46,521 nucleotides of DNA from a virus. The stretch spans positions 1-46,521 of the IMG/VR virus record IMGVR_UViG_3300023179_005629; one strand, 5' to 3'. Below the pieces are notes generated by a model that saw nothing but the letters and a program-made list of their open reading frames with translations, searched no databases and was not told the DNA's origin. Made by a program: the position numbers and the translations under genes. The stretch's first letter is position 1; the number at the start of each line of letters is the position of its first letter. Positions 1 to 46,521 of this stretch are shown one piece after another.

Positions 1-1479
1 GTAGTAAATGGGACAATAAGTGCTAATCAGTTAGCGGCAGATTCTGTAACTGCCGGTAAAATACAAGCTGGCGCTATTACAACAGATAAAATGACCGCCG
101 GCACAATTAATGGTGACAGAATAATTGTTGGTACAATTGAAGTTAGTAAGCTTACAGTAGGAACTACCAGCTTAACAGGTGGAACTTTTTCATTGGGTGA
201 GGGAGCAGGTATAACATCGGGCGGTACAACTTATCAAGGATTAGTTGCAGGAGAAACAACAGTAAACAATAAATTTGGTGCATTATTTAGTAGTAATTCT
301 ACTGCTGCTGCTTTAGGATTAGGAAATAGAGTAGGGCCCAGTACTGGAAATGTTGCTGAATTCTATAAATCTAGAGTGGCTGGCACATATGCAACATTTG
401 ATAATATATCTTTAATTGGAGGATACAATGTAGGATTTGCTACTCAATATTATTCTGCTGACCAAAAATTACAAACAAAGCTTTCAGCAGCAGAACCTAC
501 TGCATGTGCTGCATTTATTGCAAATCCCTCGGGTGGAGTTATAAAGTTATCCGGACAAATCGGCAATATGGTATCTAGCACTATAAATTACGGTGCAGAA
601 ATAGTTAATTGGTACAATGCTTCATATCCGAAAACTATTGTCCAAATATCTGGTAATAATAGTACCATTAATGCAGGTATAGATGCATCAAATAGATATG
701 ATGGATCAGCACAAACTTTTACTAGAGCCATTTTAGCAGGCTCGGGTTTAGCATTGGGGGTAGATAGTATAACTGCTTTTGGTGGAGTATATTATGTCTT
801 TAATACCAGTGGAACGGTTAGTACTGCAGTAGCTACTGCAACAAATTCTGGAAGAGCTTTATATTCGATTGCCGGCTCAACCGGCCCATTTACTGGTTCA
901 CATGATGCTTATATTGAAACTTCAGAAATTATAGAAATAGGGGATATAGTTTGTGATTTACAAGTTTTATCCAAAAAAAATATAAATGATACTGTTACTA
1001 AAGTAACGTTATCTTCTATGTGTAACCAAAAATCAGTAGTAGGGGTGGTATCAGAAATTTTAGGCGCCAATTGTGACTTTAAACCAACAGCATTTGTAAA
1101 TTATTCTTCCGCCGAAGCATCAGAACCAACATTTACAGAAAATTTTGATAAATTTAGTAATACAATTGTTTATACTCCAAATACTATTTCGGTATCTGGA
1201 ATAGTCAGTAATTATATATCACCTGAATTTGAAACTTATCATACTACACTAAATTATATTTCCATTAATTCTTTAGGTGAAGGATTAATAAATGTATGTG
1301 GAGAGAATGGTAATATAGAAATAGGAGACTTGATTTCCTCATCCTCAATACTTGGTAAAGGTATGAAACAATCGGATGATATAGTTAGAAACTATACTGT
1401 AGCCAAATCTAGAGAAAATGTAACGTTTTCATCATCTACTGAAGTAAAATTAGTAGCTTGCACATATCATTGCGGATAA
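1..1479 (+). CDS. Tail-fibre-like structural protein, 5' end outside window
   Basis: The reading frame is open from base 1, so the gene starts upstream; the first internal ATG (91) is probably not the real start. The visible N-terminal part is built of short repeats of the type (A)GxI followed by T/S-x-x-K (ISANQLAADSVTAGKI, AITTDKMTAGTI, NGDRIIVGTI), a pattern common in trimeric phage fibre or tail proteins. The middle is rich in Gly, Ser, Thr and Ala, as expected for beta-structured fibre domains. The C-terminal 180 residues (HDAYIETSEIIEIGDIV, VVGVVSEI, GNIEIGDLISSS, ending VACTYHCG) look like a conserved fibre-end or chaperone-type domain. It lies directly upstream of a small tail protein and gp13, which supports a virion role. 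The ligand and exact position on the particle cannot be read from the sequence. Confidence 0.7.
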   Translation, partial: VVNGTISANQLAADSVTAGKIQAGAITTDKMTAGTINGDRIIVGTIEVSKLTVGTTSLTGGTFSLGEGAGITSGGTTYQGLVAGETTVNNKFGALFSSNSTAAALGLGNRVGPSTGNVAEFYKSRVAGTYATFDNISLIGGYNVGFATQYYSADQKLQTKLSAAEPTACAAFIANPSGGVIKLSGQIGNMVSSTINYGAEIVNWYNASYPKTIVQISGNNSTINAGIDASNRYDGSAQTFTRAILAGSGLALGVDSITAFGGVYYVFNTSGTVSTAVATATNSGRALYSIAGSTGPFTGSHDAYIETSEIIEIGDIVCDLQVLSKKNINDTVTKVTLSSMCNQKSVVGVVSEILGANCDFKPTAFVNYSSAEASEPTFTENFDKFSNTIVYTPNTISVSGIVSNYISPEFETYHTTLNYISINSLGEGLINVCGENGNIEIGDLISSSSILGKGMKQSDDIVRNYTVAKSRENVTFSSSTEVKLVACTYHCG

Positions 1480-1482
1480 CAC

Positions 1483-1812
1483 ATGGCTAGCTTAAAAAAT
1501 TTAGTGATTGATCAAGGTACTACATTTATTGAGTATGTTTTATATAAAGACAAAAATAAAAATGCTATAGATATTTCTGGTATGAATTCTAGAGCACAAA
1601 TGAGAAAATCATACTATAGTGCAAATGCAACAACCTTTTCCACTACAATATCTAGTAATATTAATGGTAACGTTACTATTTCTTTAACAGCATCAGAAAC
1701 AGCAAATCTAAAAGCAGGTAGATATGTTTACGATGTTGAAGTATATAATTCCAATGTAGTTTATAGAATACAAGAGGGTGCAATCACAGTATATCCGGAG
1801 GTCACAAAATAA
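1483..1812 (+). CDS. Small Ig-like/beta-rich virion-associated protein
   Basis: A 109-residue protein with no named function. It begins MASLKNLVIDQGTTF and ends EGAITVYPEVTK. Its alternating hydrophobic and polar pattern, and the phrase LTASETANLKAGRYVYDVEV, suggest a small beta-sandwich like those in phage baseplate or fibre accessory proteins. The spacing is tight: 3 bases after the preceding fibre-like gene and immediately before gp13, so it is probably co-transcribed with virion genes. Similar short proteins sit between the fibre gene and the neck genes in marine T4-like phages (family knowledge from memory). The structural role is inferred from context; no catalytic motif is visible. Confidence 0.6.
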   Translation: MASLKNLVIDQGTTFIEYVLYKDKNKNAIDISGMNSRAQMRKSYYSANATTFSTTISSNINGNVTISLTASETANLKAGRYVYDVEVYNSNVVYRIQEGAITVYPEVTK

Positions 1813-2556
1813 ATGGCTAAAGTAACATCAAGAGAAAGTCTTAAAGAATATGCTTTACGTAATCTTGGTCATCCGGTAATTGAAATAAATGTGGATGATG
1901 ATCAGGTTGAAGATCGTATCGATGAGGCATTCCAATTTTATAGAGAATATCATTATGATGCTGTTGAATTAATTTATCTTAAACATCAATTTTTAGAAGA
2001 AGAAATAACAAATCAATATATTTCCTTAAATGATAATATTGTAGGAGTAAATAGAATTCTACCTTTAACTAATAGAACTAAGGGTATGAATATGTTTGAT
2101 ATTCGATATCAAATCTTAATTAATGATCTATATAGTTTAATGTCGACTGATTTAATTTATTACAATATGGTGAGAACTGAAATAGAATTAATAAATCAAC
2201 TATTAGTTGGAATTAAACCTATAAGATTTAATCGTCATATGAATAGATTGTTTATAGATTGGGATTGGCAAGCTGATATTGCTGCTGGAGATTATATAAT
2301 TGTGGAATGTTATCGTATTCTTGATCCATCAACTTATACTGATGTATACGACGATATGTTTTTAAAGAAATATGTTACTGCATTAATAAAAAGACAATGG
2401 GGTATTAACTTAAAGAAGTTTAGTGGTGTTCAACTACCCGGAGGAGTTATGCTTAATGGTGATACTATTTACCAAGAAGCAATTGCTGAAATTAAAGCAA
2501 TAGAAGATGATATGCAATCTAGATTTGAATTACCTGTAGATATGTTCGTTGGATAA
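1813..2556 (+). CDS. 13: Neck protein gp13
   Basis: A 247-residue protein in the T4 position directly upstream of gp14, gp15 and the terminase genes. In T4, gp13 and gp14 form the neck (head completion) complex that closes the portal after packaging and joins head to tail. The N-terminus (SLKEYALRNLGHPVIEINVDDDQVEDRIDEAF) is the recognisable gp13-type helical start, and the C-terminus is acidic (IEDDMQSRFELPVDMFVG). Its start abuts the stop of the preceding gene. Length and gene order both fit gp13. The assignment rests on sequence resemblance plus strict synteny; no enzymatic function is expected. Confidence 0.88.
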   Translation: MAKVTSRESLKEYALRNLGHPVIEINVDDDQVEDRIDEAFQFYREYHYDAVELIYLKHQFLEEEITNQYISLNDNIVGVNRILPLTNRTKGMNMFDIRYQILINDLYSLMSTDLIYYNMVRTEIELINQLLVGIKPIRFNRHMNRLFIDWDWQADIAAGDYIIVECYRILDPSTYTDVYDDMFLKKYVTALIKRQWGINLKKFSGVQLPGGVMLNGDTIYQEAIAEIKAIEDDMQSRFELPVDMFVG

Positions 2557-2617
2557 TATTATCATCTAGGCACATAGCAATAATAACACCTTGTCTATAG
2601 AAAGTCAATAGAAAAGA

Positions 2618-3367
2618 ATGACTACAGTTAATCCATATTTTCAAAGTGGTATACCTATAGGAAGACGTTCGGAACAAAATCTATACGAAGATTTAATCAT
2701 AGAATGTATGAAGATTTATGGTTTTGAAGTCTACTATATTCCGAGAAAAACGGTAAATGAAGATCCTATTTTGGGCGAAGATCCATTACAAAAATATGAG
2801 CATGCTTATCCTATAGAAATGTATTTAGAAAATATTTTGGGATTTGAAGGTGAAGGGGAACTGATAAGTAAATTTGGTATAGAATTAAGAGACACCGCAA
2901 GATTCGTAGTATCTCGAAAAAGATGGACTGAGGTAGCAGGAAGATTTGGAAATACTATTTTAGATCTTAGGCCCGCAGAGGGAGATCTTATCTATTTTCC
3001 TTTGACCAAATCTATTTTTGAAATACGTAAAGTTACCGGACAAGATCCATACTATCAAATAGGAAAATTATTTGTATTTAAGTTAGATTGTGAACTAATG
3101 GGATTCTCAGAAGAGAGAATTGATACAGGCGTAAGCGAGATAGATGATTTACTTAATGATAAAAGATTGGATCTTGAGTTATATAATTTTCTTAAGGAGG
3201 ATGGAGACGAATTTATATTAGAATATCTATCAGAATCCTCTTTAGTTTTGGAATCTTATAATATTCAATCTAGGGATTTAGCATCAGACAATAATGATTT
3301 CGATACTAATATTACCGACATTTTGGATTTCACAGAAAGAAATCCATTTGGTGAGATCTACAAATAA
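2618..3367 (+). CDS. 14: Neck protein gp14
   Basis: A 249-residue protein, close to T4 gp14 in length and in the same place between gp13 and gp15. It begins MTTVNPYFQSGIPIGRRSEQNLYEDLIIECMKIYGFEVYYIPR, a start typical of gp14, and has an acidic C-terminus with a FTERNPFGE-type ending. With gp13 it should form the neck that seals the filled head and accepts the tail. The 61-base gap before it holds no gene I can see. Its stop TAA overlaps the ATG of gp15 by one base, indicating translational coupling. Confidence 0.88.
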   Translation: MTTVNPYFQSGIPIGRRSEQNLYEDLIIECMKIYGFEVYYIPRKTVNEDPILGEDPLQKYEHAYPIEMYLENILGFEGEGELISKFGIELRDTARFVVSRKRWTEVAGRFGNTILDLRPAEGDLIYFPLTKSIFEIRKVTGQDPYYQIGKLFVFKLDCELMGFSEERIDTGVSEIDDLLNDKRLDLELYNFLKEDGDEFILEYLSESSLVLESYNIQSRDLASDNNDFDTNITDILDFTERNPFGEIYK

Positions 3368-4119
3368 TGTTAAATCAAAAATTTTATTGGGGGACTATTA
3401 GAAAAGCAATAGTTTCTTTTGGTAATATGTTTAATCAAATAACTATAGATAGACTTGATACATCTGGAAATATAGTACAAACTATAAGAGTTCCTTTGGC
3501 TTATGCTCCAAAACAAAAATTTATTCAAAGAATAGCACAACAACCTAGTGTAGATGAACAAAATATAGAAATATATCTTCCAAGAATGTCTTTTGAGATG
3601 ATTGGAATAAATTATGATCCAAATAGAAAAATAAGTCCTATACAGCAAAATAGAAATATTAATTCATCAACTGTAACTTTAAATCAACAGTATGCCCCTA
3701 CCCCTTACAACATCAATTTAAATTTGTATGTATATACAAAAAATCAAGATGATGGTTTACAAATAATTGAGCAGATACTTCCTTATTTTAATCCTGATTA
3801 CAATTTAACCTTAAAAGCCATACCGTTGTTGGATATAAAAAACGATTTACCTATTTTATTACAAAATATTCTTTATGATGATCAATATGAGGGTGATTTT
3901 AAACAAAGACGTTCAATAATTTGGACCTTAAATTTTATAATGAAACTGAATTTCTATGGCCCTGTATCTAAACAGGGAGTTATTAAAAGAGTTATTGCTG
4001 ATACATTTTCAGATTCTGCATTTACTAATAAACAACAATCCTATAAAGTTCAGGTTGATCCTTTTACAGCTATACCAGGTGATGATATAGATTATCTTGA
4101 AACCTTTGAAGAATTTTAA
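3367..4119 (+). CDS. 15: Proximal tail sheath stabiliser gp15
   Basis: A 250-residue protein corresponding to T4 gp15, the hexameric tail terminator that caps tube and sheath and binds the neck. The N-terminus MLNQKFYWGTIRKAIVSFGNMFNQITIDR is characteristic, as is the central part with EIYLPRMSFEMIGINYDPNRKISP. It lies between gp14 and the small terminase gene, overlapping each neighbour by one base (TAATG at the start, TAATGA-type junction at the end). No catalytic residues are expected. The antisense open frame inside it has no start signal or family resemblance. Confidence 0.88.
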   Translation: MLNQKFYWGTIRKAIVSFGNMFNQITIDRLDTSGNIVQTIRVPLAYAPKQKFIQRIAQQPSVDEQNIEIYLPRMSFEMIGINYDPNRKISPIQQNRNINSSTVTLNQQYAPTPYNINLNLYVYTKNQDDGLQIIEQILPYFNPDYNLTLKAIPLLDIKNDLPILLQNILYDDQYEGDFKQRRSIIWTLNFIMKLNFYGPVSKQGVIKRVIADTFSDSAFTNKQQSYKVQVDPFTAIPGDDIDYLETFEEF

Positions 4120-4526
4120 TGAAAAATATTCCAGAATTAAATAAGTTATTTGATATTGACATCAGTAAAGAAGAAAATCTACCATCTATATCCGCTCCAA
4201 AAATGGAAATTGAAATCGAGGATGATTATCAATTAGCAAGAAATACTTTAAGAACTCTTATAATGAAAGGTGAATCCACATTAGATGAGATGATAAATTT
4301 GGCTAAAAATTCTGAGCATCCAAGAACTTATGAGGTAGCTGGCCAATTAATTAAAACCATGTCTGATGTAGCAAAAGATTTACTCACATTACAAAAACAA
4401 GTTAAAGATTTACAATCTGATTCTCAAACTCCTTCTATCGGAACTCAGAATAATGTAGTATTTGCTGGGTCAACATCTGATTTAATGAAACTTTTAAAAA
4501 ATCCTAATATTATTGATAACAAATGA
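4119..4526 (+). CDS. 16: Terminase small subunit gp16
   Basis: A 135-residue protein directly upstream of the large terminase, overlapping it by four bases (ATGA). Family knowledge: the small subunit forms a ring that recognises DNA and stimulates the gp17 ATPase. The visible pattern fits: an acidic N-terminal tail, a predicted helical region (DDYQLARNTLRTLIMKGESTLDEMINLAK), a second coiled-coil-like helix (TMSDVAKDLLTLQKQVKDLQ) and a short C-terminal tail (STSDLMKLLKNPNIIDNK). It is somewhat shorter than T4 gp16 (164 residues), as in other marine relatives. Confidence 0.85.
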   Translation: MKNIPELNKLFDIDISKEENLPSISAPKMEIEIEDDYQLARNTLRTLIMKGESTLDEMINLAKNSEHPRTYEVAGQLIKTMSDVAKDLLTLQKQVKDLQSDSQTPSIGTQNNVVFAGSTSDLMKLLKNPNIIDNK

Positions 4527-6220
4527 ATAAGAAGATATCTTATAATGGTAATCCAAATTTAAAACAAATTGGTACTATTATTAATTATACTAGTGAACAA
4601 ATTCAAGAAATAATTAAATGTTCTCAAAATCCAATTTATTTTATTGAAGAATACTGTAAGATTGTATCATTAGATCAAGGATTAATTCCCTTCAAGTTAT
4701 ACGAGTGTCAAAAAGAAAAAGTAGAAACAATTCTTAATAATCGTAAAGTGATTCTAATGGAGGGCAGGCAACAGGGAAAAACTATAACTGCTGCAGCTTG
4801 TATTCTTTGGTATACTTTATTTCAAGAATCTAAAACAGTAGCAATACTTGCTAATAAATCCTCAGCTGCCAGAGAAGTATTATATAGATATCAAATTATG
4901 TATGAAGCCTTGCCTATATGGATGCAACAAGGGGTAAAAACATTTAATAAAGGCGATATAGAATTAGAAAATGGTTCAAGAGTTTTTACTGCAGCAACAA
5001 GTTCTTCGGGTATTCGAGGAAAATCCGTAAACTGGTTATATATTGATGAGGCAGCTATTATTCCAAATAATGTAGCTGATGATTTCTTTACGTCGGTGTA
5101 TCCTACAATTTCTGCGGGCGAAACTACAAAGATATTATTAACTTCTACTCCTTTTGGTTATAATCATTTTTGGAAGTTTTGGAATGATGCAGAACAAAAT
5201 CTTAATGGATTTAAAGCTTTGTTTATTCCCTATTCAAGAATACCGGGAAGAACAGAAGAATGGGCTGAGGAGCAAAAATTATTACTTGGCGAACTTAAAT
5301 TTAATCAGGAAGTACTTTGTAGATTTCTTGGTTCATCTAATACATTAATCTCCCCCGATACTATCGCCAGAATGTCTCCATTACCTTATATTTTTGAAAA
5401 TGAGGGATTGGATGTAACAGAAAAACCTATACGAGGATTATTAAATGAAAAAGGTGAAGTAATTAGAAAGCCTCATACTTATGTACTGAATGCCGATACT
5501 TCTCGAGGCGTCGGCGGAGATTATTCGGCATTTACTGTAATAGATGTAACAGAATATCCATATAAAATAGTAGCCAAATATAGAAGTAATAAGATAAGTC
5601 CTATTTTGTATGCTACAGTTATTTACAAAGTTGCTAGAGACTATAATGATGCATTTTGTCTAGTGGAAACTAATGATATCGGACAACAAGTTGTGGATTC
5701 ATTATATACGGATTTAGAATATGAAAATATTTTTGCAACGGGGACAGGCAAAGCTAGACAATTTTTATCAGGGGGATTTGGCCAGGGCACTATTTTAGGA
5801 TTGAGAACTACAACTCAAGTTAAAAGACTCGGGTGTTCATTGTTTAAAAATCTGGTAGAATCTCAAAAGCTATTGATTACCGATAAAGATGTAATTTCTG
5901 AAATTTCCACTTTTACAGAACAAAGAAATACATTTAGAGCGGATGACGGTTATCATGATGATTTAGTAATGTCTTTGGTATTATTTTCTTGGGCTACTAA
6001 TGAATTATACTTTAAAGAATTAACCAATTCTAATTTAAGAATGGCACTTTATGAACAACAAACTAAACAAATCGAGGAAAACTTAACTCCCTTTGGAGTA
6101 GTTAACACTGGAATTCCTGAACAAATTAAGCATGAAGTAATTGGCGATGATGTTTGGTTTAATTTTGATCCGGTAAAAGCTATGGAAAATATCCATAGAA
6201 AAATGGCAGATAATCTATAA
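4523..6220 (+). CDS. 17: Terminase large subunit gp17
   Basis: A 565-residue packaging motor. The N-terminal ATPase domain has Walker A GRQQGKT (about 81-87) and Walker B WLYIDEAA (about 171-178, D175 E176), followed by the coupling motif LLTSTP (about 205-210). The C-terminal RNase H-like nuclease domain shows the expected acidic residues: D325 in NADTSRGVGGDYS, E382 in LVETND and D479/D480 in YHDDLV. Together these define a complete headful terminase that translocates DNA into the prohead and cuts it. It overlaps gp16 and is followed by a late promoter and gp18, the T4 arrangement. No truncation or intein is visible. Confidence 0.96.
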   Translation: MNKKISYNGNPNLKQIGTIINYTSEQIQEIIKCSQNPIYFIEEYCKIVSLDQGLIPFKLYECQKEKVETILNNRKVILMEGRQQGKTITAAACILWYTLFQESKTVAILANKSSAAREVLYRYQIMYEALPIWMQQGVKTFNKGDIELENGSRVFTAATSSSGIRGKSVNWLYIDEAAIIPNNVADDFFTSVYPTISAGETTKILLTSTPFGYNHFWKFWNDAEQNLNGFKALFIPYSRIPGRTEEWAEEQKLLLGELKFNQEVLCRFLGSSNTLISPDTIARMSPLPYIFENEGLDVTEKPIRGLLNEKGEVIRKPHTYVLNADTSRGVGGDYSAFTVIDVTEYPYKIVAKYRSNKISPILYATVIYKVARDYNDAFCLVETNDIGQQVVDSLYTDLEYENIFATGTGKARQFLSGGFGQGTILGLRTTTQVKRLGCSLFKNLVESQKLLITDKDVISEISTFTEQRNTFRADDGYHDDLVMSLVLFSWATNELYFKELTNSNLRMALYEQQTKQIEENLTPFGVVNTGIPEQIKHEVIGDDVWFNFDPVKAMENIHRKMADNL

Positions 6221-6231
6221 AATCATTTATT

Positions 6232-6239
6232 TATAAATA
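6232..6239 (+). promoter_or_regulatory. T4-type late promoter upstream of gp18
   Basis: An exact TATAAATA octamer lies 53 bases before the gp18 ATG, in the 71-base gap after gp17. This is the consensus recognised by gp55-containing RNA polymerase coupled to the sliding clamp. A strong ribosome site (AAGGAGATTAAG) precedes the ATG at 6292. Confidence 0.85.
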
Positions 6240-6291
6240 AATAGTAATTAAGTTGTAGTAAGACTACAAAAAATATCTCAAGGAGATTAAG

Positions 6292-7953
6292 ATGGCATTT
6301 CAGCTTTCACCGGGTGTACTAGTTACTGAAAGAGATGATACTCTTAGTGTTCCAAGTGTTTCCACAACTGCCGGTGGTTTTGTTGGTTATTTTCAATGGG
6401 GCCCTGTTGATGAAATAGTTCAAATTGATTCTGAAAGAAATCTTGTGGCCACTTTCGGCAAACCAACAAGTAATACCTATACTTCATTTTTTACAGCAGC
6501 AAATTTCTTATCATATGGAAACAATTTAAAAGTAATTAGAACTGTATCACCTGCTACTGCTAGAAATGCTGCAGCAAATACTACCATTCTAGTTAAAAAT
6601 GATGATCATTATGATACTCTCACTTTTACTAATGTTGGAGAATGGGTAGCTAGATATCCAGGTAATTTGGGTTCATCGTTAAAGGTATCCTTGGCGGATG
6701 CTAATACTTTTGGCACATGGGCGTATAAAACGCAATTTAGTTCAGTATCTCCTAATACTTCTTCCTATACAAATGCTATAGGTGGTAGATATGATGAATT
6801 ACATGTTATAGTATTAGATTCAGACGGAACTTGGTCCGGTTCAAGAGACACAGTATTAGAAAAATTTGAATTTCTTTCTAAGGCCTCAGATGCTAAAACT
6901 CTTGATGGCGGATCAAATTATTATAAAGATGTTATTAATAATAACTCCAAATACATAAGATTTGCAAATCATACCGCTAATACATCGTCCACAACAAATT
7001 GGGGTGAAACTGCTAGAGAAAGACAATTTGCTAATTTATTGGCCAATGTAACTGTAACCTTGCGGGGAGGAATCGATCCTGCCACCGGTGCAGATTTATT
7101 GTCCGCATACGATACCTTTGCTAATGATGAATTATATGATATAAACTTGATACCTGTAGGTAGTGTTAATGTATCAGTTGCTTCATATGTTATTACAAAC
7201 GTCGCTGAAGTAAGAAAAGATTGTATGGTATTTATTTCGCCTTTACAAACAGATGTTATTAACAACACCCTTGCTGTTACTAATGTAGTAAATACCAGAA
7301 ATAGTTTACCAAGTTCTTCATATGCAGTATATGATTCAGGCTGGAAATATCAATATGATAGATACAATGATGTATATCGATATATTCCACTGAATGGTGA
7401 TATAGCAGGATTAACTGCAAGAAATGATTTTATTGCTGATCCTTGGTTCTCGCCTGCAGGATTTAATAGAGGCGGTATTAAAAACGTTATAAAATTAGCA
7501 TACTCTCCAAATAAATCAGATAGAGATACATTGTACAGAGCAGGGGTGAATCCCGTAGTTTCATTCCCCGGGCAAGGCACTGTATTATTTGGCGACAAAA
7601 CATTATTAGCTAAACCGAGTGCTTTTGATAGAATAAATGTTCGAAGATTGTTTATTACACTTGAAAAGGCAATAGCAACAGCGGCAAAGTTTCAATTGTT
7701 CGAATTTAACGACGCATTTACTAGAGCACAGTTTAGAAATCTTGTTGAACCGTTTCTAAGAGACGTGCAAGGACGTAGGGGCATAACAGATTTCAGAGTC
7801 ATTTGTGATGACACTAATAATACCGGTGAAATTATAGATAGAAACGAGTTTGTTGCAGATATTTACATTAAACCTGCTCGAGCTATCAACTTTATTCAAT
7901 TAAATTTTATTGCTACAAGAAGTGGTATATCTTTTGAAGAAGTTGGTGCATAA
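6292..7953 (+). CDS. 18: Tail sheath protein gp18
   Basis: A 553-residue contractile sheath protein. The N-terminus MAFQLSPGVLVTERDDTLSVPSVSTT and the following GGFVGYFQWGPVDEIVQI are the standard sheath opening. The C-terminal third holds the conserved NRGGIKNV, ALITLEKAI-like (FITLEKAIATAAKFQLFEFND), FRNLVEPFLRDVQGRRGITDFRVICD and ARAINFIQLNFIATRSG blocks. These match the conserved domain of contractile-tail sheath proteins. T4 gp18 is longer (659 residues), so surface insertion domains are probably reduced. It is driven by its own late promoter and followed 15 bases later by the tube gene. Confidence 0.95.
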   Translation: MAFQLSPGVLVTERDDTLSVPSVSTTAGGFVGYFQWGPVDEIVQIDSERNLVATFGKPTSNTYTSFFTAANFLSYGNNLKVIRTVSPATARNAAANTTILVKNDDHYDTLTFTNVGEWVARYPGNLGSSLKVSLADANTFGTWAYKTQFSSVSPNTSSYTNAIGGRYDELHVIVLDSDGTWSGSRDTVLEKFEFLSKASDAKTLDGGSNYYKDVINNNSKYIRFANHTANTSSTTNWGETARERQFANLLANVTVTLRGGIDPATGADLLSAYDTFANDELYDINLIPVGSVNVSVASYVITNVAEVRKDCMVFISPLQTDVINNTLAVTNVVNTRNSLPSSSYAVYDSGWKYQYDRYNDVYRYIPLNGDIAGLTARNDFIADPWFSPAGFNRGGIKNVIKLAYSPNKSDRDTLYRAGVNPVVSFPGQGTVLFGDKTLLAKPSAFDRINVRRLFITLEKAIATAAKFQLFEFNDAFTRAQFRNLVEPFLRDVQGRRGITDFRVICDDTNNTGEIIDRNEFVADIYIKPARAINFIQLNFIATRSGISFEEVGA

Positions 7954-7968
7954 TTTTAGGAGAAATTA

Positions 7969-8550
7969 ATGTCAACCGTTTTTAATGTAGATAGATTTAA
8001 AGCAGAATTAACCAATGGTGGTGCTAGACCTAATCAATTTATGGTGCAAGTAAGTTATCCAAACTATGTTACTTCACGATCAGCAGCAGTTAGACGAGGT
8101 CCCTTTTTAATTACTGCTGCAGAACTGCCTGGACAAACTATTGGTACAGTAAATACATTTTATAGAGGCAGAGCAGTAAAATTGGCAGGGGATCTAAATT
8201 TTGCCCCATTTAGTTTCAATGTCATCAATGATTCAGATTTTTCCATTCGAACAGCATTAGAGGAATGGATAAATGGGATGGATAATAGAATCAACAAAAC
8301 AGGAAGATTGCAGCCAAGTGAATATCAAAGAGATGTCAACATTTTTCAACTAGATAGAAATGGTAATACTTTAAAAGAATATAAGTTATATAGCGCCTTC
8401 CCGAATGCTATAGGGCCGGTATCATTAAACTTTGGTTTAAATGATCAAATTTCTGAATTTACTGTTTCTTTAGAATATCAGACTTTTACTGTAAGTAATA
8501 ATCCGATAAATGTTTTGTTGAATTTTAGTCCCCCTTATTTAAGTACATAA
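7969..8550 (+). CDS. 19: Tail tube protein gp19
   Basis: A 193-residue tube protein directly after the sheath gene, as in T4 (gp19, 163 residues). Recognisable parts are an N-terminal MSTVFNVDRFKAELTNGGARPNQFMVQVSYP, the ITAAELPGQTIG segment, AVKLAGDLNFAPFSFNVINDSDF and a C-terminal beta strand EFTVSLEYQTFTVS. This fold stacks as hexameric rings to form the inner tube through which DNA passes. A clear ribosome site (TTTAGGAGAAATTA) precedes the ATG. A second tube-fold gene lies after gp23 in this window. Confidence 0.92.
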   Translation: MSTVFNVDRFKAELTNGGARPNQFMVQVSYPNYVTSRSAAVRRGPFLITAAELPGQTIGTVNTFYRGRAVKLAGDLNFAPFSFNVINDSDFSIRTALEEWINGMDNRINKTGRLQPSEYQRDVNIFQLDRNGNTLKEYKLYSAFPNAIGPVSLNFGLNDQISEFTVSLEYQTFTVSNNPINVLLNFSPPYLST

Positions 8551-8553
8551 GAT

Positions 8554-10089
8554 ATGGCTATTTCGTTATTTGGTTTTACTATTTCTAGAAATGAAATAAA
8601 TGATTTAGGCACAAAGGCGCAATCTTTTATAGCGCCACAAACTGATGATGGTGCAGCAACCGTTTCCGGTGCAGGTTATTACGGCACTTATGTGGATTTA
8701 GATGCTTCATCTAAATCTGAAGCGGAGCTTATTACTAGATATAGAGAAGCTGCTATGTATGCTGATGCTTCTACTGCTATTGATGAGATTGTAACTGAAG
8801 CTATTGCTGCTATAGATAACGAAGAGGCTGTAAGTATTAATTTAGATGATACTAATTTGCCTGATAATATAAAAGATACTATTAAAAAAGAATTTAATCA
8901 AATTTTAAATTTACTGAATTTTAGTTCTAAAGGATATGATATTTTTAGACAATGGTATGTAGATGGAAGAATTTATTATCAAAAAGTTATAGATGTTACT
9001 AATCCAAAACGAGGAGTAATAGAGCTTAGAAACATTGATCCTAGAAAAATTCGTAAAATGAGAAAAATTGAAAAAGTGAAGGATCAAAAAACAGGTGCTG
9101 ATTTAATAAAATCTGTAGAAGAATTTTTTATTTACAATGAAAAAGGAATTAATTACAATCCTCAGTATTCAATGTCTACAACTACTAATCAAGGATTGAA
9201 ATTAGCAGCAGATTCTATAGTGTTTGTTTCTTCGGGAATGATGGATTTAGAAAAAAATGTAGTTTTAAGTTATTTGCATAAGGCAATAAAGCCTATTAAT
9301 CAACTTAAAATGATGGAAGATGCTTTAGTAATTTATAGATTATCTAGAGCTCCAGAAAGAAGAATATTTTATATAGACGTAGGCAATTTACCTAAGATAA
9401 AAGCTGAGCAGTATTTGAAAGATGTTATGGCAAGATATAGAAATAAAATTGTATATGATTCAAATACTGGTGAAATAAGAGATGACAGAAAATTTATGTC
9501 TATGCTCGAAGATTTTTGGTTACCACGTAGAGAAGGTGGACGAGGTACAGAAATTACTACGTTACCGGGTGGTGAAAATTTGGGTCAAATTGAGGATATA
9601 AACTATTTTCAACAAAAAGTTTATCAATCTTTAAATGTGCCAATTTCTAGAATGCAACCACAAAATGGCCTTCAGTTTGGTAGAGCTGAAGAAATTACTA
9701 GAGACGAATTGAAGTTTGCCAAATTTGTAGCAAGACTTCGTAAAAAGTTTAATGAGATATTTTTAGATGTTCTAAGAACTAATTTGATTTTAAGGGGCGT
9801 GATAACTGATGCTGATTGGAATATAATCAGCGAAAAAATTCAAATTAGATACGCACAAGATCAGTATTTTTATGAAATGAAGGAAGCGGAGAATCTTAGA
9901 AATAGAATAGATATTTTAACCACATTACAACCTTTTATTGGTACATTTTTTAGTAAACAATATGTGATGAAAAACATTCTAAGAATGACAGATGAGGATA
10001 TAGAAAGAATACAGGGCGAAATTCAACAGGAAGAACCACCGAATCAACCTAGTAATGATACAAATAATTTAGGGGTAAATAATGGATAG
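8554..10089 (+). CDS. 20: Portal protein gp20
   Basis: A 511-residue portal (T4 gp20 is 524). The dodecameric portal nucleates the prohead and is the DNA channel for the terminase. Family features visible: the N-terminal AISLFGFTISR opening, DASTAIDEIVTEAIAAID, ELRNIDPRKIRKMRKIEKV, FVSSGMMDLEKNVVLSYLHKAIKPINQLKMMEDALVIYRLSRAPERRIFYIDVGNLPK and the highly conserved REGGRGTEITTLPGGENLGQIEDINYFQQK. It lies between the tube and prohead core genes. Its last bases overlap the ATG of the next small gene. Confidence 0.95.
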   Translation: MAISLFGFTISRNEINDLGTKAQSFIAPQTDDGAATVSGAGYYGTYVDLDASSKSEAELITRYREAAMYADASTAIDEIVTEAIAAIDNEEAVSINLDDTNLPDNIKDTIKKEFNQILNLLNFSSKGYDIFRQWYVDGRIYYQKVIDVTNPKRGVIELRNIDPRKIRKMRKIEKVKDQKTGADLIKSVEEFFIYNEKGINYNPQYSMSTTTNQGLKLAADSIVFVSSGMMDLEKNVVLSYLHKAIKPINQLKMMEDALVIYRLSRAPERRIFYIDVGNLPKIKAEQYLKDVMARYRNKIVYDSNTGEIRDDRKFMSMLEDFWLPRREGGRGTEITTLPGGENLGQIEDINYFQQKVYQSLNVPISRMQPQNGLQFGRAEEITRDELKFAKFVARLRKKFNEIFLDVLRTNLILRGVITDADWNIISEKIQIRYAQDQYFYEMKEAENLRNRIDILTTLQPFIGTFFSKQYVMKNILRMTDEDIERIQGEIQQEEPPNQPSNDTNNLGVNNG

Positions 10090-10255
10090 TCATGATGCAA
10101 TAAGACACATGGTAAATGATATTCTTACAGATAATTCTGCAGATGCAATTGAAAAATTTAATTCATTAATGGCAACTAGAGTAAGTGATTCTATTGATAT
10201 TAAAAAACAAGAATTAGCTACTACTTTATATAGCAAATCACAGGAAGAAGAATGA
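10082..10255 (+). CDS. 67: Short prohead core protein, gp67-like
   Basis: This 57-residue reading frame is easily missed because of its size. It starts at ATG 10082 inside the last codons of the portal gene and stops with TGA 10253-10255, overlapping the next ATG by four bases. The product is polar and probably helical: it begins MDSHDAIRHMVNDILTDN and ends LYSKSQEEE. In T4 and its marine relatives a short, highly charged prohead core protein (gp67) follows gp20, so synteny and composition suggest the same role in scaffold assembly. Without the gene the region between portal and the following ORF would be empty. The sequence itself is too short for a firm family call. Confidence 0.65.
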   Translation: MDSHDAIRHMVNDILTDNSADAIEKFNSLMATRVSDSIDIKKQELATTLYSKSQEEE

Positions 10256-10443
10256 AAACCTTCGATACTTTAAGAGAAGAAGCATTACTGGAAAAATTAA
10301 AAGCTTCTGATCCAACCGGCGAATGGATACATGATTTTGTTCATAGTAAAAATCCAAAATTTGCTGATAAAAGTAAAAAGGAAAGAATTCGTATGGCTCT
10401 AGGTGCTAAGTACGCTGCTATGCGTAACAGCGAAGGAAAATAA
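10252..10443 (+). CDS. Small basic conserved hypothetical in prohead operon
   Basis: A 63-residue lysine-rich protein overlapping the preceding gene by ATGA. It starts MKTFDTLREEALLEKLK and contains DPTGEWIHDFVHSKNPKFADKSKKERIRMALGAKYAAM. The motif VHS-x-NPKFAxKSKxxRxxMALxAxY recurs in small T4-like phage proteins of unknown function (from memory). Its place between the gp67-like gene and the protease gene suggests a link to head assembly, but no enzymatic or binding motif is visible. Function unknown. Confidence 0.65.
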   Translation: MKTFDTLREEALLEKLKASDPTGEWIHDFVHSKNPKFADKSKKERIRMALGAKYAAMRNSEGK

Positions 10444-10851
10444 ATGCCTATTACTAAAACCATACTTAAAAAAGTAAGACAACAAGCAATAGTAAAGTTC
10501 GTTGGAGACGGTTCTTCTAATGTTGACTTAGTTGCTGATTTAAAATTGCCTGACGAAACAGTTAGCAACGTTTCTACTGTACAAGTAAATATAAATTCTA
10601 TAATTTTTAGTAGTGGTAGTACTGTTGCCCCATTAGCTGTTAATAGAAGCGGATCAAATGTTATTTTACTTTGGGGCAATGATAATTGGTCGTACTCACA
10701 AATGATGGGATTTGTTGATAATCAGAGTAATAATGCTAATTTAGTTGTCACAATTCCTGCCCCAGGTGGTACAGTATATTTAGGTTTAACCAAAGCAGCA
10801 GGATTTACCGAACCGAATAACCAAGCTCTTAAAGACTATCAGAAAATTTAA
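10444..10851 (+). CDS. Hypothetical beta-rich protein, possibly virion-associated
   Basis: A 135-residue protein whose ATG follows directly after the TAA of the previous gene; it ends one base before the protease gene. After a basic N-terminus (MPITKTILKKVRQQAIVKF) the sequence alternates hydrophobic and polar residues and is rich in Val, Asn, Ser and Gly (NVILLWGNDNWSYSQMMGFVDNQSNN), which suggests a beta-sandwich. Small proteins of this sort in capsid operons can be decoration or accessory virion proteins. That is inference from position only; I do not recognise the family well. Confidence 0.6.
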   Translation: MPITKTILKKVRQQAIVKFVGDGSSNVDLVADLKLPDETVSNVSTVQVNINSIIFSSGSTVAPLAVNRSGSNVILLWGNDNWSYSQMMGFVDNQSNNANLVVTIPAPGGTVYLGLTKAAGFTEPNNQALKDYQKI

Positions 10852-10852
10852 A

Positions 10853-11503
10853 ATGAAACTTATCACAGAAGTTACACAAGATTTAAATTATTTAACTGAA
10901 GAAGTTAATGGCAAGCAAAATGTCTATATTGAAGGCATTTATATGCAAGCCAATAAACAAAATAGAAATGGTAGAATATATCCAAAGAATGTGATGGAAA
11001 AAGAACTTGAGAGATACCAATCTCTTATTAAGGATAAACGATCTTTAGGTGAGCTTGGGCATCCACCAAATCCAACTATTAATTTAAATCAAGTTTCTCA
11101 TCTTATAACAGAATTAAAATTTGATGGCGATAATGTTGTGGGAAGAGCTAAAATATTAGATACACCATTTGGAAAAATTGCTAAAAATTTTATAGAAGAG
11201 GGTGTTCGTTTAGGAGTTTCATCTAGAGGGTTGGGATCATTAAAGGAAAAGAATGGTGTTATGGAAGTACAAGATGATTTTCATTTAGCTACTATAGATA
11301 TTGTAGCTGATCCATCAGCACCAGATGCTTTTGTACAAGGTATTATGGAAAATGTTGATTGGATTTGTGAAAATGGCGTATGGAAATCTAGACAAATAGA
11401 AGAAACCAAAAAGCAAATTAAAGAAACAAAATCCAAAAATTTAGATAGTGTTAAAATAGAACTTTTTGAGAAGTTTGTTTCAATATTGTCTAGGCAACCA
11501 TAA
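10853..11503 (+). CDS. 21: Prohead core protease gp21
   Basis: A 216-residue serine protease of the T4 gp21 type (about 212 residues in T4). It starts MKLITEVTQDLNYLTEE and shows the conserved NRNGRIYPKNVMEKE, the catalytic His region GELGHPPNPTINLNQVSH and the catalytic Ser region GVSSRGLGS, followed by DDFHLATIDIVADPSAPDAFV. In T4 this enzyme cleaves scaffold and capsid precursors at (I/L)-x-E sites during maturation and then degrades itself. It lies immediately upstream of the scaffold and capsid genes, as expected. The C-terminal tail is lysine-rich and probably autoproteolysed. Confidence 0.93.
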   Translation: MKLITEVTQDLNYLTEEVNGKQNVYIEGIYMQANKQNRNGRIYPKNVMEKELERYQSLIKDKRSLGELGHPPNPTINLNQVSHLITELKFDGDNVVGRAKILDTPFGKIAKNFIEEGVRLGVSSRGLGSLKEKNGVMEVQDDFHLATIDIVADPSAPDAFVQGIMENVDWICENGVWKSRQIEETKKQIKETKSKNLDSVKIELFEKFVSILSRQP

Positions 11504-11504
11504 T

Positions 11505-11512
11505 TATAAATA
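11505..11512 (+). promoter_or_regulatory. T4-type late promoter upstream of scaffold gp22
   Basis: An exact TATAAATA octamer in the 41-base gap between the protease stop and the gp22 ATG (11545). It is followed by the ribosome site TTTAGGAGACAAG, so the scaffold and probably the major capsid gene can be expressed at high late levels. Confidence 0.85.
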
Positions 11513-11544
11513 ATTGAGTAAAATTCCATTTAGGAGACAAGTAA

Positions 11545-12678
11545 ATGTCAGTAGAAAGCAAAATAAAAGAATTGCTTGGTCGTGTAGAGGCTAAAGCAAC
11601 TCTTGACGAAGCTGATAAAATGGGTGCAGATACCGTTAATAAGGATTCCACCTTGAAACCTGCTAATTCAGGAGATGTAGTGAATCCTATGCAAGGATCT
11701 TCAGAAAAAGCATCATTTGAAATAAGAGATGGTGAAGAGGATGAGAATCAAGGAGCTAAAGTATCAGCTTCCACTCCTAGATCTACACCGCCGACAGGAC
11801 GAGGTCCTGGGGCCACCCCAAATTATTCAACTGTTGGTGACATGACAGCTTCCGCAACAGGTAAAAATCCAACCGGTAATAAACCAATGGATGAGGAAAC
11901 TGATGATGAGAGTATAGAGTATGGGGAAAATACAGAAATTGAACAGATAGATTTGTCACCTATTTTTGGCACAGATTTATCTGAGGAATTTAAACAGAAA
12001 GCTACAGCAATTTTTGAAGCAGCAGTTATTGCTCGTGTTAATCATGAAATGGACAAAGTTACACAGTCTTTAGAAGAAAAATACGAGGAAGACTTTGCTG
12101 AGCTTAGAGAAGGTATGGTGGAAAAAATTGACTCATATTTAAATTATGTAGTTGAGCAATGGATGCAAGAAAATGAACTTGCATTAGAGTCTGGACTTCG
12201 TACAGAAATTGCAGAAGATTTTATTTTTGGACTTAAAAATCTATTCAAGGAACATTACGTAGAAGTTCCTGAAGAAAGATATGATGTTATTGGTGAGTTA
12301 CAAGCTAAAGCAGAAGAATTGGATCAAAAGCTAAATGAAGCAATCAATACTAATATAGAGTTAAATAGCGAAATTGCAGAATTAAAACGCAAATCTATTC
12401 TAGAAGGCTTGTCTAAAGATTTGGCAGATACCGAGGTAGCTAAATTGCAAAGGTTGGTAGAAGGTATTTCTTTCGATGATGAGATAATGTTTTCAGAGAA
12501 AGTAAATGTTATTAAGGAAAACTATTTCCCCAAGAATAAACCTATAGTAACAAATGCAACAACAAGTCAAACTTTAGTTGAGGATGCATCTGAAGCTACA
12601 TCTAGTTTAATACAAACACCAAGCACAGTAGCGGCATATGCCCAGGCACTTTCTAGAACCGTAAAACGTGCTATTTAA
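11545..12678 (+). CDS. 22: Prohead core scaffold protein gp22
   Basis: A 377-residue scaffold protein between gp21 and gp23, as in T4 (269 residues in T4; marine relatives are longer). It begins MSVESKIKELLGRVEAKATLDEAD, followed by a low-complexity Pro/Gly/Ser/Thr region (about 50-130). A long acidic helical part follows, with coiled-coil character around 225-300 (ELQAKAEELDQKLNEAI, ELNSEIAELKRK). The C-terminus (SRTVKRAI) is basic, a feature of scaffolds that contact the capsid shell. It should form the inner core around which gp23 assembles and then be degraded by gp21. Confidence 0.9.
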   Translation: MSVESKIKELLGRVEAKATLDEADKMGADTVNKDSTLKPANSGDVVNPMQGSSEKASFEIRDGEEDENQGAKVSASTPRSTPPTGRGPGATPNYSTVGDMTASATGKNPTGNKPMDEETDDESIEYGENTEIEQIDLSPIFGTDLSEEFKQKATAIFEAAVIARVNHEMDKVTQSLEEKYEEDFAELREGMVEKIDSYLNYVVEQWMQENELALESGLRTEIAEDFIFGLKNLFKEHYVEVPEERYDVIGELQAKAEELDQKLNEAINTNIELNSEIAELKRKSILEGLSKDLADTEVAKLQRLVEGISFDDEIMFSEKVNVIKENYFPKNKPIVTNATTSQTLVEDASEATSSLIQTPSTVAAYAQALSRTVKRAI

Positions 12679-12709
12679 CATTAAAAGGTTTTGTTCATAG
12701 GAGAACACA

Positions 12710-14011
12710 ATGTTTTTATCAGAAAATTTACAACAAAAATGGTCAGCTATTCTGGATCATCCAGAGCTCCCACAAATTAAAGATGCTTATAAGAGAGCAG
12801 TTACTTCTGTTCTTTTGGAAAATCAAGAAAAGGCTTTACGTGAAGAGCGTCAAGCACTTTTTGAAACACCAACAAATAACATCGGTCAGGATACTGCAGC
12901 AATACAAAAGTATGATCCAATTATGATTGGGCTTGTGCGCCGTGCTATGCCCAATCTAATGGCATATGATATCTGCGGTGTTCAGCCAATGACAGGCCCC
13001 ACAGGTTTAATTTTTGCAATGCGTTCAATTTATGGTGGTTCAGGCGATACTCGTTCAAATACGACTACTCGTGTTGAAGCTTTATACAATGAGGCAGATA
13101 CAGATTGGTCGGGTGCTGGTACTCACTCTGGCGCTATTGCTAATATTTTAGCTACTGGTTCTTATACAACTGGTACAGCAAATACTTTAGCTGCTGTTGA
13201 AGCCGCAAATGATTTTGCTGAAATGTCTTTCAGTATTGATAAAACGACAGTAACTGCCAAATCACGTGCATTGAAAGCTGAGTACACTGTTGAATTAGCA
13301 CAGGACTTGAAAGCAATTCATGGTCTTGATGCTGAGGCAGAACTATCAAACATTCTTTCTCAAGAATTTATGTTTGAAATCAATAGAGAAATTGTTCGCT
13401 TGATTTATAAAGTCGCAAAGCAAGGTTCCCCGGCTACGGCATCAGCAGGCACATTTGATCTAGATGTTGATTCAAATGGACGTTGGTCAGTAGAGCGTTT
13501 CAAAGGTCTTCTATTTAATATCGAACGTGATGCTAATCATATTGCTCAAGATACTCGTAGAGGAAAGGGTAATTTTATTGTATGCTCAGCAGATGTTGCT
13601 TCTGCATTAGCGATGTCTGGTGTTCTTGATTATGCCCCAGCTCTAGCTTCTAACGCAAGCTTGAATGTTGATGATACAGGAAATACTTTTGCAGGTGTTT
13701 TAAATGGTCGTTATCGTGTTTATATCGATCCATATACAGGCAACTTGGGCGCAACAAATCAGTTTTATTTGGTAGGCTATAAAGGTGCTAGTCCTTATGA
13801 TGCTGGTCTGTTCTATTGTCCATATGTTCCATTACAGATGGTTCGTGCAATTGATCCTAACAGCTTTCAGCCTAAAATTGGCTTTAAGACACGTTATGGT
13901 TTAATTGCTAATCCGTATGTTGTTACTTCTGCGGGTGCAAATGATGCAGATACGTTCACAGCAGATCGTAATCAGTATTATCGCAAAACTCGTGTAGTAA
14001 ATTTGATGTAA
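12710..14011 (+). CDS. 23: Major capsid protein gp23
   Basis: A 433-residue HK97-fold capsid protein in the T4 position after the scaffold. The N-terminus MFLSENLQQKWSAILDHPELPQI is typical. A plausible gp21 cleavage site follows LFE at about residue 52 (consensus I/L-x-E), before TPTNNIGQDTAAIQKYDPIMIGLVRRAMPNLMAYDICGVQPMTGPTG, a strongly conserved block. The C-terminal part keeps FQPKIGFKTRYGLIANPYV. It uses more CGT and GGT codons than its neighbours, as expected for the most abundant phage protein. A strong ribosome site (CATAGGAGAACACA) precedes it and a rho-independent terminator follows it. Confidence 0.96.
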   Translation: MFLSENLQQKWSAILDHPELPQIKDAYKRAVTSVLLENQEKALREERQALFETPTNNIGQDTAAIQKYDPIMIGLVRRAMPNLMAYDICGVQPMTGPTGLIFAMRSIYGGSGDTRSNTTTRVEALYNEADTDWSGAGTHSGAIANILATGSYTTGTANTLAAVEAANDFAEMSFSIDKTTVTAKSRALKAEYTVELAQDLKAIHGLDAEAELSNILSQEFMFEINREIVRLIYKVAKQGSPATASAGTFDLDVDSNGRWSVERFKGLLFNIERDANHIAQDTRRGKGNFIVCSADVASALAMSGVLDYAPALASNASLNVDDTGNTFAGVLNGRYRVYIDPYTGNLGATNQFYLVGYKGASPYDAGLFYCPYVPLQMVRAIDPNSFQPKIGFKTRYGLIANPYVVTSAGANDADTFTADRNQYYRKTRVVNLM

Positions 14012-14038
14012 TAATTAAACCGACGCAGATCGGGATTA

Positions 14039-14061
14039 GGGGGAGTTTATCCCCCTTTTTT
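14039..14061 (+). terminator. Rho-independent terminator after gp23
   Basis: Perfect stem GGGGGA / TCCCCC with a five-base loop GTTTA, followed by a run of six T. It lies 28 bases after the gp23 stop and just before the next late promoter, so it should end the capsid transcript. Confidence 0.92.
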
Positions 14062-14066
14062 GTCTT

Positions 14067-14074
14067 TATAAATA
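14067..14074 (+). promoter_or_regulatory. T4-type late promoter upstream of second tube-fold gene
   Basis: Exact TATAAATA, six bases after the T-run of the gp23 terminator and 16 bases before the next ATG (14090). It restarts late transcription after the terminator. The short leader leaves room for only a weak ribosome site (AGAGGATAAAA). Confidence 0.85.
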
Positions 14075-14089
14075 ATGTAGAGGATAAAA

Positions 14090-14674
14090 ATGTATACTGC
14101 CAATATTAATCTTGTAAGGTCTTCTTATACATTAAATAGACCTACTACTTATGACTTTTTAAGGCCAAATGCTTTTAGATTTACTATAAAGGATTTGCCT
14201 AATACATCATATACGTGTCAATCCGCAAATTTGCCCTCTATCGCATTAGGTTTTGCTACTCAACTCACTCCATTTATAGATATACCCATTATAGGCGATA
14301 AATTACAATTTGGAGATTTTACCATAAGATTTTTAATAACAGAGGATATGTCAAATTACTTAGAATTATATACTTGGTTAGTTGCTTTAGGATTTCCACA
14401 AAATCATGCACAATTTTCCAATTTTGTAATGAAAAAAAGTAATAGATTTCCTTTTGTTACAGATAAATCGGGTAAAGTATCAGCTTTGGCATACTCAGAT
14501 GGAACTTTAACTATTTTGGACTCGACAAACAATCCTAAAACAAATATAATATTTAAAGAGTTATTCCCAATCTCATTGGAAGCATTAGATTTTGAAGTAG
14601 CATCGCAGACAGTAGAATATTTCACAGCAATAGCAGCATTCAAATTTAAATTATTTGAAGTAGAACAACTTTAA
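14090..14674 (+). CDS. Second tail-tube-fold structural protein (gp19-like paralogue)
   Basis: A 194-residue protein with the tube-fold hallmarks: RPTTYDFLRPNAFRFTIKDLPNTSYTCQSANLPSIALG near the N-terminus, IPIIGDKLQFGDFTIRFLITEDMSNYLELYTWL in the middle and a C-terminal strand pair. Compared with gp19 at 7969 it shares the order RPNxFxxxI / CQxAxLP / GDxxFxxxT rather than close identity. In T4 the tube fold is reused in gp48, gp54 and the tail terminator gp3, so this could be a tail-completion or baseplate-tube protein. Its own late promoter supports a virion role. The exact T4 counterpart cannot be fixed by eye. Confidence 0.7.
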   Translation: MYTANINLVRSSYTLNRPTTYDFLRPNAFRFTIKDLPNTSYTCQSANLPSIALGFATQLTPFIDIPIIGDKLQFGDFTIRFLITEDMSNYLELYTWLVALGFPQNHAQFSNFVMKKSNRFPFVTDKSGKVSALAYSDGTLTILDSTNNPKTNIIFKELFPISLEALDFEVASQTVEYFTAIAAFKFKLFEVEQL

Positions 14675-14689
14675 TTTTTTGGAGTTATC

Positions 14690-15565
14690 ATGGCAATAAA
14701 ATTGGATCCAACGGTCATTAAACCACCTACACTTAAAATAAATACACCTACGCCGCGGCCTGAGAATACTGGGCGCCTTGAGATAAAAATTGATGATCTT
14801 CGGAAGGAAAGAATTTTCGTTGCCACTCCCTGCTACGGGGGAATGTTAAATGAGGCATATTTTCGTTCAGTAATCAAACTGCTCACATTTTGTAATCAAC
14901 ATCAGATTCCATTAGCATTTGGTACTATTGCTAATGAATCATTGGTAACTAGGGCTCGTAATGTATTACTTGCATACTTTTTGCAAAGTAATTTTACAAG
15001 ATTGATGTTTATTGATGCAGATATTGAGTTTCAGGTTGAGGATGTATTAAAGCTTATTGCTCATAATAAAGAAATTGTAGTTGGTGCTTATCCGAAAAAA
15101 GGTGTTAATTGGGATCGCATTCGAGATTCTGTTAAAACTGAACAGGGGACACTATCAGCAAATCAAGTGGCTGCGTTCGGTTCCGATTATGCTATTAATT
15201 TTAAATTTGTTAATAGAGAACTTAAACAAATTGCAATTGAAAATGGTTTAATAAAATTACATGATGGGGCCACAGGGTTTATGATGATTAAACGAGAAGC
15301 TATTGATAAAATGATTGCTGCTTATCCGGAATTTAAATATAACAATGATTTAAACACTGGAGCAGAATTGCAAGATTTTTTCTATGCAATGTTTGATACA
15401 AGCATTGATCCGAAGGATAAAAGATATTTGTCTGAAGATTATACTTTTAGCCGCAGATGGCAAGCTATTGGTGGGGATATTTGGCTTGATCCGACAATCT
15501 CTTTGAATCATTATGGTACTTTTAATTTTATGGGAAATCCTGCGCAGATTATTCAGATTCAATAA
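14690..15565 (+). CDS. GT-A family glycosyltransferase
   Basis: A 291-residue protein with a proline-rich N-terminal tail (about 1-38) and a GT-A type catalytic domain: RIFVATPCYGGMLNEAYFRS, then NESLVTRARNVLLAYFL, the metal/nucleotide motif FIDADIEF (DAD about 109-111) and the later GATGFMMIKREAID and SEDYTFSRRWQAIGGDIWLDP. The latter resemble acceptor-side motifs of GT2/Anp1-like transferases. Genes of this kind occur between the capsid and uvsY in many marine T4-like phages. The acceptor is not known; virion protein, DNA or cell surface are all possible. It lies on the same late transcript as the tube-fold gene 15 bases upstream. Confidence 0.75.
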   Translation: MAIKLDPTVIKPPTLKINTPTPRPENTGRLEIKIDDLRKERIFVATPCYGGMLNEAYFRSVIKLLTFCNQHQIPLAFGTIANESLVTRARNVLLAYFLQSNFTRLMFIDADIEFQVEDVLKLIAHNKEIVVGAYPKKGVNWDRIRDSVKTEQGTLSANQVAAFGSDYAINFKFVNRELKQIAIENGLIKLHDGATGFMMIKREAIDKMIAAYPEFKYNNDLNTGAELQDFFYAMFDTSIDPKDKRYLSEDYTFSRRWQAIGGDIWLDPTISLNHYGTFNFMGNPAQIIQIQ

Positions 15566-15623
15566 TATAATTAGTTTTTCCTGTAAAAGTAAAATTTAAT
15601 AGTTATTATGTTAAAGAAAAAAG

Positions 15624-16064
15624 ATGAAATTAACTGAACTCCAGGAAATGTGGACCGAAGATTGCAAAATAGATGAAACTAATTTAGGAAGAGAATCTGT
15701 TCGTACTCCTATTTTACATGCTAAATATATTAATTTTCTTTCTTCTACTAGACTAAATTTAAGAAAAGCAGAGTCAGATTATTTAAATTGTAGAAGAAAG
15801 AAATACAGATATTACAGGGGCGAAATGTCCAAAATAGAATTAGAAGAAGAAGGTTGGTCTCAATGGCAGGGTACGAAACCTCTTAAAAATGAGATCGATG
15901 AGTTTCTTCAGGGGGATTCTGATCTCATTTCTTTACAAGATAAAATTGAATACTTTAAAACTGTGCTTTATCAATTAGAAGGAATTATACGATCACTTAA
16001 TGGTAGAACTTGGGATATAAAGAATACTATTGAATTTATGAAATTCACTAATGGTTTAATATAA
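15624..16064 (+). CDS. uvsY: Recombination mediator UvsY
   Basis: A 146-residue protein (T4 UvsY 137) immediately upstream of uvsW, as in T4. Family knowledge: UvsY loads the UvsX recombinase onto gp32-coated single-stranded DNA. The sequence shows the characteristic LQEMWTEDCKIDETNL start, an RxPILHAKYINFLSSTRLNLRKAE segment aligning with the T4 LYSKWLNKHSSIKKEMLRIEA region, and a C-terminal helix (SLNGRTWDIKNTIEFMKF). The 58-base gap before it holds a TATAAT at 15566-15571 but no good -35 box, so an early or middle promoter there is only possible. Confidence 0.88.
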   Translation: MKLTELQEMWTEDCKIDETNLGRESVRTPILHAKYINFLSSTRLNLRKAESDYLNCRRKKYRYYRGEMSKIELEEEGWSQWQGTKPLKNEIDEFLQGDSDLISLQDKIEYFKTVLYQLEGIIRSLNGRTWDIKNTIEFMKFTNGLI

Positions 16065-16070
16065 ACTAAT

Positions 16071-17555
16071 ATGTCAGTTATACAGATATCTAAAAAAAAT
16101 GAAGTTCATTTGATACTAAATACCAGCCCTTCTGTTATGCAAGAAATATCTGAATATTTTACATTTGATGCCCCGGGTGCAAAATTCCATCCTTTATATA
16201 AATCAAAAATTTGGGACGGAAAAATTCGTTTAGTTTCATTATTTACAAATGAAATTTATGTTGGGTTACTGGATTATCTTAAAAAATTTGCAGAAGACCG
16301 AGAATATACGATAGATGAAACTAACTATAAAAAATCTTGTGATGATGTTACAATTGAAGAAGTAAAAGCTTTTTGTGAATCATTGAATGTATCTTCAAAA
16401 GGTAATCCAATACAAATACGAGAGTATCAAATAGATGCAGTATATCAAGCAATTACTAATGGAAGACGCCTATTATTGTCACCTACTGGTTCGGGAAAAT
16501 CTCTTATCATTTACTGTCTTATACGATGGCATGAAAAATATGGAAGACAACAACTAATACTTGTACCCACAACAAGTCTTGTGGAACAGATGTACTCAGA
16601 TTTTCAAGACTACTCAGAATTAAACGGATGGAAAACATCTGAAAATTGCCACAGAATTTATGGAGGCCACGAAAAATCTAATTTATATAATATTGTTATA
16701 AGCACATGGCAATCTATCTACAAACTTCCAAAGGCATTTTTTTCAGAATTTAAAGTTATTTTTGGAGATGAAGCACATCTTTATAAAGCAAAATCACTTA
16801 CGAGTATACTTAATAAATGTATAACCACCCCTTTTAGAATTGGCACAACTGGTACTTTAGATGGCACGAAAACTCATAAATTAGTACTTGAAGGATTATT
16901 TGGATCAGTTTATAAGGTGACTACAACTAAAAAATTAATAATAGATAAAACATTAGCTGATTTACAAATATATAATTTAATATTAGAATATCCAGATGAA
17001 GTTAGAAAAGTAGTAAAAGATTTATCGTATAAAGAAGAAATGGATTTTCTAGTAACGCATGAAGGTAGAAATAAATTTATTAGAAATTTAGCTATTAATC
17101 AAAAAAATAATACTTTGGTTTTATTTCAATACGTTGAAAAACATGGTAAAATACTGTTTAATATGATATCCGAAAAATGTGAAAATAGACAAGTTTTCTT
17201 TGTATATGGGGGCACGGATGCGGAACAGCGAGAACAAGTGCGGACTCTGACGGAAAAAGAAAAAGATGCTATAATAGTAGCTTCGTATGGTACATTTTCA
17301 ACAGGTGTTAATGTAAAAAATTTACATAATATAATTTTTGCTTCTCCCTCAAAATCTCGTATTCGTAATTTACAAAGTATTGGTAGAGGACTAAGGACTA
17401 GTGAAACTAAACAATCTTGTAATCTATATGATATAGGTGATGATTTATCTTGGAAATCTAAAAAAAATTATACTTTATTACATATGATTGAAAGAATAAA
17501 AATTTATAATGATGAACATTTCGATTATAAACTAGTAAAGGTACCTATTAGATGA
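16071..17555 (+). CDS. uvsW: RNA-DNA and DNA-DNA helicase UvsW
   Basis: A 494-residue superfamily 2 helicase (T4 UvsW 503). Motif I is SPTGSGKS (about 137-144), motif Ia VPTTSLVEQM (about 165-174), motif II DEAH (233-236), motif III GTTGTLDG, and motif VI QSIGRGLRTSE. The N-terminal about 100 residues form the UvsW-specific domain (KFHPLYKSKIWDGKIRLV). In T4 the enzyme unwinds R-loops and branched DNA, switching replication from origin to recombination-dependent mode. It follows uvsY by six bases and overlaps the next gene by ATGA. Confidence 0.95.
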   Translation: MSVIQISKKNEVHLILNTSPSVMQEISEYFTFDAPGAKFHPLYKSKIWDGKIRLVSLFTNEIYVGLLDYLKKFAEDREYTIDETNYKKSCDDVTIEEVKAFCESLNVSSKGNPIQIREYQIDAVYQAITNGRRLLLSPTGSGKSLIIYCLIRWHEKYGRQQLILVPTTSLVEQMYSDFQDYSELNGWKTSENCHRIYGGHEKSNLYNIVISTWQSIYKLPKAFFSEFKVIFGDEAHLYKAKSLTSILNKCITTPFRIGTTGTLDGTKTHKLVLEGLFGSVYKVTTTKKLIIDKTLADLQIYNLILEYPDEVRKVVKDLSYKEEMDFLVTHEGRNKFIRNLAINQKNNTLVLFQYVEKHGKILFNMISEKCENRQVFFVYGGTDAEQREQVRTLTEKEKDAIIVASYGTFSTGVNVKNLHNIIFASPSKSRIRNLQSIGRGLRTSETKQSCNLYDIGDDLSWKSKKNYTLLHMIERIKIYNDEHFDYKLVKVPIR

Positions 17556-17998
17556 GTACAGAATTTCACTACAAGTTGCTAAAGCTTTCTAATGGTGAAA
17601 ATATTGTTTGCACTACGGATGATAATTGTGAAAATCTAAAAAGTAAAGTTAGTGTTTATATTTGTGATCCAGTTTTAGTTACTCCTGTCAGAATCCCTAA
17701 GGGAATCAATATTGTTGAAACTTATATTATGACCCCTTGGATATCTATTTCTGAAGAAAAAATTTTTGAAATAGCTACTGATCAAATTATTGTTGCTGCT
17801 AATGTTAAAAAATATTTTATAGAAAATTATAAATCATTTATTGATTCTAAGGATGATTTAGAGAAAGAAACCCCGTTGTTAGATAGAGAAAAATCAATTA
17901 AAAATTTTTTAAAAAGTATAAGTGAAAATGAAAACGAAGAAACTCAAGAAACAGGAATCGAATCTATCCTTGTTCCCGGAACAAGATCAATCCATTAA
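17552..17998 (+). CDS. Hypothetical protein upstream of gp55, possibly Sm/LSM-like
   Basis: A 148-residue protein overlapping uvsW by four bases. The N-terminal half (FHYKLLKLSNGENIVC, VYICDPVLVTPV, TYIMTPWISISEEKIFEIATDQIIVAANVKKYFIENY) has the five-strand rhythm and LxxGE opening seen in small Sm-like phage proteins. The C-terminal half is charged and probably disordered (SENENEETQETGIES). Similar genes sit beside gp55 in other marine T4-like phages. An RNA-binding or regulatory role is speculative. Its last 77 bases overlap gp55 in another frame. Confidence 0.6.
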   Translation: MSTEFHYKLLKLSNGENIVCTTDDNCENLKSKVSVYICDPVLVTPVRIPKGINIVETYIMTPWISISEEKIFEIATDQIIVAANVKKYFIENYKSFIDSKDDLEKETPLLDREKSIKNFLKSISENENEETQETGIESILVPGTRSIH

Positions 17999-18548
17999 AG
18001 TATTGCCTACGTCATCCCATTATGTGGATAATAAAAAATTTCTGCAATCTCTTATAGAATATAGAAACGACATAGATAAGGCGATAAGTGAGGGTAAATC
18101 TCAGCCGCAGGTACCCAATTACATCGGTGAATGTTTTATAAAGATTGCTACTCATTTATCATATAAATCTAATTTTATTAATTATACTTTTAAAGATGAT
18201 ATGATAAGTGATGGAATTGAAAACTGTTTAACTGCTGTTGCCAAATTTGATCCAAGCAAATCTTCTAATCCATTTGCATATTATACTCAAATAATTTATT
18301 TTGCCTTTATACGTCGTATTCAAAAAGAGAAAAAGCAACAGGCCACTAAATATAAATTGATTGAAAATATTGATATTGATCAAATTATTTCCCAAGAACA
18401 TGGGAATGAAGAATTTAATAATCAATTTATGGAATACGTTAAAAAACAATTAGATCAGATAGATGCAGAAAAACGAATTGTTGTCTTTCCAAAAAAGAAC
18501 AAATTAGCTGAAGAAACTTCCAACAATCCGCTTGATTTAGACGATTAG
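17922..18548 (+). CDS. 55: Late-transcription sigma factor gp55
   Basis: A 208-residue sigma factor (T4 gp55 185). Matching regions are YVDNKKFLQSLIEYRNDIDKA, IGECFIKIATHLSYKSNFINYTFKDDMISDGIENCLTAVAKFDPSKSSNPFAYYTQIIYFAFIRRIQKEKKQQATKY. These align with T4 gp55 and sigma region 2. It should direct RNA polymerase to the TATAAATA promoters seen in this window. T4 gp55 ends with a clamp-binding tail (SLDFLYE type); here the protein ends NNPLDLDD, which lacks the aromatic end. The first ATG gives a 77-base overlap with the upstream gene; a later start within the first 35 residues is possible. Confidence 0.9.
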   Translation: MKMKTKKLKKQESNLSLFPEQDQSIKVLPTSSHYVDNKKFLQSLIEYRNDIDKAISEGKSQPQVPNYIGECFIKIATHLSYKSNFINYTFKDDMISDGIENCLTAVAKFDPSKSSNPFAYYTQIIYFAFIRRIQKEKKQQATKYKLIENIDIDQIISQEHGNEEFNNQFMEYVKKQLDQIDAEKRIVVFPKKNKLAEETSNNPLDLDD

Positions 18549-18561
18549 TTTACTATATAAT
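18532..18561 (+). promoter_or_regulatory. Sigma70-type promoter for queE operon
   Basis: TTGATT (18532-18537) and TATAAT (18556-18561) are separated by 18 bases, at the end of gp55 and in the gap before queE. This would let the host polymerase transcribe the 7-deazaguanine genes early, separately from the late virion genes. Confidence 0.65.
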
Positions 18562-18581
18562 ATATTATTACCGAGGTGATT

Positions 18582-19445
18582 ATGAATAAAATAAAGATAT
18601 CAGAACTGTTCTATAGTATTCAGGGCGAGGGACGTTATATGGGCGTTCCTAGTGTATTTTTGAGAACTTTTGGTTGTAATTTTCGTTGTAAAAATTTTAA
18701 TAGGAAATTACAAGACATACCTGCGGGGGAAAAAATAAACCCAGAAGTTGAACAAGTAATAAAGAATATTGGTAATTATAAAACTTTGAAGGATTTGCCT
18801 TTAGTTCGTACAGGTTGCGATAGTTATAATTCTATATATCCAGAATTTAAAAAATACGCTATAAATGATTCCATTGATGGTATTGTTGATGCCATTCTAC
18901 GTTTGCTACCTCATGGTAAGTGGACAAGTGAACATCTGGTTATTACAGGAGGAGAACCACTTCTTGGCTGGCAAAAAGCATACCCGACGCTTTTATCGCA
19001 CTCGGGCATGGTCGATCTACAAGAGCTTACGTTCGAAACCAACGGAACACAGGAACTAATACCTGAATTTTCCGAGTATTTAAAGACACACTGGCGCAAA
19101 GGTTGGGATCGTCTTACTTTTAGTATTAGTCCCAAGCTAAGTGTTAGCGGCGAAAGATGGGAAGATGCCATCAAACCAGAAATTGTTCTGCAGTATGAAG
19201 AACATGGTTATGCTTATTTAAAATTCGTTGTAGCCAATGAATTCGATGTTGCCGAAGCCGAAATGGCAGTCGAGTGCTACAGAGATCATGGATTTAAGGG
19301 TCCAGTATATCTAATGCCTGTTGGTGGTGTAGAATCTGTTTACGTCATGAATAATAAAAACGTAGCCTTGATGGCCATGAAAAAAGGCTGGCGTTATTCA
19401 GACAGACTTCAGGTGCCATTGTTTAAAAATGAATGGGGAACATGA
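18582..19445 (+). CDS. queE: 7-carboxy-7-deazaguanine synthase QueE (radical SAM)
   Basis: A 287-residue radical SAM enzyme that would convert 6-carboxy-tetrahydropterin to CDG. I chose ATG 18582 rather than GTG 18576, because the GTG lies inside the ribosome site (GAGGTGATT). Family motifs: FYSIQGEGRYMGVPSVFLRTFGCNFRC, TGGEPLL (about 122-128), FETNGT and FSISPKLS. The cluster motif is unusual: C32-x3-C36-x2-F39, with Phe where QueE normally has the third cysteine. A Cys in RTGCDSY (C79) inside an insertion is a possible replacement ligand. The gene heads the modification island, with folE, dpdA and queD downstream. Confidence 0.87.
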   Translation: MNKIKISELFYSIQGEGRYMGVPSVFLRTFGCNFRCKNFNRKLQDIPAGEKINPEVEQVIKNIGNYKTLKDLPLVRTGCDSYNSIYPEFKKYAINDSIDGIVDAILRLLPHGKWTSEHLVITGGEPLLGWQKAYPTLLSHSGMVDLQELTFETNGTQELIPEFSEYLKTHWRKGWDRLTFSISPKLSVSGERWEDAIKPEIVLQYEEHGYAYLKFVVANEFDVAEAEMAVECYRDHGFKGPVYLMPVGGVESVYVMNNKNVALMAMKKGWRYSDRLQVPLFKNEWGT

Positions 19446-19645
19446 TGAAAATTGTAGACCGAGGTGGATTTAAAATGTATGTTCTTATAGGAGACTGTAA
19501 AGCTCCAGATGAAACTAAAGTGCTTCATTTCATACGAGAAGAAATTGATAGTAAAGAAAATATTCTAATTAGAAATACATATGAATTTTTTATGAACAAA
19601 GATGAGATAAAAAAATTGGCAAAGGTATTAAATGACTATGAATAA
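19442..19645 (+). CDS. Small hypothetical protein between queE and folE
   Basis: A 67-residue protein. I chose ATG 19442, which overlaps the queE stop (ATGA) and has GGGGA upstream, over the in-frame ATG 19433 inside queE. It reads MMKIVDRGGFKMYVLIGDCKAPDE, then a mixed charged region ending IKKLAKVLNDYE. It overlaps the folE start by 14 bases, so translation is probably coupled along queE, this gene and folE. No family is recognised; the position suggests but does not prove a link with 7-deazaguanine synthesis. Confidence 0.6.
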   Translation: MMKIVDRGGFKMYVLIGDCKAPDETKVLHFIREEIDSKENILIRNTYEFFMNKDEIKKLAKVLNDYE

Positions 19646-20369
19646 ATTAGTTGAAGAAGCACCATACCATCCTGGTTATGAATGCGCAGTATTTGAAAGA
19701 CCCATGAGTGAAGTGATTCGAGAAAGATTAACGCAAAACAATTCTAGATTTTTCGCCAATGATAATATTTCAGCATGTATAAAGCATGAGCATGAAATAG
19801 ATGCACTTGTTGAAGAAGTAGCAGAGCAGTTTCAAGGAGTACTTCGTTCTTTAGTTATTGATACAAAGAACGATCATAACACTCAAGACACAGCTCGTCG
19901 TGTTGCTAAGATGTTTGTAAAAGAAACATTTAGGGGTCGTTATGCGAATCCGCCTAAAGTTACAGCATTTCCTAATGTGACTGAGTATGATGAATTGTAT
20001 GTAACAGGTCCAATTACTATTAGGAGCACATGTGCCCATCATTTTCAAAACATTGTTGGTAAAGCCTATATTGGCGTATTTCCGGGGAAGAATGTTATCG
20101 GCCTTAGTAAATTTAATCGTATCACGGATTGGATTGCTTCTCGTCCGCAGATTCAGGAAGAAATGACCGTACAGATTGCTGATGCTATTGAAAGTGAAAC
20201 GCAGGCCGATGGTGTTGCTGTACTAGTGCAGGCCGAGCATCATTGCATGACTCACAGAGGAGTTAAGGAACATGAGTCAGACATGACTACTTCTGTTATG
20301 AGAGGAGCATTTAGAAATGATCCTCATCTTAAACAAGAATTTTTTAGTATTATTCATAAAATGAAATGA
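19632..20369 (+). CDS. folE: GTP cyclohydrolase I FolE
   Basis: A 245-residue enzyme for the first step from GTP to 7,8-dihydroneopterin triphosphate, the entry to both folate and 7-deazaguanine synthesis. The C-terminal two thirds carry the family signature STCAHHFQNIVGKAYIGVFPGKNVIGLSKFNRI (zinc ligands C134 and H137 probable) and VQAEHHCMTHRGVK (third ligand C205). The usual CEHH is CAHH here. The N-terminal about 70 residues are longer than in many bacterial enzymes. Either ATG 19632 or ATG 19638 could start it; both follow AAAGG. With queE and queD nearby, the likely use is CDG supply for DNA modification rather than folate. Confidence 0.93.
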   Translation: MTMNKLVEEAPYHPGYECAVFERPMSEVIRERLTQNNSRFFANDNISACIKHEHEIDALVEEVAEQFQGVLRSLVIDTKNDHNTQDTARRVAKMFVKETFRGRYANPPKVTAFPNVTEYDELYVTGPITIRSTCAHHFQNIVGKAYIGVFPGKNVIGLSKFNRITDWIASRPQIQEEMTVQIADAIESETQADGVAVLVQAEHHCMTHRGVKEHESDMTTSVMRGAFRNDPHLKQEFFSIIHKMK

Positions 20370-21718
20370 AACTTTACGATAAAAGAATAGCATTTTGCAT
20401 TAGCGACCAGCATTTAGTCGCACACGGGGGAATTGGTCAATTTGCCAAAGGCTTTACTGAGATGGCAAAAAATCTCAGATGGAAGGTTGATATTATCATG
20501 GATAAGGCCCCAACCGGGGGTTTTAGTTCCATAGTAGAGGGGTTCGGCGCATCTTTAGTTTATCCATCAAATTCAAATTCTTATTCAGAGCATACTGGCA
20601 CGTTTGCATTTTCAGATTCAATAAATTTTGAAAAGATCATTAATTTTAGAAGAGCATTAATGATTGCGTTTTCTAAAAATTTTTATGATATGGTTATTTG
20701 CAATTCCATGGAATCTATGCCTGCGGCATTCGCATTAGATTTAGGTAGAAATATACCAGTCGTGTTTTATACTCATGAAGAGTCTATGGTATTTAGAGAT
20801 ACCAGAAAATTTAAAGGTGTATTCACTGAAAGTTGTAATGAATTTTTTAATAGACTAATGACAGTAGATCATGCCTTTGTTGGTACTCAATCCCCTCGTA
20901 ATGTAGATGAATTAAAATCGAATGGATGTAACCATGCTATTCTGTTGCCAATGCCTATGTCCGAACGAGAACTACTTGAACCATATAATGGGGAGAAGTC
21001 TGGAGTATTATACATTGGTAGATGGGAAGAACGTAAAAACCCTGAAGCATTTCTTAAGGTAATAAAAGAGACAGGCCTGCCTGCAAAAATTATTACTAAT
21101 AGTAATGGTAAGAAAAAATTTGAAGCAAGATTAGCTGAACTAGGTATTACTAATTTTGAAATGAAGGCGGGAATTGTAGGGAAAGAAAAGGTAGATTTTA
21201 TTCGATCCTCAAAGGTTCATTTCAACCCATCTCTCAGAGAAAATTATCCATTTACATTCTTTGAGTGTCTTGGGCATATGCCTTGCGTAGTATTAGATAA
21301 ATCTGAATGGGTAACCAATTTTAGTAAAGAATTGTATACTAGAGTTTCCATTGATAAAGCTGGAGAAGCAATTAAGGCACTATATAATTCAAATGCAGGT
21401 GGCGCTTTAGAATATGTAAAAGAACTTGACATTAATACTGCTGAAAAATGGGTAGACTTTTTAGATAATTACAAATCAAGTTCAATATCTAATTCTGATG
21501 CGGCGAAAATAAACGAATATACTACTGTAAAATACTTAGATTTTATTAAAGATTTAAATAGAAAAAATTTGGCTATAGAAGATATAAAAAGTGTATTGAC
21601 AAACAAGCATAAGTATAATATAATTTATACTGATGAGCATACTTATCTATCAAAAGAAAAGCATTTTGTTCCCCGAGAAGAAAACACTAAAGGAAGCTTA
21701 GAGGATTTATTTGCATAA
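20366..21718 (+). CDS. GT-B glycosyltransferase with clamp-like C-terminal tail
   Basis: A 450-residue GT-B enzyme. The N-terminal Rossmann half has HGGIGQFAKGFTEMAKNLRWKVDIIMD; the C-terminal nucleotide-sugar half has VLYIGRWEERKNPEAFLKVI, KVHFNPSLRENYPFTFFECLGHMPCVV (the ExxxxG-type donor motif of GT4-like enzymes). A poorly conserved linker (about 370-440) leads to the last eight residues GSLEDLFA. DpdA, encoded just downstream, ends SSLEDLFT. That tail resembles T4-group sliding-clamp-binding peptides, and T4 alpha-glucosyltransferase, a DNA glycosyltransferase, is known to bind the clamp. DNA glycosylation is therefore my preferred inference; surface glycan synthesis is the alternative. 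It overlaps folE by ATGA. Confidence 0.8.
   Translation: MKLYDKRIAFCISDQHLVAHGGIGQFAKGFTEMAKNLRWKVDIIMDKAPTGGFSSIVEGFGASLVYPSNSNSYSEHTGTFAFSDSINFEKIINFRRALMIAFSKNFYDMVICNSMESMPAAFALDLGRNIPVVFYTHEESMVFRDTRKFKGVFTESCNEFFNRLMTVDHAFVGTQSPRNVDELKSNGCNHAILLPMPMSERELLEPYNGEKSGVLYIGRWEERKNPEAFLKVIKETGLPAKIITNSNGKKKFEARLAELGITNFEMKAGIVGKEKVDFIRSSKVHFNPSLRENYPFTFFECLGHMPCVVLDKSEWVTNFSKELYTRVSIDKAGEAIKALYNSNAGGALEYVKELDINTAEKWVDFLDNYKSSSISNSDAAKINEYTTVKYLDFIKDLNRKNLAIEDIKSVLTNKHKYNIIYTDEHTYLSKEKHFVPREENTKGSLEDLFA
21698..21712 (+). repeat. 15-bp direct repeat, copy 1 (codes for LEDLF tail)
   Basis: TTAGAGGATTTATTT at the end of the glycosyltransferase gene. It is identical to 23969-23983 at the end of dpdA and in the same reading frame. 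The next bases are also nearly the same (GCATAA here, ACATGA there). It encodes LEDLF directly before the final residue and stop. Confidence 0.9.
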
Positions 21719-22564
21719 TCTTGATTTGTGGGCGTTGGATATTTTAAGTTTATGCTCTGCGGAAAAAGAACCAACCCCCGCTTTAAAACCAATAGAAAGA
21801 TAATAATCCAATTCGTCAGTTCTAATCATCTTTTTAGTTTTAAGAATGGGGCAATGTACCCACTTAGTATTAGCATTTTTGTTTTTCCAAATAGAAAGAT
21901 CCAATGATTTATACTCATCTGAATCTTTTTTTACCAATATTTTTTCGTTAGTGATAATATTAAAAAGTAAAATTTTACCTTTATTAGCTTTACTAAGTTT
22001 TTCTTTGATAAGAGGATTATGAGAATTATTATAAAATCCGGTTTTATTTTTTATAGTTTCTCGATATTTTACCATAAAAGATTCACTTTTCATATGATGG
22101 TCGACACCATATTTTTTTAAAGATGTTTGTTTACGTTTTTCTTGATATTGTGTATTCCTAAATTTTTTAGTATTTTTAATTTTTTCTTGTATCCCAGGAA
22201 TTTTATTTGGATTATCTACACCATACTTTTTAAGCATAAATTGTTTATATTCCTCAGTACCATATACAAATAAATGATTATTGTGTCCATTAAACCAATT
22301 ATCTGAATTAGCACAATCATTTATTTCTAGAAAAGATTTCTCATATTCATATGGATGTAGACCATCGCAATTAGAATCAGTTCTAAGAATATCGAAAGAC
22401 TTTATTCCTTCAGTTTTTATGATATTTTTAATTTTATTACTATGAGTTTTGTATGTTACTAGTAGATCATCTGGATGACAATTCTTACCCCATCTTGAAC
22501 CAGCATACATTTTGCCGGTGGAAATGTGGCGAATAATATAGAAATATGGAATACGTTGGTTCAT
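21707..22564 (-). CDS. GIY-YIG homing endonuclease with NUMOD-like repeats
   Basis: The only clear minus-strand gene. I chose the ATG at 22564 (MNQRIPYFYIIRH), since the longer open frame to 22708 would run through two hairpins and into dpdA. The 285-residue product has a GIY-YIG type nuclease at the N-terminus: YFYII, then KMYAGSRWGK (Tyr, Gly, Arg), YEKSFLE (metal-binding Glu) and WFNGHNN. The C-terminal half repeats KKYGVDNPNKIPGIQEKIKNTKK and KKYGVDHHMKSESFMVKYRETIKNK, like the NUMOD DNA-binding modules of phage homing enzymes. It sits between two tail-sharing genes and overlaps the glycosyltransferase end by 12 bases. It should be a selfish mobile gene. Confidence 0.85.
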   Translation of the reverse strand: MNQRIPYFYIIRHISTGKMYAGSRWGKNCHPDDLLVTYKTHSNKIKNIIKTEGIKSFDILRTDSNCDGLHPYEYEKSFLEINDCANSDNWFNGHNNHLFVYGTEEYKQFMLKKYGVDNPNKIPGIQEKIKNTKKFRNTQYQEKRKQTSLKKYGVDHHMKSESFMVKYRETIKNKTGFYNNSHNPLIKEKLSKANKGKILLFNIITNEKILVKKDSDEYKSLDLSIWKNKNANTKWVHCPILKTKKMIRTDELDYYLSIGFKAGVGSFSAEHKLKISNAHKSRLCK

Positions 22565-22570
22565 TTTTTC

Positions 22571-22599
22571 TTGACCTATATATAAAAAGATGTTAAACT
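22571..22599 (+). promoter_or_regulatory. Possible sigma70 promoter for dpdA
   Basis: TTGACC (22571-22576), a 17-base spacer and TAAACT (22594-22599) lie just upstream of the homing gene start on the opposite strand. Transcription would begin near 22606, giving an approximately 88-base leader for dpdA. Both hexamers deviate from consensus, so this is tentative. Confidence 0.45.
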
Positions 22600-22612
22600 T
22601 AGACTGGGACAG

Positions 22613-22654
22613 CAAGAACTTGACCTCTTGTTGGGAATTGCTCGAACAATTCCC
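22613..22654 (+). other. Tandem hairpins in the dpdA leader
   Basis: Two adjacent inverted repeats: CAAGA/TCTTG (22613-22617 with 22626-22630) and the stronger GGGAATTG/CAATTCCC (22633-22640 with 22647-22654, six-base loop CTCGAA). No T-run follows, so a simple terminator is unlikely. They could fold in the 5' leader of dpdA or, on the other strand, of the homing gene. I do not recognise a known riboswitch. Confidence 0.55.
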
Positions 22655-22668
22655 TAACCAGCCATTAT

Positions 22669-22676
22669 TATTTATA
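22669..22676 (-). promoter_or_regulatory. T4-type late promoter on minus strand for homing endonuclease
   Basis: The plus strand reads TATTTATA, so the minus strand carries an exact TATAAATA about 105 bases upstream of the endonuclease ATG. It would drive late expression of the homing gene and lies only 18 bases upstream of the dpdA start on the other strand. Confidence 0.65.
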
Positions 22677-22693
22677 AAAAAACGGTTTTTGTA

Positions 22694-23989
22694 ATGCAAA
22701 AGAAACAAAAAATCTTCGAGTACACAATTTCTGGCCCGGCATATCTTCGCCTAGGGGCGGAACAATGCAACGATCCAGAGACTCTTGATATGATTAATAG
22801 TCTTATTCTTAAGACTTGCCATAATCAAAATAATCATACGTTCTCTCTTTTATATAATGGGTTTACTGAAAAGAATTTTGGACCTAAACTTCAAAAATAT
22901 AGGCCAGCAGTTAAACAAATTCATGCTGACTCTGGTGGACTACAAATAATCACTAGGGGATTACAAAATACACCTGAGATTAGAGATAAGGTTTACACCA
23001 ATCAAGGAACATACGCGGATATAGGTATGGCATTTGATGAAATTCCTGTTAAGGCAACACGGGATGGAAAATCCTCTAAAATTGATACGAAGCGTAGATA
23101 TTTTGATAGAGAAAATTTTGATGCGTATGCTACACAGACTGGTAAGAATGTCAGAGCACAGATTGAGAAATTTATTGAACTAAAATCTATTTGCAGGCCA
23201 TTCGTTATTATGCATGGTGCTTCCCATCAAACATATCAACAATGGGCGGAAACGATTCTTCGAGAAGTATCTGAACCATTACATGATAGAATAGGTGGAG
23301 TAGCCATGGGGTCAGCTGCTCTAGGTATGGGACAATTAGAAGATGTGAAACGAGCATTTTATGTAACATTAATGCCGTTTAGCAGACCTTTTCATCTTCA
23401 CGTTCTAGGAGTAGGTGCTCTTAGGCGCATGCTACCTTATATTCTTTTTAGTCAAACGGGGTTGTATGATGAGATTGATTTATCTTACGATTCTACTACT
23501 CATTCTATGTCTCTTGATAATGGTTTATTCTACTTTTCTCACTATAAAAAGTCACCAGGATCTGCTTATGGAGGCACATCAGTTAAGATGGGAAGGGAAT
23601 ACTCTAACATCTATAGAACAGTTACAGAAGAAATCAATTCAGTATGTGGGACAGAGTATACGCCCGAGGAATATCACAAGTTAATGAATAAACAAGTTAC
23701 CGCATACTTGGAAGAAGGCGGCAAATTTATTGATATTATGCGTGCTAGATTATCATTTATTCTTACCAATGTTCATAACTTTACTAAAGATGTATCAGAA
23801 TTAACTCAATCTAAAGATCAATTTTTGAAATTTGCAAGAGATAAGGATTGTGAAAATCAATATGCTTCATTATTTGACATAAAGAATTTAGATGATTTTC
23901 TACATTGGGAAAAAGAAGTCGGAAAATTTATGGATTCAGAATCGGTAGTTGATAAACCACCTTCATCATTAGAGGATTTATTTACATGA
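22694..23989 (+). CDS. dpdA: DpdA-like 7-deazaguanine DNA transglycosylase
   Basis: A 431-residue member of the tRNA-guanine transglycosylase superfamily. Landmarks: HADSGGLQ (D79, base-binding loop as in TGT DSGG), IGMAFDEIP (D115-116 region), IGGVAMGSAALGMG (TGT GG-loop), FHLHVLGVGALRRMLPYI and YDEIDLSYDSTTHS (D262 or D266 as nucleophile). The zinc-binding CxCxxC region of tRNA enzymes is absent, and with FolE, QueD and QueE nearby the DNA-modifying DpdA role is favoured. It should swap guanine in phage DNA for a 7-deazaguanine and so block restriction. The C-terminus SSLEDLFT matches the upstream glycosyltransferase tail. There is no good ribosome site; the ATG is preceded by ACGGTTTTTGTA. 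Confidence 0.87.
   Translation: MQKKQKIFEYTISGPAYLRLGAEQCNDPETLDMINSLILKTCHNQNNHTFSLLYNGFTEKNFGPKLQKYRPAVKQIHADSGGLQIITRGLQNTPEIRDKVYTNQGTYADIGMAFDEIPVKATRDGKSSKIDTKRRYFDRENFDAYATQTGKNVRAQIEKFIELKSICRPFVIMHGASHQTYQQWAETILREVSEPLHDRIGGVAMGSAALGMGQLEDVKRAFYVTLMPFSRPFHLHVLGVGALRRMLPYILFSQTGLYDEIDLSYDSTTHSMSLDNGLFYFSHYKKSPGSAYGGTSVKMGREYSNIYRTVTEEINSVCGTEYTPEEYHKLMNKQVTAYLEEGGKFIDIMRARLSFILTNVHNFTKDVSELTQSKDQFLKFARDKDCENQYASLFDIKNLDDFLHWEKEVGKFMDSESVVDKPPSSLEDLFT
23969..23983 (+). repeat. 15-bp direct repeat, copy 2 (codes for LEDLF tail)
   Basis: TTAGAGGATTTATTT at the 3' end of dpdA, identical to 21698-21712 at the end of the glycosyltransferase gene. Both copies are in frame and lie six bases before the end of the stop codon region, so the repeat preserves the same terminal peptide. 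Confidence 0.9.
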
Positions 23990-24366
23990 TTATTAAACAA
24001 GACGTTAGACCTCGTACAGAAACATTTATTAAGATTCGTGCAGAGTTTGAAGGCTATCATAGATATCCTATTGCGAGCCAAATTGATCCTCGTATTGCAT
24101 TTCTTGAAAATGAACATAGGCATATGTTTAAAGTTGAGGTAAAAATTTCAGTATCTCACCTTGACAGGGAATTAGAATTCTTTTTAGTTAAATGGGCATT
24201 GCAAGATTTTATTAAAGGCGGCAATATGAATCACAAATCTTGTGAGATGATTGCCACAGATATTCTAGAGCAACATCTTATTCCTAAATATGGTCAAAGG
24301 TACTATGAGATTGTTGTATCAGAAGATGGTGAGTCTGATGGCATTGTTGAATATTTTCCAGGATAA
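23986..24366 (+). CDS. QueD-like T-fold protein next to dpdA
   Basis: A 126-residue protein overlapping dpdA by ATGA. Parts recall the 6-pyruvoyl-tetrahydropterin synthase / QueD fold: an N-terminal strand with FEGYHRYPIA, HRHMFKVEVKISV in place of the HGHxYxVxV motif, SCEMIATDILEQHL in place of the SxExLAxxI motif, and the terminal strand YYEIVVSEDGESDGIVEY. The usual catalytic Cys and the Asp-His pair are not obvious, so it may be non-catalytic or bind a pterin or deazaguanine. Its coupling to dpdA suggests a partner or substrate-handling protein. It could also be an unrelated small protein. Confidence 0.6.
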   Translation: MIIKQDVRPRTETFIKIRAEFEGYHRYPIASQIDPRIAFLENEHRHMFKVEVKISVSHLDRELEFFLVKWALQDFIKGGNMNHKSCEMIATDILEQHLIPKYGQRYYEIVVSEDGESDGIVEYFPG

Positions 24367-24368
24367 TT

Positions 24369-25541
24369 ATGCGTAAATTATGGTATTGCGGTTTAGAGCC
24401 GTATGAGGGCAGATACACTTTACAGCTTCAGCAATGGAGTGAGGCTGTATTTAAGCGACGTGGTATTAACTACGAGGTAATTCATGGTGAACTATTAGAT
24501 ACATCCAAGTCTATCGTAACAGGGCAGGTGTTAGATGCGCATGGTCGTAGTTATTATTCTTTGACTCAGATGGCTAAACTTGTGGCAAAGATGAAGGCCG
24601 GTGAAGTAACTTGGGAAGATACTATTTTCTTTGAGGATATGTTTACTCCAGGTATGGAAGCTTTACCCTATATTATGGATCAAACAACTACAGAGTTTAG
24701 GCCTCAAATTTGGGTTAGATGCTTAGCTCAGACAATTGATCCTGATGACTTTTTGCATGTCTGGGACATGCAAGATTGGATGCGAAACTATGAACATATG
24801 ATTAATCATTTTGTAACAGGGGTTCTAGCATCTAATGAAGAAATGGTAGCACATATGAAGATTGCAGGTTGGAATGTTCCGATCTACAATATTTCTGGTC
24901 TCGCTTTTGGTAAAGAAGAAGTACAATCTCGAGTACCTAATAGAAAAAATTTCTTTGATCGTAAACGACGTGTTTGCTTTGCTGCGAGATTCGATCAGGA
25001 AAAACAACCCGGATTTTTTATGGATTTAGTCGAGAGAGTAACAAATTATACTAATACTGAATTCTGTGTATTATCTGGTGGACCATTACGTAGTAATGAT
25101 GATGGGTATTTAGAACGTGCTAGAAATTTAGAAGCTCAAGGTAAATTAAAAATATATGAGAATCTAAAGAAAAACGAGTATTATGAAATACTAGCAGATA
25201 GTAGAATTTTATTTAATTGTGCTTTACAAGATTGGGTATCAAATACAGCCTCAGAAGCAGATGCACTTGGCACAAATTGTTTATATCCTGCTTATAGAAG
25301 TTTTCCAGAATCTTTTGCCAATGATTCGGAATGTTTATATATTCCTTGGTCAATTGAAGATGCAGAAAGAAAACTAATTCATTTACTTAATAATCTAAGA
25401 ACAAATCTAGGTAAAATGTCAGATTGGACTAATGGCACCATTGATCGTTGTATAGATATTATGATAGATAATCAGACAGGTGAAAAATGGTATAGAGGCA
25501 ATAATAGGTATAGAAATTATGTCCCACAATCTAAATTCTAA
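24369..25541 (+). CDS. Second GT-B glycosyltransferase in modification island
   Basis: A 390-residue protein starting three bases after the previous gene. It opens MRKLWYCGLEPYEGRYTLQLQQWSE. The second half is GT-B-like: VCFAARFDQEKQPGFFMDLVERV (phosphate/nucleotide loop region), LKIYENLKKNEYYEILADSRILFNCALQDWVSNTASEADALGTNCLYPAY, the last part being the donor-binding E-x-x-A-x-G segment of GT4-like enzymes. It is not closely similar to the transferase at 20366 and lacks the SLEDLF tail. The galE gene overlaps its 3' end by 23 bases, suggesting UDP-galactose or UDP-glucose as donor. Acceptor unknown; modified DNA base or glycan are both possible. Confidence 0.75.
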   Translation: MRKLWYCGLEPYEGRYTLQLQQWSEAVFKRRGINYEVIHGELLDTSKSIVTGQVLDAHGRSYYSLTQMAKLVAKMKAGEVTWEDTIFFEDMFTPGMEALPYIMDQTTTEFRPQIWVRCLAQTIDPDDFLHVWDMQDWMRNYEHMINHFVTGVLASNEEMVAHMKIAGWNVPIYNISGLAFGKEEVQSRVPNRKNFFDRKRRVCFAARFDQEKQPGFFMDLVERVTNYTNTEFCVLSGGPLRSNDDGYLERARNLEAQGKLKIYENLKKNEYYEILADSRILFNCALQDWVSNTASEADALGTNCLYPAYRSFPESFANDSECLYIPWSIEDAERKLIHLLNNLRTNLGKMSDWTNGTIDRCIDIMIDNQTGEKWYRGNNRYRNYVPQSKF

Positions 25542-26511
25542 AAATGTAGTTGTTACTGGTGCTGCTGGTTATATTGGAGGCATCACTTGCATAGAGTTGA
25601 AAAGAAAAGGTTATAATGTTTTTGGAGTAGATAAGAGATATACCTCGCATTTAGATAAATATTATGATGAGTTTTATCAAGGTGATTTCATAGATTACAA
25701 GTCTTTTCTTTTATTAAAAAAAGCAAATCCTACTACTATTATTCATTGTGCCGGATCAAGTTTAGTTGATCCAAGTTTTATTTCGCCTGGAACATATTTT
25801 GATAATAATATAGCAAAGACAAACAGATTACTTGATTTTATAAAAGATGAATTGATAGCAACTAAATTTATTTTTAGTAGTAGTGCTGCAGTTTATGGTA
25901 ATTGGAGTAGAGAGCCATATAGAGAATATAATGATACCTTTCCCGTTTCTCCATATGGAGAAACTAAACTGATGGTAGAAAAAATTCTTAGTTGGTATCA
26001 TAAAATTTTTGGTCTAAAGTATGTCTCATTACGATATTTCAATGCTTGTGGTGCAGATTTTGAATCTATTCACGGACAAGAACCAGGAGCATCGCATATT
26101 TTTGCTAAATTATTTGAATGCGCTTTAAATGATACTGCTTTTACCTTATATGGTTCTAACTATCACACCAAAGATCAAACATGTATTAGAGATTATCTAC
26201 ATGTATCGGATATAGCCGAAGCTCATATACAATGTATTGAAAATGATACTGTGGGTATATATAATTTAGGCACTTTAAAAGGTACATCAAATTTAGAATG
26301 TTTAGAACAAGTAGAAATTTTTTTAAATAAAAATATAGTTGTTAATGTTGCCCCTAAAAGAGAAGGCGATCCAGCAATATTAATTGCTGATCCCACTAAA
26401 TTTCAGATAGCTACTGGTTGGAAAGCACAAAGATCCATGGCTATGATTGTAAAAAATTTGCACCAATGGTATCAATCCGATATCTTTAAGAAATTAAATA
26501 AGCGGTCTTAA
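25519..26511 (+). CDS. galE: UDP-glucose 4-epimerase GalE-like
   Basis: A 330-residue short-chain dehydrogenase. I use ATG 25519 (MSHNLNSKNVVVTGAAGYIGG), because the upstream alternative at 25480 lies deep in the preceding gene. Motifs: NAD-binding GAAGYIGG (about 14-21), IIHCAGSSLVDPS, SSSAAVYGNWSREP, catalytic PYGETK (YxxxK), RYFNACGADFESIHGQ, CIRDYLHVSDIAEAH and YNLGTLKGTSNLE. These match GalE, which interconverts UDP-glucose and UDP-galactose. It overlaps the upstream glycosyltransferase, so donor supply for that enzyme is a reasonable inference. Related epimerases act on UDP-GlcNAc or uronic acids; the substrate cannot be fixed by eye. Confidence 0.85.
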   Translation: MSHNLNSKNVVVTGAAGYIGGITCIELKRKGYNVFGVDKRYTSHLDKYYDEFYQGDFIDYKSFLLLKKANPTTIIHCAGSSLVDPSFISPGTYFDNNIAKTNRLLDFIKDELIATKFIFSSSAAVYGNWSREPYREYNDTFPVSPYGETKLMVEKILSWYHKIFGLKYVSLRYFNACGADFESIHGQEPGASHIFAKLFECALNDTAFTLYGSNYHTKDQTCIRDYLHVSDIAEAHIQCIENDTVGIYNLGTLKGTSNLECLEQVEIFLNKNIVVNVAPKREGDPAILIADPTKFQIATGWKAQRSMAMIVKNLHQWYQSDIFKKLNKRS

Positions 26512-26570
26512 GACGCTCATCCCGCTTTATAAATTCTGCGTGTCATCAAACTTACTCCGAGAGGCAAGAG

Positions 26571-27077
26571 ATGGCTTATATCAATTTACCACATCCATAC
26601 AAATACGTTAGTACAAAAGAATACCATGATGCATTTCCCTGCGCATATAGACAATGGAGAGCAGATAGTCATTGCAATATGATTCATGGTTATAGCTTTA
26701 GTATGAAGTTTTACTTCGGAACTGATGACCTAGATGTTCGTAACTGGGCAGCAGACTATGGCGGACTTAAAGAACTAAAGAAAATTCTTGAAGATCAGTT
26801 TGACCATACTCTACTAGTTGCAGAGGACGATCCTGAACTAGAAACATTTAAACTATTACAAGAAAAGAAAATGGCTAAGCTAACTATTTTGCCTAGATTA
26901 GGATGTGAAGGGTTAGCTGATATGCTCTATAGATATGTCAACGGAGTTTATATTCCAGATATGTGGGGTCCAGGTGAAGCAGAAAGATTATGGTGTTTTA
27001 GAGTAGAAGTAAGGGAAACACAATCTAATATGGCATATAGAGAAGGACACAGACATTGGAATGAAATACTTATCTAA
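26571..27077 (+). CDS. queD: 6-carboxy-tetrahydropterin synthase QueD (variant)
   Basis: A 168-residue PTPS-family enzyme, expected to convert dihydroneopterin triphosphate to 6-carboxy-tetrahydropterin, the QueE substrate. Recognisable parts: FPCAYRQWRADSHCNMIHGYSF (H34, C35, H39), FDHTLLVAEDDPELETF (D78-H79) and GCEGLADML (E113). The common family has H...C...HGH; here the first His position appears as Tyr and HGH is HGY, with an extra His beside the Cys. A subfamily with SHC-x3-HGY exists in bacteria (from memory), so zinc binding may be rearranged rather than lost. It starts 59 bases after galE with AGAGGCAAGAG upstream. Confidence 0.85.
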   Translation: MAYINLPHPYKYVSTKEYHDAFPCAYRQWRADSHCNMIHGYSFSMKFYFGTDDLDVRNWAADYGGLKELKKILEDQFDHTLLVAEDDPELETFKLLQEKKMAKLTILPRLGCEGLADMLYRYVNGVYIPDMWGPGEAERLWCFRVEVRETQSNMAYREGHRHWNEILI

Positions 27078-27079
27078 TA

Positions 27080-27673
27080 ATGATTAAATTCTATAAACAA
27101 ATCATATCTAAACAAAACGCAGAGGAAATTTATCATTCCTTTATGCCGTTAGTTATGAATAATTTTAATTTATATTCTGAAGCAGATACGCCGGCTATAC
27201 GTGTAGATGGGACGGGAAGAGGAGCAGGAACTTTAAATTTTCCCACAACATTGAATGAAATCGAAAATATAAAAAATAAAGTAGAAGCAGATTTTGGTGA
27301 TCAATATAAATTTACCCATTCTTATTTAAGATTATATCCCAATGACAGTGTACTGCACCCCCACATAGATAGAAAAGGTTTAGATTTGACTCTATCGGTA
27401 AATATATATTCTTCTGATAATACCTATTGGCCACTAGTAATTAGTAATAAATGTATGCCCCCTGAGGAAGAAACCGAAGCTTCTGCTGTAGGGGATGAAA
27501 AGGAAAGTTATATTTTATTGAAAGATTATTTTAAAGATTCTATAGAGTACAATTTTAATATTGGAGATGGTGCTTGTTGTACAAGAGAACATCCACATTG
27601 GAGACCATTTTATAATATGTCTTTCGAGGGAGATCATTATGTTCAGTGTTTTTATCATTGGAAACTTAAATGA
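27080..27673 (+). CDS. 2-oxoglutarate/Fe(II) oxygenase-like protein
   Basis: A 197-residue protein two bases after queD. The double-stranded beta-helix metal motif is visible as HPHIDRKG (H95-x-D97) and the distal EHPHWRPFY (H173, R175 as probable 2-oxoglutarate contact), preceded by FTHSYLRLYPNDSVL. Such oxygenases are frequent in aquatic T4-like phages, and their substrates are mostly unknown. The location between queD and a flavoprotein, inside the modification island, makes oxidation of a DNA base or deazaguanine side group an option. Hydroxylation of a protein or small molecule is equally possible. It overlaps the next gene by ATGA. Confidence 0.7.
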   Translation: MIKFYKQIISKQNAEEIYHSFMPLVMNNFNLYSEADTPAIRVDGTGRGAGTLNFPTTLNEIENIKNKVEADFGDQYKFTHSYLRLYPNDSVLHPHIDRKGLDLTLSVNIYSSDNTYWPLVISNKCMPPEEETEASAVGDEKESYILLKDYFKDSIEYNFNIGDGACCTREHPHWRPFYNMSFEGDHYVQCFYHWKLK

Positions 27674-28824
27674 AAATTGCAATAGTTGGTGCAGGTATAG
27701 CAGGTATTACTGCTGCTTATTTCTTAAGTAAAAAAGGTTACAATATTACCGTATTTGAAAAAGAAAGATATGCTGCAATGAAATGTTCATATGCTAACGG
27801 GGGACAAATATCTGTATCTAACTCTGAGGTTTGGAATACGTGGCCTAATATTAAAAAGGCTATCAAATGGGTTGGTAAAAAAGATGCTCCCCTTTTACTT
27901 AGACCAAATTTGAATTGGAAAAAAGCATTTTGGCTTATTAAATTCTTGGCTAGTACTGTCAAGAATGACCATGAATTACGAACCATTGAAACAATTAAAA
28001 TGGGCGTTGCTTCAAGGAGATTATATAATACAATAAGAATGCAGGAAAAATTAGATTTTGATTATAAAAAATGTGGTATAATGCATATCTATAAAAATCC
28101 TGAATATTTTAGACATGCAGTTGAGATGAAGGACATCTATGAATCTTATGGGTGTTCATGGGTTATTAAGACTTCTAATGAATGTTTAGAAATTGAGCCA
28201 AGATTATATCATTTACACAAGTCTGGGTTAGTTGGTGGCATTTGGACTGAGGAAGATTCTGTGGGTGATATACACAAATTTTGCACTCAATTAGAAGCAG
28301 TCCTAGCTAAGAAGTACAAAGTTGATTTTAGGTATAATACAGAAATTAAAAAAATAGATGCACTTTATGATTTTGACAAAATTGTTATTGCGAATGGATC
28401 TGATACTTGTAGTCTAGCTATGGATCACGATGTTTGTGTTTACCCTGTTAAGGGATATAGTATAACCATTGAGGGTGCTAGAGGTTCCCCATCTGCATCT
28501 ATATTAGACGATGAAGCTAAAATAGTTTGTTCTAGGCTGGGTGATAGACTAAGAGTAGCTGGTACTGCTGAAATCGGTGACCACAATTTAGATATTACTA
28601 GATCAAGAATTACTCCTCTACTTAAATGGGTCAAAGATAATTTTCCGCAAGTAAACACTGCAGAATATTCTCAATGGGCTTGTCTACGTCCTATGTCGCA
28701 CGATATGATGCCAATTGTTAGACAATCCTCGATCAATCCAAAAATCTATTATCATACTGGGCATGGGCATCTCGGTTGGACTCTGGCTCCTGCGACAGCA
28801 AAACAATTATCTGAACTAATATGA
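27670..28824 (+). CDS. dadA: FAD-dependent D-amino acid dehydrogenase-like oxidoreductase
   Basis: A 384-residue flavoprotein of the DAO superfamily. The N-terminus has the dinucleotide fold GAGIAG (about 7-12) with the FAD-ribose Glu in VFEKE, then SYANGGQISVSNSEVWNTWPNIKKAIKWVGKKDAPLLLRP, very like DadA (ANAGQIS, APLAVR). The C-terminus has WACLRPMSHDMMPIVRQS and YHTGHGHLGWTLAPATAKQLSELI, again DadA-like. DadA oxidises D-amino acids to 2-oxo acids and ammonia. Length is a little short of bacterial DadA (about 430). In a phage this may be an auxiliary metabolic gene, or the fold may be used for nucleotide or amino-sugar modification, given its neighbours. Confidence 0.82.
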   Translation: MKIAIVGAGIAGITAAYFLSKKGYNITVFEKERYAAMKCSYANGGQISVSNSEVWNTWPNIKKAIKWVGKKDAPLLLRPNLNWKKAFWLIKFLASTVKNDHELRTIETIKMGVASRRLYNTIRMQEKLDFDYKKCGIMHIYKNPEYFRHAVEMKDIYESYGCSWVIKTSNECLEIEPRLYHLHKSGLVGGIWTEEDSVGDIHKFCTQLEAVLAKKYKVDFRYNTEIKKIDALYDFDKIVIANGSDTCSLAMDHDVCVYPVKGYSITIEGARGSPSASILDDEAKIVCSRLGDRLRVAGTAEIGDHNLDITRSRITPLLKWVKDNFPQVNTAEYSQWACLRPMSHDMMPIVRQSSINPKIYYHTGHGHLGWTLAPATAKQLSELI

Positions 28825-28873
28825 ATTGTCCTGTTCTCAAATAACTTAAGATTATATCTTGAAAGGAGGTCGT

Positions 28874-29921
28874 ATGAAGATTTGTCTTTTAGGCGACACA
28901 CATTTTCGGTGTACGTAATGATTCAAAGTCTTTTCATAAATACTATGAAAAATTTTATAACTATTTGTTTAATTATTTAGAAGAACATGATATAGATCAG
29001 ATTATACAACTAGGTGATTTATTTGACAGACGAAAATATATTAATTTTTTAACACTTTCTGAATCTAAAAGATATTTCTTCGATATTATTAAAAATAAGA
29101 ATATAAAATTAACTGCATTGCTCGGCAATCATGATATCTTTTGGAAAGAAAGTGTTAGTGTAAATTCTCCTAATCTTTTACTTGATAGTTATACCACACT
29201 CAATATTGTAAATTTCCCAAAAACTATAGTTATTAATGGTATTGCTATTGATATTATACCATGGATATGTAAAGAAAATGAGGAAGAAATCTTTAAGTTT
29301 ATAGAGGGTTCCTCATCAGATATTTGTATGGGACATTTTGAATTGGCAGGATTCGATATGATGAAAGGTATTCCGAGTCATGAAGGAAAAGACGCAACAT
29401 TTTTGAGTAAATACAAACAAGTTTTTAGTGGGCATTATCATACCGCATCTTCTAAAGGAAATATTCATTATTTAGGAACACCATATGAATTAACGTGGAT
29501 GGATTATGGAGACACTAAAGGATTTTATATTTTGGATTGCGAATCCTTAGAAATAGAATTTATTAAAAACGAATTAACAATGTTCGAGAAAATATATTAT
29601 AATGATACTGAAGATTTAAAACTGCAGTATGATAATCTAGAAGATAAGTTTATAAAGTTAATTGTAGTAAATAAAACTGATTATAAACAATTTGATGGAG
29701 TCATTGAGGAAATTTATAAAAGAAATCCGATTGAATTAAAAATTATTGAGGATCTTTCTGAATTTGAAAATTCAGCAGTTGATGAAAATTTAAATTTAGA
29801 AGACACAATGACATTATTGTCTGAATATGTAGATGGTCTAGAAACAGATGCGGATAAAATAAGATTAAAAACTTTGCTTAGAGAGTTGTATGTGGAAGCA
29901 CATGATTACGAGGAAACATGA
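28874..29921 (+). CDS. 47: Recombination nuclease subunit gp47 with apparent +1 frameshift
   Basis: Mre11-type nuclease of the gp46/gp47 complex, which processes DNA ends. A strong ribosome site (AAAGGAGGT) precedes ATG 28874, which encodes MKICLLGDTHF and then runs into a stop at 28916. In the +1 frame the protein continues GVRNDSKSFHKYYEKFYNYLFNYLEEH, giving 348 residues (T4 gp47 is 339). The switch lies at CAT TTT CGG T (28901-28910), where one T of four is extra. Metallophosphatase motifs span both frames: GDTHFG (first frame plus shift), then GDLFDRR, GNHD, GHFE and GHYH. A TTG at 28965 would lose the first metal motif. The cause is a sequencing or assembly error, a mutation, or programmed +1 slippage. 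Confidence 0.85.
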
Positions 29922-31630
29922 TTCATTTCAAGATAATACGATGGCGAAATTTTTTATCAACTGGAAATCATTTTACTGAGGTGCAATTAAATAATAATTC
30001 CACCACACTGATTATAGGTGAGAATGGTGCAGGTAAAAGCACAATTCTAGATGCGATATGTTTTGGTTTATTCGGTAAAGCATTTAGAAACATTAATAAA
30101 CCCCAATTAATAAATTCTATTAATCAAAAAAATTGTATTGTTGAAATTGAATTTAAAATAGGTAAAAAGGAATATAAAATAATAAGGGGAATGAAACCTG
30201 GTATTTTTGAGATCTACCTAGAAAATAATTTAATAAATCAAGATGCAGCAGTAAAAGATTATCAAAATTACTTTGAAGATAAAATTTTAAAATTAAATTA
30301 TAAATCTTTTACTCAGATAGTCATTTTAGGTTCCGCTTCTTTTACTCCCTTTATGCAATTGGCGCAAGGAACTCGACGCGAAGTGATTGAGGATATTCTA
30401 GATATACAAATTTTCAGTGTTATGAACAATATTCTTAAACATAGAATATTAGAAACAAAAGAAAAAATTAGAGAAATAGAAACTAGAATAGAACTAGATA
30501 AACAAAAGGTAAAACTGCAGCAGGATTACATCAAGCAACTTGAAGAAGATAAAAAGAAAAGACATGACGATATTCAACTTACAATCAGCGAAACTTATGA
30601 AGGCATCAAACTCCTTGAAGAAAAGATTGAATGCCTCTCAGGAGAACTCGGAACTTTATCGAATTCGATTGAGGATGATAACGAGATCTCTAAGCGAAGA
30701 ACAGAAATGGTTACTCTTTATAAATCATTGCAAATTAGAATTGAAAAAATCACAGATGAGATCGTGTTTTACGAAGAGCACGATACGTGCCCGACTTGTA
30801 CTCAGATTTTATCTAGTGAACTTAAGGAGACTGCAATCGGTAAACATGCACATAAGAAAGAAGAAATCTGTACTGCAGTTGATACGCTTAACAACAAAAT
30901 CCAAGAGCTTGAAACTAGAGCTAATGAAATCTTTGCCGCTAAACAAAAAATACTTGAAATACAAACCGAAATAACAAAATATAATACTGAGATAATTGGA
31001 GGTCAAAATTATATACGAAAACTTAAAAAGGAAATGGATGATTTCTCAAACAATCAAACTAGTACAGAAGAAGCCAAGATACAATTAAAAACTATAGCAA
31101 AACAAGTAGTAGAGGCAGCAGAAAACAGAGGTAAACTTAAAGAAAATTCTTTTTACTTGGATGCTGCCTCTTCTTTACTCAAAGATACCGGCATCAAAAC
31201 TAAAATTATTAAGCAGTACTTGCCTGTTATTAATAAATTGGTAAACAAATATTTGTCAGCAATGGACTTTTTCGTATCGTTTGAATTGGATGAAGCATTT
31301 AATGAAACTATCAAATCAAGGCATCGTGATGATTTTAGTTATGCATCTTTTAGTGAAGGTGAAAAGCAAAGAATAGATTTAGCTTTATTATTTACGTGGC
31401 GCACTATAGCTAAAATGAAAAATAGTGCATCTACTAATTTATTATTATTGGATGAAGTATTTGATAGTAGTCTAGATTCAAATGGTACAGATTTTGTTAT
31501 GAATCTTTTAAATACATTGGGGGATGATGTCAATGTATTTGTTATATCACATAAGGGAGATCAGCTATTGGATAAGTTTGACAATGTAATAAAATTTGAA
31601 AAGCATCAAAATTTTTCTAGGATAATTTAA
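29918..31630 (+). CDS. 46: Recombination ATPase subunit gp46 (Rad50/SbcC-like)
   Basis: A 570-residue SMC-type ATPase that partners gp47 in end resection and recombination-dependent replication. Walker A is GENGAGKS (about 34-41). A long coiled coil follows (about 165-430), interrupted by the zinc-hook CPTC (291-294). The ABC signature is SFSEGEKQR (about 477-485) and Walker B LLLLDE (508-513), followed by a D-loop-like SSLD. The final switch His lies in VISHKGD. It overlaps gp47 by ATGA, consistent with coupled synthesis of the complex. All motifs are intact, in contrast to the interrupted gp47 frame. Confidence 0.95.
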   Translation: MIHFKIIRWRNFLSTGNHFTEVQLNNNSTTLIIGENGAGKSTILDAICFGLFGKAFRNINKPQLINSINQKNCIVEIEFKIGKKEYKIIRGMKPGIFEIYLENNLINQDAAVKDYQNYFEDKILKLNYKSFTQIVILGSASFTPFMQLAQGTRREVIEDILDIQIFSVMNNILKHRILETKEKIREIETRIELDKQKVKLQQDYIKQLEEDKKKRHDDIQLTISETYEGIKLLEEKIECLSGELGTLSNSIEDDNEISKRRTEMVTLYKSLQIRIEKITDEIVFYEEHDTCPTCTQILSSELKETAIGKHAHKKEEICTAVDTLNNKIQELETRANEIFAAKQKILEIQTEITKYNTEIIGGQNYIRKLKKEMDDFSNNQTSTEEAKIQLKTIAKQVVEAAENRGKLKENSFYLDAASSLLKDTGIKTKIIKQYLPVINKLVNKYLSAMDFFVSFELDEAFNETIKSRHRDDFSYASFSEGEKQRIDLALLFTWRTIAKMKNSASTNLLLLDEVFDSSLDSNGTDFVMNLLNTLGDDVNVFVISHKGDQLLDKFDNVIKFEKHQNFSRII

Positions 31631-32184
31631 TGAAATTAGATTATAAACTAGTAGATGAACATGATGTAGTTCTAAGAATTGCTCCTGCAAAATTTTTATT
31701 TAATCAAAATATTAGTGTTGCAAAGGAGATGGCGGATAAACTTTATGAAACTATGATAGAGCAGAAAGGCATAGGACTATCAGCAAATCAGGTTGGGATA
31801 GGAATGCAGTTTTTTGTTATGGGATATGGCGAAAGTCGAAGAAATATCTTTAATCCTGTAATTTTAGAAAAATCCGAGGATGAAGTTCTTTTTAAAGAGG
31901 GATGCTTAAGTTTTCCTGGACTTTTTTTAAACATTAAAAGACCCTCTTGGATTAAAGTTAAATATCAAAATGAAATTGGGGAAAGTAAAGAGGAAATTTT
32001 TACCGGTATTACAGCCAGGGTGTTTCTTCATGAATACGACCACATGCAAGGTGAAATTTTTACAGAAAAGGTTTCCCGTATTAAATTAGATCTGGCAAAA
32101 AAGAAAAGAGCAAAGATTTTAAAACGATTAATTATAGATGTATCTACTCAGGCAATTAACGAGGCACGATTAAATGTCAAATAA
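31630..32184 (+). CDS. def: Peptide deformylase
   Basis: A 184-residue metallohydrolase that removes the N-formyl group from new proteins. All three family motifs are present: GIGLSANQ (47-54, usually GxGLAAxQ), EGCLS (90-94, metal-binding Cys) and HEYDH (134-138, metal-binding His pair with catalytic Glu). Aquatic phages commonly carry def, perhaps to sustain rapid processing of phage or photosystem proteins. Unlike many minimal phage versions it keeps a lysine-rich C-terminal helix (ISRIKLDLAKKKRAKILKRL-like, about 149-170). It overlaps gp46 by one base and the next gene by 11. Confidence 0.93.
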   Translation: MKLDYKLVDEHDVVLRIAPAKFLFNQNISVAKEMADKLYETMIEQKGIGLSANQVGIGMQFFVMGYGESRRNIFNPVILEKSEDEVLFKEGCLSFPGLFLNIKRPSWIKVKYQNEIGESKEEIFTGITARVFLHEYDHMQGEIFTEKVSRIKLDLAKKKRAKILKRLIIDVSTQAINEARLNVK

Positions 32185-32587
32185 TATTTTGCAAGAATAT
32201 GACAATTATGATTTTGGTTTTACTGCCATAGATTCAGAAGAATCTACACAAGAAAAAACTATAATTAATACTAAGGAAATAGTGCAACCGGTAAACGAAG
32301 AATTGGAAAAAATAAAGGTATTAGTTTTAGACATTCATTCAAAAATGGATATATTGGAAGAAATTATTAAAGCAGGTACAGGAAATAATTTTAATATAGA
32401 TGAGTATAAAAAATTAGTTGACCAAGATTTAAAAGAAAAATTAAAAAAACTAGAAGGTCTTATCTTGCCTCTTCTATTGAATTTAAAGAAAAATCCTAGT
32501 AAGGACACAATAAAGTGGCCTAATAGAGAACCTATTATTGATGCCCAGATAGCCAAAATACTTGCTATAACTAGACCAAATTTGTAA
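32174..32587 (+). CDS. Hypothetical acidic coiled-coil protein
   Basis: A 137-residue protein overlapping the deformylase gene. The first about 45 residues are acidic and probably disordered (YDNYDFGFTAIDSEES). A helical region follows with heptad-like hydrophobic spacing (EELEKIKVLVLDIHSKMDILEEII), then a lysine/leucine helix (DLKEKLKKLEGLILPLLLNLKK) and a conserved-looking end (IKWPNREPIIDAQIAKILAITR). Similar WPNR...ILAITR endings appear in small proteins of other marine T4-like phages (memory). No catalytic motif; function unknown. Confidence 0.6.
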   Translation: MSNNILQEYDNYDFGFTAIDSEESTQEKTIINTKEIVQPVNEELEKIKVLVLDIHSKMDILEEIIKAGTGNNFNIDEYKKLVDQDLKEKLKKLEGLILPLLLNLKKNPSKDTIKWPNREPIIDAQIAKILAITRPNL

Positions 32588-32616
32588 AATATTGAAAATA
32601 AAGGTTTTATGATTGC

Positions 32617-32645
32617 TTGACAGGTAATACTTCCTATTATATAAT
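32617..32645 (+). promoter_or_regulatory. Consensus sigma70 promoter for VWA/metallopeptidase gene
   Basis: TTGACA (32617-32622), a 17-base spacer and TATAAT (32640-32645): an exact consensus match. It lies 22 bases before the chosen ATG, with AAAGGAG between. The 12 bases GATTGCTTGACA recur at the promoter of the next gene. Confidence 0.85.
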
Positions 32646-32667
32646 AAGGTATATTAAAGGAGTAGGT

Positions 32668-34842
32668 ATGTCTATTGCAAATATATCCAACACCAAATCA
32701 GTTCTTGCTAAACTATTGGCGCAAGAAAATCTTACTGTAGAACATCGAAAAGTACATACAGCGATGTTTGATCCAATAAATCGTGTTCTTACTCTTCCTA
32801 TTTGGCGAGAGATGTCCTCGGATTTGTATGATTTATTGGTTGGCCATGAGGTCGGTCATGCTTGGGAAACTCCCCCTAAAGGTTGGCACAATGCTATTGA
32901 GGAAAAAGGAAGAGGATTCAAATCTTTTCTTAATGTTGTAGAGGATGCTCGTATTGAAAAACGTATAAAAAATCGATATCCTGGTCTTAGAGGCCCATTT
33001 TATAAGGCATACAAAGAACTTATGGAAAGGGATTTCTTTGGTGTAAAAGAAAGACCAGTTACGAGTCTGCAACTTATAGACAGAATTAATCTACACTATA
33101 AGATTGGACATTTTTTGAATATACCTTTCAAAACCGAAGAAAAACATTTTTTAGATAGGATGGATAATCTTCAAACTTGGGATGATGTGTATCAACTGGC
33201 ATCAGAGTTATATCAATATTCAAAAGAACAACCTACTACTTCTTTCGATGATATGTTTTATAGTGAAGATTTATCTGGAGAGGAAGAATATTCTGAAGAG
33301 TATGAAGATACAGATAATGAGGGGAATGAAGAATTGCCTGATAGATCAGGGGGATGCGATTTTGATCCCGAGTCTCTGACCGATAGAAATTTTAGAGAAA
33401 ACGAGTCCAAATTACTCTCCGGTGAAATCTATCCATACGTATATGCGTATCTACCAGAATTTGATTATAAAGATTTCATTATTGATTATAAAAAATTATA
33501 TTCTAAAACTGATTTCTCATCCTTTGATAACTATGAGGAAATTGTAAAACTCAATTTCTCATCTATAGGATCTTCTAATCTTGAATTATTAAAAAAGGAA
33601 AGTTTAACTTTTAATGAGGGTACTTTAATACTAGAATATAAGGAAAAGAATCATAAGTTTATTATGTATCTGGTAAAAGAATTTGAACTCAAAAGAAATG
33701 CTGCACAATATGCCAGAGCATCTGTTTCTAAAACTGGTGAATTAGATGTTGATAAAGTATGGTCTTATAAACTAAAGGAAGATTTATTTAAACGTGTAAC
33801 TAAAATACCAAATGGTAAAAATCACGGCATGGTAATGTTTGTTGATTGGTCGGGCTCTATGAGCAATAATATGGAGTCTACTCTTGAACAAACTTTAGTG
33901 TTGGCAGATTTTTGCAGAAAAGTTAAAATACCTTTTGAAGTGTTTGCATTCACTGATACTAGAAAATCTCTTCTATTTAATTTAGATAGCAATTCGAATA
34001 CTAATAAAGTTGATTCATATAAATTTTCAAGCTTGCCTAAAGATTTGTATGTAGATTCTTTTAATTTTTCTTTAATGAATTTACTTTCTTATCGAATGTC
34101 AAATCAAGATTATAGAAAAGCTCAAATTAGATTATTACAAATTGGTAGAATTTATGAAAAAAATCGTAATTTATCTTACGATGAAAGATTTATACTACGA
34201 GGAAGACAAGGTTGTATCCCCGACGGATGGTCCTTGAGTGGCACACCTTTAAATGAAACAATTATTGTTGCCACAAGATTTGTAGAAGCCTTTAAAACTG
34301 CATGCAAACTAGATGTTGTGAATACCATTTTTCTAACAGATGGAGATGGTTCTCCCATGAATACTATTTTTACAGAAAATGGTAGAAATAGTATGAAACA
34401 TGTAGCGGGCCATTTTAAATATAATCTAGTTCTTAAAGATAGAAAAACAGGAATAACAGTATTTGCAAAGCCAGAAGAGCAAACAACATCTGCTCTTCTT
34501 AGAATGCTTAAGCTAATTGCCAATACGAGATTAGTTGGTTACTATATAATGGAGTCTAGTCCTAGATATAGTATCAATTATTTAGCGCGCCAATATGGAC
34601 AGGAATTGAATTTAGATGATGTTATGAAAAATATGAGAAAAAATAAATACTTTTTACTAGAAGGAACTGGGTACGATAGCTATTTTCTAGTATCTGGAAA
34701 GGATTTGAAAATTTTGGACAATGAATTGGATGTTAAATCTGATAATACCAAAAAAGAGGTAATTAAAGAATTCATTAAGTTTCAAAAGAATAAAATTTTG
34801 AATAGAATTCTTCTTAATAATTTTATTGACAAGATTGCTTGA
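32668..34842 (+). CDS. Metallopeptidase-VWA protein (CobT-like), partner of the AAA+ ATPase
   Basis: A 724-residue protein from ATG 32668; an upstream in-frame TTG at 32617 is part of the -35 box and is rejected. The N-terminal domain has a zincin motif HEVGH (60-64) followed by FLNVVEDARIEKRI (about 87-100), which supplies a third-ligand Glu/Asp candidate. An acidic linker (about 196-232) follows, then a VWA domain with the MIDAS motif DWSGS (393-397), a Thr in FTDTR and a late Asp in LTDGDGSP. This layout matches CobT-like/VWA partners of MoxR-type ATPases. Cobalt chelation is unlikely to be its job in a phage; metal-dependent remodelling or proteolysis is possible. It has its own strong promoter. 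Confidence 0.82.
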   Translation: MSIANISNTKSVLAKLLAQENLTVEHRKVHTAMFDPINRVLTLPIWREMSSDLYDLLVGHEVGHAWETPPKGWHNAIEEKGRGFKSFLNVVEDARIEKRIKNRYPGLRGPFYKAYKELMERDFFGVKERPVTSLQLIDRINLHYKIGHFLNIPFKTEEKHFLDRMDNLQTWDDVYQLASELYQYSKEQPTTSFDDMFYSEDLSGEEEYSEEYEDTDNEGNEELPDRSGGCDFDPESLTDRNFRENESKLLSGEIYPYVYAYLPEFDYKDFIIDYKKLYSKTDFSSFDNYEEIVKLNFSSIGSSNLELLKKESLTFNEGTLILEYKEKNHKFIMYLVKEFELKRNAAQYARASVSKTGELDVDKVWSYKLKEDLFKRVTKIPNGKNHGMVMFVDWSGSMSNNMESTLEQTLVLADFCRKVKIPFEVFAFTDTRKSLLFNLDSNSNTNKVDSYKFSSLPKDLYVDSFNFSLMNLLSYRMSNQDYRKAQIRLLQIGRIYEKNRNLSYDERFILRGRQGCIPDGWSLSGTPLNETIIVATRFVEAFKTACKLDVVNTIFLTDGDGSPMNTIFTENGRNSMKHVAGHFKYNLVLKDRKTGITVFAKPEEQTTSALLRMLKLIANTRLVGYYIMESSPRYSINYLARQYGQELNLDDVMKNMRKNKYFLLEGTGYDSYFLVSGKDLKILDNELDVKSDNTKKEVIKEFIKFQKNKILNRILLNNFIDKIA

Positions 34843-34867
34843 CATTCTAATCAAATTAATTTAAAAT
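34839..34867 (+). promoter_or_regulatory. Sigma70 promoter for AAA+ ATPase gene
   Basis: TTGACA (34839-34844), a 17-base spacer and TAAAAT (34862-34867), one base from consensus. The -35 box overlaps the stop of the preceding gene. It shares GATTGCTTGACA with the promoter at 32617, suggesting duplicated control of the two partner genes. Confidence 0.75.
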
Positions 34868-34889
34868 TTAATTTTAGTGGAGCTATATT

Positions 34890-36044
34890 ATGAAATTTTC
34901 TGAAACACACAAAACTAGTATTCTCGAATCACTTAAACAAGTATTTGGTTCAACTGTTGAACGTAAACAACTTATTAAATATTTTAAAGATAAAAATGAA
35001 TCTGTCCCCAACTGGTTAGTAAACGGTGAAGAATACCGAGTAAGTAAGGGGGTAATTGGTTTTAATCTTGATGGTGCCAACAATGTGACAAACGATATCG
35101 CTCAGCCTGCACTATCTGCATCCGTTATACCTATGAAACAAAAGAAAATGTTACAAGATGTGGATAATCTTATTCCAGACAAAGATGAAACTTATGTACC
35201 GTTTGGTTTCTTCAAAGATTTAGAAATGATTATTAGACAGGGATTATTTTATCCTGTCTTTATTACTGGTCTAACTGGTAACGGTAAGACTACTATGGTT
35301 GAACAAGTTTGTGCGAAGTTAAAACGAGAATGTCTTCGTATCAACATTAGTATTGAAACAGATGAGGACGATCTGGTTGGAGGAAATACTTTAGTTGATG
35401 GTAATGTTGTATTTCGTGAAGGCCCTGTCATTACAGCAATGAGAAGGGGAGCAGTTTTGCTTATTGATGAGATTGATCGAGGTAGTAATAAATTAATGTG
35501 CATTCAAGGTATTTTAGAAGGCAAACCTTTCTTTCTTAAGAAAACAGGGGAAATAGTTTATCCTTCTAAAGGATTTAATGTAATTGCGACTGCTAACACC
35601 AAAGGGCGAGGAACAGATGATGGAAAATACATTGCAGCACAGATTTTAGATGATGCTTTTCTTGAGCGATTCCCCGTAACTGTTGAACAGGAATATCCTA
35701 CACCGGTAATAGAACGCAAAATTATTATCAATAATATGCAAACTGCAGAGTGTACTGATGAGGATTTTGCAGATAAATTAGTAAACTGGGCTGAGGTAAT
35801 TCGTAAAACTTTTATGGAAGGAGCAATTGATGAATTGATTTCCACAAGACGCCTAGTACACATTGTAAAAGCTTTTGCAGTATTTAATGATAGGCAAAAG
35901 GCAATTAATCTTTGTATTAATAGATTTGATAGCGATACAAAGACTGCTTTTATGGATTTATATAGTAAAATGGATAATAAATCCTCGACTGAGAATATTC
36001 CAACTGAGCAAGAAATAAAAATTGATGAAGAAATTCCTTTCTAA
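34890..36044 (+). CDS. cobS: CobS/MoxR-type AAA+ ATPase
   Basis: A 384-residue AAA+ protein. Walker A is GLTGNGKT (127-134), Walker B LLIDEIDR (190-197), sensor 1 VIATANTKGRGTDDGKY, and a later arginine-finger region LDDAFLERFPVTVEQEYPT. The N-terminal about 70 residues contain a small domain (MKFSETHKTSILESLKQVF, NWLVNGEEYRVSKGVIGFNL). It is the protein annotated as CobS in aquatic T4-like phages, where a true cobaltochelatase function is unproven. The adjacent VWA/metallopeptidase protein is its likely partner, in the manner of MoxR-VWA pairs. A terminator follows 18 bases after the stop. Confidence 0.9.
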   Translation: MKFSETHKTSILESLKQVFGSTVERKQLIKYFKDKNESVPNWLVNGEEYRVSKGVIGFNLDGANNVTNDIAQPALSASVIPMKQKKMLQDVDNLIPDKDETYVPFGFFKDLEMIIRQGLFYPVFITGLTGNGKTTMVEQVCAKLKRECLRINISIETDEDDLVGGNTLVDGNVVFREGPVITAMRRGAVLLIDEIDRGSNKLMCIQGILEGKPFFLKKTGEIVYPSKGFNVIATANTKGRGTDDGKYIAAQILDDAFLERFPVTVEQEYPTPVIERKIIINNMQTAECTDEDFADKLVNWAEVIRKTFMEGAIDELISTRRLVHIVKAFAVFNDRQKAINLCINRFDSDTKTAFMDLYSKMDNKSSTENIPTEQEIKIDEEIPF

Positions 36045-36061
36045 TTAGAATAACTTTTATA

Positions 36062-36086
36062 AAAGGGGCACACACTGTGCCCCTTT
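36062..36086 (+). terminator. Terminator hairpin after cobS
   Basis: Perfect 11-base stem AAAGGGGCACA / TGTGCCCCTTT with a three-base loop. The T-rich tail is short (TTTACTGTTTAT), so termination may be partial. It separates the recombination/cobS unit from the sugar gene operon. Confidence 0.8.
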
Positions 36087-36092
36087 ACTGTT

Positions 36093-36100
36093 TATAAATA
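36093..36100 (+). promoter_or_regulatory. T4-type late promoter for sugar-gene operon
   Basis: Exact TATAAATA, 33 bases before the gmd ATG and just after the cobS terminator. No other promoter or terminator is evident in the following 10 kb, so the sugar genes are probably transcribed late as one long unit. Confidence 0.8.
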
Positions 36101-36133
36101 TAAGAATATTATTATTTTATTATAGGACTTGAA

Positions 36134-37141
36134 ATGAAAAAAGCTCTTATCACCGGCATAACTGGGCAAGATGGGTCATATCTAGCAGAGCTGCTTTTAC
36201 AGAAGGGTTACGAAGTACATGGTGTTATTCGTAGATCTTCTAGTATCAATACGAGTCGTATAGATCATATCTACTACAATAAAAATCTCAAGTTACACTA
36301 TGGCGATGTTACTGATTCTTTGTCTTTAATGACGATTCTAAAACAATATCCTGTTCAAGAAATTTATAATTTAGCCGCACAAAGCCATGTAAAGGTTTCT
36401 TTTGAAACCCCCGAATATACTGGTCATGTAGATGCGTTAGGTACTCTTAAGATTTTGGAATCGATAAGACTTCTTGGTTTGGAAAAAGATGTTAAAATTT
36501 ATCAAGCATCTACTTCTGAATTATATGGATTGGTTCAAGAAATACCTCAGAAGGAAACCACTCCTTTTTATCCTCGTTCCCCATATGGTGTTGCTAAACT
36601 ATATGCCTATTGGATAGTTAAAAATTATAGAGAAGCTTATGATATGTTTGCTTGTTCTGGTATTTTGTTTAATCATGAATCACCGAGAAGGGGACACACA
36701 TTTGTTACTCAAAAAATTGTTCAAGGATTAAAGGCAATTCAGCAGGGCAAAACAAATCAACCTATTTTAATGGGAAATTTGAATGCTAAAAGAGATTGGG
36801 GGCATGCTAAAGATTATGTGAATGCTATGTGGCTCATGCTTCAAAGAGATAAACCAGAAGATTTTGTTATTGCTACTGGTAAGATGTATTCAGTTAGATT
36901 TTTTGCAGAATTGGCAGCTTCCTATTTTAACATGAACATTGAATGGGAAGGCGTGGGCCTAAATGAAGTAGGGATAGATACGATTTCAGGTAGAAAAGTT
37001 ATTGCCGTAGATAAAAAATATTTTAGACCTGCAGAAGTAGAGCAATTACTCGGTGACTCATCTAAAGCTAGAGAAGTTTTAGGATGGAAACCAGATCATG
37101 ATATCTTCTCATTAGCTGAGGATATGTGCCTTAATGGATAA
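36134..37141 (+). CDS. gmd: GDP-mannose 4,6-dehydratase
   Basis: A 335-residue short-chain dehydrogenase that turns GDP-D-mannose into GDP-4-keto-6-deoxy-D-mannose, the branch point to fucose, colitose and rhamnose. Motifs: NADP-binding GITGQDG (8-14) and [19 protein letters not shown] (T127, E129, Y131), catalytic YGVAK (Y151, K155), [10 protein letters not shown] and the late [29 protein letters not shown]. These are diagnostic for Gmd. The protein is about 40 residues shorter than the E. coli enzyme. It overlaps the following fcl gene by eight bases, so the first two pathway steps are coupled. Confidence 0.95.
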
Positions 37142-38060
37142 AAATAGTAAAATATATGTGGCAGGGAATGGTTTAGTTGGTTCGGCTTTGGTAAGAAAAT
37201 TACGTAGTGAAGGATATCATAATTTTGTTACTGTAGCTAAATCTTCTGTTGATTTGCGAAACCAAGAAGAAGTTGATACTTACTTCAAATACACTAGACC
37301 AGAATATGTTTTTCTAGCAGCCGCAAAGGTTGGAGGCATTAATTACAATAAAACAGTTCCTGCGGAATTTATCTATGACAATTTAATGATACAATCCAAT
37401 GTTATAGATGCAGCATATCGATATAAAGTAAAAAAATTATTATTTTTAGGTTCTTCTTGTATTTATCCTAAAATTACTGAGCAGCCAATCAAAGAGGAGT
37501 ATCTCATGTCTGGCAAATTAGAACCTACTAATGAGGGGTATGCCTTAGCTAAAATAGCTGGTCTAAGAATGTGCGAATATTATACTAGACAGTATGGTTT
37601 TAACACTATAAGTTTAATGCCAGCAAATTTATATGGTCCCAACGATAACTTCAATCCAGATCGATGTCATGTTATTCCCGGGATGATTACTAAATACTAT
37701 AATGCCAAGGTAAACAATGAGCCGGGTATAGTTGCTTGGGGCGATGGTTCTCCTAAAAGAGAATTCTTATATTGTGATGATTTGGCGGATGCTTGCGTGT
37801 TTCTAATGAATAACTATGATAGTCCCGATATTATTAATGTGGGAAGTGATATTGAAATAACTATTAAAGATTTAGTTAAAATTATTCAAAATGAGATAGG
37901 CTATACGGGGAAGGTATTTTGGGATACTAGTTTACCTAACGGATCGCCAAGAAGGAAAATGGATTCCAGTAAATTATTTGGTATGGGGTGGAAACCTAAA
38001 GTGTCGTTTGAAGAGGGCCTGGTAAGAACAATCAAATGGTTTAAAGAGAACAAAGTATGA
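37134..38060 (+). CDS. fcl: GDP-L-fucose synthase (copy 1)
   Basis: A 308-residue epimerase/reductase that should make GDP-L-fucose from the Gmd product. The catalytic residues fall at the same numbers as in the E. coli enzyme: S107, C109, Y136, K140 and H179 ([20 protein letters not shown]). The NADP loop is AGNGLVGSA, one residue shorter than the usual AGHxGxVGS. The rest ([31 protein letters not shown]) is canonical. It sits between gmd and a ColD-like gene. With a second copy at 44587, one of the two could act as a GDP-L-colitose synthase (ColC), a close relative of Fcl. Confidence 0.9.
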
Positions 38061-39238
38061 ACAATAAAAGATGGCCTCTGATGGGTGAGACTATCACTGT
38101 GGGTGACAGAATTAAAATGGCATATTTTTGTTTAACTGCTAAAAGATTTACATATGGTGAAAAAGTAAAAGAGTTTGAAAATAAATGGAGTGAATGGTTA
38201 GCAGAGAATACACTTAACAATCATAAATCTATATATGTATCCAATGGTAGTACTGCTAATTTTCTTCTTGTTGCAGCTGTTATAGATAAGTATAGATTAA
38301 AAAGGGGCGATAAAGTATTACTGCCTGCCTGTACCTGGATGACCAATGTTGCTCCAATTATTCAATTAGGGTTGACACCTGTGTTCTGCGATGTTAATAT
38401 GCAGAATTATAGTTTTGATTTAGATGAAGCTAAACTGATAGCGAAAAAACATAGAGACATAAAACTCATCTTTGTTACTCATCTGCTAGGATTTCCTGCA
38501 GAAAATACTAAGCTAAAGGAAATTTTCCCTAAAGCTTTGATTATTGACGACGTATGCGAATCACATGGTTGTAGAGACGAAAAACAAATACGAGTAGGTA
38601 ATGATTCTTTAGGGGCTACCTTTAGTTTTTACTTCGGACATCATATGTCTACTATTGAAGGCGGCATGGTTACCACTAATGATATCGAGCTTTATGATCT
38701 AATGAGAATGAAAAGAAGTCATGGTCTTGCTAGAGAATCAATAGAGTTTGAAAAGTACAAGAAACTAAGCCCAGAGATTGATCCGCAATTTATTTTTCAG
38801 ACTGATGGGTATAATTTTAGAAACCATGAAATTTGCGCAGTTCTAGGATTATCTCAATTGACTAGACTTGATAGTATGGTTAAGGCAAGACGCAGCAACT
38901 ATATTGAATACGTTAAAATTGTAAATGACAATCTTGATTTATTTTATTCTCATGAATATGAAACAGGCAATAGTAGTTTTTGTTTTCCCTTTATTTGTAA
39001 ATCAAAAGAAATTAATTTACGTATGAAGAAAAAATTTAAAGAATATGGAGTAGAGTATAGGCCCGTGGTTGCTGGAAATCTATTATCGCAACCATTTTTG
39101 AAAAACTATAAAATGGAAACAGAGCGTAAAATTCCTAACGCTCAGATTATTCATACGCAGGGCGTTTATATTGGTAATAACCATTTTGTATCTAGATATG
39201 ATATGGACTTTTTAAGAGAAATTATTAGGGAAATTTAA
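38057..39238 (+). CDS. colD: PLP-dependent GDP-4-keto-6-deoxymannose 3-dehydratase, ColD-like
   Basis: A 393-residue DegT/DnrJ-type PLP enzyme overlapping fcl by ATGA. Fold motifs: YVSNGSTANFLLVAAV, LLPACTWMTNVAPIIQLGLTPVFCDV, IIDDVCESHGC. The internal-aldimine position reads SFYFGHHMSTIEGGMV, so His195 replaces the usual lysine (SFyxxKxxxxxEGG). That substitution is the hallmark of ColD, which removes the C3 hydroxyl of GDP-4-keto-6-deoxy-D-mannose on the way to GDP-L-colitose. Sugar aminotransferases such as Per keep the lysine. Its position right after gmd and fcl supports a GDP-linked substrate. An inactive aminotransferase is the alternative. Confidence 0.85.
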   Translation: MNNKRWPLMGETITVGDRIKMAYFCLTAKRFTYGEKVKEFENKWSEWLAENTLNNHKSIYVSNGSTANFLLVAAVIDKYRLKRGDKVLLPACTWMTNVAPIIQLGLTPVFCDVNMQNYSFDLDEAKLIAKKHRDIKLIFVTHLLGFPAENTKLKEIFPKALIIDDVCESHGCRDEKQIRVGNDSLGATFSFYFGHHMSTIEGGMVTTNDIELYDLMRMKRSHGLARESIEFEKYKKLSPEIDPQFIFQTDGYNFRNHEICAVLGLSQLTRLDSMVKARRSNYIEYVKIVNDNLDLFYSHEYETGNSSFCFPFICKSKEINLRMKKKFKEYGVEYRPVVAGNLLSQPFLKNYKMETERKIPNAQIIHTQGVYIGNNHFVSRYDMDFLREIIREI

Positions 39239-39594
39239 TGACTAAATTTGCAGATGTTGTAGATAAATTTTTAGAAACAACTATTGATATTGTTTTGTCT
39301 GAAGCAAAAGGTAACCCTCCTGATGTTGAATATATTGAAACAGATTCGTTAGGTGAAGTTATTGAAAAATTAGCTATTCTTCATATTCGCACTTGGATGC
39401 TAGAAGATGCTATTCAAGCAGCAGAAACTAATGAAGAGGTTGCAGCATTAAAAAGAAAAATTGATATATGTTTTAAAGTGAAACGTCCTAAATATGTTCA
39501 AGCAATTAATGCTTTAGTTGAAAACTCAATTAGGTCGGGAAAATCTTTACGTGAGGATTCTGTTAAATTATACAAAGGTGTAGAAAATGCCTAA
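39238..39594 (+). CDS. Small helical protein, DUF4254-like
   Basis: A 118-residue protein overlapping the preceding gene by one base and the next by eight. The core LGEVIEKLAILHIRTWMLEDAIQ and VAALKRKIDICFKVKRPKYVQAINAL resembles the DUF4254 family, short all-helical proteins often found in surface-polysaccharide glycosyltransferase clusters (family knowledge; resemblance judged by eye). No catalytic residues are assigned. Its coupled position in this sugar operon suggests a helper to the glycosyltransferases. Confidence 0.6.
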   Translation: MTKFADVVDKFLETTIDIVLSEAKGNPPDVEYIETDSLGEVIEKLAILHIRTWMLEDAIQAAETNEEVAALKRKIDICFKVKRPKYVQAINALVENSIRSGKSLREDSVKLYKGVENA

Positions 39595-40495
39595 AATAGT
39601 ATTTTTCAATCATTATCACAGAGGCGACATGCATACTCAGAAAGAGTATGTTAAACAAGTGATGCGAGAATTATCTAATTTTGAGTTCGAATATAAGCAC
39701 TATAATCCTAGTAAGTTAACTAATGAGTTTGGAATAAGTCATACGGGTGTTCCCTCCCAATTAAATCATAAACAAAAATTTTATGAGCAGGGAGATACAT
39801 TATTTGTTAATACCTGGGTTGGATGTGATTGGGATATATTCTGTAAGCATGGTGGTATTAATATGCATACAATTTATGAGGGATGGAGTATTATCTTTAA
39901 TAAAATAAATGACGTGTTTGGTTGTAACATTAAATTACTTAATTCTAAAGAAGAGTATCTGCCAAGAATCAATTATAACTTTATAGATAAAGAAGGTATA
40001 GACTACTATATTGAAAACAACCAACCTGAGGGAAGAATGCTAATTTGTAATAATAATCCTAATTCAGGTCAATCTTTTGCTGGTAATATGGAAGAGTATA
40101 TCGTAGCATTGGCAGAAGAAAACCCAGATGTGCATTTTATTTGTACAGATAACATAAGTAAAGATGTAGATAATATTATCTATACTAAAGATATCATTGG
40201 AGACGTGGGTGAAACAGACTTATTGGAAGTTTCATATCTAAGTAGATTTTGTGATGTTATTATTGGAAAAAATTCTGGTCCATATGTATTTTGTGAAACC
40301 TATGACAACTTTATGGATGAGAATAAGACATTTATTTCTTTTAATACTAAAAATCCTGCATATGATACTATTATGGAAACCATGTCCAATGGATTAGCAT
40401 TGAAGTGTAAATATACTGCGGTTCCTATTATTAACAATAGGAACCTAACAGATCAGGATAAAATCAATATCTTAAGCGCAATAGTAAATATTTGA
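39587..40495 (+). CDS. Glycan-cluster protein, possibly glycosyltransferase (GT-B-like)
   Basis: A 302-residue protein that I cannot place in a named family. It begins MPKIVFFNHYHRGDMHTQKEYVKQVM and has two halves: an N-terminal part ending near LLNSKEEYLPRINYNFIDKEGID, and a second part with RMLICNNNPNSGQSF, EENPDVHFICTD and LSRFCDVIIGKNSGPYVFCET. The latter resembles the nucleotide-sugar half of GT9/GT-B enzymes (IIGxNSGP). Context in an operon of transferases supports a glycosyltransferase role. Alternatively it could be a non-catalytic glycan-synthesis protein. Confidence 0.6.
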   Translation: MPKIVFFNHYHRGDMHTQKEYVKQVMRELSNFEFEYKHYNPSKLTNEFGISHTGVPSQLNHKQKFYEQGDTLFVNTWVGCDWDIFCKHGGINMHTIYEGWSIIFNKINDVFGCNIKLLNSKEEYLPRINYNFIDKEGIDYYIENNQPEGRMLICNNNPNSGQSFAGNMEEYIVALAEENPDVHFICTDNISKDVDNIIYTKDIIGDVGETDLLEVSYLSRFCDVIIGKNSGPYVFCETYDNFMDENKTFISFNTKNPAYDTIMETMSNGLALKCKYTAVPIINNRNLTDQDKINILSAIVNI

Positions 40496-40502
40496 GAAAA
40501 CA

Positions 40503-41384
40503 ATGAAAGCAGCTATAGTATTATTAACTAAAGGATATCAGCATCCTCAGTTTTACGAGACCTTGATTAGACGTAATGCTCATATCTATGAAAATTTCAA
40601 TAAAAGAATGAAACAAGAATATCCTTTGTTAATATTTCATGAGGGAAATATTACTGAGGAACATAAACAATTTATTTTAAGTTATGAAAAAAATTCTATA
40701 GTAAAATTTGTTGACATCGGTATAGATTTCAAATGGCCTATGACAATACATATGAATGAAGTGAGAGATCATAGATTTCATTTAGGTTATAGATTAATGT
40801 GTCGTTTTCATTCTATAAAAATTTGGAATTATGTTAAGAATTATGATTATATTTTACGTGTAGATGAAGATGCTATGATCGGCGAATTAAATTATGATAT
40901 TTTTGAATATATGAAAGATCACAATTTAGATTATATGCCGTCTAGATATACGCATGAATATCATGATCTATCAAATGAAACACTACCACAAGCAGTGGAA
41001 AAATTGCTTGTAGGAAAATGGAAAGCGGATGATTATGATCAAACTACTCTATGGGCTCCTTATACTAATTTATATGCTGCAAGGGTAGATTTTTTCTTAC
41101 AAAATGACGTTCAAAAATTTCTAAATGAATTAACCAATGATAAAGAATTTTTAATTAATAGATGGGGAGATGCGCCTGTACATGGTATTTGTCTTAAGGC
41201 TTTTAGTGATCCAAGTAGAATACAAGTTATTCATGACTTCGGATACATTCACGGTTCTCACCATTGCGTAACTATAAATGGTAGAGCAATGGAGGGCATA
41301 ATGTCTGAACATGAAGCAAAAGTTTTTAACTGCGTACCATCAGGTAAAGCTGATATGCATTATATAGCAGCGGAGAAAGTATGA
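40503..41384 (+). CDS. GT15 (Kre2/Mnt1)-like glycosyltransferase
   Basis: A 293-residue protein with the distinctive pattern of the GT15 alpha-1,2-mannosyltransferases known mainly from fungi: YPLLIFHEGNITEEH, HLGYRLMCRFHSIKIWNYVKNYDYILRVDEDA (nucleotide/metal motif about 119-124), YDIFEYMKDHNLDYMPSR, APYTNLYAARVDFFLQNDVQKFLNEL, INRWGDAPVHGICLKAF and HDFGYIHGSH. GDP-mannose is the usual donor, which fits the GDP-sugar genes here. It is somewhat shorter than yeast enzymes because it lacks their membrane anchor and stem. It overlaps the next gene by ATGA. Confidence 0.82.
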   Translation: MKAAIVLLTKGYQHPQFYETLIRRNAHIYENFNKRMKQEYPLLIFHEGNITEEHKQFILSYEKNSIVKFVDIGIDFKWPMTIHMNEVRDHRFHLGYRLMCRFHSIKIWNYVKNYDYILRVDEDAMIGELNYDIFEYMKDHNLDYMPSRYTHEYHDLSNETLPQAVEKLLVGKWKADDYDQTTLWAPYTNLYAARVDFFLQNDVQKFLNELTNDKEFLINRWGDAPVHGICLKAFSDPSRIQVIHDFGYIHGSHHCVTINGRAMEGIMSEHEAKVFNCVPSGKADMHYIAAEKV

Positions 41385-42250
41385 AGAAGTTAAAATTGGC
41401 ATTTACCGACACTCATGATCATCTGGCTAGCTTCTTTCATTATGTATTAAGTAGTAGATATAATATTGAATTTGATAATGATAATCCAGATTTTTTAATT
41501 TTTGGTGACGATAATTTTGGTAGGGAAAATCTTAAATACTCTAAGAATAAAGTTATAAAGATTTTCTATACTGGTGAGAACAGAAGACCTGAAAATTTTG
41601 ATTGCCATTATGCTATTTCATTTGACCACAACTTTGAACCATGGCATTATCGTTTACCGTTGTTTGTTATCTATATGTGGTCATGGCAATATATTCATAA
41701 AATGAAATATCAAATGGATTATATTTTTAATCCTGAATACAAGGATAAAGATTCGTTTTGTTCGTTTGTTGTCTCTAACCCAAATTGTAGGGAAAGAAAT
41801 GAATTTTTCAAATTATTGAACAATTACAAAACAGTAGATAGTGGTGGTAAACTTTTTAATAATGTAGGTAAGAATGTGGATGGAGAACAAGGGAAAATAG
41901 ATTTTCTTTCGACTAGAAAATTTAATATTTGTTTTGAACCCTATAGTCATCCTGGATATGTAACTGAAAAGATTCTTCATGCATTTTATGCTGGCACTGT
42001 TCCAATTTATTGGGGTAGCAATACTGTAACTTCAGATTTTAATCCAGATGCATTTATAAATGTGCATGATTTTAGATCATTTAGTGATGCCATAGAACAT
42101 ATAAAAGAAATAGATAATGATGATGAATTATATCACTCCTATCTTACTGCTCCTAAGTTTATCAATAATCTTCCGCCCTCTTATCTTATTTTAGATAATT
42201 TCTTAAATTGGTTTGATGCTGTGGTATACAATAGGATTCTTAATAGATGA
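41381..42250 (+). CDS. GT10 alpha-1,3-fucosyltransferase-like
   Basis: A 289-residue protein with the GT10 donor motif FNICFEPYSHPGYVTEKILHAFYAGTVPIYWGS followed by DAFINVHDFRSFSDAIEHIKEI and a LPPSYLILDN end. GT10 enzymes transfer L-fucose from GDP-fucose, and bacterial members act on LPS O-antigen. Gmd and Fcl upstream would supply this donor. If the ColD-like gene is active, GDP-colitose could be an alternative donor. The N-terminal half (FTDTHDHLASFFHYVL, FYTGENRRPENFDCHYAISFDHNF) fits the acceptor domain. It overlaps both neighbours by four bases. Confidence 0.88.
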   Translation: MKKLKLAFTDTHDHLASFFHYVLSSRYNIEFDNDNPDFLIFGDDNFGRENLKYSKNKVIKIFYTGENRRPENFDCHYAISFDHNFEPWHYRLPLFVIYMWSWQYIHKMKYQMDYIFNPEYKDKDSFCSFVVSNPNCRERNEFFKLLNNYKTVDSGGKLFNNVGKNVDGEQGKIDFLSTRKFNICFEPYSHPGYVTEKILHAFYAGTVPIYWGSNTVTSDFNPDAFINVHDFRSFSDAIEHIKEIDNDDELYHSYLTAPKFINNLPPSYLILDNFLNWFDAVVYNRILNR

Positions 42251-42954
42251 AAATACAGACATTTATTTTTAATTGGAGAGGGCAATACGACAAAACTAAA
42301 GAAAAAATTAAGCAGCTTAAGAAGCTTAAAATTGCTCCAATAGTTATTAATAGTGATGATAACTATAAAAAAGAAAAAGGTTGGTATCATATAGGTGAGG
42401 ATAGTTATTTTACTGCTCAGTTTTTAAAAGCTTTAGAATTATTTGATGGAGATGCTCTATTTCATATTCAAGCAGATGCCTCATATGATAATTGGAAACA
42501 ACTATATGTAGATGCGGAAAAACATTTTAATGAATTTAACTGGGGAATTTATGCTCCAAATATAGATTATACTTGGTATGATGCGGATAAAACAGATTTA
42601 AATGCTTTTGAAATACCAAATTATAATCTTAAAATGGTAGCGAATACTGATTGTACTTGCTGGTTTATTCATAAAGATATTATAAATGAAGCAAAAAATA
42701 GGGGTGTGAATTTTGCTCCATATAAAATGGGATGGAGTTTTGATATAGTTTATCCTGCTTTGTCATATATGTTAAAACGACCAGTGCTTAGAGATTATTC
42801 ACATACTATTCAACATCCTGCAGGTACTAATTATAATAAAGAGCAGGCAGAATGGGAAATGCGATCTTTGTATTTATCCTTGCCTGCTGATATACAAGAA
42901 GCGTTTGGTTATATTAAATCTGACAGAAGTAAACTTTATAAGTACTACATGTAA
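42247..42954 (+). CDS. Putative GT-A-type glycosyltransferase
   Basis: A 235-residue protein starting MKIQTFIFNWRGQYDKTKEKIKQLKKLKIAPIVINSDDNY, as in GT-A enzymes that measure an acceptor list. DALFHIQADASYDNW supplies a DxD-like motif in the expected place, and CTCWFIHKDIINEAK and KMGWSFDIVYPALSYMLKRPVLRDYSH resemble the second half of GT2-type proteins. It overlaps the fucosyltransferase gene by ATGA. The sugar and acceptor are not deducible, and the family call is tentative. Confidence 0.6.
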   Translation: MKIQTFIFNWRGQYDKTKEKIKQLKKLKIAPIVINSDDNYKKEKGWYHIGEDSYFTAQFLKALELFDGDALFHIQADASYDNWKQLYVDAEKHFNEFNWGIYAPNIDYTWYDADKTDLNAFEIPNYNLKMVANTDCTCWFIHKDIINEAKNRGVNFAPYKMGWSFDIVYPALSYMLKRPVLRDYSHTIQHPAGTNYNKEQAEWEMRSLYLSLPADIQEAFGYIKSDRSKLYKYYM

Positions 42955-42955
42955 T

Positions 42956-43891
42956 ATGTTTAACATATCCAATATTGATTCGTTAGTAAAAACTAATCAA
43001 ACTATAAACACGTTATTTAAAGAAAAAAAATCATTTTCTGTAATCCGAGTAGGTAACACTGAAGGATATGTTCTACAATGTTTAGATAAAGGGGAAATGC
43101 CTGTAGATCAGTTTAAAGCATTTTTATTCTATACGGCAGGTGTGTTTCCTGTGGACTACGAATATTTAAGTAAAATCTATGCCCCGTATAACTTCAATGC
43201 TATGAATAATGCCGATTTACTTGGATTTATAGATATATCTGGTGAAATTAGAAAAGATAATAGTTTTTTATCGAAATTTAAAAATGAAAAATTTTACTTT
43301 GAGGACATTTACGCATTAGATCCAGCATTTCTTAAATCTAATACCTTTTTAAATGTGTCTACTAGTGATCCATGGACTTTAAATCTTAAAGGAAAAAAGG
43401 TATTAATAATATCAGCATTTGAACAAACTATAAAAAAACAATGGCAAATAAAGGAAAAAATATGGGGTATTGATTTGAATAGAATACTTCCCTTTGATCT
43501 TGTTGGTATTATTAAATCTCCATTCAATCCAATGATAGACAATAAGCAATATCTATTAAATGATCTATTCTCTAATGTTACAGGTTGGCATGATTGCTTA
43601 AGTACTATGACTTATATGATGGACAGTTATGATTATGATGTGGCATTGATAAGTGCTGCAGCATATTCCCCAGCATTAGCCAATTATGCAAAATCTAAAA
43701 ATAAAATTGGCATAACTGTATGTGGCGCACTACAATTATTTTTTGGTATTAAAGGTCCTCGATGGGAATCGGGTTCATTATCTGAATGGAGTACTATGTT
43801 TAATGAATATTGGCGGTATCCATTAGAAGAGGATTTACCTAGCCACAGACATATTTTTGAAAGTATAGAATCTGCTTATTGGAAAAAATGA
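42956..43891 (+). CDS. GT-D-fold-like glycosyltransferase
   Basis: A 311-residue protein starting at ATG 42956, one base after the previous stop; the TTG at 42905 would overlap that gene and is rejected. SFSVIRVGNTEGYVL near the N-terminus resembles the S-x-x-R-x-G-D/N-x-E signature of the GT-D fold (DUF1792-type) enzymes. The C-terminal YDVALISAAAYSPALANYAKSKNKIGITVCGALQLFFGIKGPRW matches the alternating motif (AGAYG...GKKAIHxGGxLQxxFGIxGxRW) of a glycosyltransferase-associated family. Context in the sugar operon agrees. Substrate unknown. Confidence 0.68.
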   Translation: MFNISNIDSLVKTNQTINTLFKEKKSFSVIRVGNTEGYVLQCLDKGEMPVDQFKAFLFYTAGVFPVDYEYLSKIYAPYNFNAMNNADLLGFIDISGEIRKDNSFLSKFKNEKFYFEDIYALDPAFLKSNTFLNVSTSDPWTLNLKGKKVLIISAFEQTIKKQWQIKEKIWGIDLNRILPFDLVGIIKSPFNPMIDNKQYLLNDLFSNVTGWHDCLSTMTYMMDSYDYDVALISAAAYSPALANYAKSKNKIGITVCGALQLFFGIKGPRWESGSLSEWSTMFNEYWRYPLEEDLPSHRHIFESIESAYWKK

Positions 43892-44586
43892 AATCAGTAA
43901 TAATACATCATCATCTGGGTATAGGCGATCATTTTATTTGTAATGGGTTAGTTCATTCTATCAGCGACGAATACGATGAAGTACATTTAGTTTGTAAAAA
44001 ATCTTGTTATAATACGGTAAAACATTTATATGAGGATTACCCTAATATTAAAGTTATACCTGTTGCAAATGAGGCTGAGGACATATATAAATATGCAGCA
44101 AGCACGGGAATACCTTTAGCTAAAATAGGATTTGAGGAATTAGATAAATCTAAGTTTGAAAGATCGTTCTACGAATTAGTTAACGTTCCATTACAAAATA
44201 GATTTACTAGATTTAGATTCCCAATTAATCTCAATAAGTCTATTCTTTTTCATAAAAAAGTAGTCGAAAACCTGGGTAAAGATTATATTTTTGTTTTCAA
44301 TACTAGTACACATTGTACACATGAACTAAAATTAACTACAAATCTAAAACAATTTACTGCGGAAAAGTCTGATACTACAGATATTTTAGATTATATTCAC
44401 ACTATAATTTATGCAAAAGAAGTGCATTTTATCAATAGCGGATTATGGCCAATGATAGTTCAGTTACACTATCTTCAACTTTTAAGAGCTAATAGAATTT
44501 GTTTTCACGATGTAAGAAAATTGTCTGAGGGAGGATTAAAGATAGATATTCCTCCAGGTATAGAAATTATAAAATATGAGGTTTAA
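43888..44586 (+). CDS. Putative glycosyltransferase-related protein (GT9/GT-B-like)
   Basis: A 232-residue protein from ATG 43888, which overlaps the previous stop; the ATG at 43879 inside that gene is less likely. It starts MKSVIIHHHLGIGDHFICNGLVHSISDEYDEVHLVCKK, a pattern like the GxGDxxxxxP/N opening of GT9-type enzymes. The rest (YPNIKVIPV, IFVFNTSTHCTHELKL, VHFINSGLWPMIVQLHYL) fits a short GT-B-like fold lacking part of the donor domain. It precedes the second fcl gene by none or few bases. The function is inferred from context and this weak resemblance. Confidence 0.58.
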   Translation: MKSVIIHHHLGIGDHFICNGLVHSISDEYDEVHLVCKKSCYNTVKHLYEDYPNIKVIPVANEAEDIYKYAASTGIPLAKIGFEELDKSKFERSFYELVNVPLQNRFTRFRFPINLNKSILFHKKVVENLGKDYIFVFNTSTHCTHELKLTTNLKQFTAEKSDTTDILDYIHTIIYAKEVHFINSGLWPMIVQLHYLQLLRANRICFHDVRKLSEGGLKIDIPPGIEIIKYEV

Positions 44587-45510
44587 ATGGAATTAAATTC
44601 TAAAATTTTTGTTGCTGGTCATAATGGATTAGTTGGTTCGGCTATTTTCAAAAAATTAACAGATGATGGATATACCAATATTGTTACTAGATCTAGAAAA
44701 GAGTTGAATTTAATAGATCAGATAGAAGTGAAAAGCTTTTTTGAAAAAGAAAAACCAGACTATGTTTTTGCTGCAGCTGCAAAGGTAGGGGGAATTTTTG
44801 CTAACGACGCGTATTGTGGAGATTTTATTTATGAAAATCTAATGATCCAAAACAATTTGATTCATAATTCGTTTTTGACAGGTGTGAAAAAATTTTGCTT
44901 TTTGGGGTCGGTGTGTATCTATCCTAAATTTGCTCCGGTACCAGTTAAAGAAGAATGTTTATTAACTGGCGAATTAGAACCAACTAATGATGCTTATGCG
45001 GTAGCAAAAATCGCAGGTATAAAAATGTGTCAAGCATATTATAAACAATTTGGATTCCAAAGTATATGTTTGATGCCTGCTAATTTATATGGACCAAGAG
45101 ATAATTTTCATCCAGATAATGGGCACGTGATACCCGCTATGCTTACTAAATTTAATACTAAACATGATTCAGTCACACTGTGGGGAGATGGAACACCTAC
45201 CAGGGAATTTTTGTATTCTGAAGATCTCGCTGATGCTTGCGTTTTCTTAATGAAACATACAAACACTGGAAAAGCAGACCTCATCAATGTTGGTTCTGGT
45301 TTTGATATCTCTATTCGGGATCTAGCAGAACTAATTAAAAATGTAACAAAGTATGATGGTAAAATCTATTGGGATACAACTAGACCTAATGGCACACCTA
45401 AGAGACCTTTAGATTTCACAAAGATAAAAAGTTATGGGTGGGAACCCAAGCATTCGTTTTTTGAAGGTATTGCTAAGACATATCAATGGTTCAAGGAAAA
45501 TAAACTATGA
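44587..45510 (+). CDS. GDP-L-fucose synthase homologue (copy 2; possible GDP-L-colitose synthase)
   Basis: A 307-residue paralogue of the enzyme at 37134. The NADP loop is the usual AGHNGLVGSA. Catalytic residues are present one position later than in copy 1: S108, C110, Y137, K141 and H180 (GSVCIYPK, DAYAVAK, GHVIP). The residue between Ser and Cys is Val rather than Ser. The copies share roughly half their residues, so this is not a recent duplication. Since a ColD-like dehydratase is present, one of the two may reduce the 3,6-dideoxy intermediate (ColC role). Sequence alone cannot decide which. It overlaps the methyltransferase gene by ATGA. Confidence 0.85.
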   Translation: MELNSKIFVAGHNGLVGSAIFKKLTDDGYTNIVTRSRKELNLIDQIEVKSFFEKEKPDYVFAAAAKVGGIFANDAYCGDFIYENLMIQNNLIHNSFLTGVKKFCFLGSVCIYPKFAPVPVKEECLLTGELEPTNDAYAVAKIAGIKMCQAYYKQFGFQSICLMPANLYGPRDNFHPDNGHVIPAMLTKFNTKHDSVTLWGDGTPTREFLYSEDLADACVFLMKHTNTGKADLINVGSGFDISIRDLAELIKNVTKYDGKIYWDTTRPNGTPKRPLDFTKIKSYGWEPKHSFFEGIAKTYQWFKENKL

Positions 45511-46521
45511 AAGAATTATTCACTTTAGGTGATTTGTATGTATCTGATTTTTTAGCTGAGGACGAATCTCCTCGCGGTGGCCGCGTGGAAATGAAAATGA
45601 TGTTTGATGAAAAAACCTCAGCAGTAAGATTGGAAACAGCTGCACCTTTAGATACTATGTATGGAAAATATTGGTATCGATCAGGTATTAATCAAACTAT
45701 GACTAACGAATTAAAGGGAATCGTTGATAATATCAATAGCCTTATTAAGTTAAAAAAATCTGATGTATGGTTAGATATTGCTTGTAATGATGGCACTCTA
45801 CTAAGTTTTGTATCTAAAGACCTAATAAGAATAGGTGTTGATCCTGTAGACGATACGTATAAAAATGAATCCGTTAAACATGCTGACCTCATAATTCAAG
45901 ATTATTTTACACATAGTGCATTAAAAAAATCCAAATTTGGAAAGCATAAGGCAAAGGTTGTTACGACAATTGCAATGTTCTACGATTTAGAAAATCCTGA
46001 AATTTTTCTAAAAGATGTCTATAATGTGATGGAGGATGATGGATTATTTGTTTGTCAAATGAGCTATACACCATTAATGATAGAACAAATGGCTTTTGAT
46101 AATATTTGTCATGAGCATATCTTTTATTATTCTCTTAAGACAATTAAAACATTATACGAAGCAAATGGTTTCAAAATTGTTGATTGCCAATTGAATGACA
46201 TCAATGGTGGATCGTTTAGAGTTTATGCAATGAAAGATGTGGGTGATATTACTAAATTTTCTACACAACCCAATAGAGATGTTTGCAATTTCAGAGTTCA
46301 ATCTTTACTAAGATATGAAAAAGAACAGGAATATAATACTCCTGGGATTTGGAATTTATTTTATAAGAATTTATTAGAATTAAAAACTAAGACATATAAT
46401 TTTATTAAGCAAGAAAAAGCTAAAGGGAAAACTATTTGGGGATATGGTGCATCAACAAAGGGTAATACATTATTGCAGTTTTTTAATTTAGATCATACCA
46501 TGATTGATGGCATTGCAGAAA
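45507..46521 (+). CDS. SAM-dependent sugar C-methyltransferase, 3' end outside window
   Basis: The frame is open from ATG 45507 to the window end (338 residues visible). It resembles NDP-hexose C-methyltransferases: SAM motif VWLDIACNDGTLLSF, VVTTIAMFYDLENPEIFLKDVYNVMEDDGLFVCQMSY, FDNICHEHIFYYSL and YEANGFKIVDCQLNDINGGSFRVYA, then the C-terminal KTIWGYGASTKGNTLLQFF. Those enzymes normally open with a cysteine zinc site (CRxC...), but here the N-terminus (MKELFTLGDLYVSDFL) lacks those cysteines. It ends the sugar operon as visible and implies a branched-chain or C-methylated deoxysugar. It overlaps the upstream gene by ATGA. Confidence 0.8.
   Translation, partial: MKELFTLGDLYVSDFLAEDESPRGGRVEMKMMFDEKTSAVRLETAAPLDTMYGKYWYRSGINQTMTNELKGIVDNINSLIKLKKSDVWLDIACNDGTLLSFVSKDLIRIGVDPVDDTYKNESVKHADLIIQDYFTHSALKKSKFGKHKAKVVTTIAMFYDLENPEIFLKDVYNVMEDDGLFVCQMSYTPLMIEQMAFDNICHEHIFYYSLKTIKTLYEANGFKIVDCQLNDINGGSFRVYAMKDVGDITKFSTQPNRDVCNFRVQSLLRYEKEQEYNTPGIWNLFYKNLLELKTKTYNFIKQEKAKGKTIWGYGASTKGNTLLQFFNLDHTMIDGIAE

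What the first reader, a model, noticed from the sequence alone, without database searches (positions are those of the whole stretch)
28874..28970. gp47 is split by a +1 frameshift at a UUU CGG slip-like site inside its first catalytic motif
Seen: a strong ribosome site and ATG 28874 start MKICLLGDTHF, then the frame stops at 28916; the +1 frame continues with a perfect gp47 protein. The shift falls at CAT TTT CGG T: P-site UUU can re-pair with UUC after a +1 move while CGG, expected to be an uncommon codon in this AT-rich genome, is in the A site. The influenza PA-X frameshift uses a similar UUU CGU. All other gp47 motifs, and gp46, are intact. Inference: either a one-base error or mutation in a T4 run, or programmed +1 slippage that controls nuclease level.
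Basis: partly seen in the sequence, partly recalled or inferred. Interest (0 to 1): 0.72.

Follow-up and report, generated by a model that had tools for sequence, protein, structure and literature searches.

The report
Homing-endonuclease scar forces gp47 frameshift
A DNA-repair gene of T4-like phages is split by one extra base that recurs at exactly the same place in dozens of diverged phages, usually right behind a selfish homing-endonuclease gene, so these phages almost certainly rely on a +1 ribosomal frameshift to make an important enzyme that the selfish gene had invaded.

Summary
gp47 starts at 28874, frame 0 stops at 28916, and the +1 frame continues as a complete gp47. The same extra base at the same codon (D-x-H-F | G) occurs in 57 IMG/VR contigs (56 loci analysed including the window; 38 clusters at 90% amino-acid identity). 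Controls with a one-base deletion there, or a one-base insertion two codons later, gave 0 hits. Codons before the slip are constrained in frame 0 and codons after it in +1; dN/dS is 0.05-0.17.

The shift is tied to homing endonucleases. An HNH (MobE-like) or, in a separate family, GIY-YIG (Seg-like) endonuclease gene or remnant lies directly upstream in 41/56 frameshifted loci and 0/187 in-frame loci. Paired genomes show the cassette inserted inside the 5' end of gp47, supplying a replacement 5' end with a strong ribosome site plus the shift. The window is a late stage: the endonuclease is deleted except its last 6 codons and stop (28824-28844).

Most likely mechanism: P-site tRNA-Phe slips UUU to UUC while CGG, the window's rarest codon, sits in the A site. 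I infer that the extra base protects the rebuilt target from its own endonuclease, as proposed for T4 MobA/gene 60. No frameshift assay exists.

The parts
27670..28824 (+). DAO-family FAD oxidoreductase gene, brought next to the scar; its stop abuts the endonuclease remnant
   Evidence: PF01266 E=7e-55; junction seen by comparison with L006 and L009
28824..28844 (+). Remnant of the HNH homing endonuclease 3' end (N-C-P-V-L-K-stop; L006 has K-N-G-P-V-P-K-stop)
   Evidence: Direct comparison with L006 and L009
28845..28873 (+). Cassette-derived leader with strong SD AAAGGAGGT (28862-28870), identical in three divergent phages
   Evidence: anti-SD energy -12.2 vs median -4.2 kcal/mol in in-frame relatives
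28874..28918 (+). Replacement 5' end of gp47, frame 0: MKICLLGDTHF(RCT) then TAA; carries motif I residues D8 and H10
   Evidence: frame-0 coding constraint upstream of the slip
28901..28909 (+). +1 shift site CAT TTT CGG (P-site UUU to UUC, A-site CGG)
   Evidence: Same site in 56 analysed frameshifted loci; codon statistics
28908..29921 (+). gp47 body in the +1 frame (SbcD/Mre11-like phosphoesterase)
   Evidence: phrog_100 E=1.6e-106; dN/dS 0.11-0.16 against L006 and L009
29918..31630 (+). gp46 (SbcC-like ATPase), intact partner subunit
   Evidence: phrog_77 E=2e-173

Best explanation
gp47 of this phage is made by +1 programmed ribosomal frameshifting at CAU-UUU-CGG. Peptidyl-tRNA-Phe moves from UUU to UUC while the rare CGG waits in the A site, joining MKICLLGDTHF (frame 0) to GVRND... 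(+1 frame). The extra base came with a mobile cassette: a free-standing homing endonuclease (HNH MobE-like here; GIY-YIG Seg-like in other phages) that inserts inside the first codons of gp47. The cassette supplies a replacement 5' end with a strong SD, a start codon, about 11 codons and the +1 base. Shown by sequence: recurrence of the shift, endonuclease linkage, replaced 5' ends, purifying selection in both frames, strong SD, enrichment of UUU-C/CGG. Inferred: that ribosomes really shift, and that the +1 base exists because it breaks the endonuclease target in the rebuilt gene (self-immunity), with strong initiation offsetting imperfect shifting. In the window the endonuclease has since been deleted and only the scar remains.
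For: 57 IMG/VR contigs carry the identical one-base insertion; all 46 newly found contigs are gp47. Controls: 0 deletions, 0 insertions two codons away. Cultured phages: all 1,625 matching records have one place covering at least 80% of the in-frame N-terminus, and the 60 sampled rows are single pieces spanning the site. Endonuclease within 1.5 kb upstream in 41/56 frameshifted vs 0/187 in-frame loci, Fisher p=3e-34; restricted to the DTHF motif, 10/17 vs 0/187, p=7e-13. Endonuclease domains: GIY-YIG PF01541 E=5e-14 and HNH PF01844/phrog_655. The gp47 ATG overlaps the endonuclease stop by 4 nt in many loci. Related pairs show insertion plus replaced 5' end: L104 vs L091 (96% nt), L161 vs L090, L010 vs L009. 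Shift base is C in 30/38 clusters vs 28/190 TTC in in-frame genes, p=1.5e-14. SD -12.2 vs -4.2 kcal/mol, p=2e-18. dN/dS 0.05-0.17. Frame-0 constraint in codons 2-7: synonymous fraction 0.42 vs 0.10 and 0.05 in the other frames. Frameshift scattered on the gp47 tree, at least 8 changes forced. No second gp47 in 9 records up to 111 kb.
Against: No ribosome, peptide or reporter data. No downstream RNA structure beyond that of in-frame genes. 8/38 clusters have UUU-UGG, where the A-site codon is not especially rare. The endonucleases' cleavage sites are unknown, so self-immunity is inference. All records searched for a second gp47 are incomplete, so one cannot be fully excluded. 15/56 loci show no recognisable endonuclease. 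Pre-insertion remnants upstream of complete endonucleases are individually weak by alignment (p 0.01-0.7). The in-frame comparison set is almost all DTHFG, whereas 32/56 frameshifted loci are DQHF.
Confidence: 0.8

Rival explanations
1. Sequencing or assembly error in a T run.
For: The run has four T; the window and three look-alikes include contigs of one metagenome.
Against: Same extra base in contigs from dozens of samples; no deletions at the same run; window and L001 agree.
Confidence: 0.01
2. Inactivating mutation: gp47 is a pseudogene in these phages.
For: Frame 0 stops after 14 codons.
Against: dN/dS 0.05-0.17, including a pair with and without endonuclease (L227/L239, 0.055); frame-0 codons before the slip stay constrained; ORFs remain full length.
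Confidence: 0.03
3. gp47 is translated from an internal start in the +1 frame, giving a nuclease-dead or altered protein.
For: Non-ATG starts exist (TTG at 28965).
Against: It would lose motif I residues D8 and H10, whose codons are kept in frame 0 together with unconstrained neighbours; the strong SD serves the frame-0 ATG; two stops precede the site in the +1 frame of the window.
Confidence: 0.05
4. The shift is a regulatory brake on gp47 in its own right; homing endonucleases merely settle at this allele.
For: 15/56 loci lack a recognisable endonuclease; two unrelated endonuclease families sit at the same site.
Against: 0/187 in-frame loci have such an endonuclease; endonuclease-free loci keep the strong cassette-like SD (median -12.1); window and L009 keep endonuclease remnants; L091/L104 and L090/L161 show shift and insertion together.
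Confidence: 0.1
5. Decoding by a +1 suppressor tRNA or by transcriptional slippage rather than P-site slippage.
For: Not excluded by sequence; hosts unknown.
Against: No tRNA gene in the window; run of only 3-4 U; preference for UUU-C/CGG fits P-site re-pairing.
Confidence: 0.05

Closest known systems
T4 MobA endonuclease and the gene 60 50-nt translational bypass
   Same: A homing endonuclease inserted in an essential T4 gene; a non-standard decoding event restores the product; the odd sequence is proposed to protect against cleavage (PMC5009743, PMC2988022).
   Different: Here the decoding event is a one-base +1 shift at UUU-C/UGG, not a 50-nt hop; the target is gp47; the cassette carries a replacement 5' end and SD; both HNH and GIY-YIG endonucleases are involved; it recurs in dozens of phages.
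Free-standing mob/seg homing endonucleases of T4-like phages (e.g. MobE)
   Same: HNH protein with about 35% identity to MobE, phrog_655; co-conversion of flanking DNA; compact overlap with the neighbouring gene.
   Different: Described free-standing endonucleases lie between genes or split a gene (Aeh1 nrdA); none found in the held literature rebuilds the target gene's 5' end with a frameshift.
Influenza PA-X UUU_CGU and bacterial prfB +1 frameshifting
   Same: P-site codon able to re-pair after +1, slow A-site codon.
   Different: Here the shift yields the full-length product and is linked to a mobile element; no prfB-like upstream SD stimulator seen at the shift.
Savior indel with compensatory frameshifting (herpesvirus TK)
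   Same: An indel is kept because it helps escape something, and frameshifting supplies product (PMC5009743).
   Different: The thing escaped would be a homing nuclease, inferred only.

Membership tests
T4 gp47 / SbcD-Mre11 nuclease subunit | Full-length family match and adjacent gp46 | tested here: met
   phrog_100 E=1.6e-106 from the slip onward; gp46 29918-31630 phrog_77
T4 gp47 / SbcD-Mre11 nuclease subunit | Metal-binding motif I D-x-H in one reading frame with the body | tested here: not met
   D8 and H10 are in frame 0, the body in +1; in frame in at least 187 relatives. Met at the protein level if the shift occurs
+1 programmed ribosomal frameshifting | Shift-prone P-site codon that re-pairs after +1 | tested here: met
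   UUU to UUC/UUU in 56/56 loci; even with TTN allowed in the pattern, only TTT was seen
+1 programmed ribosomal frameshifting | Slow or rare A-site codon | tested here: met
   CGG rarest in the window (6/12182), second rarest in frameshifted gp47s; 30/38 clusters; the UGG variant in 8/38 is weaker
+1 programmed ribosomal frameshifting | Conserved site with coding constraint in frame 0 before and +1 after | tested here: met
+1 programmed ribosomal frameshifting | Stimulatory mRNA element (common, not universal) | tested here: not met
   Downstream folding z -0.66 vs -0.68 in in-frame genes; authentic +1 sites such as PA-X also lack one (PMC5009743), so not disqualifying
+1 programmed ribosomal frameshifting | Trans-frame product detected | not testable with these tools
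   Needs reporter or mass spectrometry
Free-standing homing endonuclease cassette | Endonuclease ORF (HNH or GIY-YIG) at the locus | tested here: not met
   Window itself has only a 6-codon remnant plus stop; complete ORFs in L006, L092, L094, L233, L240, L244, L254
Free-standing homing endonuclease cassette | Homing activity and cleavage of the empty allele | not testable with these tools
   Only occupied/empty genome pairs are available
T4 gene 60-type bypass | About 50-nt untranslated gap with take-off/landing codons and hairpin | tested here: not met
   One extra base only; no special structure
Group I intron or intein | Splicing element between exons | tested here: not met
   No Rfam family in 27600-30000; the interruption is one base

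The most novel reading that the evidence does not exclude
Homing endonucleases of two unrelated families (HNH and GIY-YIG) have converged on, or exchanged, a portable module: a replacement 5' end of gp47 with a built-in +1 frameshift that makes the rebuilt gene immune to cleavage while ribosomes read through the change. It would be a splice-less way for a selfish gene to live inside an important gene.
Probability: 0.55. Interest if true: 0.9.

Novelty: new variant of a known kind. Interest (0 to 1): 0.82.

Why it matters
Mobile elements inside important genes normally need RNA or protein splicing. T4 gene 60 has been the lone phage case known to me where translation itself repairs the damage next to a homing endonuclease. 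Here is a second solution, more widespread and with a minimal one-base change. It gives dozens of natural +1 frameshift sites for study, including occupied/empty pairs and post-endonuclease scars. It also warns annotators that frameshifted gp47 genes in environmental phages are probably functional.

Tried and rejected
Error or private mutation: rejected by recurrence and by control patterns. Intron or intein: no Rfam hit, one-base interruption. Downstream stimulatory structure: none. Phage tRNA for CGG: no tRNA in the window. Second gp47 copy: none in 9 records, all incomplete. Cultured-phage examples: none found. Genome collection: first pattern 0 hits, broader pattern one hit that is a chance match, not gp47. 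L086/L087 endonucleases lie in a tail-gene region and are unrelated to gp47. Literature searches found no report of this arrangement.

Full report
Observation. The window is part of a T4-like phage: head-tail adaptor, tail sheath, major head protein, helicase, gp46. At 28874 an ATG behind AAAGGAGGT opens MKICLLGDTHFRCT and stops at 28916-28918. The +1 frame continues FGVRNDSK... to 29921 and is a complete gp47 body. The junction is CAT TTT CGG T at 28901-28910. CGG is the rarest sense codon of the window, 6 of 12,182.

Not an error. A contig of the same phage (L001, 4 SNPs in 7 kb) has the same site. Two much diverged phages, L006 and L009 (gp47 71% and 65% identical in amino acids), carry the same block TAACTTAAGATTATATCTTGAAAGGAGGTCGTATGAAGATTTGTCTTTTAGGCGACAC(A/G)CATTTTCGGTGT. 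A degenerate pattern for one extra base after the His codon found 11 contigs. A broader one found 57, and all 46 new ones are gp47 with frame 0 ending just after D-x-H-F and the +1 frame running on as gp47. The window plus non-redundant contigs gives 56 analysed loci in 38 clusters. In the genome collection the broad pattern had one chance match that is not gp47. In cultured phages, all 1,625 matching records hold the in-frame N-terminus in a place covering at least 80% of the query, and the 60 rows sampled evenly down the ranking are single uninterrupted pieces spanning the site.

Surroundings. L006 has a complete HNH endonuclease ORF right upstream of the block. L009 has only its 3' part, and the window only its last codons (28824-28844), fused to the end of a DAO-family gene. 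This HNH protein is MobE-like (about 35% identity; phrog_655). Across all loci, an endonuclease ORF or remnant lies within 1.5 kb upstream on the same strand in 41 of 56 frameshifted loci (34 HNH, 7 GIY-YIG) and in 0 of 187 in-frame loci (p=3e-34). Limited to loci with the same DTHF motif it is 10/17 versus 0/187 (p=7e-13). GIY-YIG (PF01541, E down to 5e-14, with an I-HmuI NUMOD-like tail) and HNH (PF01844) domains are confirmed. In many loci the endonuclease stop overlaps the gp47 ATG by 4 nt, so the gp47 SD lies in the last endonuclease codons.

Insertion inside gp47. L104 (in frame) and L091 (frameshifted) are 96% identical over 1.9 kb. L091 keeps the old start ATGAAAAT, then has an insert, then a new start and a new 5' end, with 8 differences in the aligned 36 bases although the body has dN/dS 0.017. 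In L090, compared with L161, the old start MKIAVISD survives upstream, followed by a GIY-YIG-type tail remnant and then the new start MRIAIISDTHF. L009 compared with L010 keeps ATGAATAAAATC and then enters endonuclease sequence. Upstream of complete endonucleases, decayed copies of the old 5' end are visible, clearest in L240 (KIVFFTHFGARND) but weak statistically one by one. So the cassette sits within the first codons of gp47 and supplies a replacement 5' end.

Function of the split gene. Bodies of frameshifted genes evolve at dN/dS 0.05-0.17 between each other, like in-frame genes (0.04-0.23), including L227/L239 where one has lost the endonuclease. Upstream of the slip, codons 2-7 (not constrained by the search pattern) are conserved in frame 0: synonymous fraction 0.42 against 0.10 and 0.05 in the other frames. 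Both halves are therefore translated and selected, which is the signature of a frameshift product. The SD is far stronger than in in-frame relatives (-12.2 versus -4.2 kcal/mol, p=2e-18), also in loci without endonuclease (-12.1). No second gp47 was found in nine records.

Shift mechanism. With all four bases allowed before the pyrimidine, only TTT occurs. The shift base is C in 30 of 38 clusters, against 28 TTC to 162 TTT in in-frame genes (p=1.5e-14) and 283 TTC to 563 TTT in the same genes' own bodies (p=3e-8). Selection thus favours UUU-CGG: after +1 the P-site tRNA-Phe pairs with UUC, and the A-site codon is rare. In 8 clusters it is UUU-UGG. No downstream RNA structure stands out and no Rfam family matches. 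The mechanism is inferred from the sequence, not measured.

Why the extra base. Inference: a cassette that rebuilds the conserved D-x-H-F-G target at its own edge must avoid cutting itself. One inserted base in the middle of the target, tolerated through a shift-prone codon, would do this. The T4 gene 60 bypass beside MobA has been given the same explanation (PMC5009743), and PMC2988022 describes MobE and MobA insertions that split nrdA (phage Aeh1) and gene 60. Cleavage specificity was not testable here. The frameshift appears at scattered places on the gp47 tree (at least 8 forced changes; 12 in a faster, larger tree). This fits repeated transfer, or repeated gain and loss, rather than one ancestral event, though long branches make exact counts unsure.

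Limits. IMG/VR contigs are fragments and no reads or proteins were seen. The wide pattern fixes Phe TTT and V/A, so other variants would be missed. In-frame DQHF relatives were not sampled. The library holds only open papers, so an earlier description elsewhere is possible.

Noticed in passing
window 27670-28824: DAO-family (D-amino-acid dehydrogenase-like) gene in a T4-like phage, directly fused to the endonuclease scar.
   Followed up: partly
L240 3694-4395 (-), L254 2391-3098 (-), L236 2416-3042: GIY-YIG homing endonucleases occupy the same gp47 site as the HNH ones, with the same frameshift.
   Followed up: yes
L006, L092, L094, L233, L244, within about 90 nt before the HNH ORF: TATAAATA, the T4 late-promoter consensus (from my own knowledge), lies upstream of the HNH ORFs; it might drive endonuclease and gp47 late, or derive from the decayed old gp47 5' end.
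   Followed up: no
L216, L233, L241 upstream of gp47: A nucleotidyltransferase-like gene (my reading of the translation, not searched) lies upstream of gp47 in several frameshifted phages.
   Followed up: no
L214-L259 DQHF loci: Most frameshifted gp47s have Gln in motif I (DQHF) whereas the in-frame ones sampled have Thr (DTHF); may be a lineage or sampling effect or part of target avoidance.
   Followed up: no
window 20366-27077 and 36134-37141: Glycosyltransferases, nucleotide-sugar epimerase/dehydratase genes and a QueD-like gene in the phage.
   Followed up: partly
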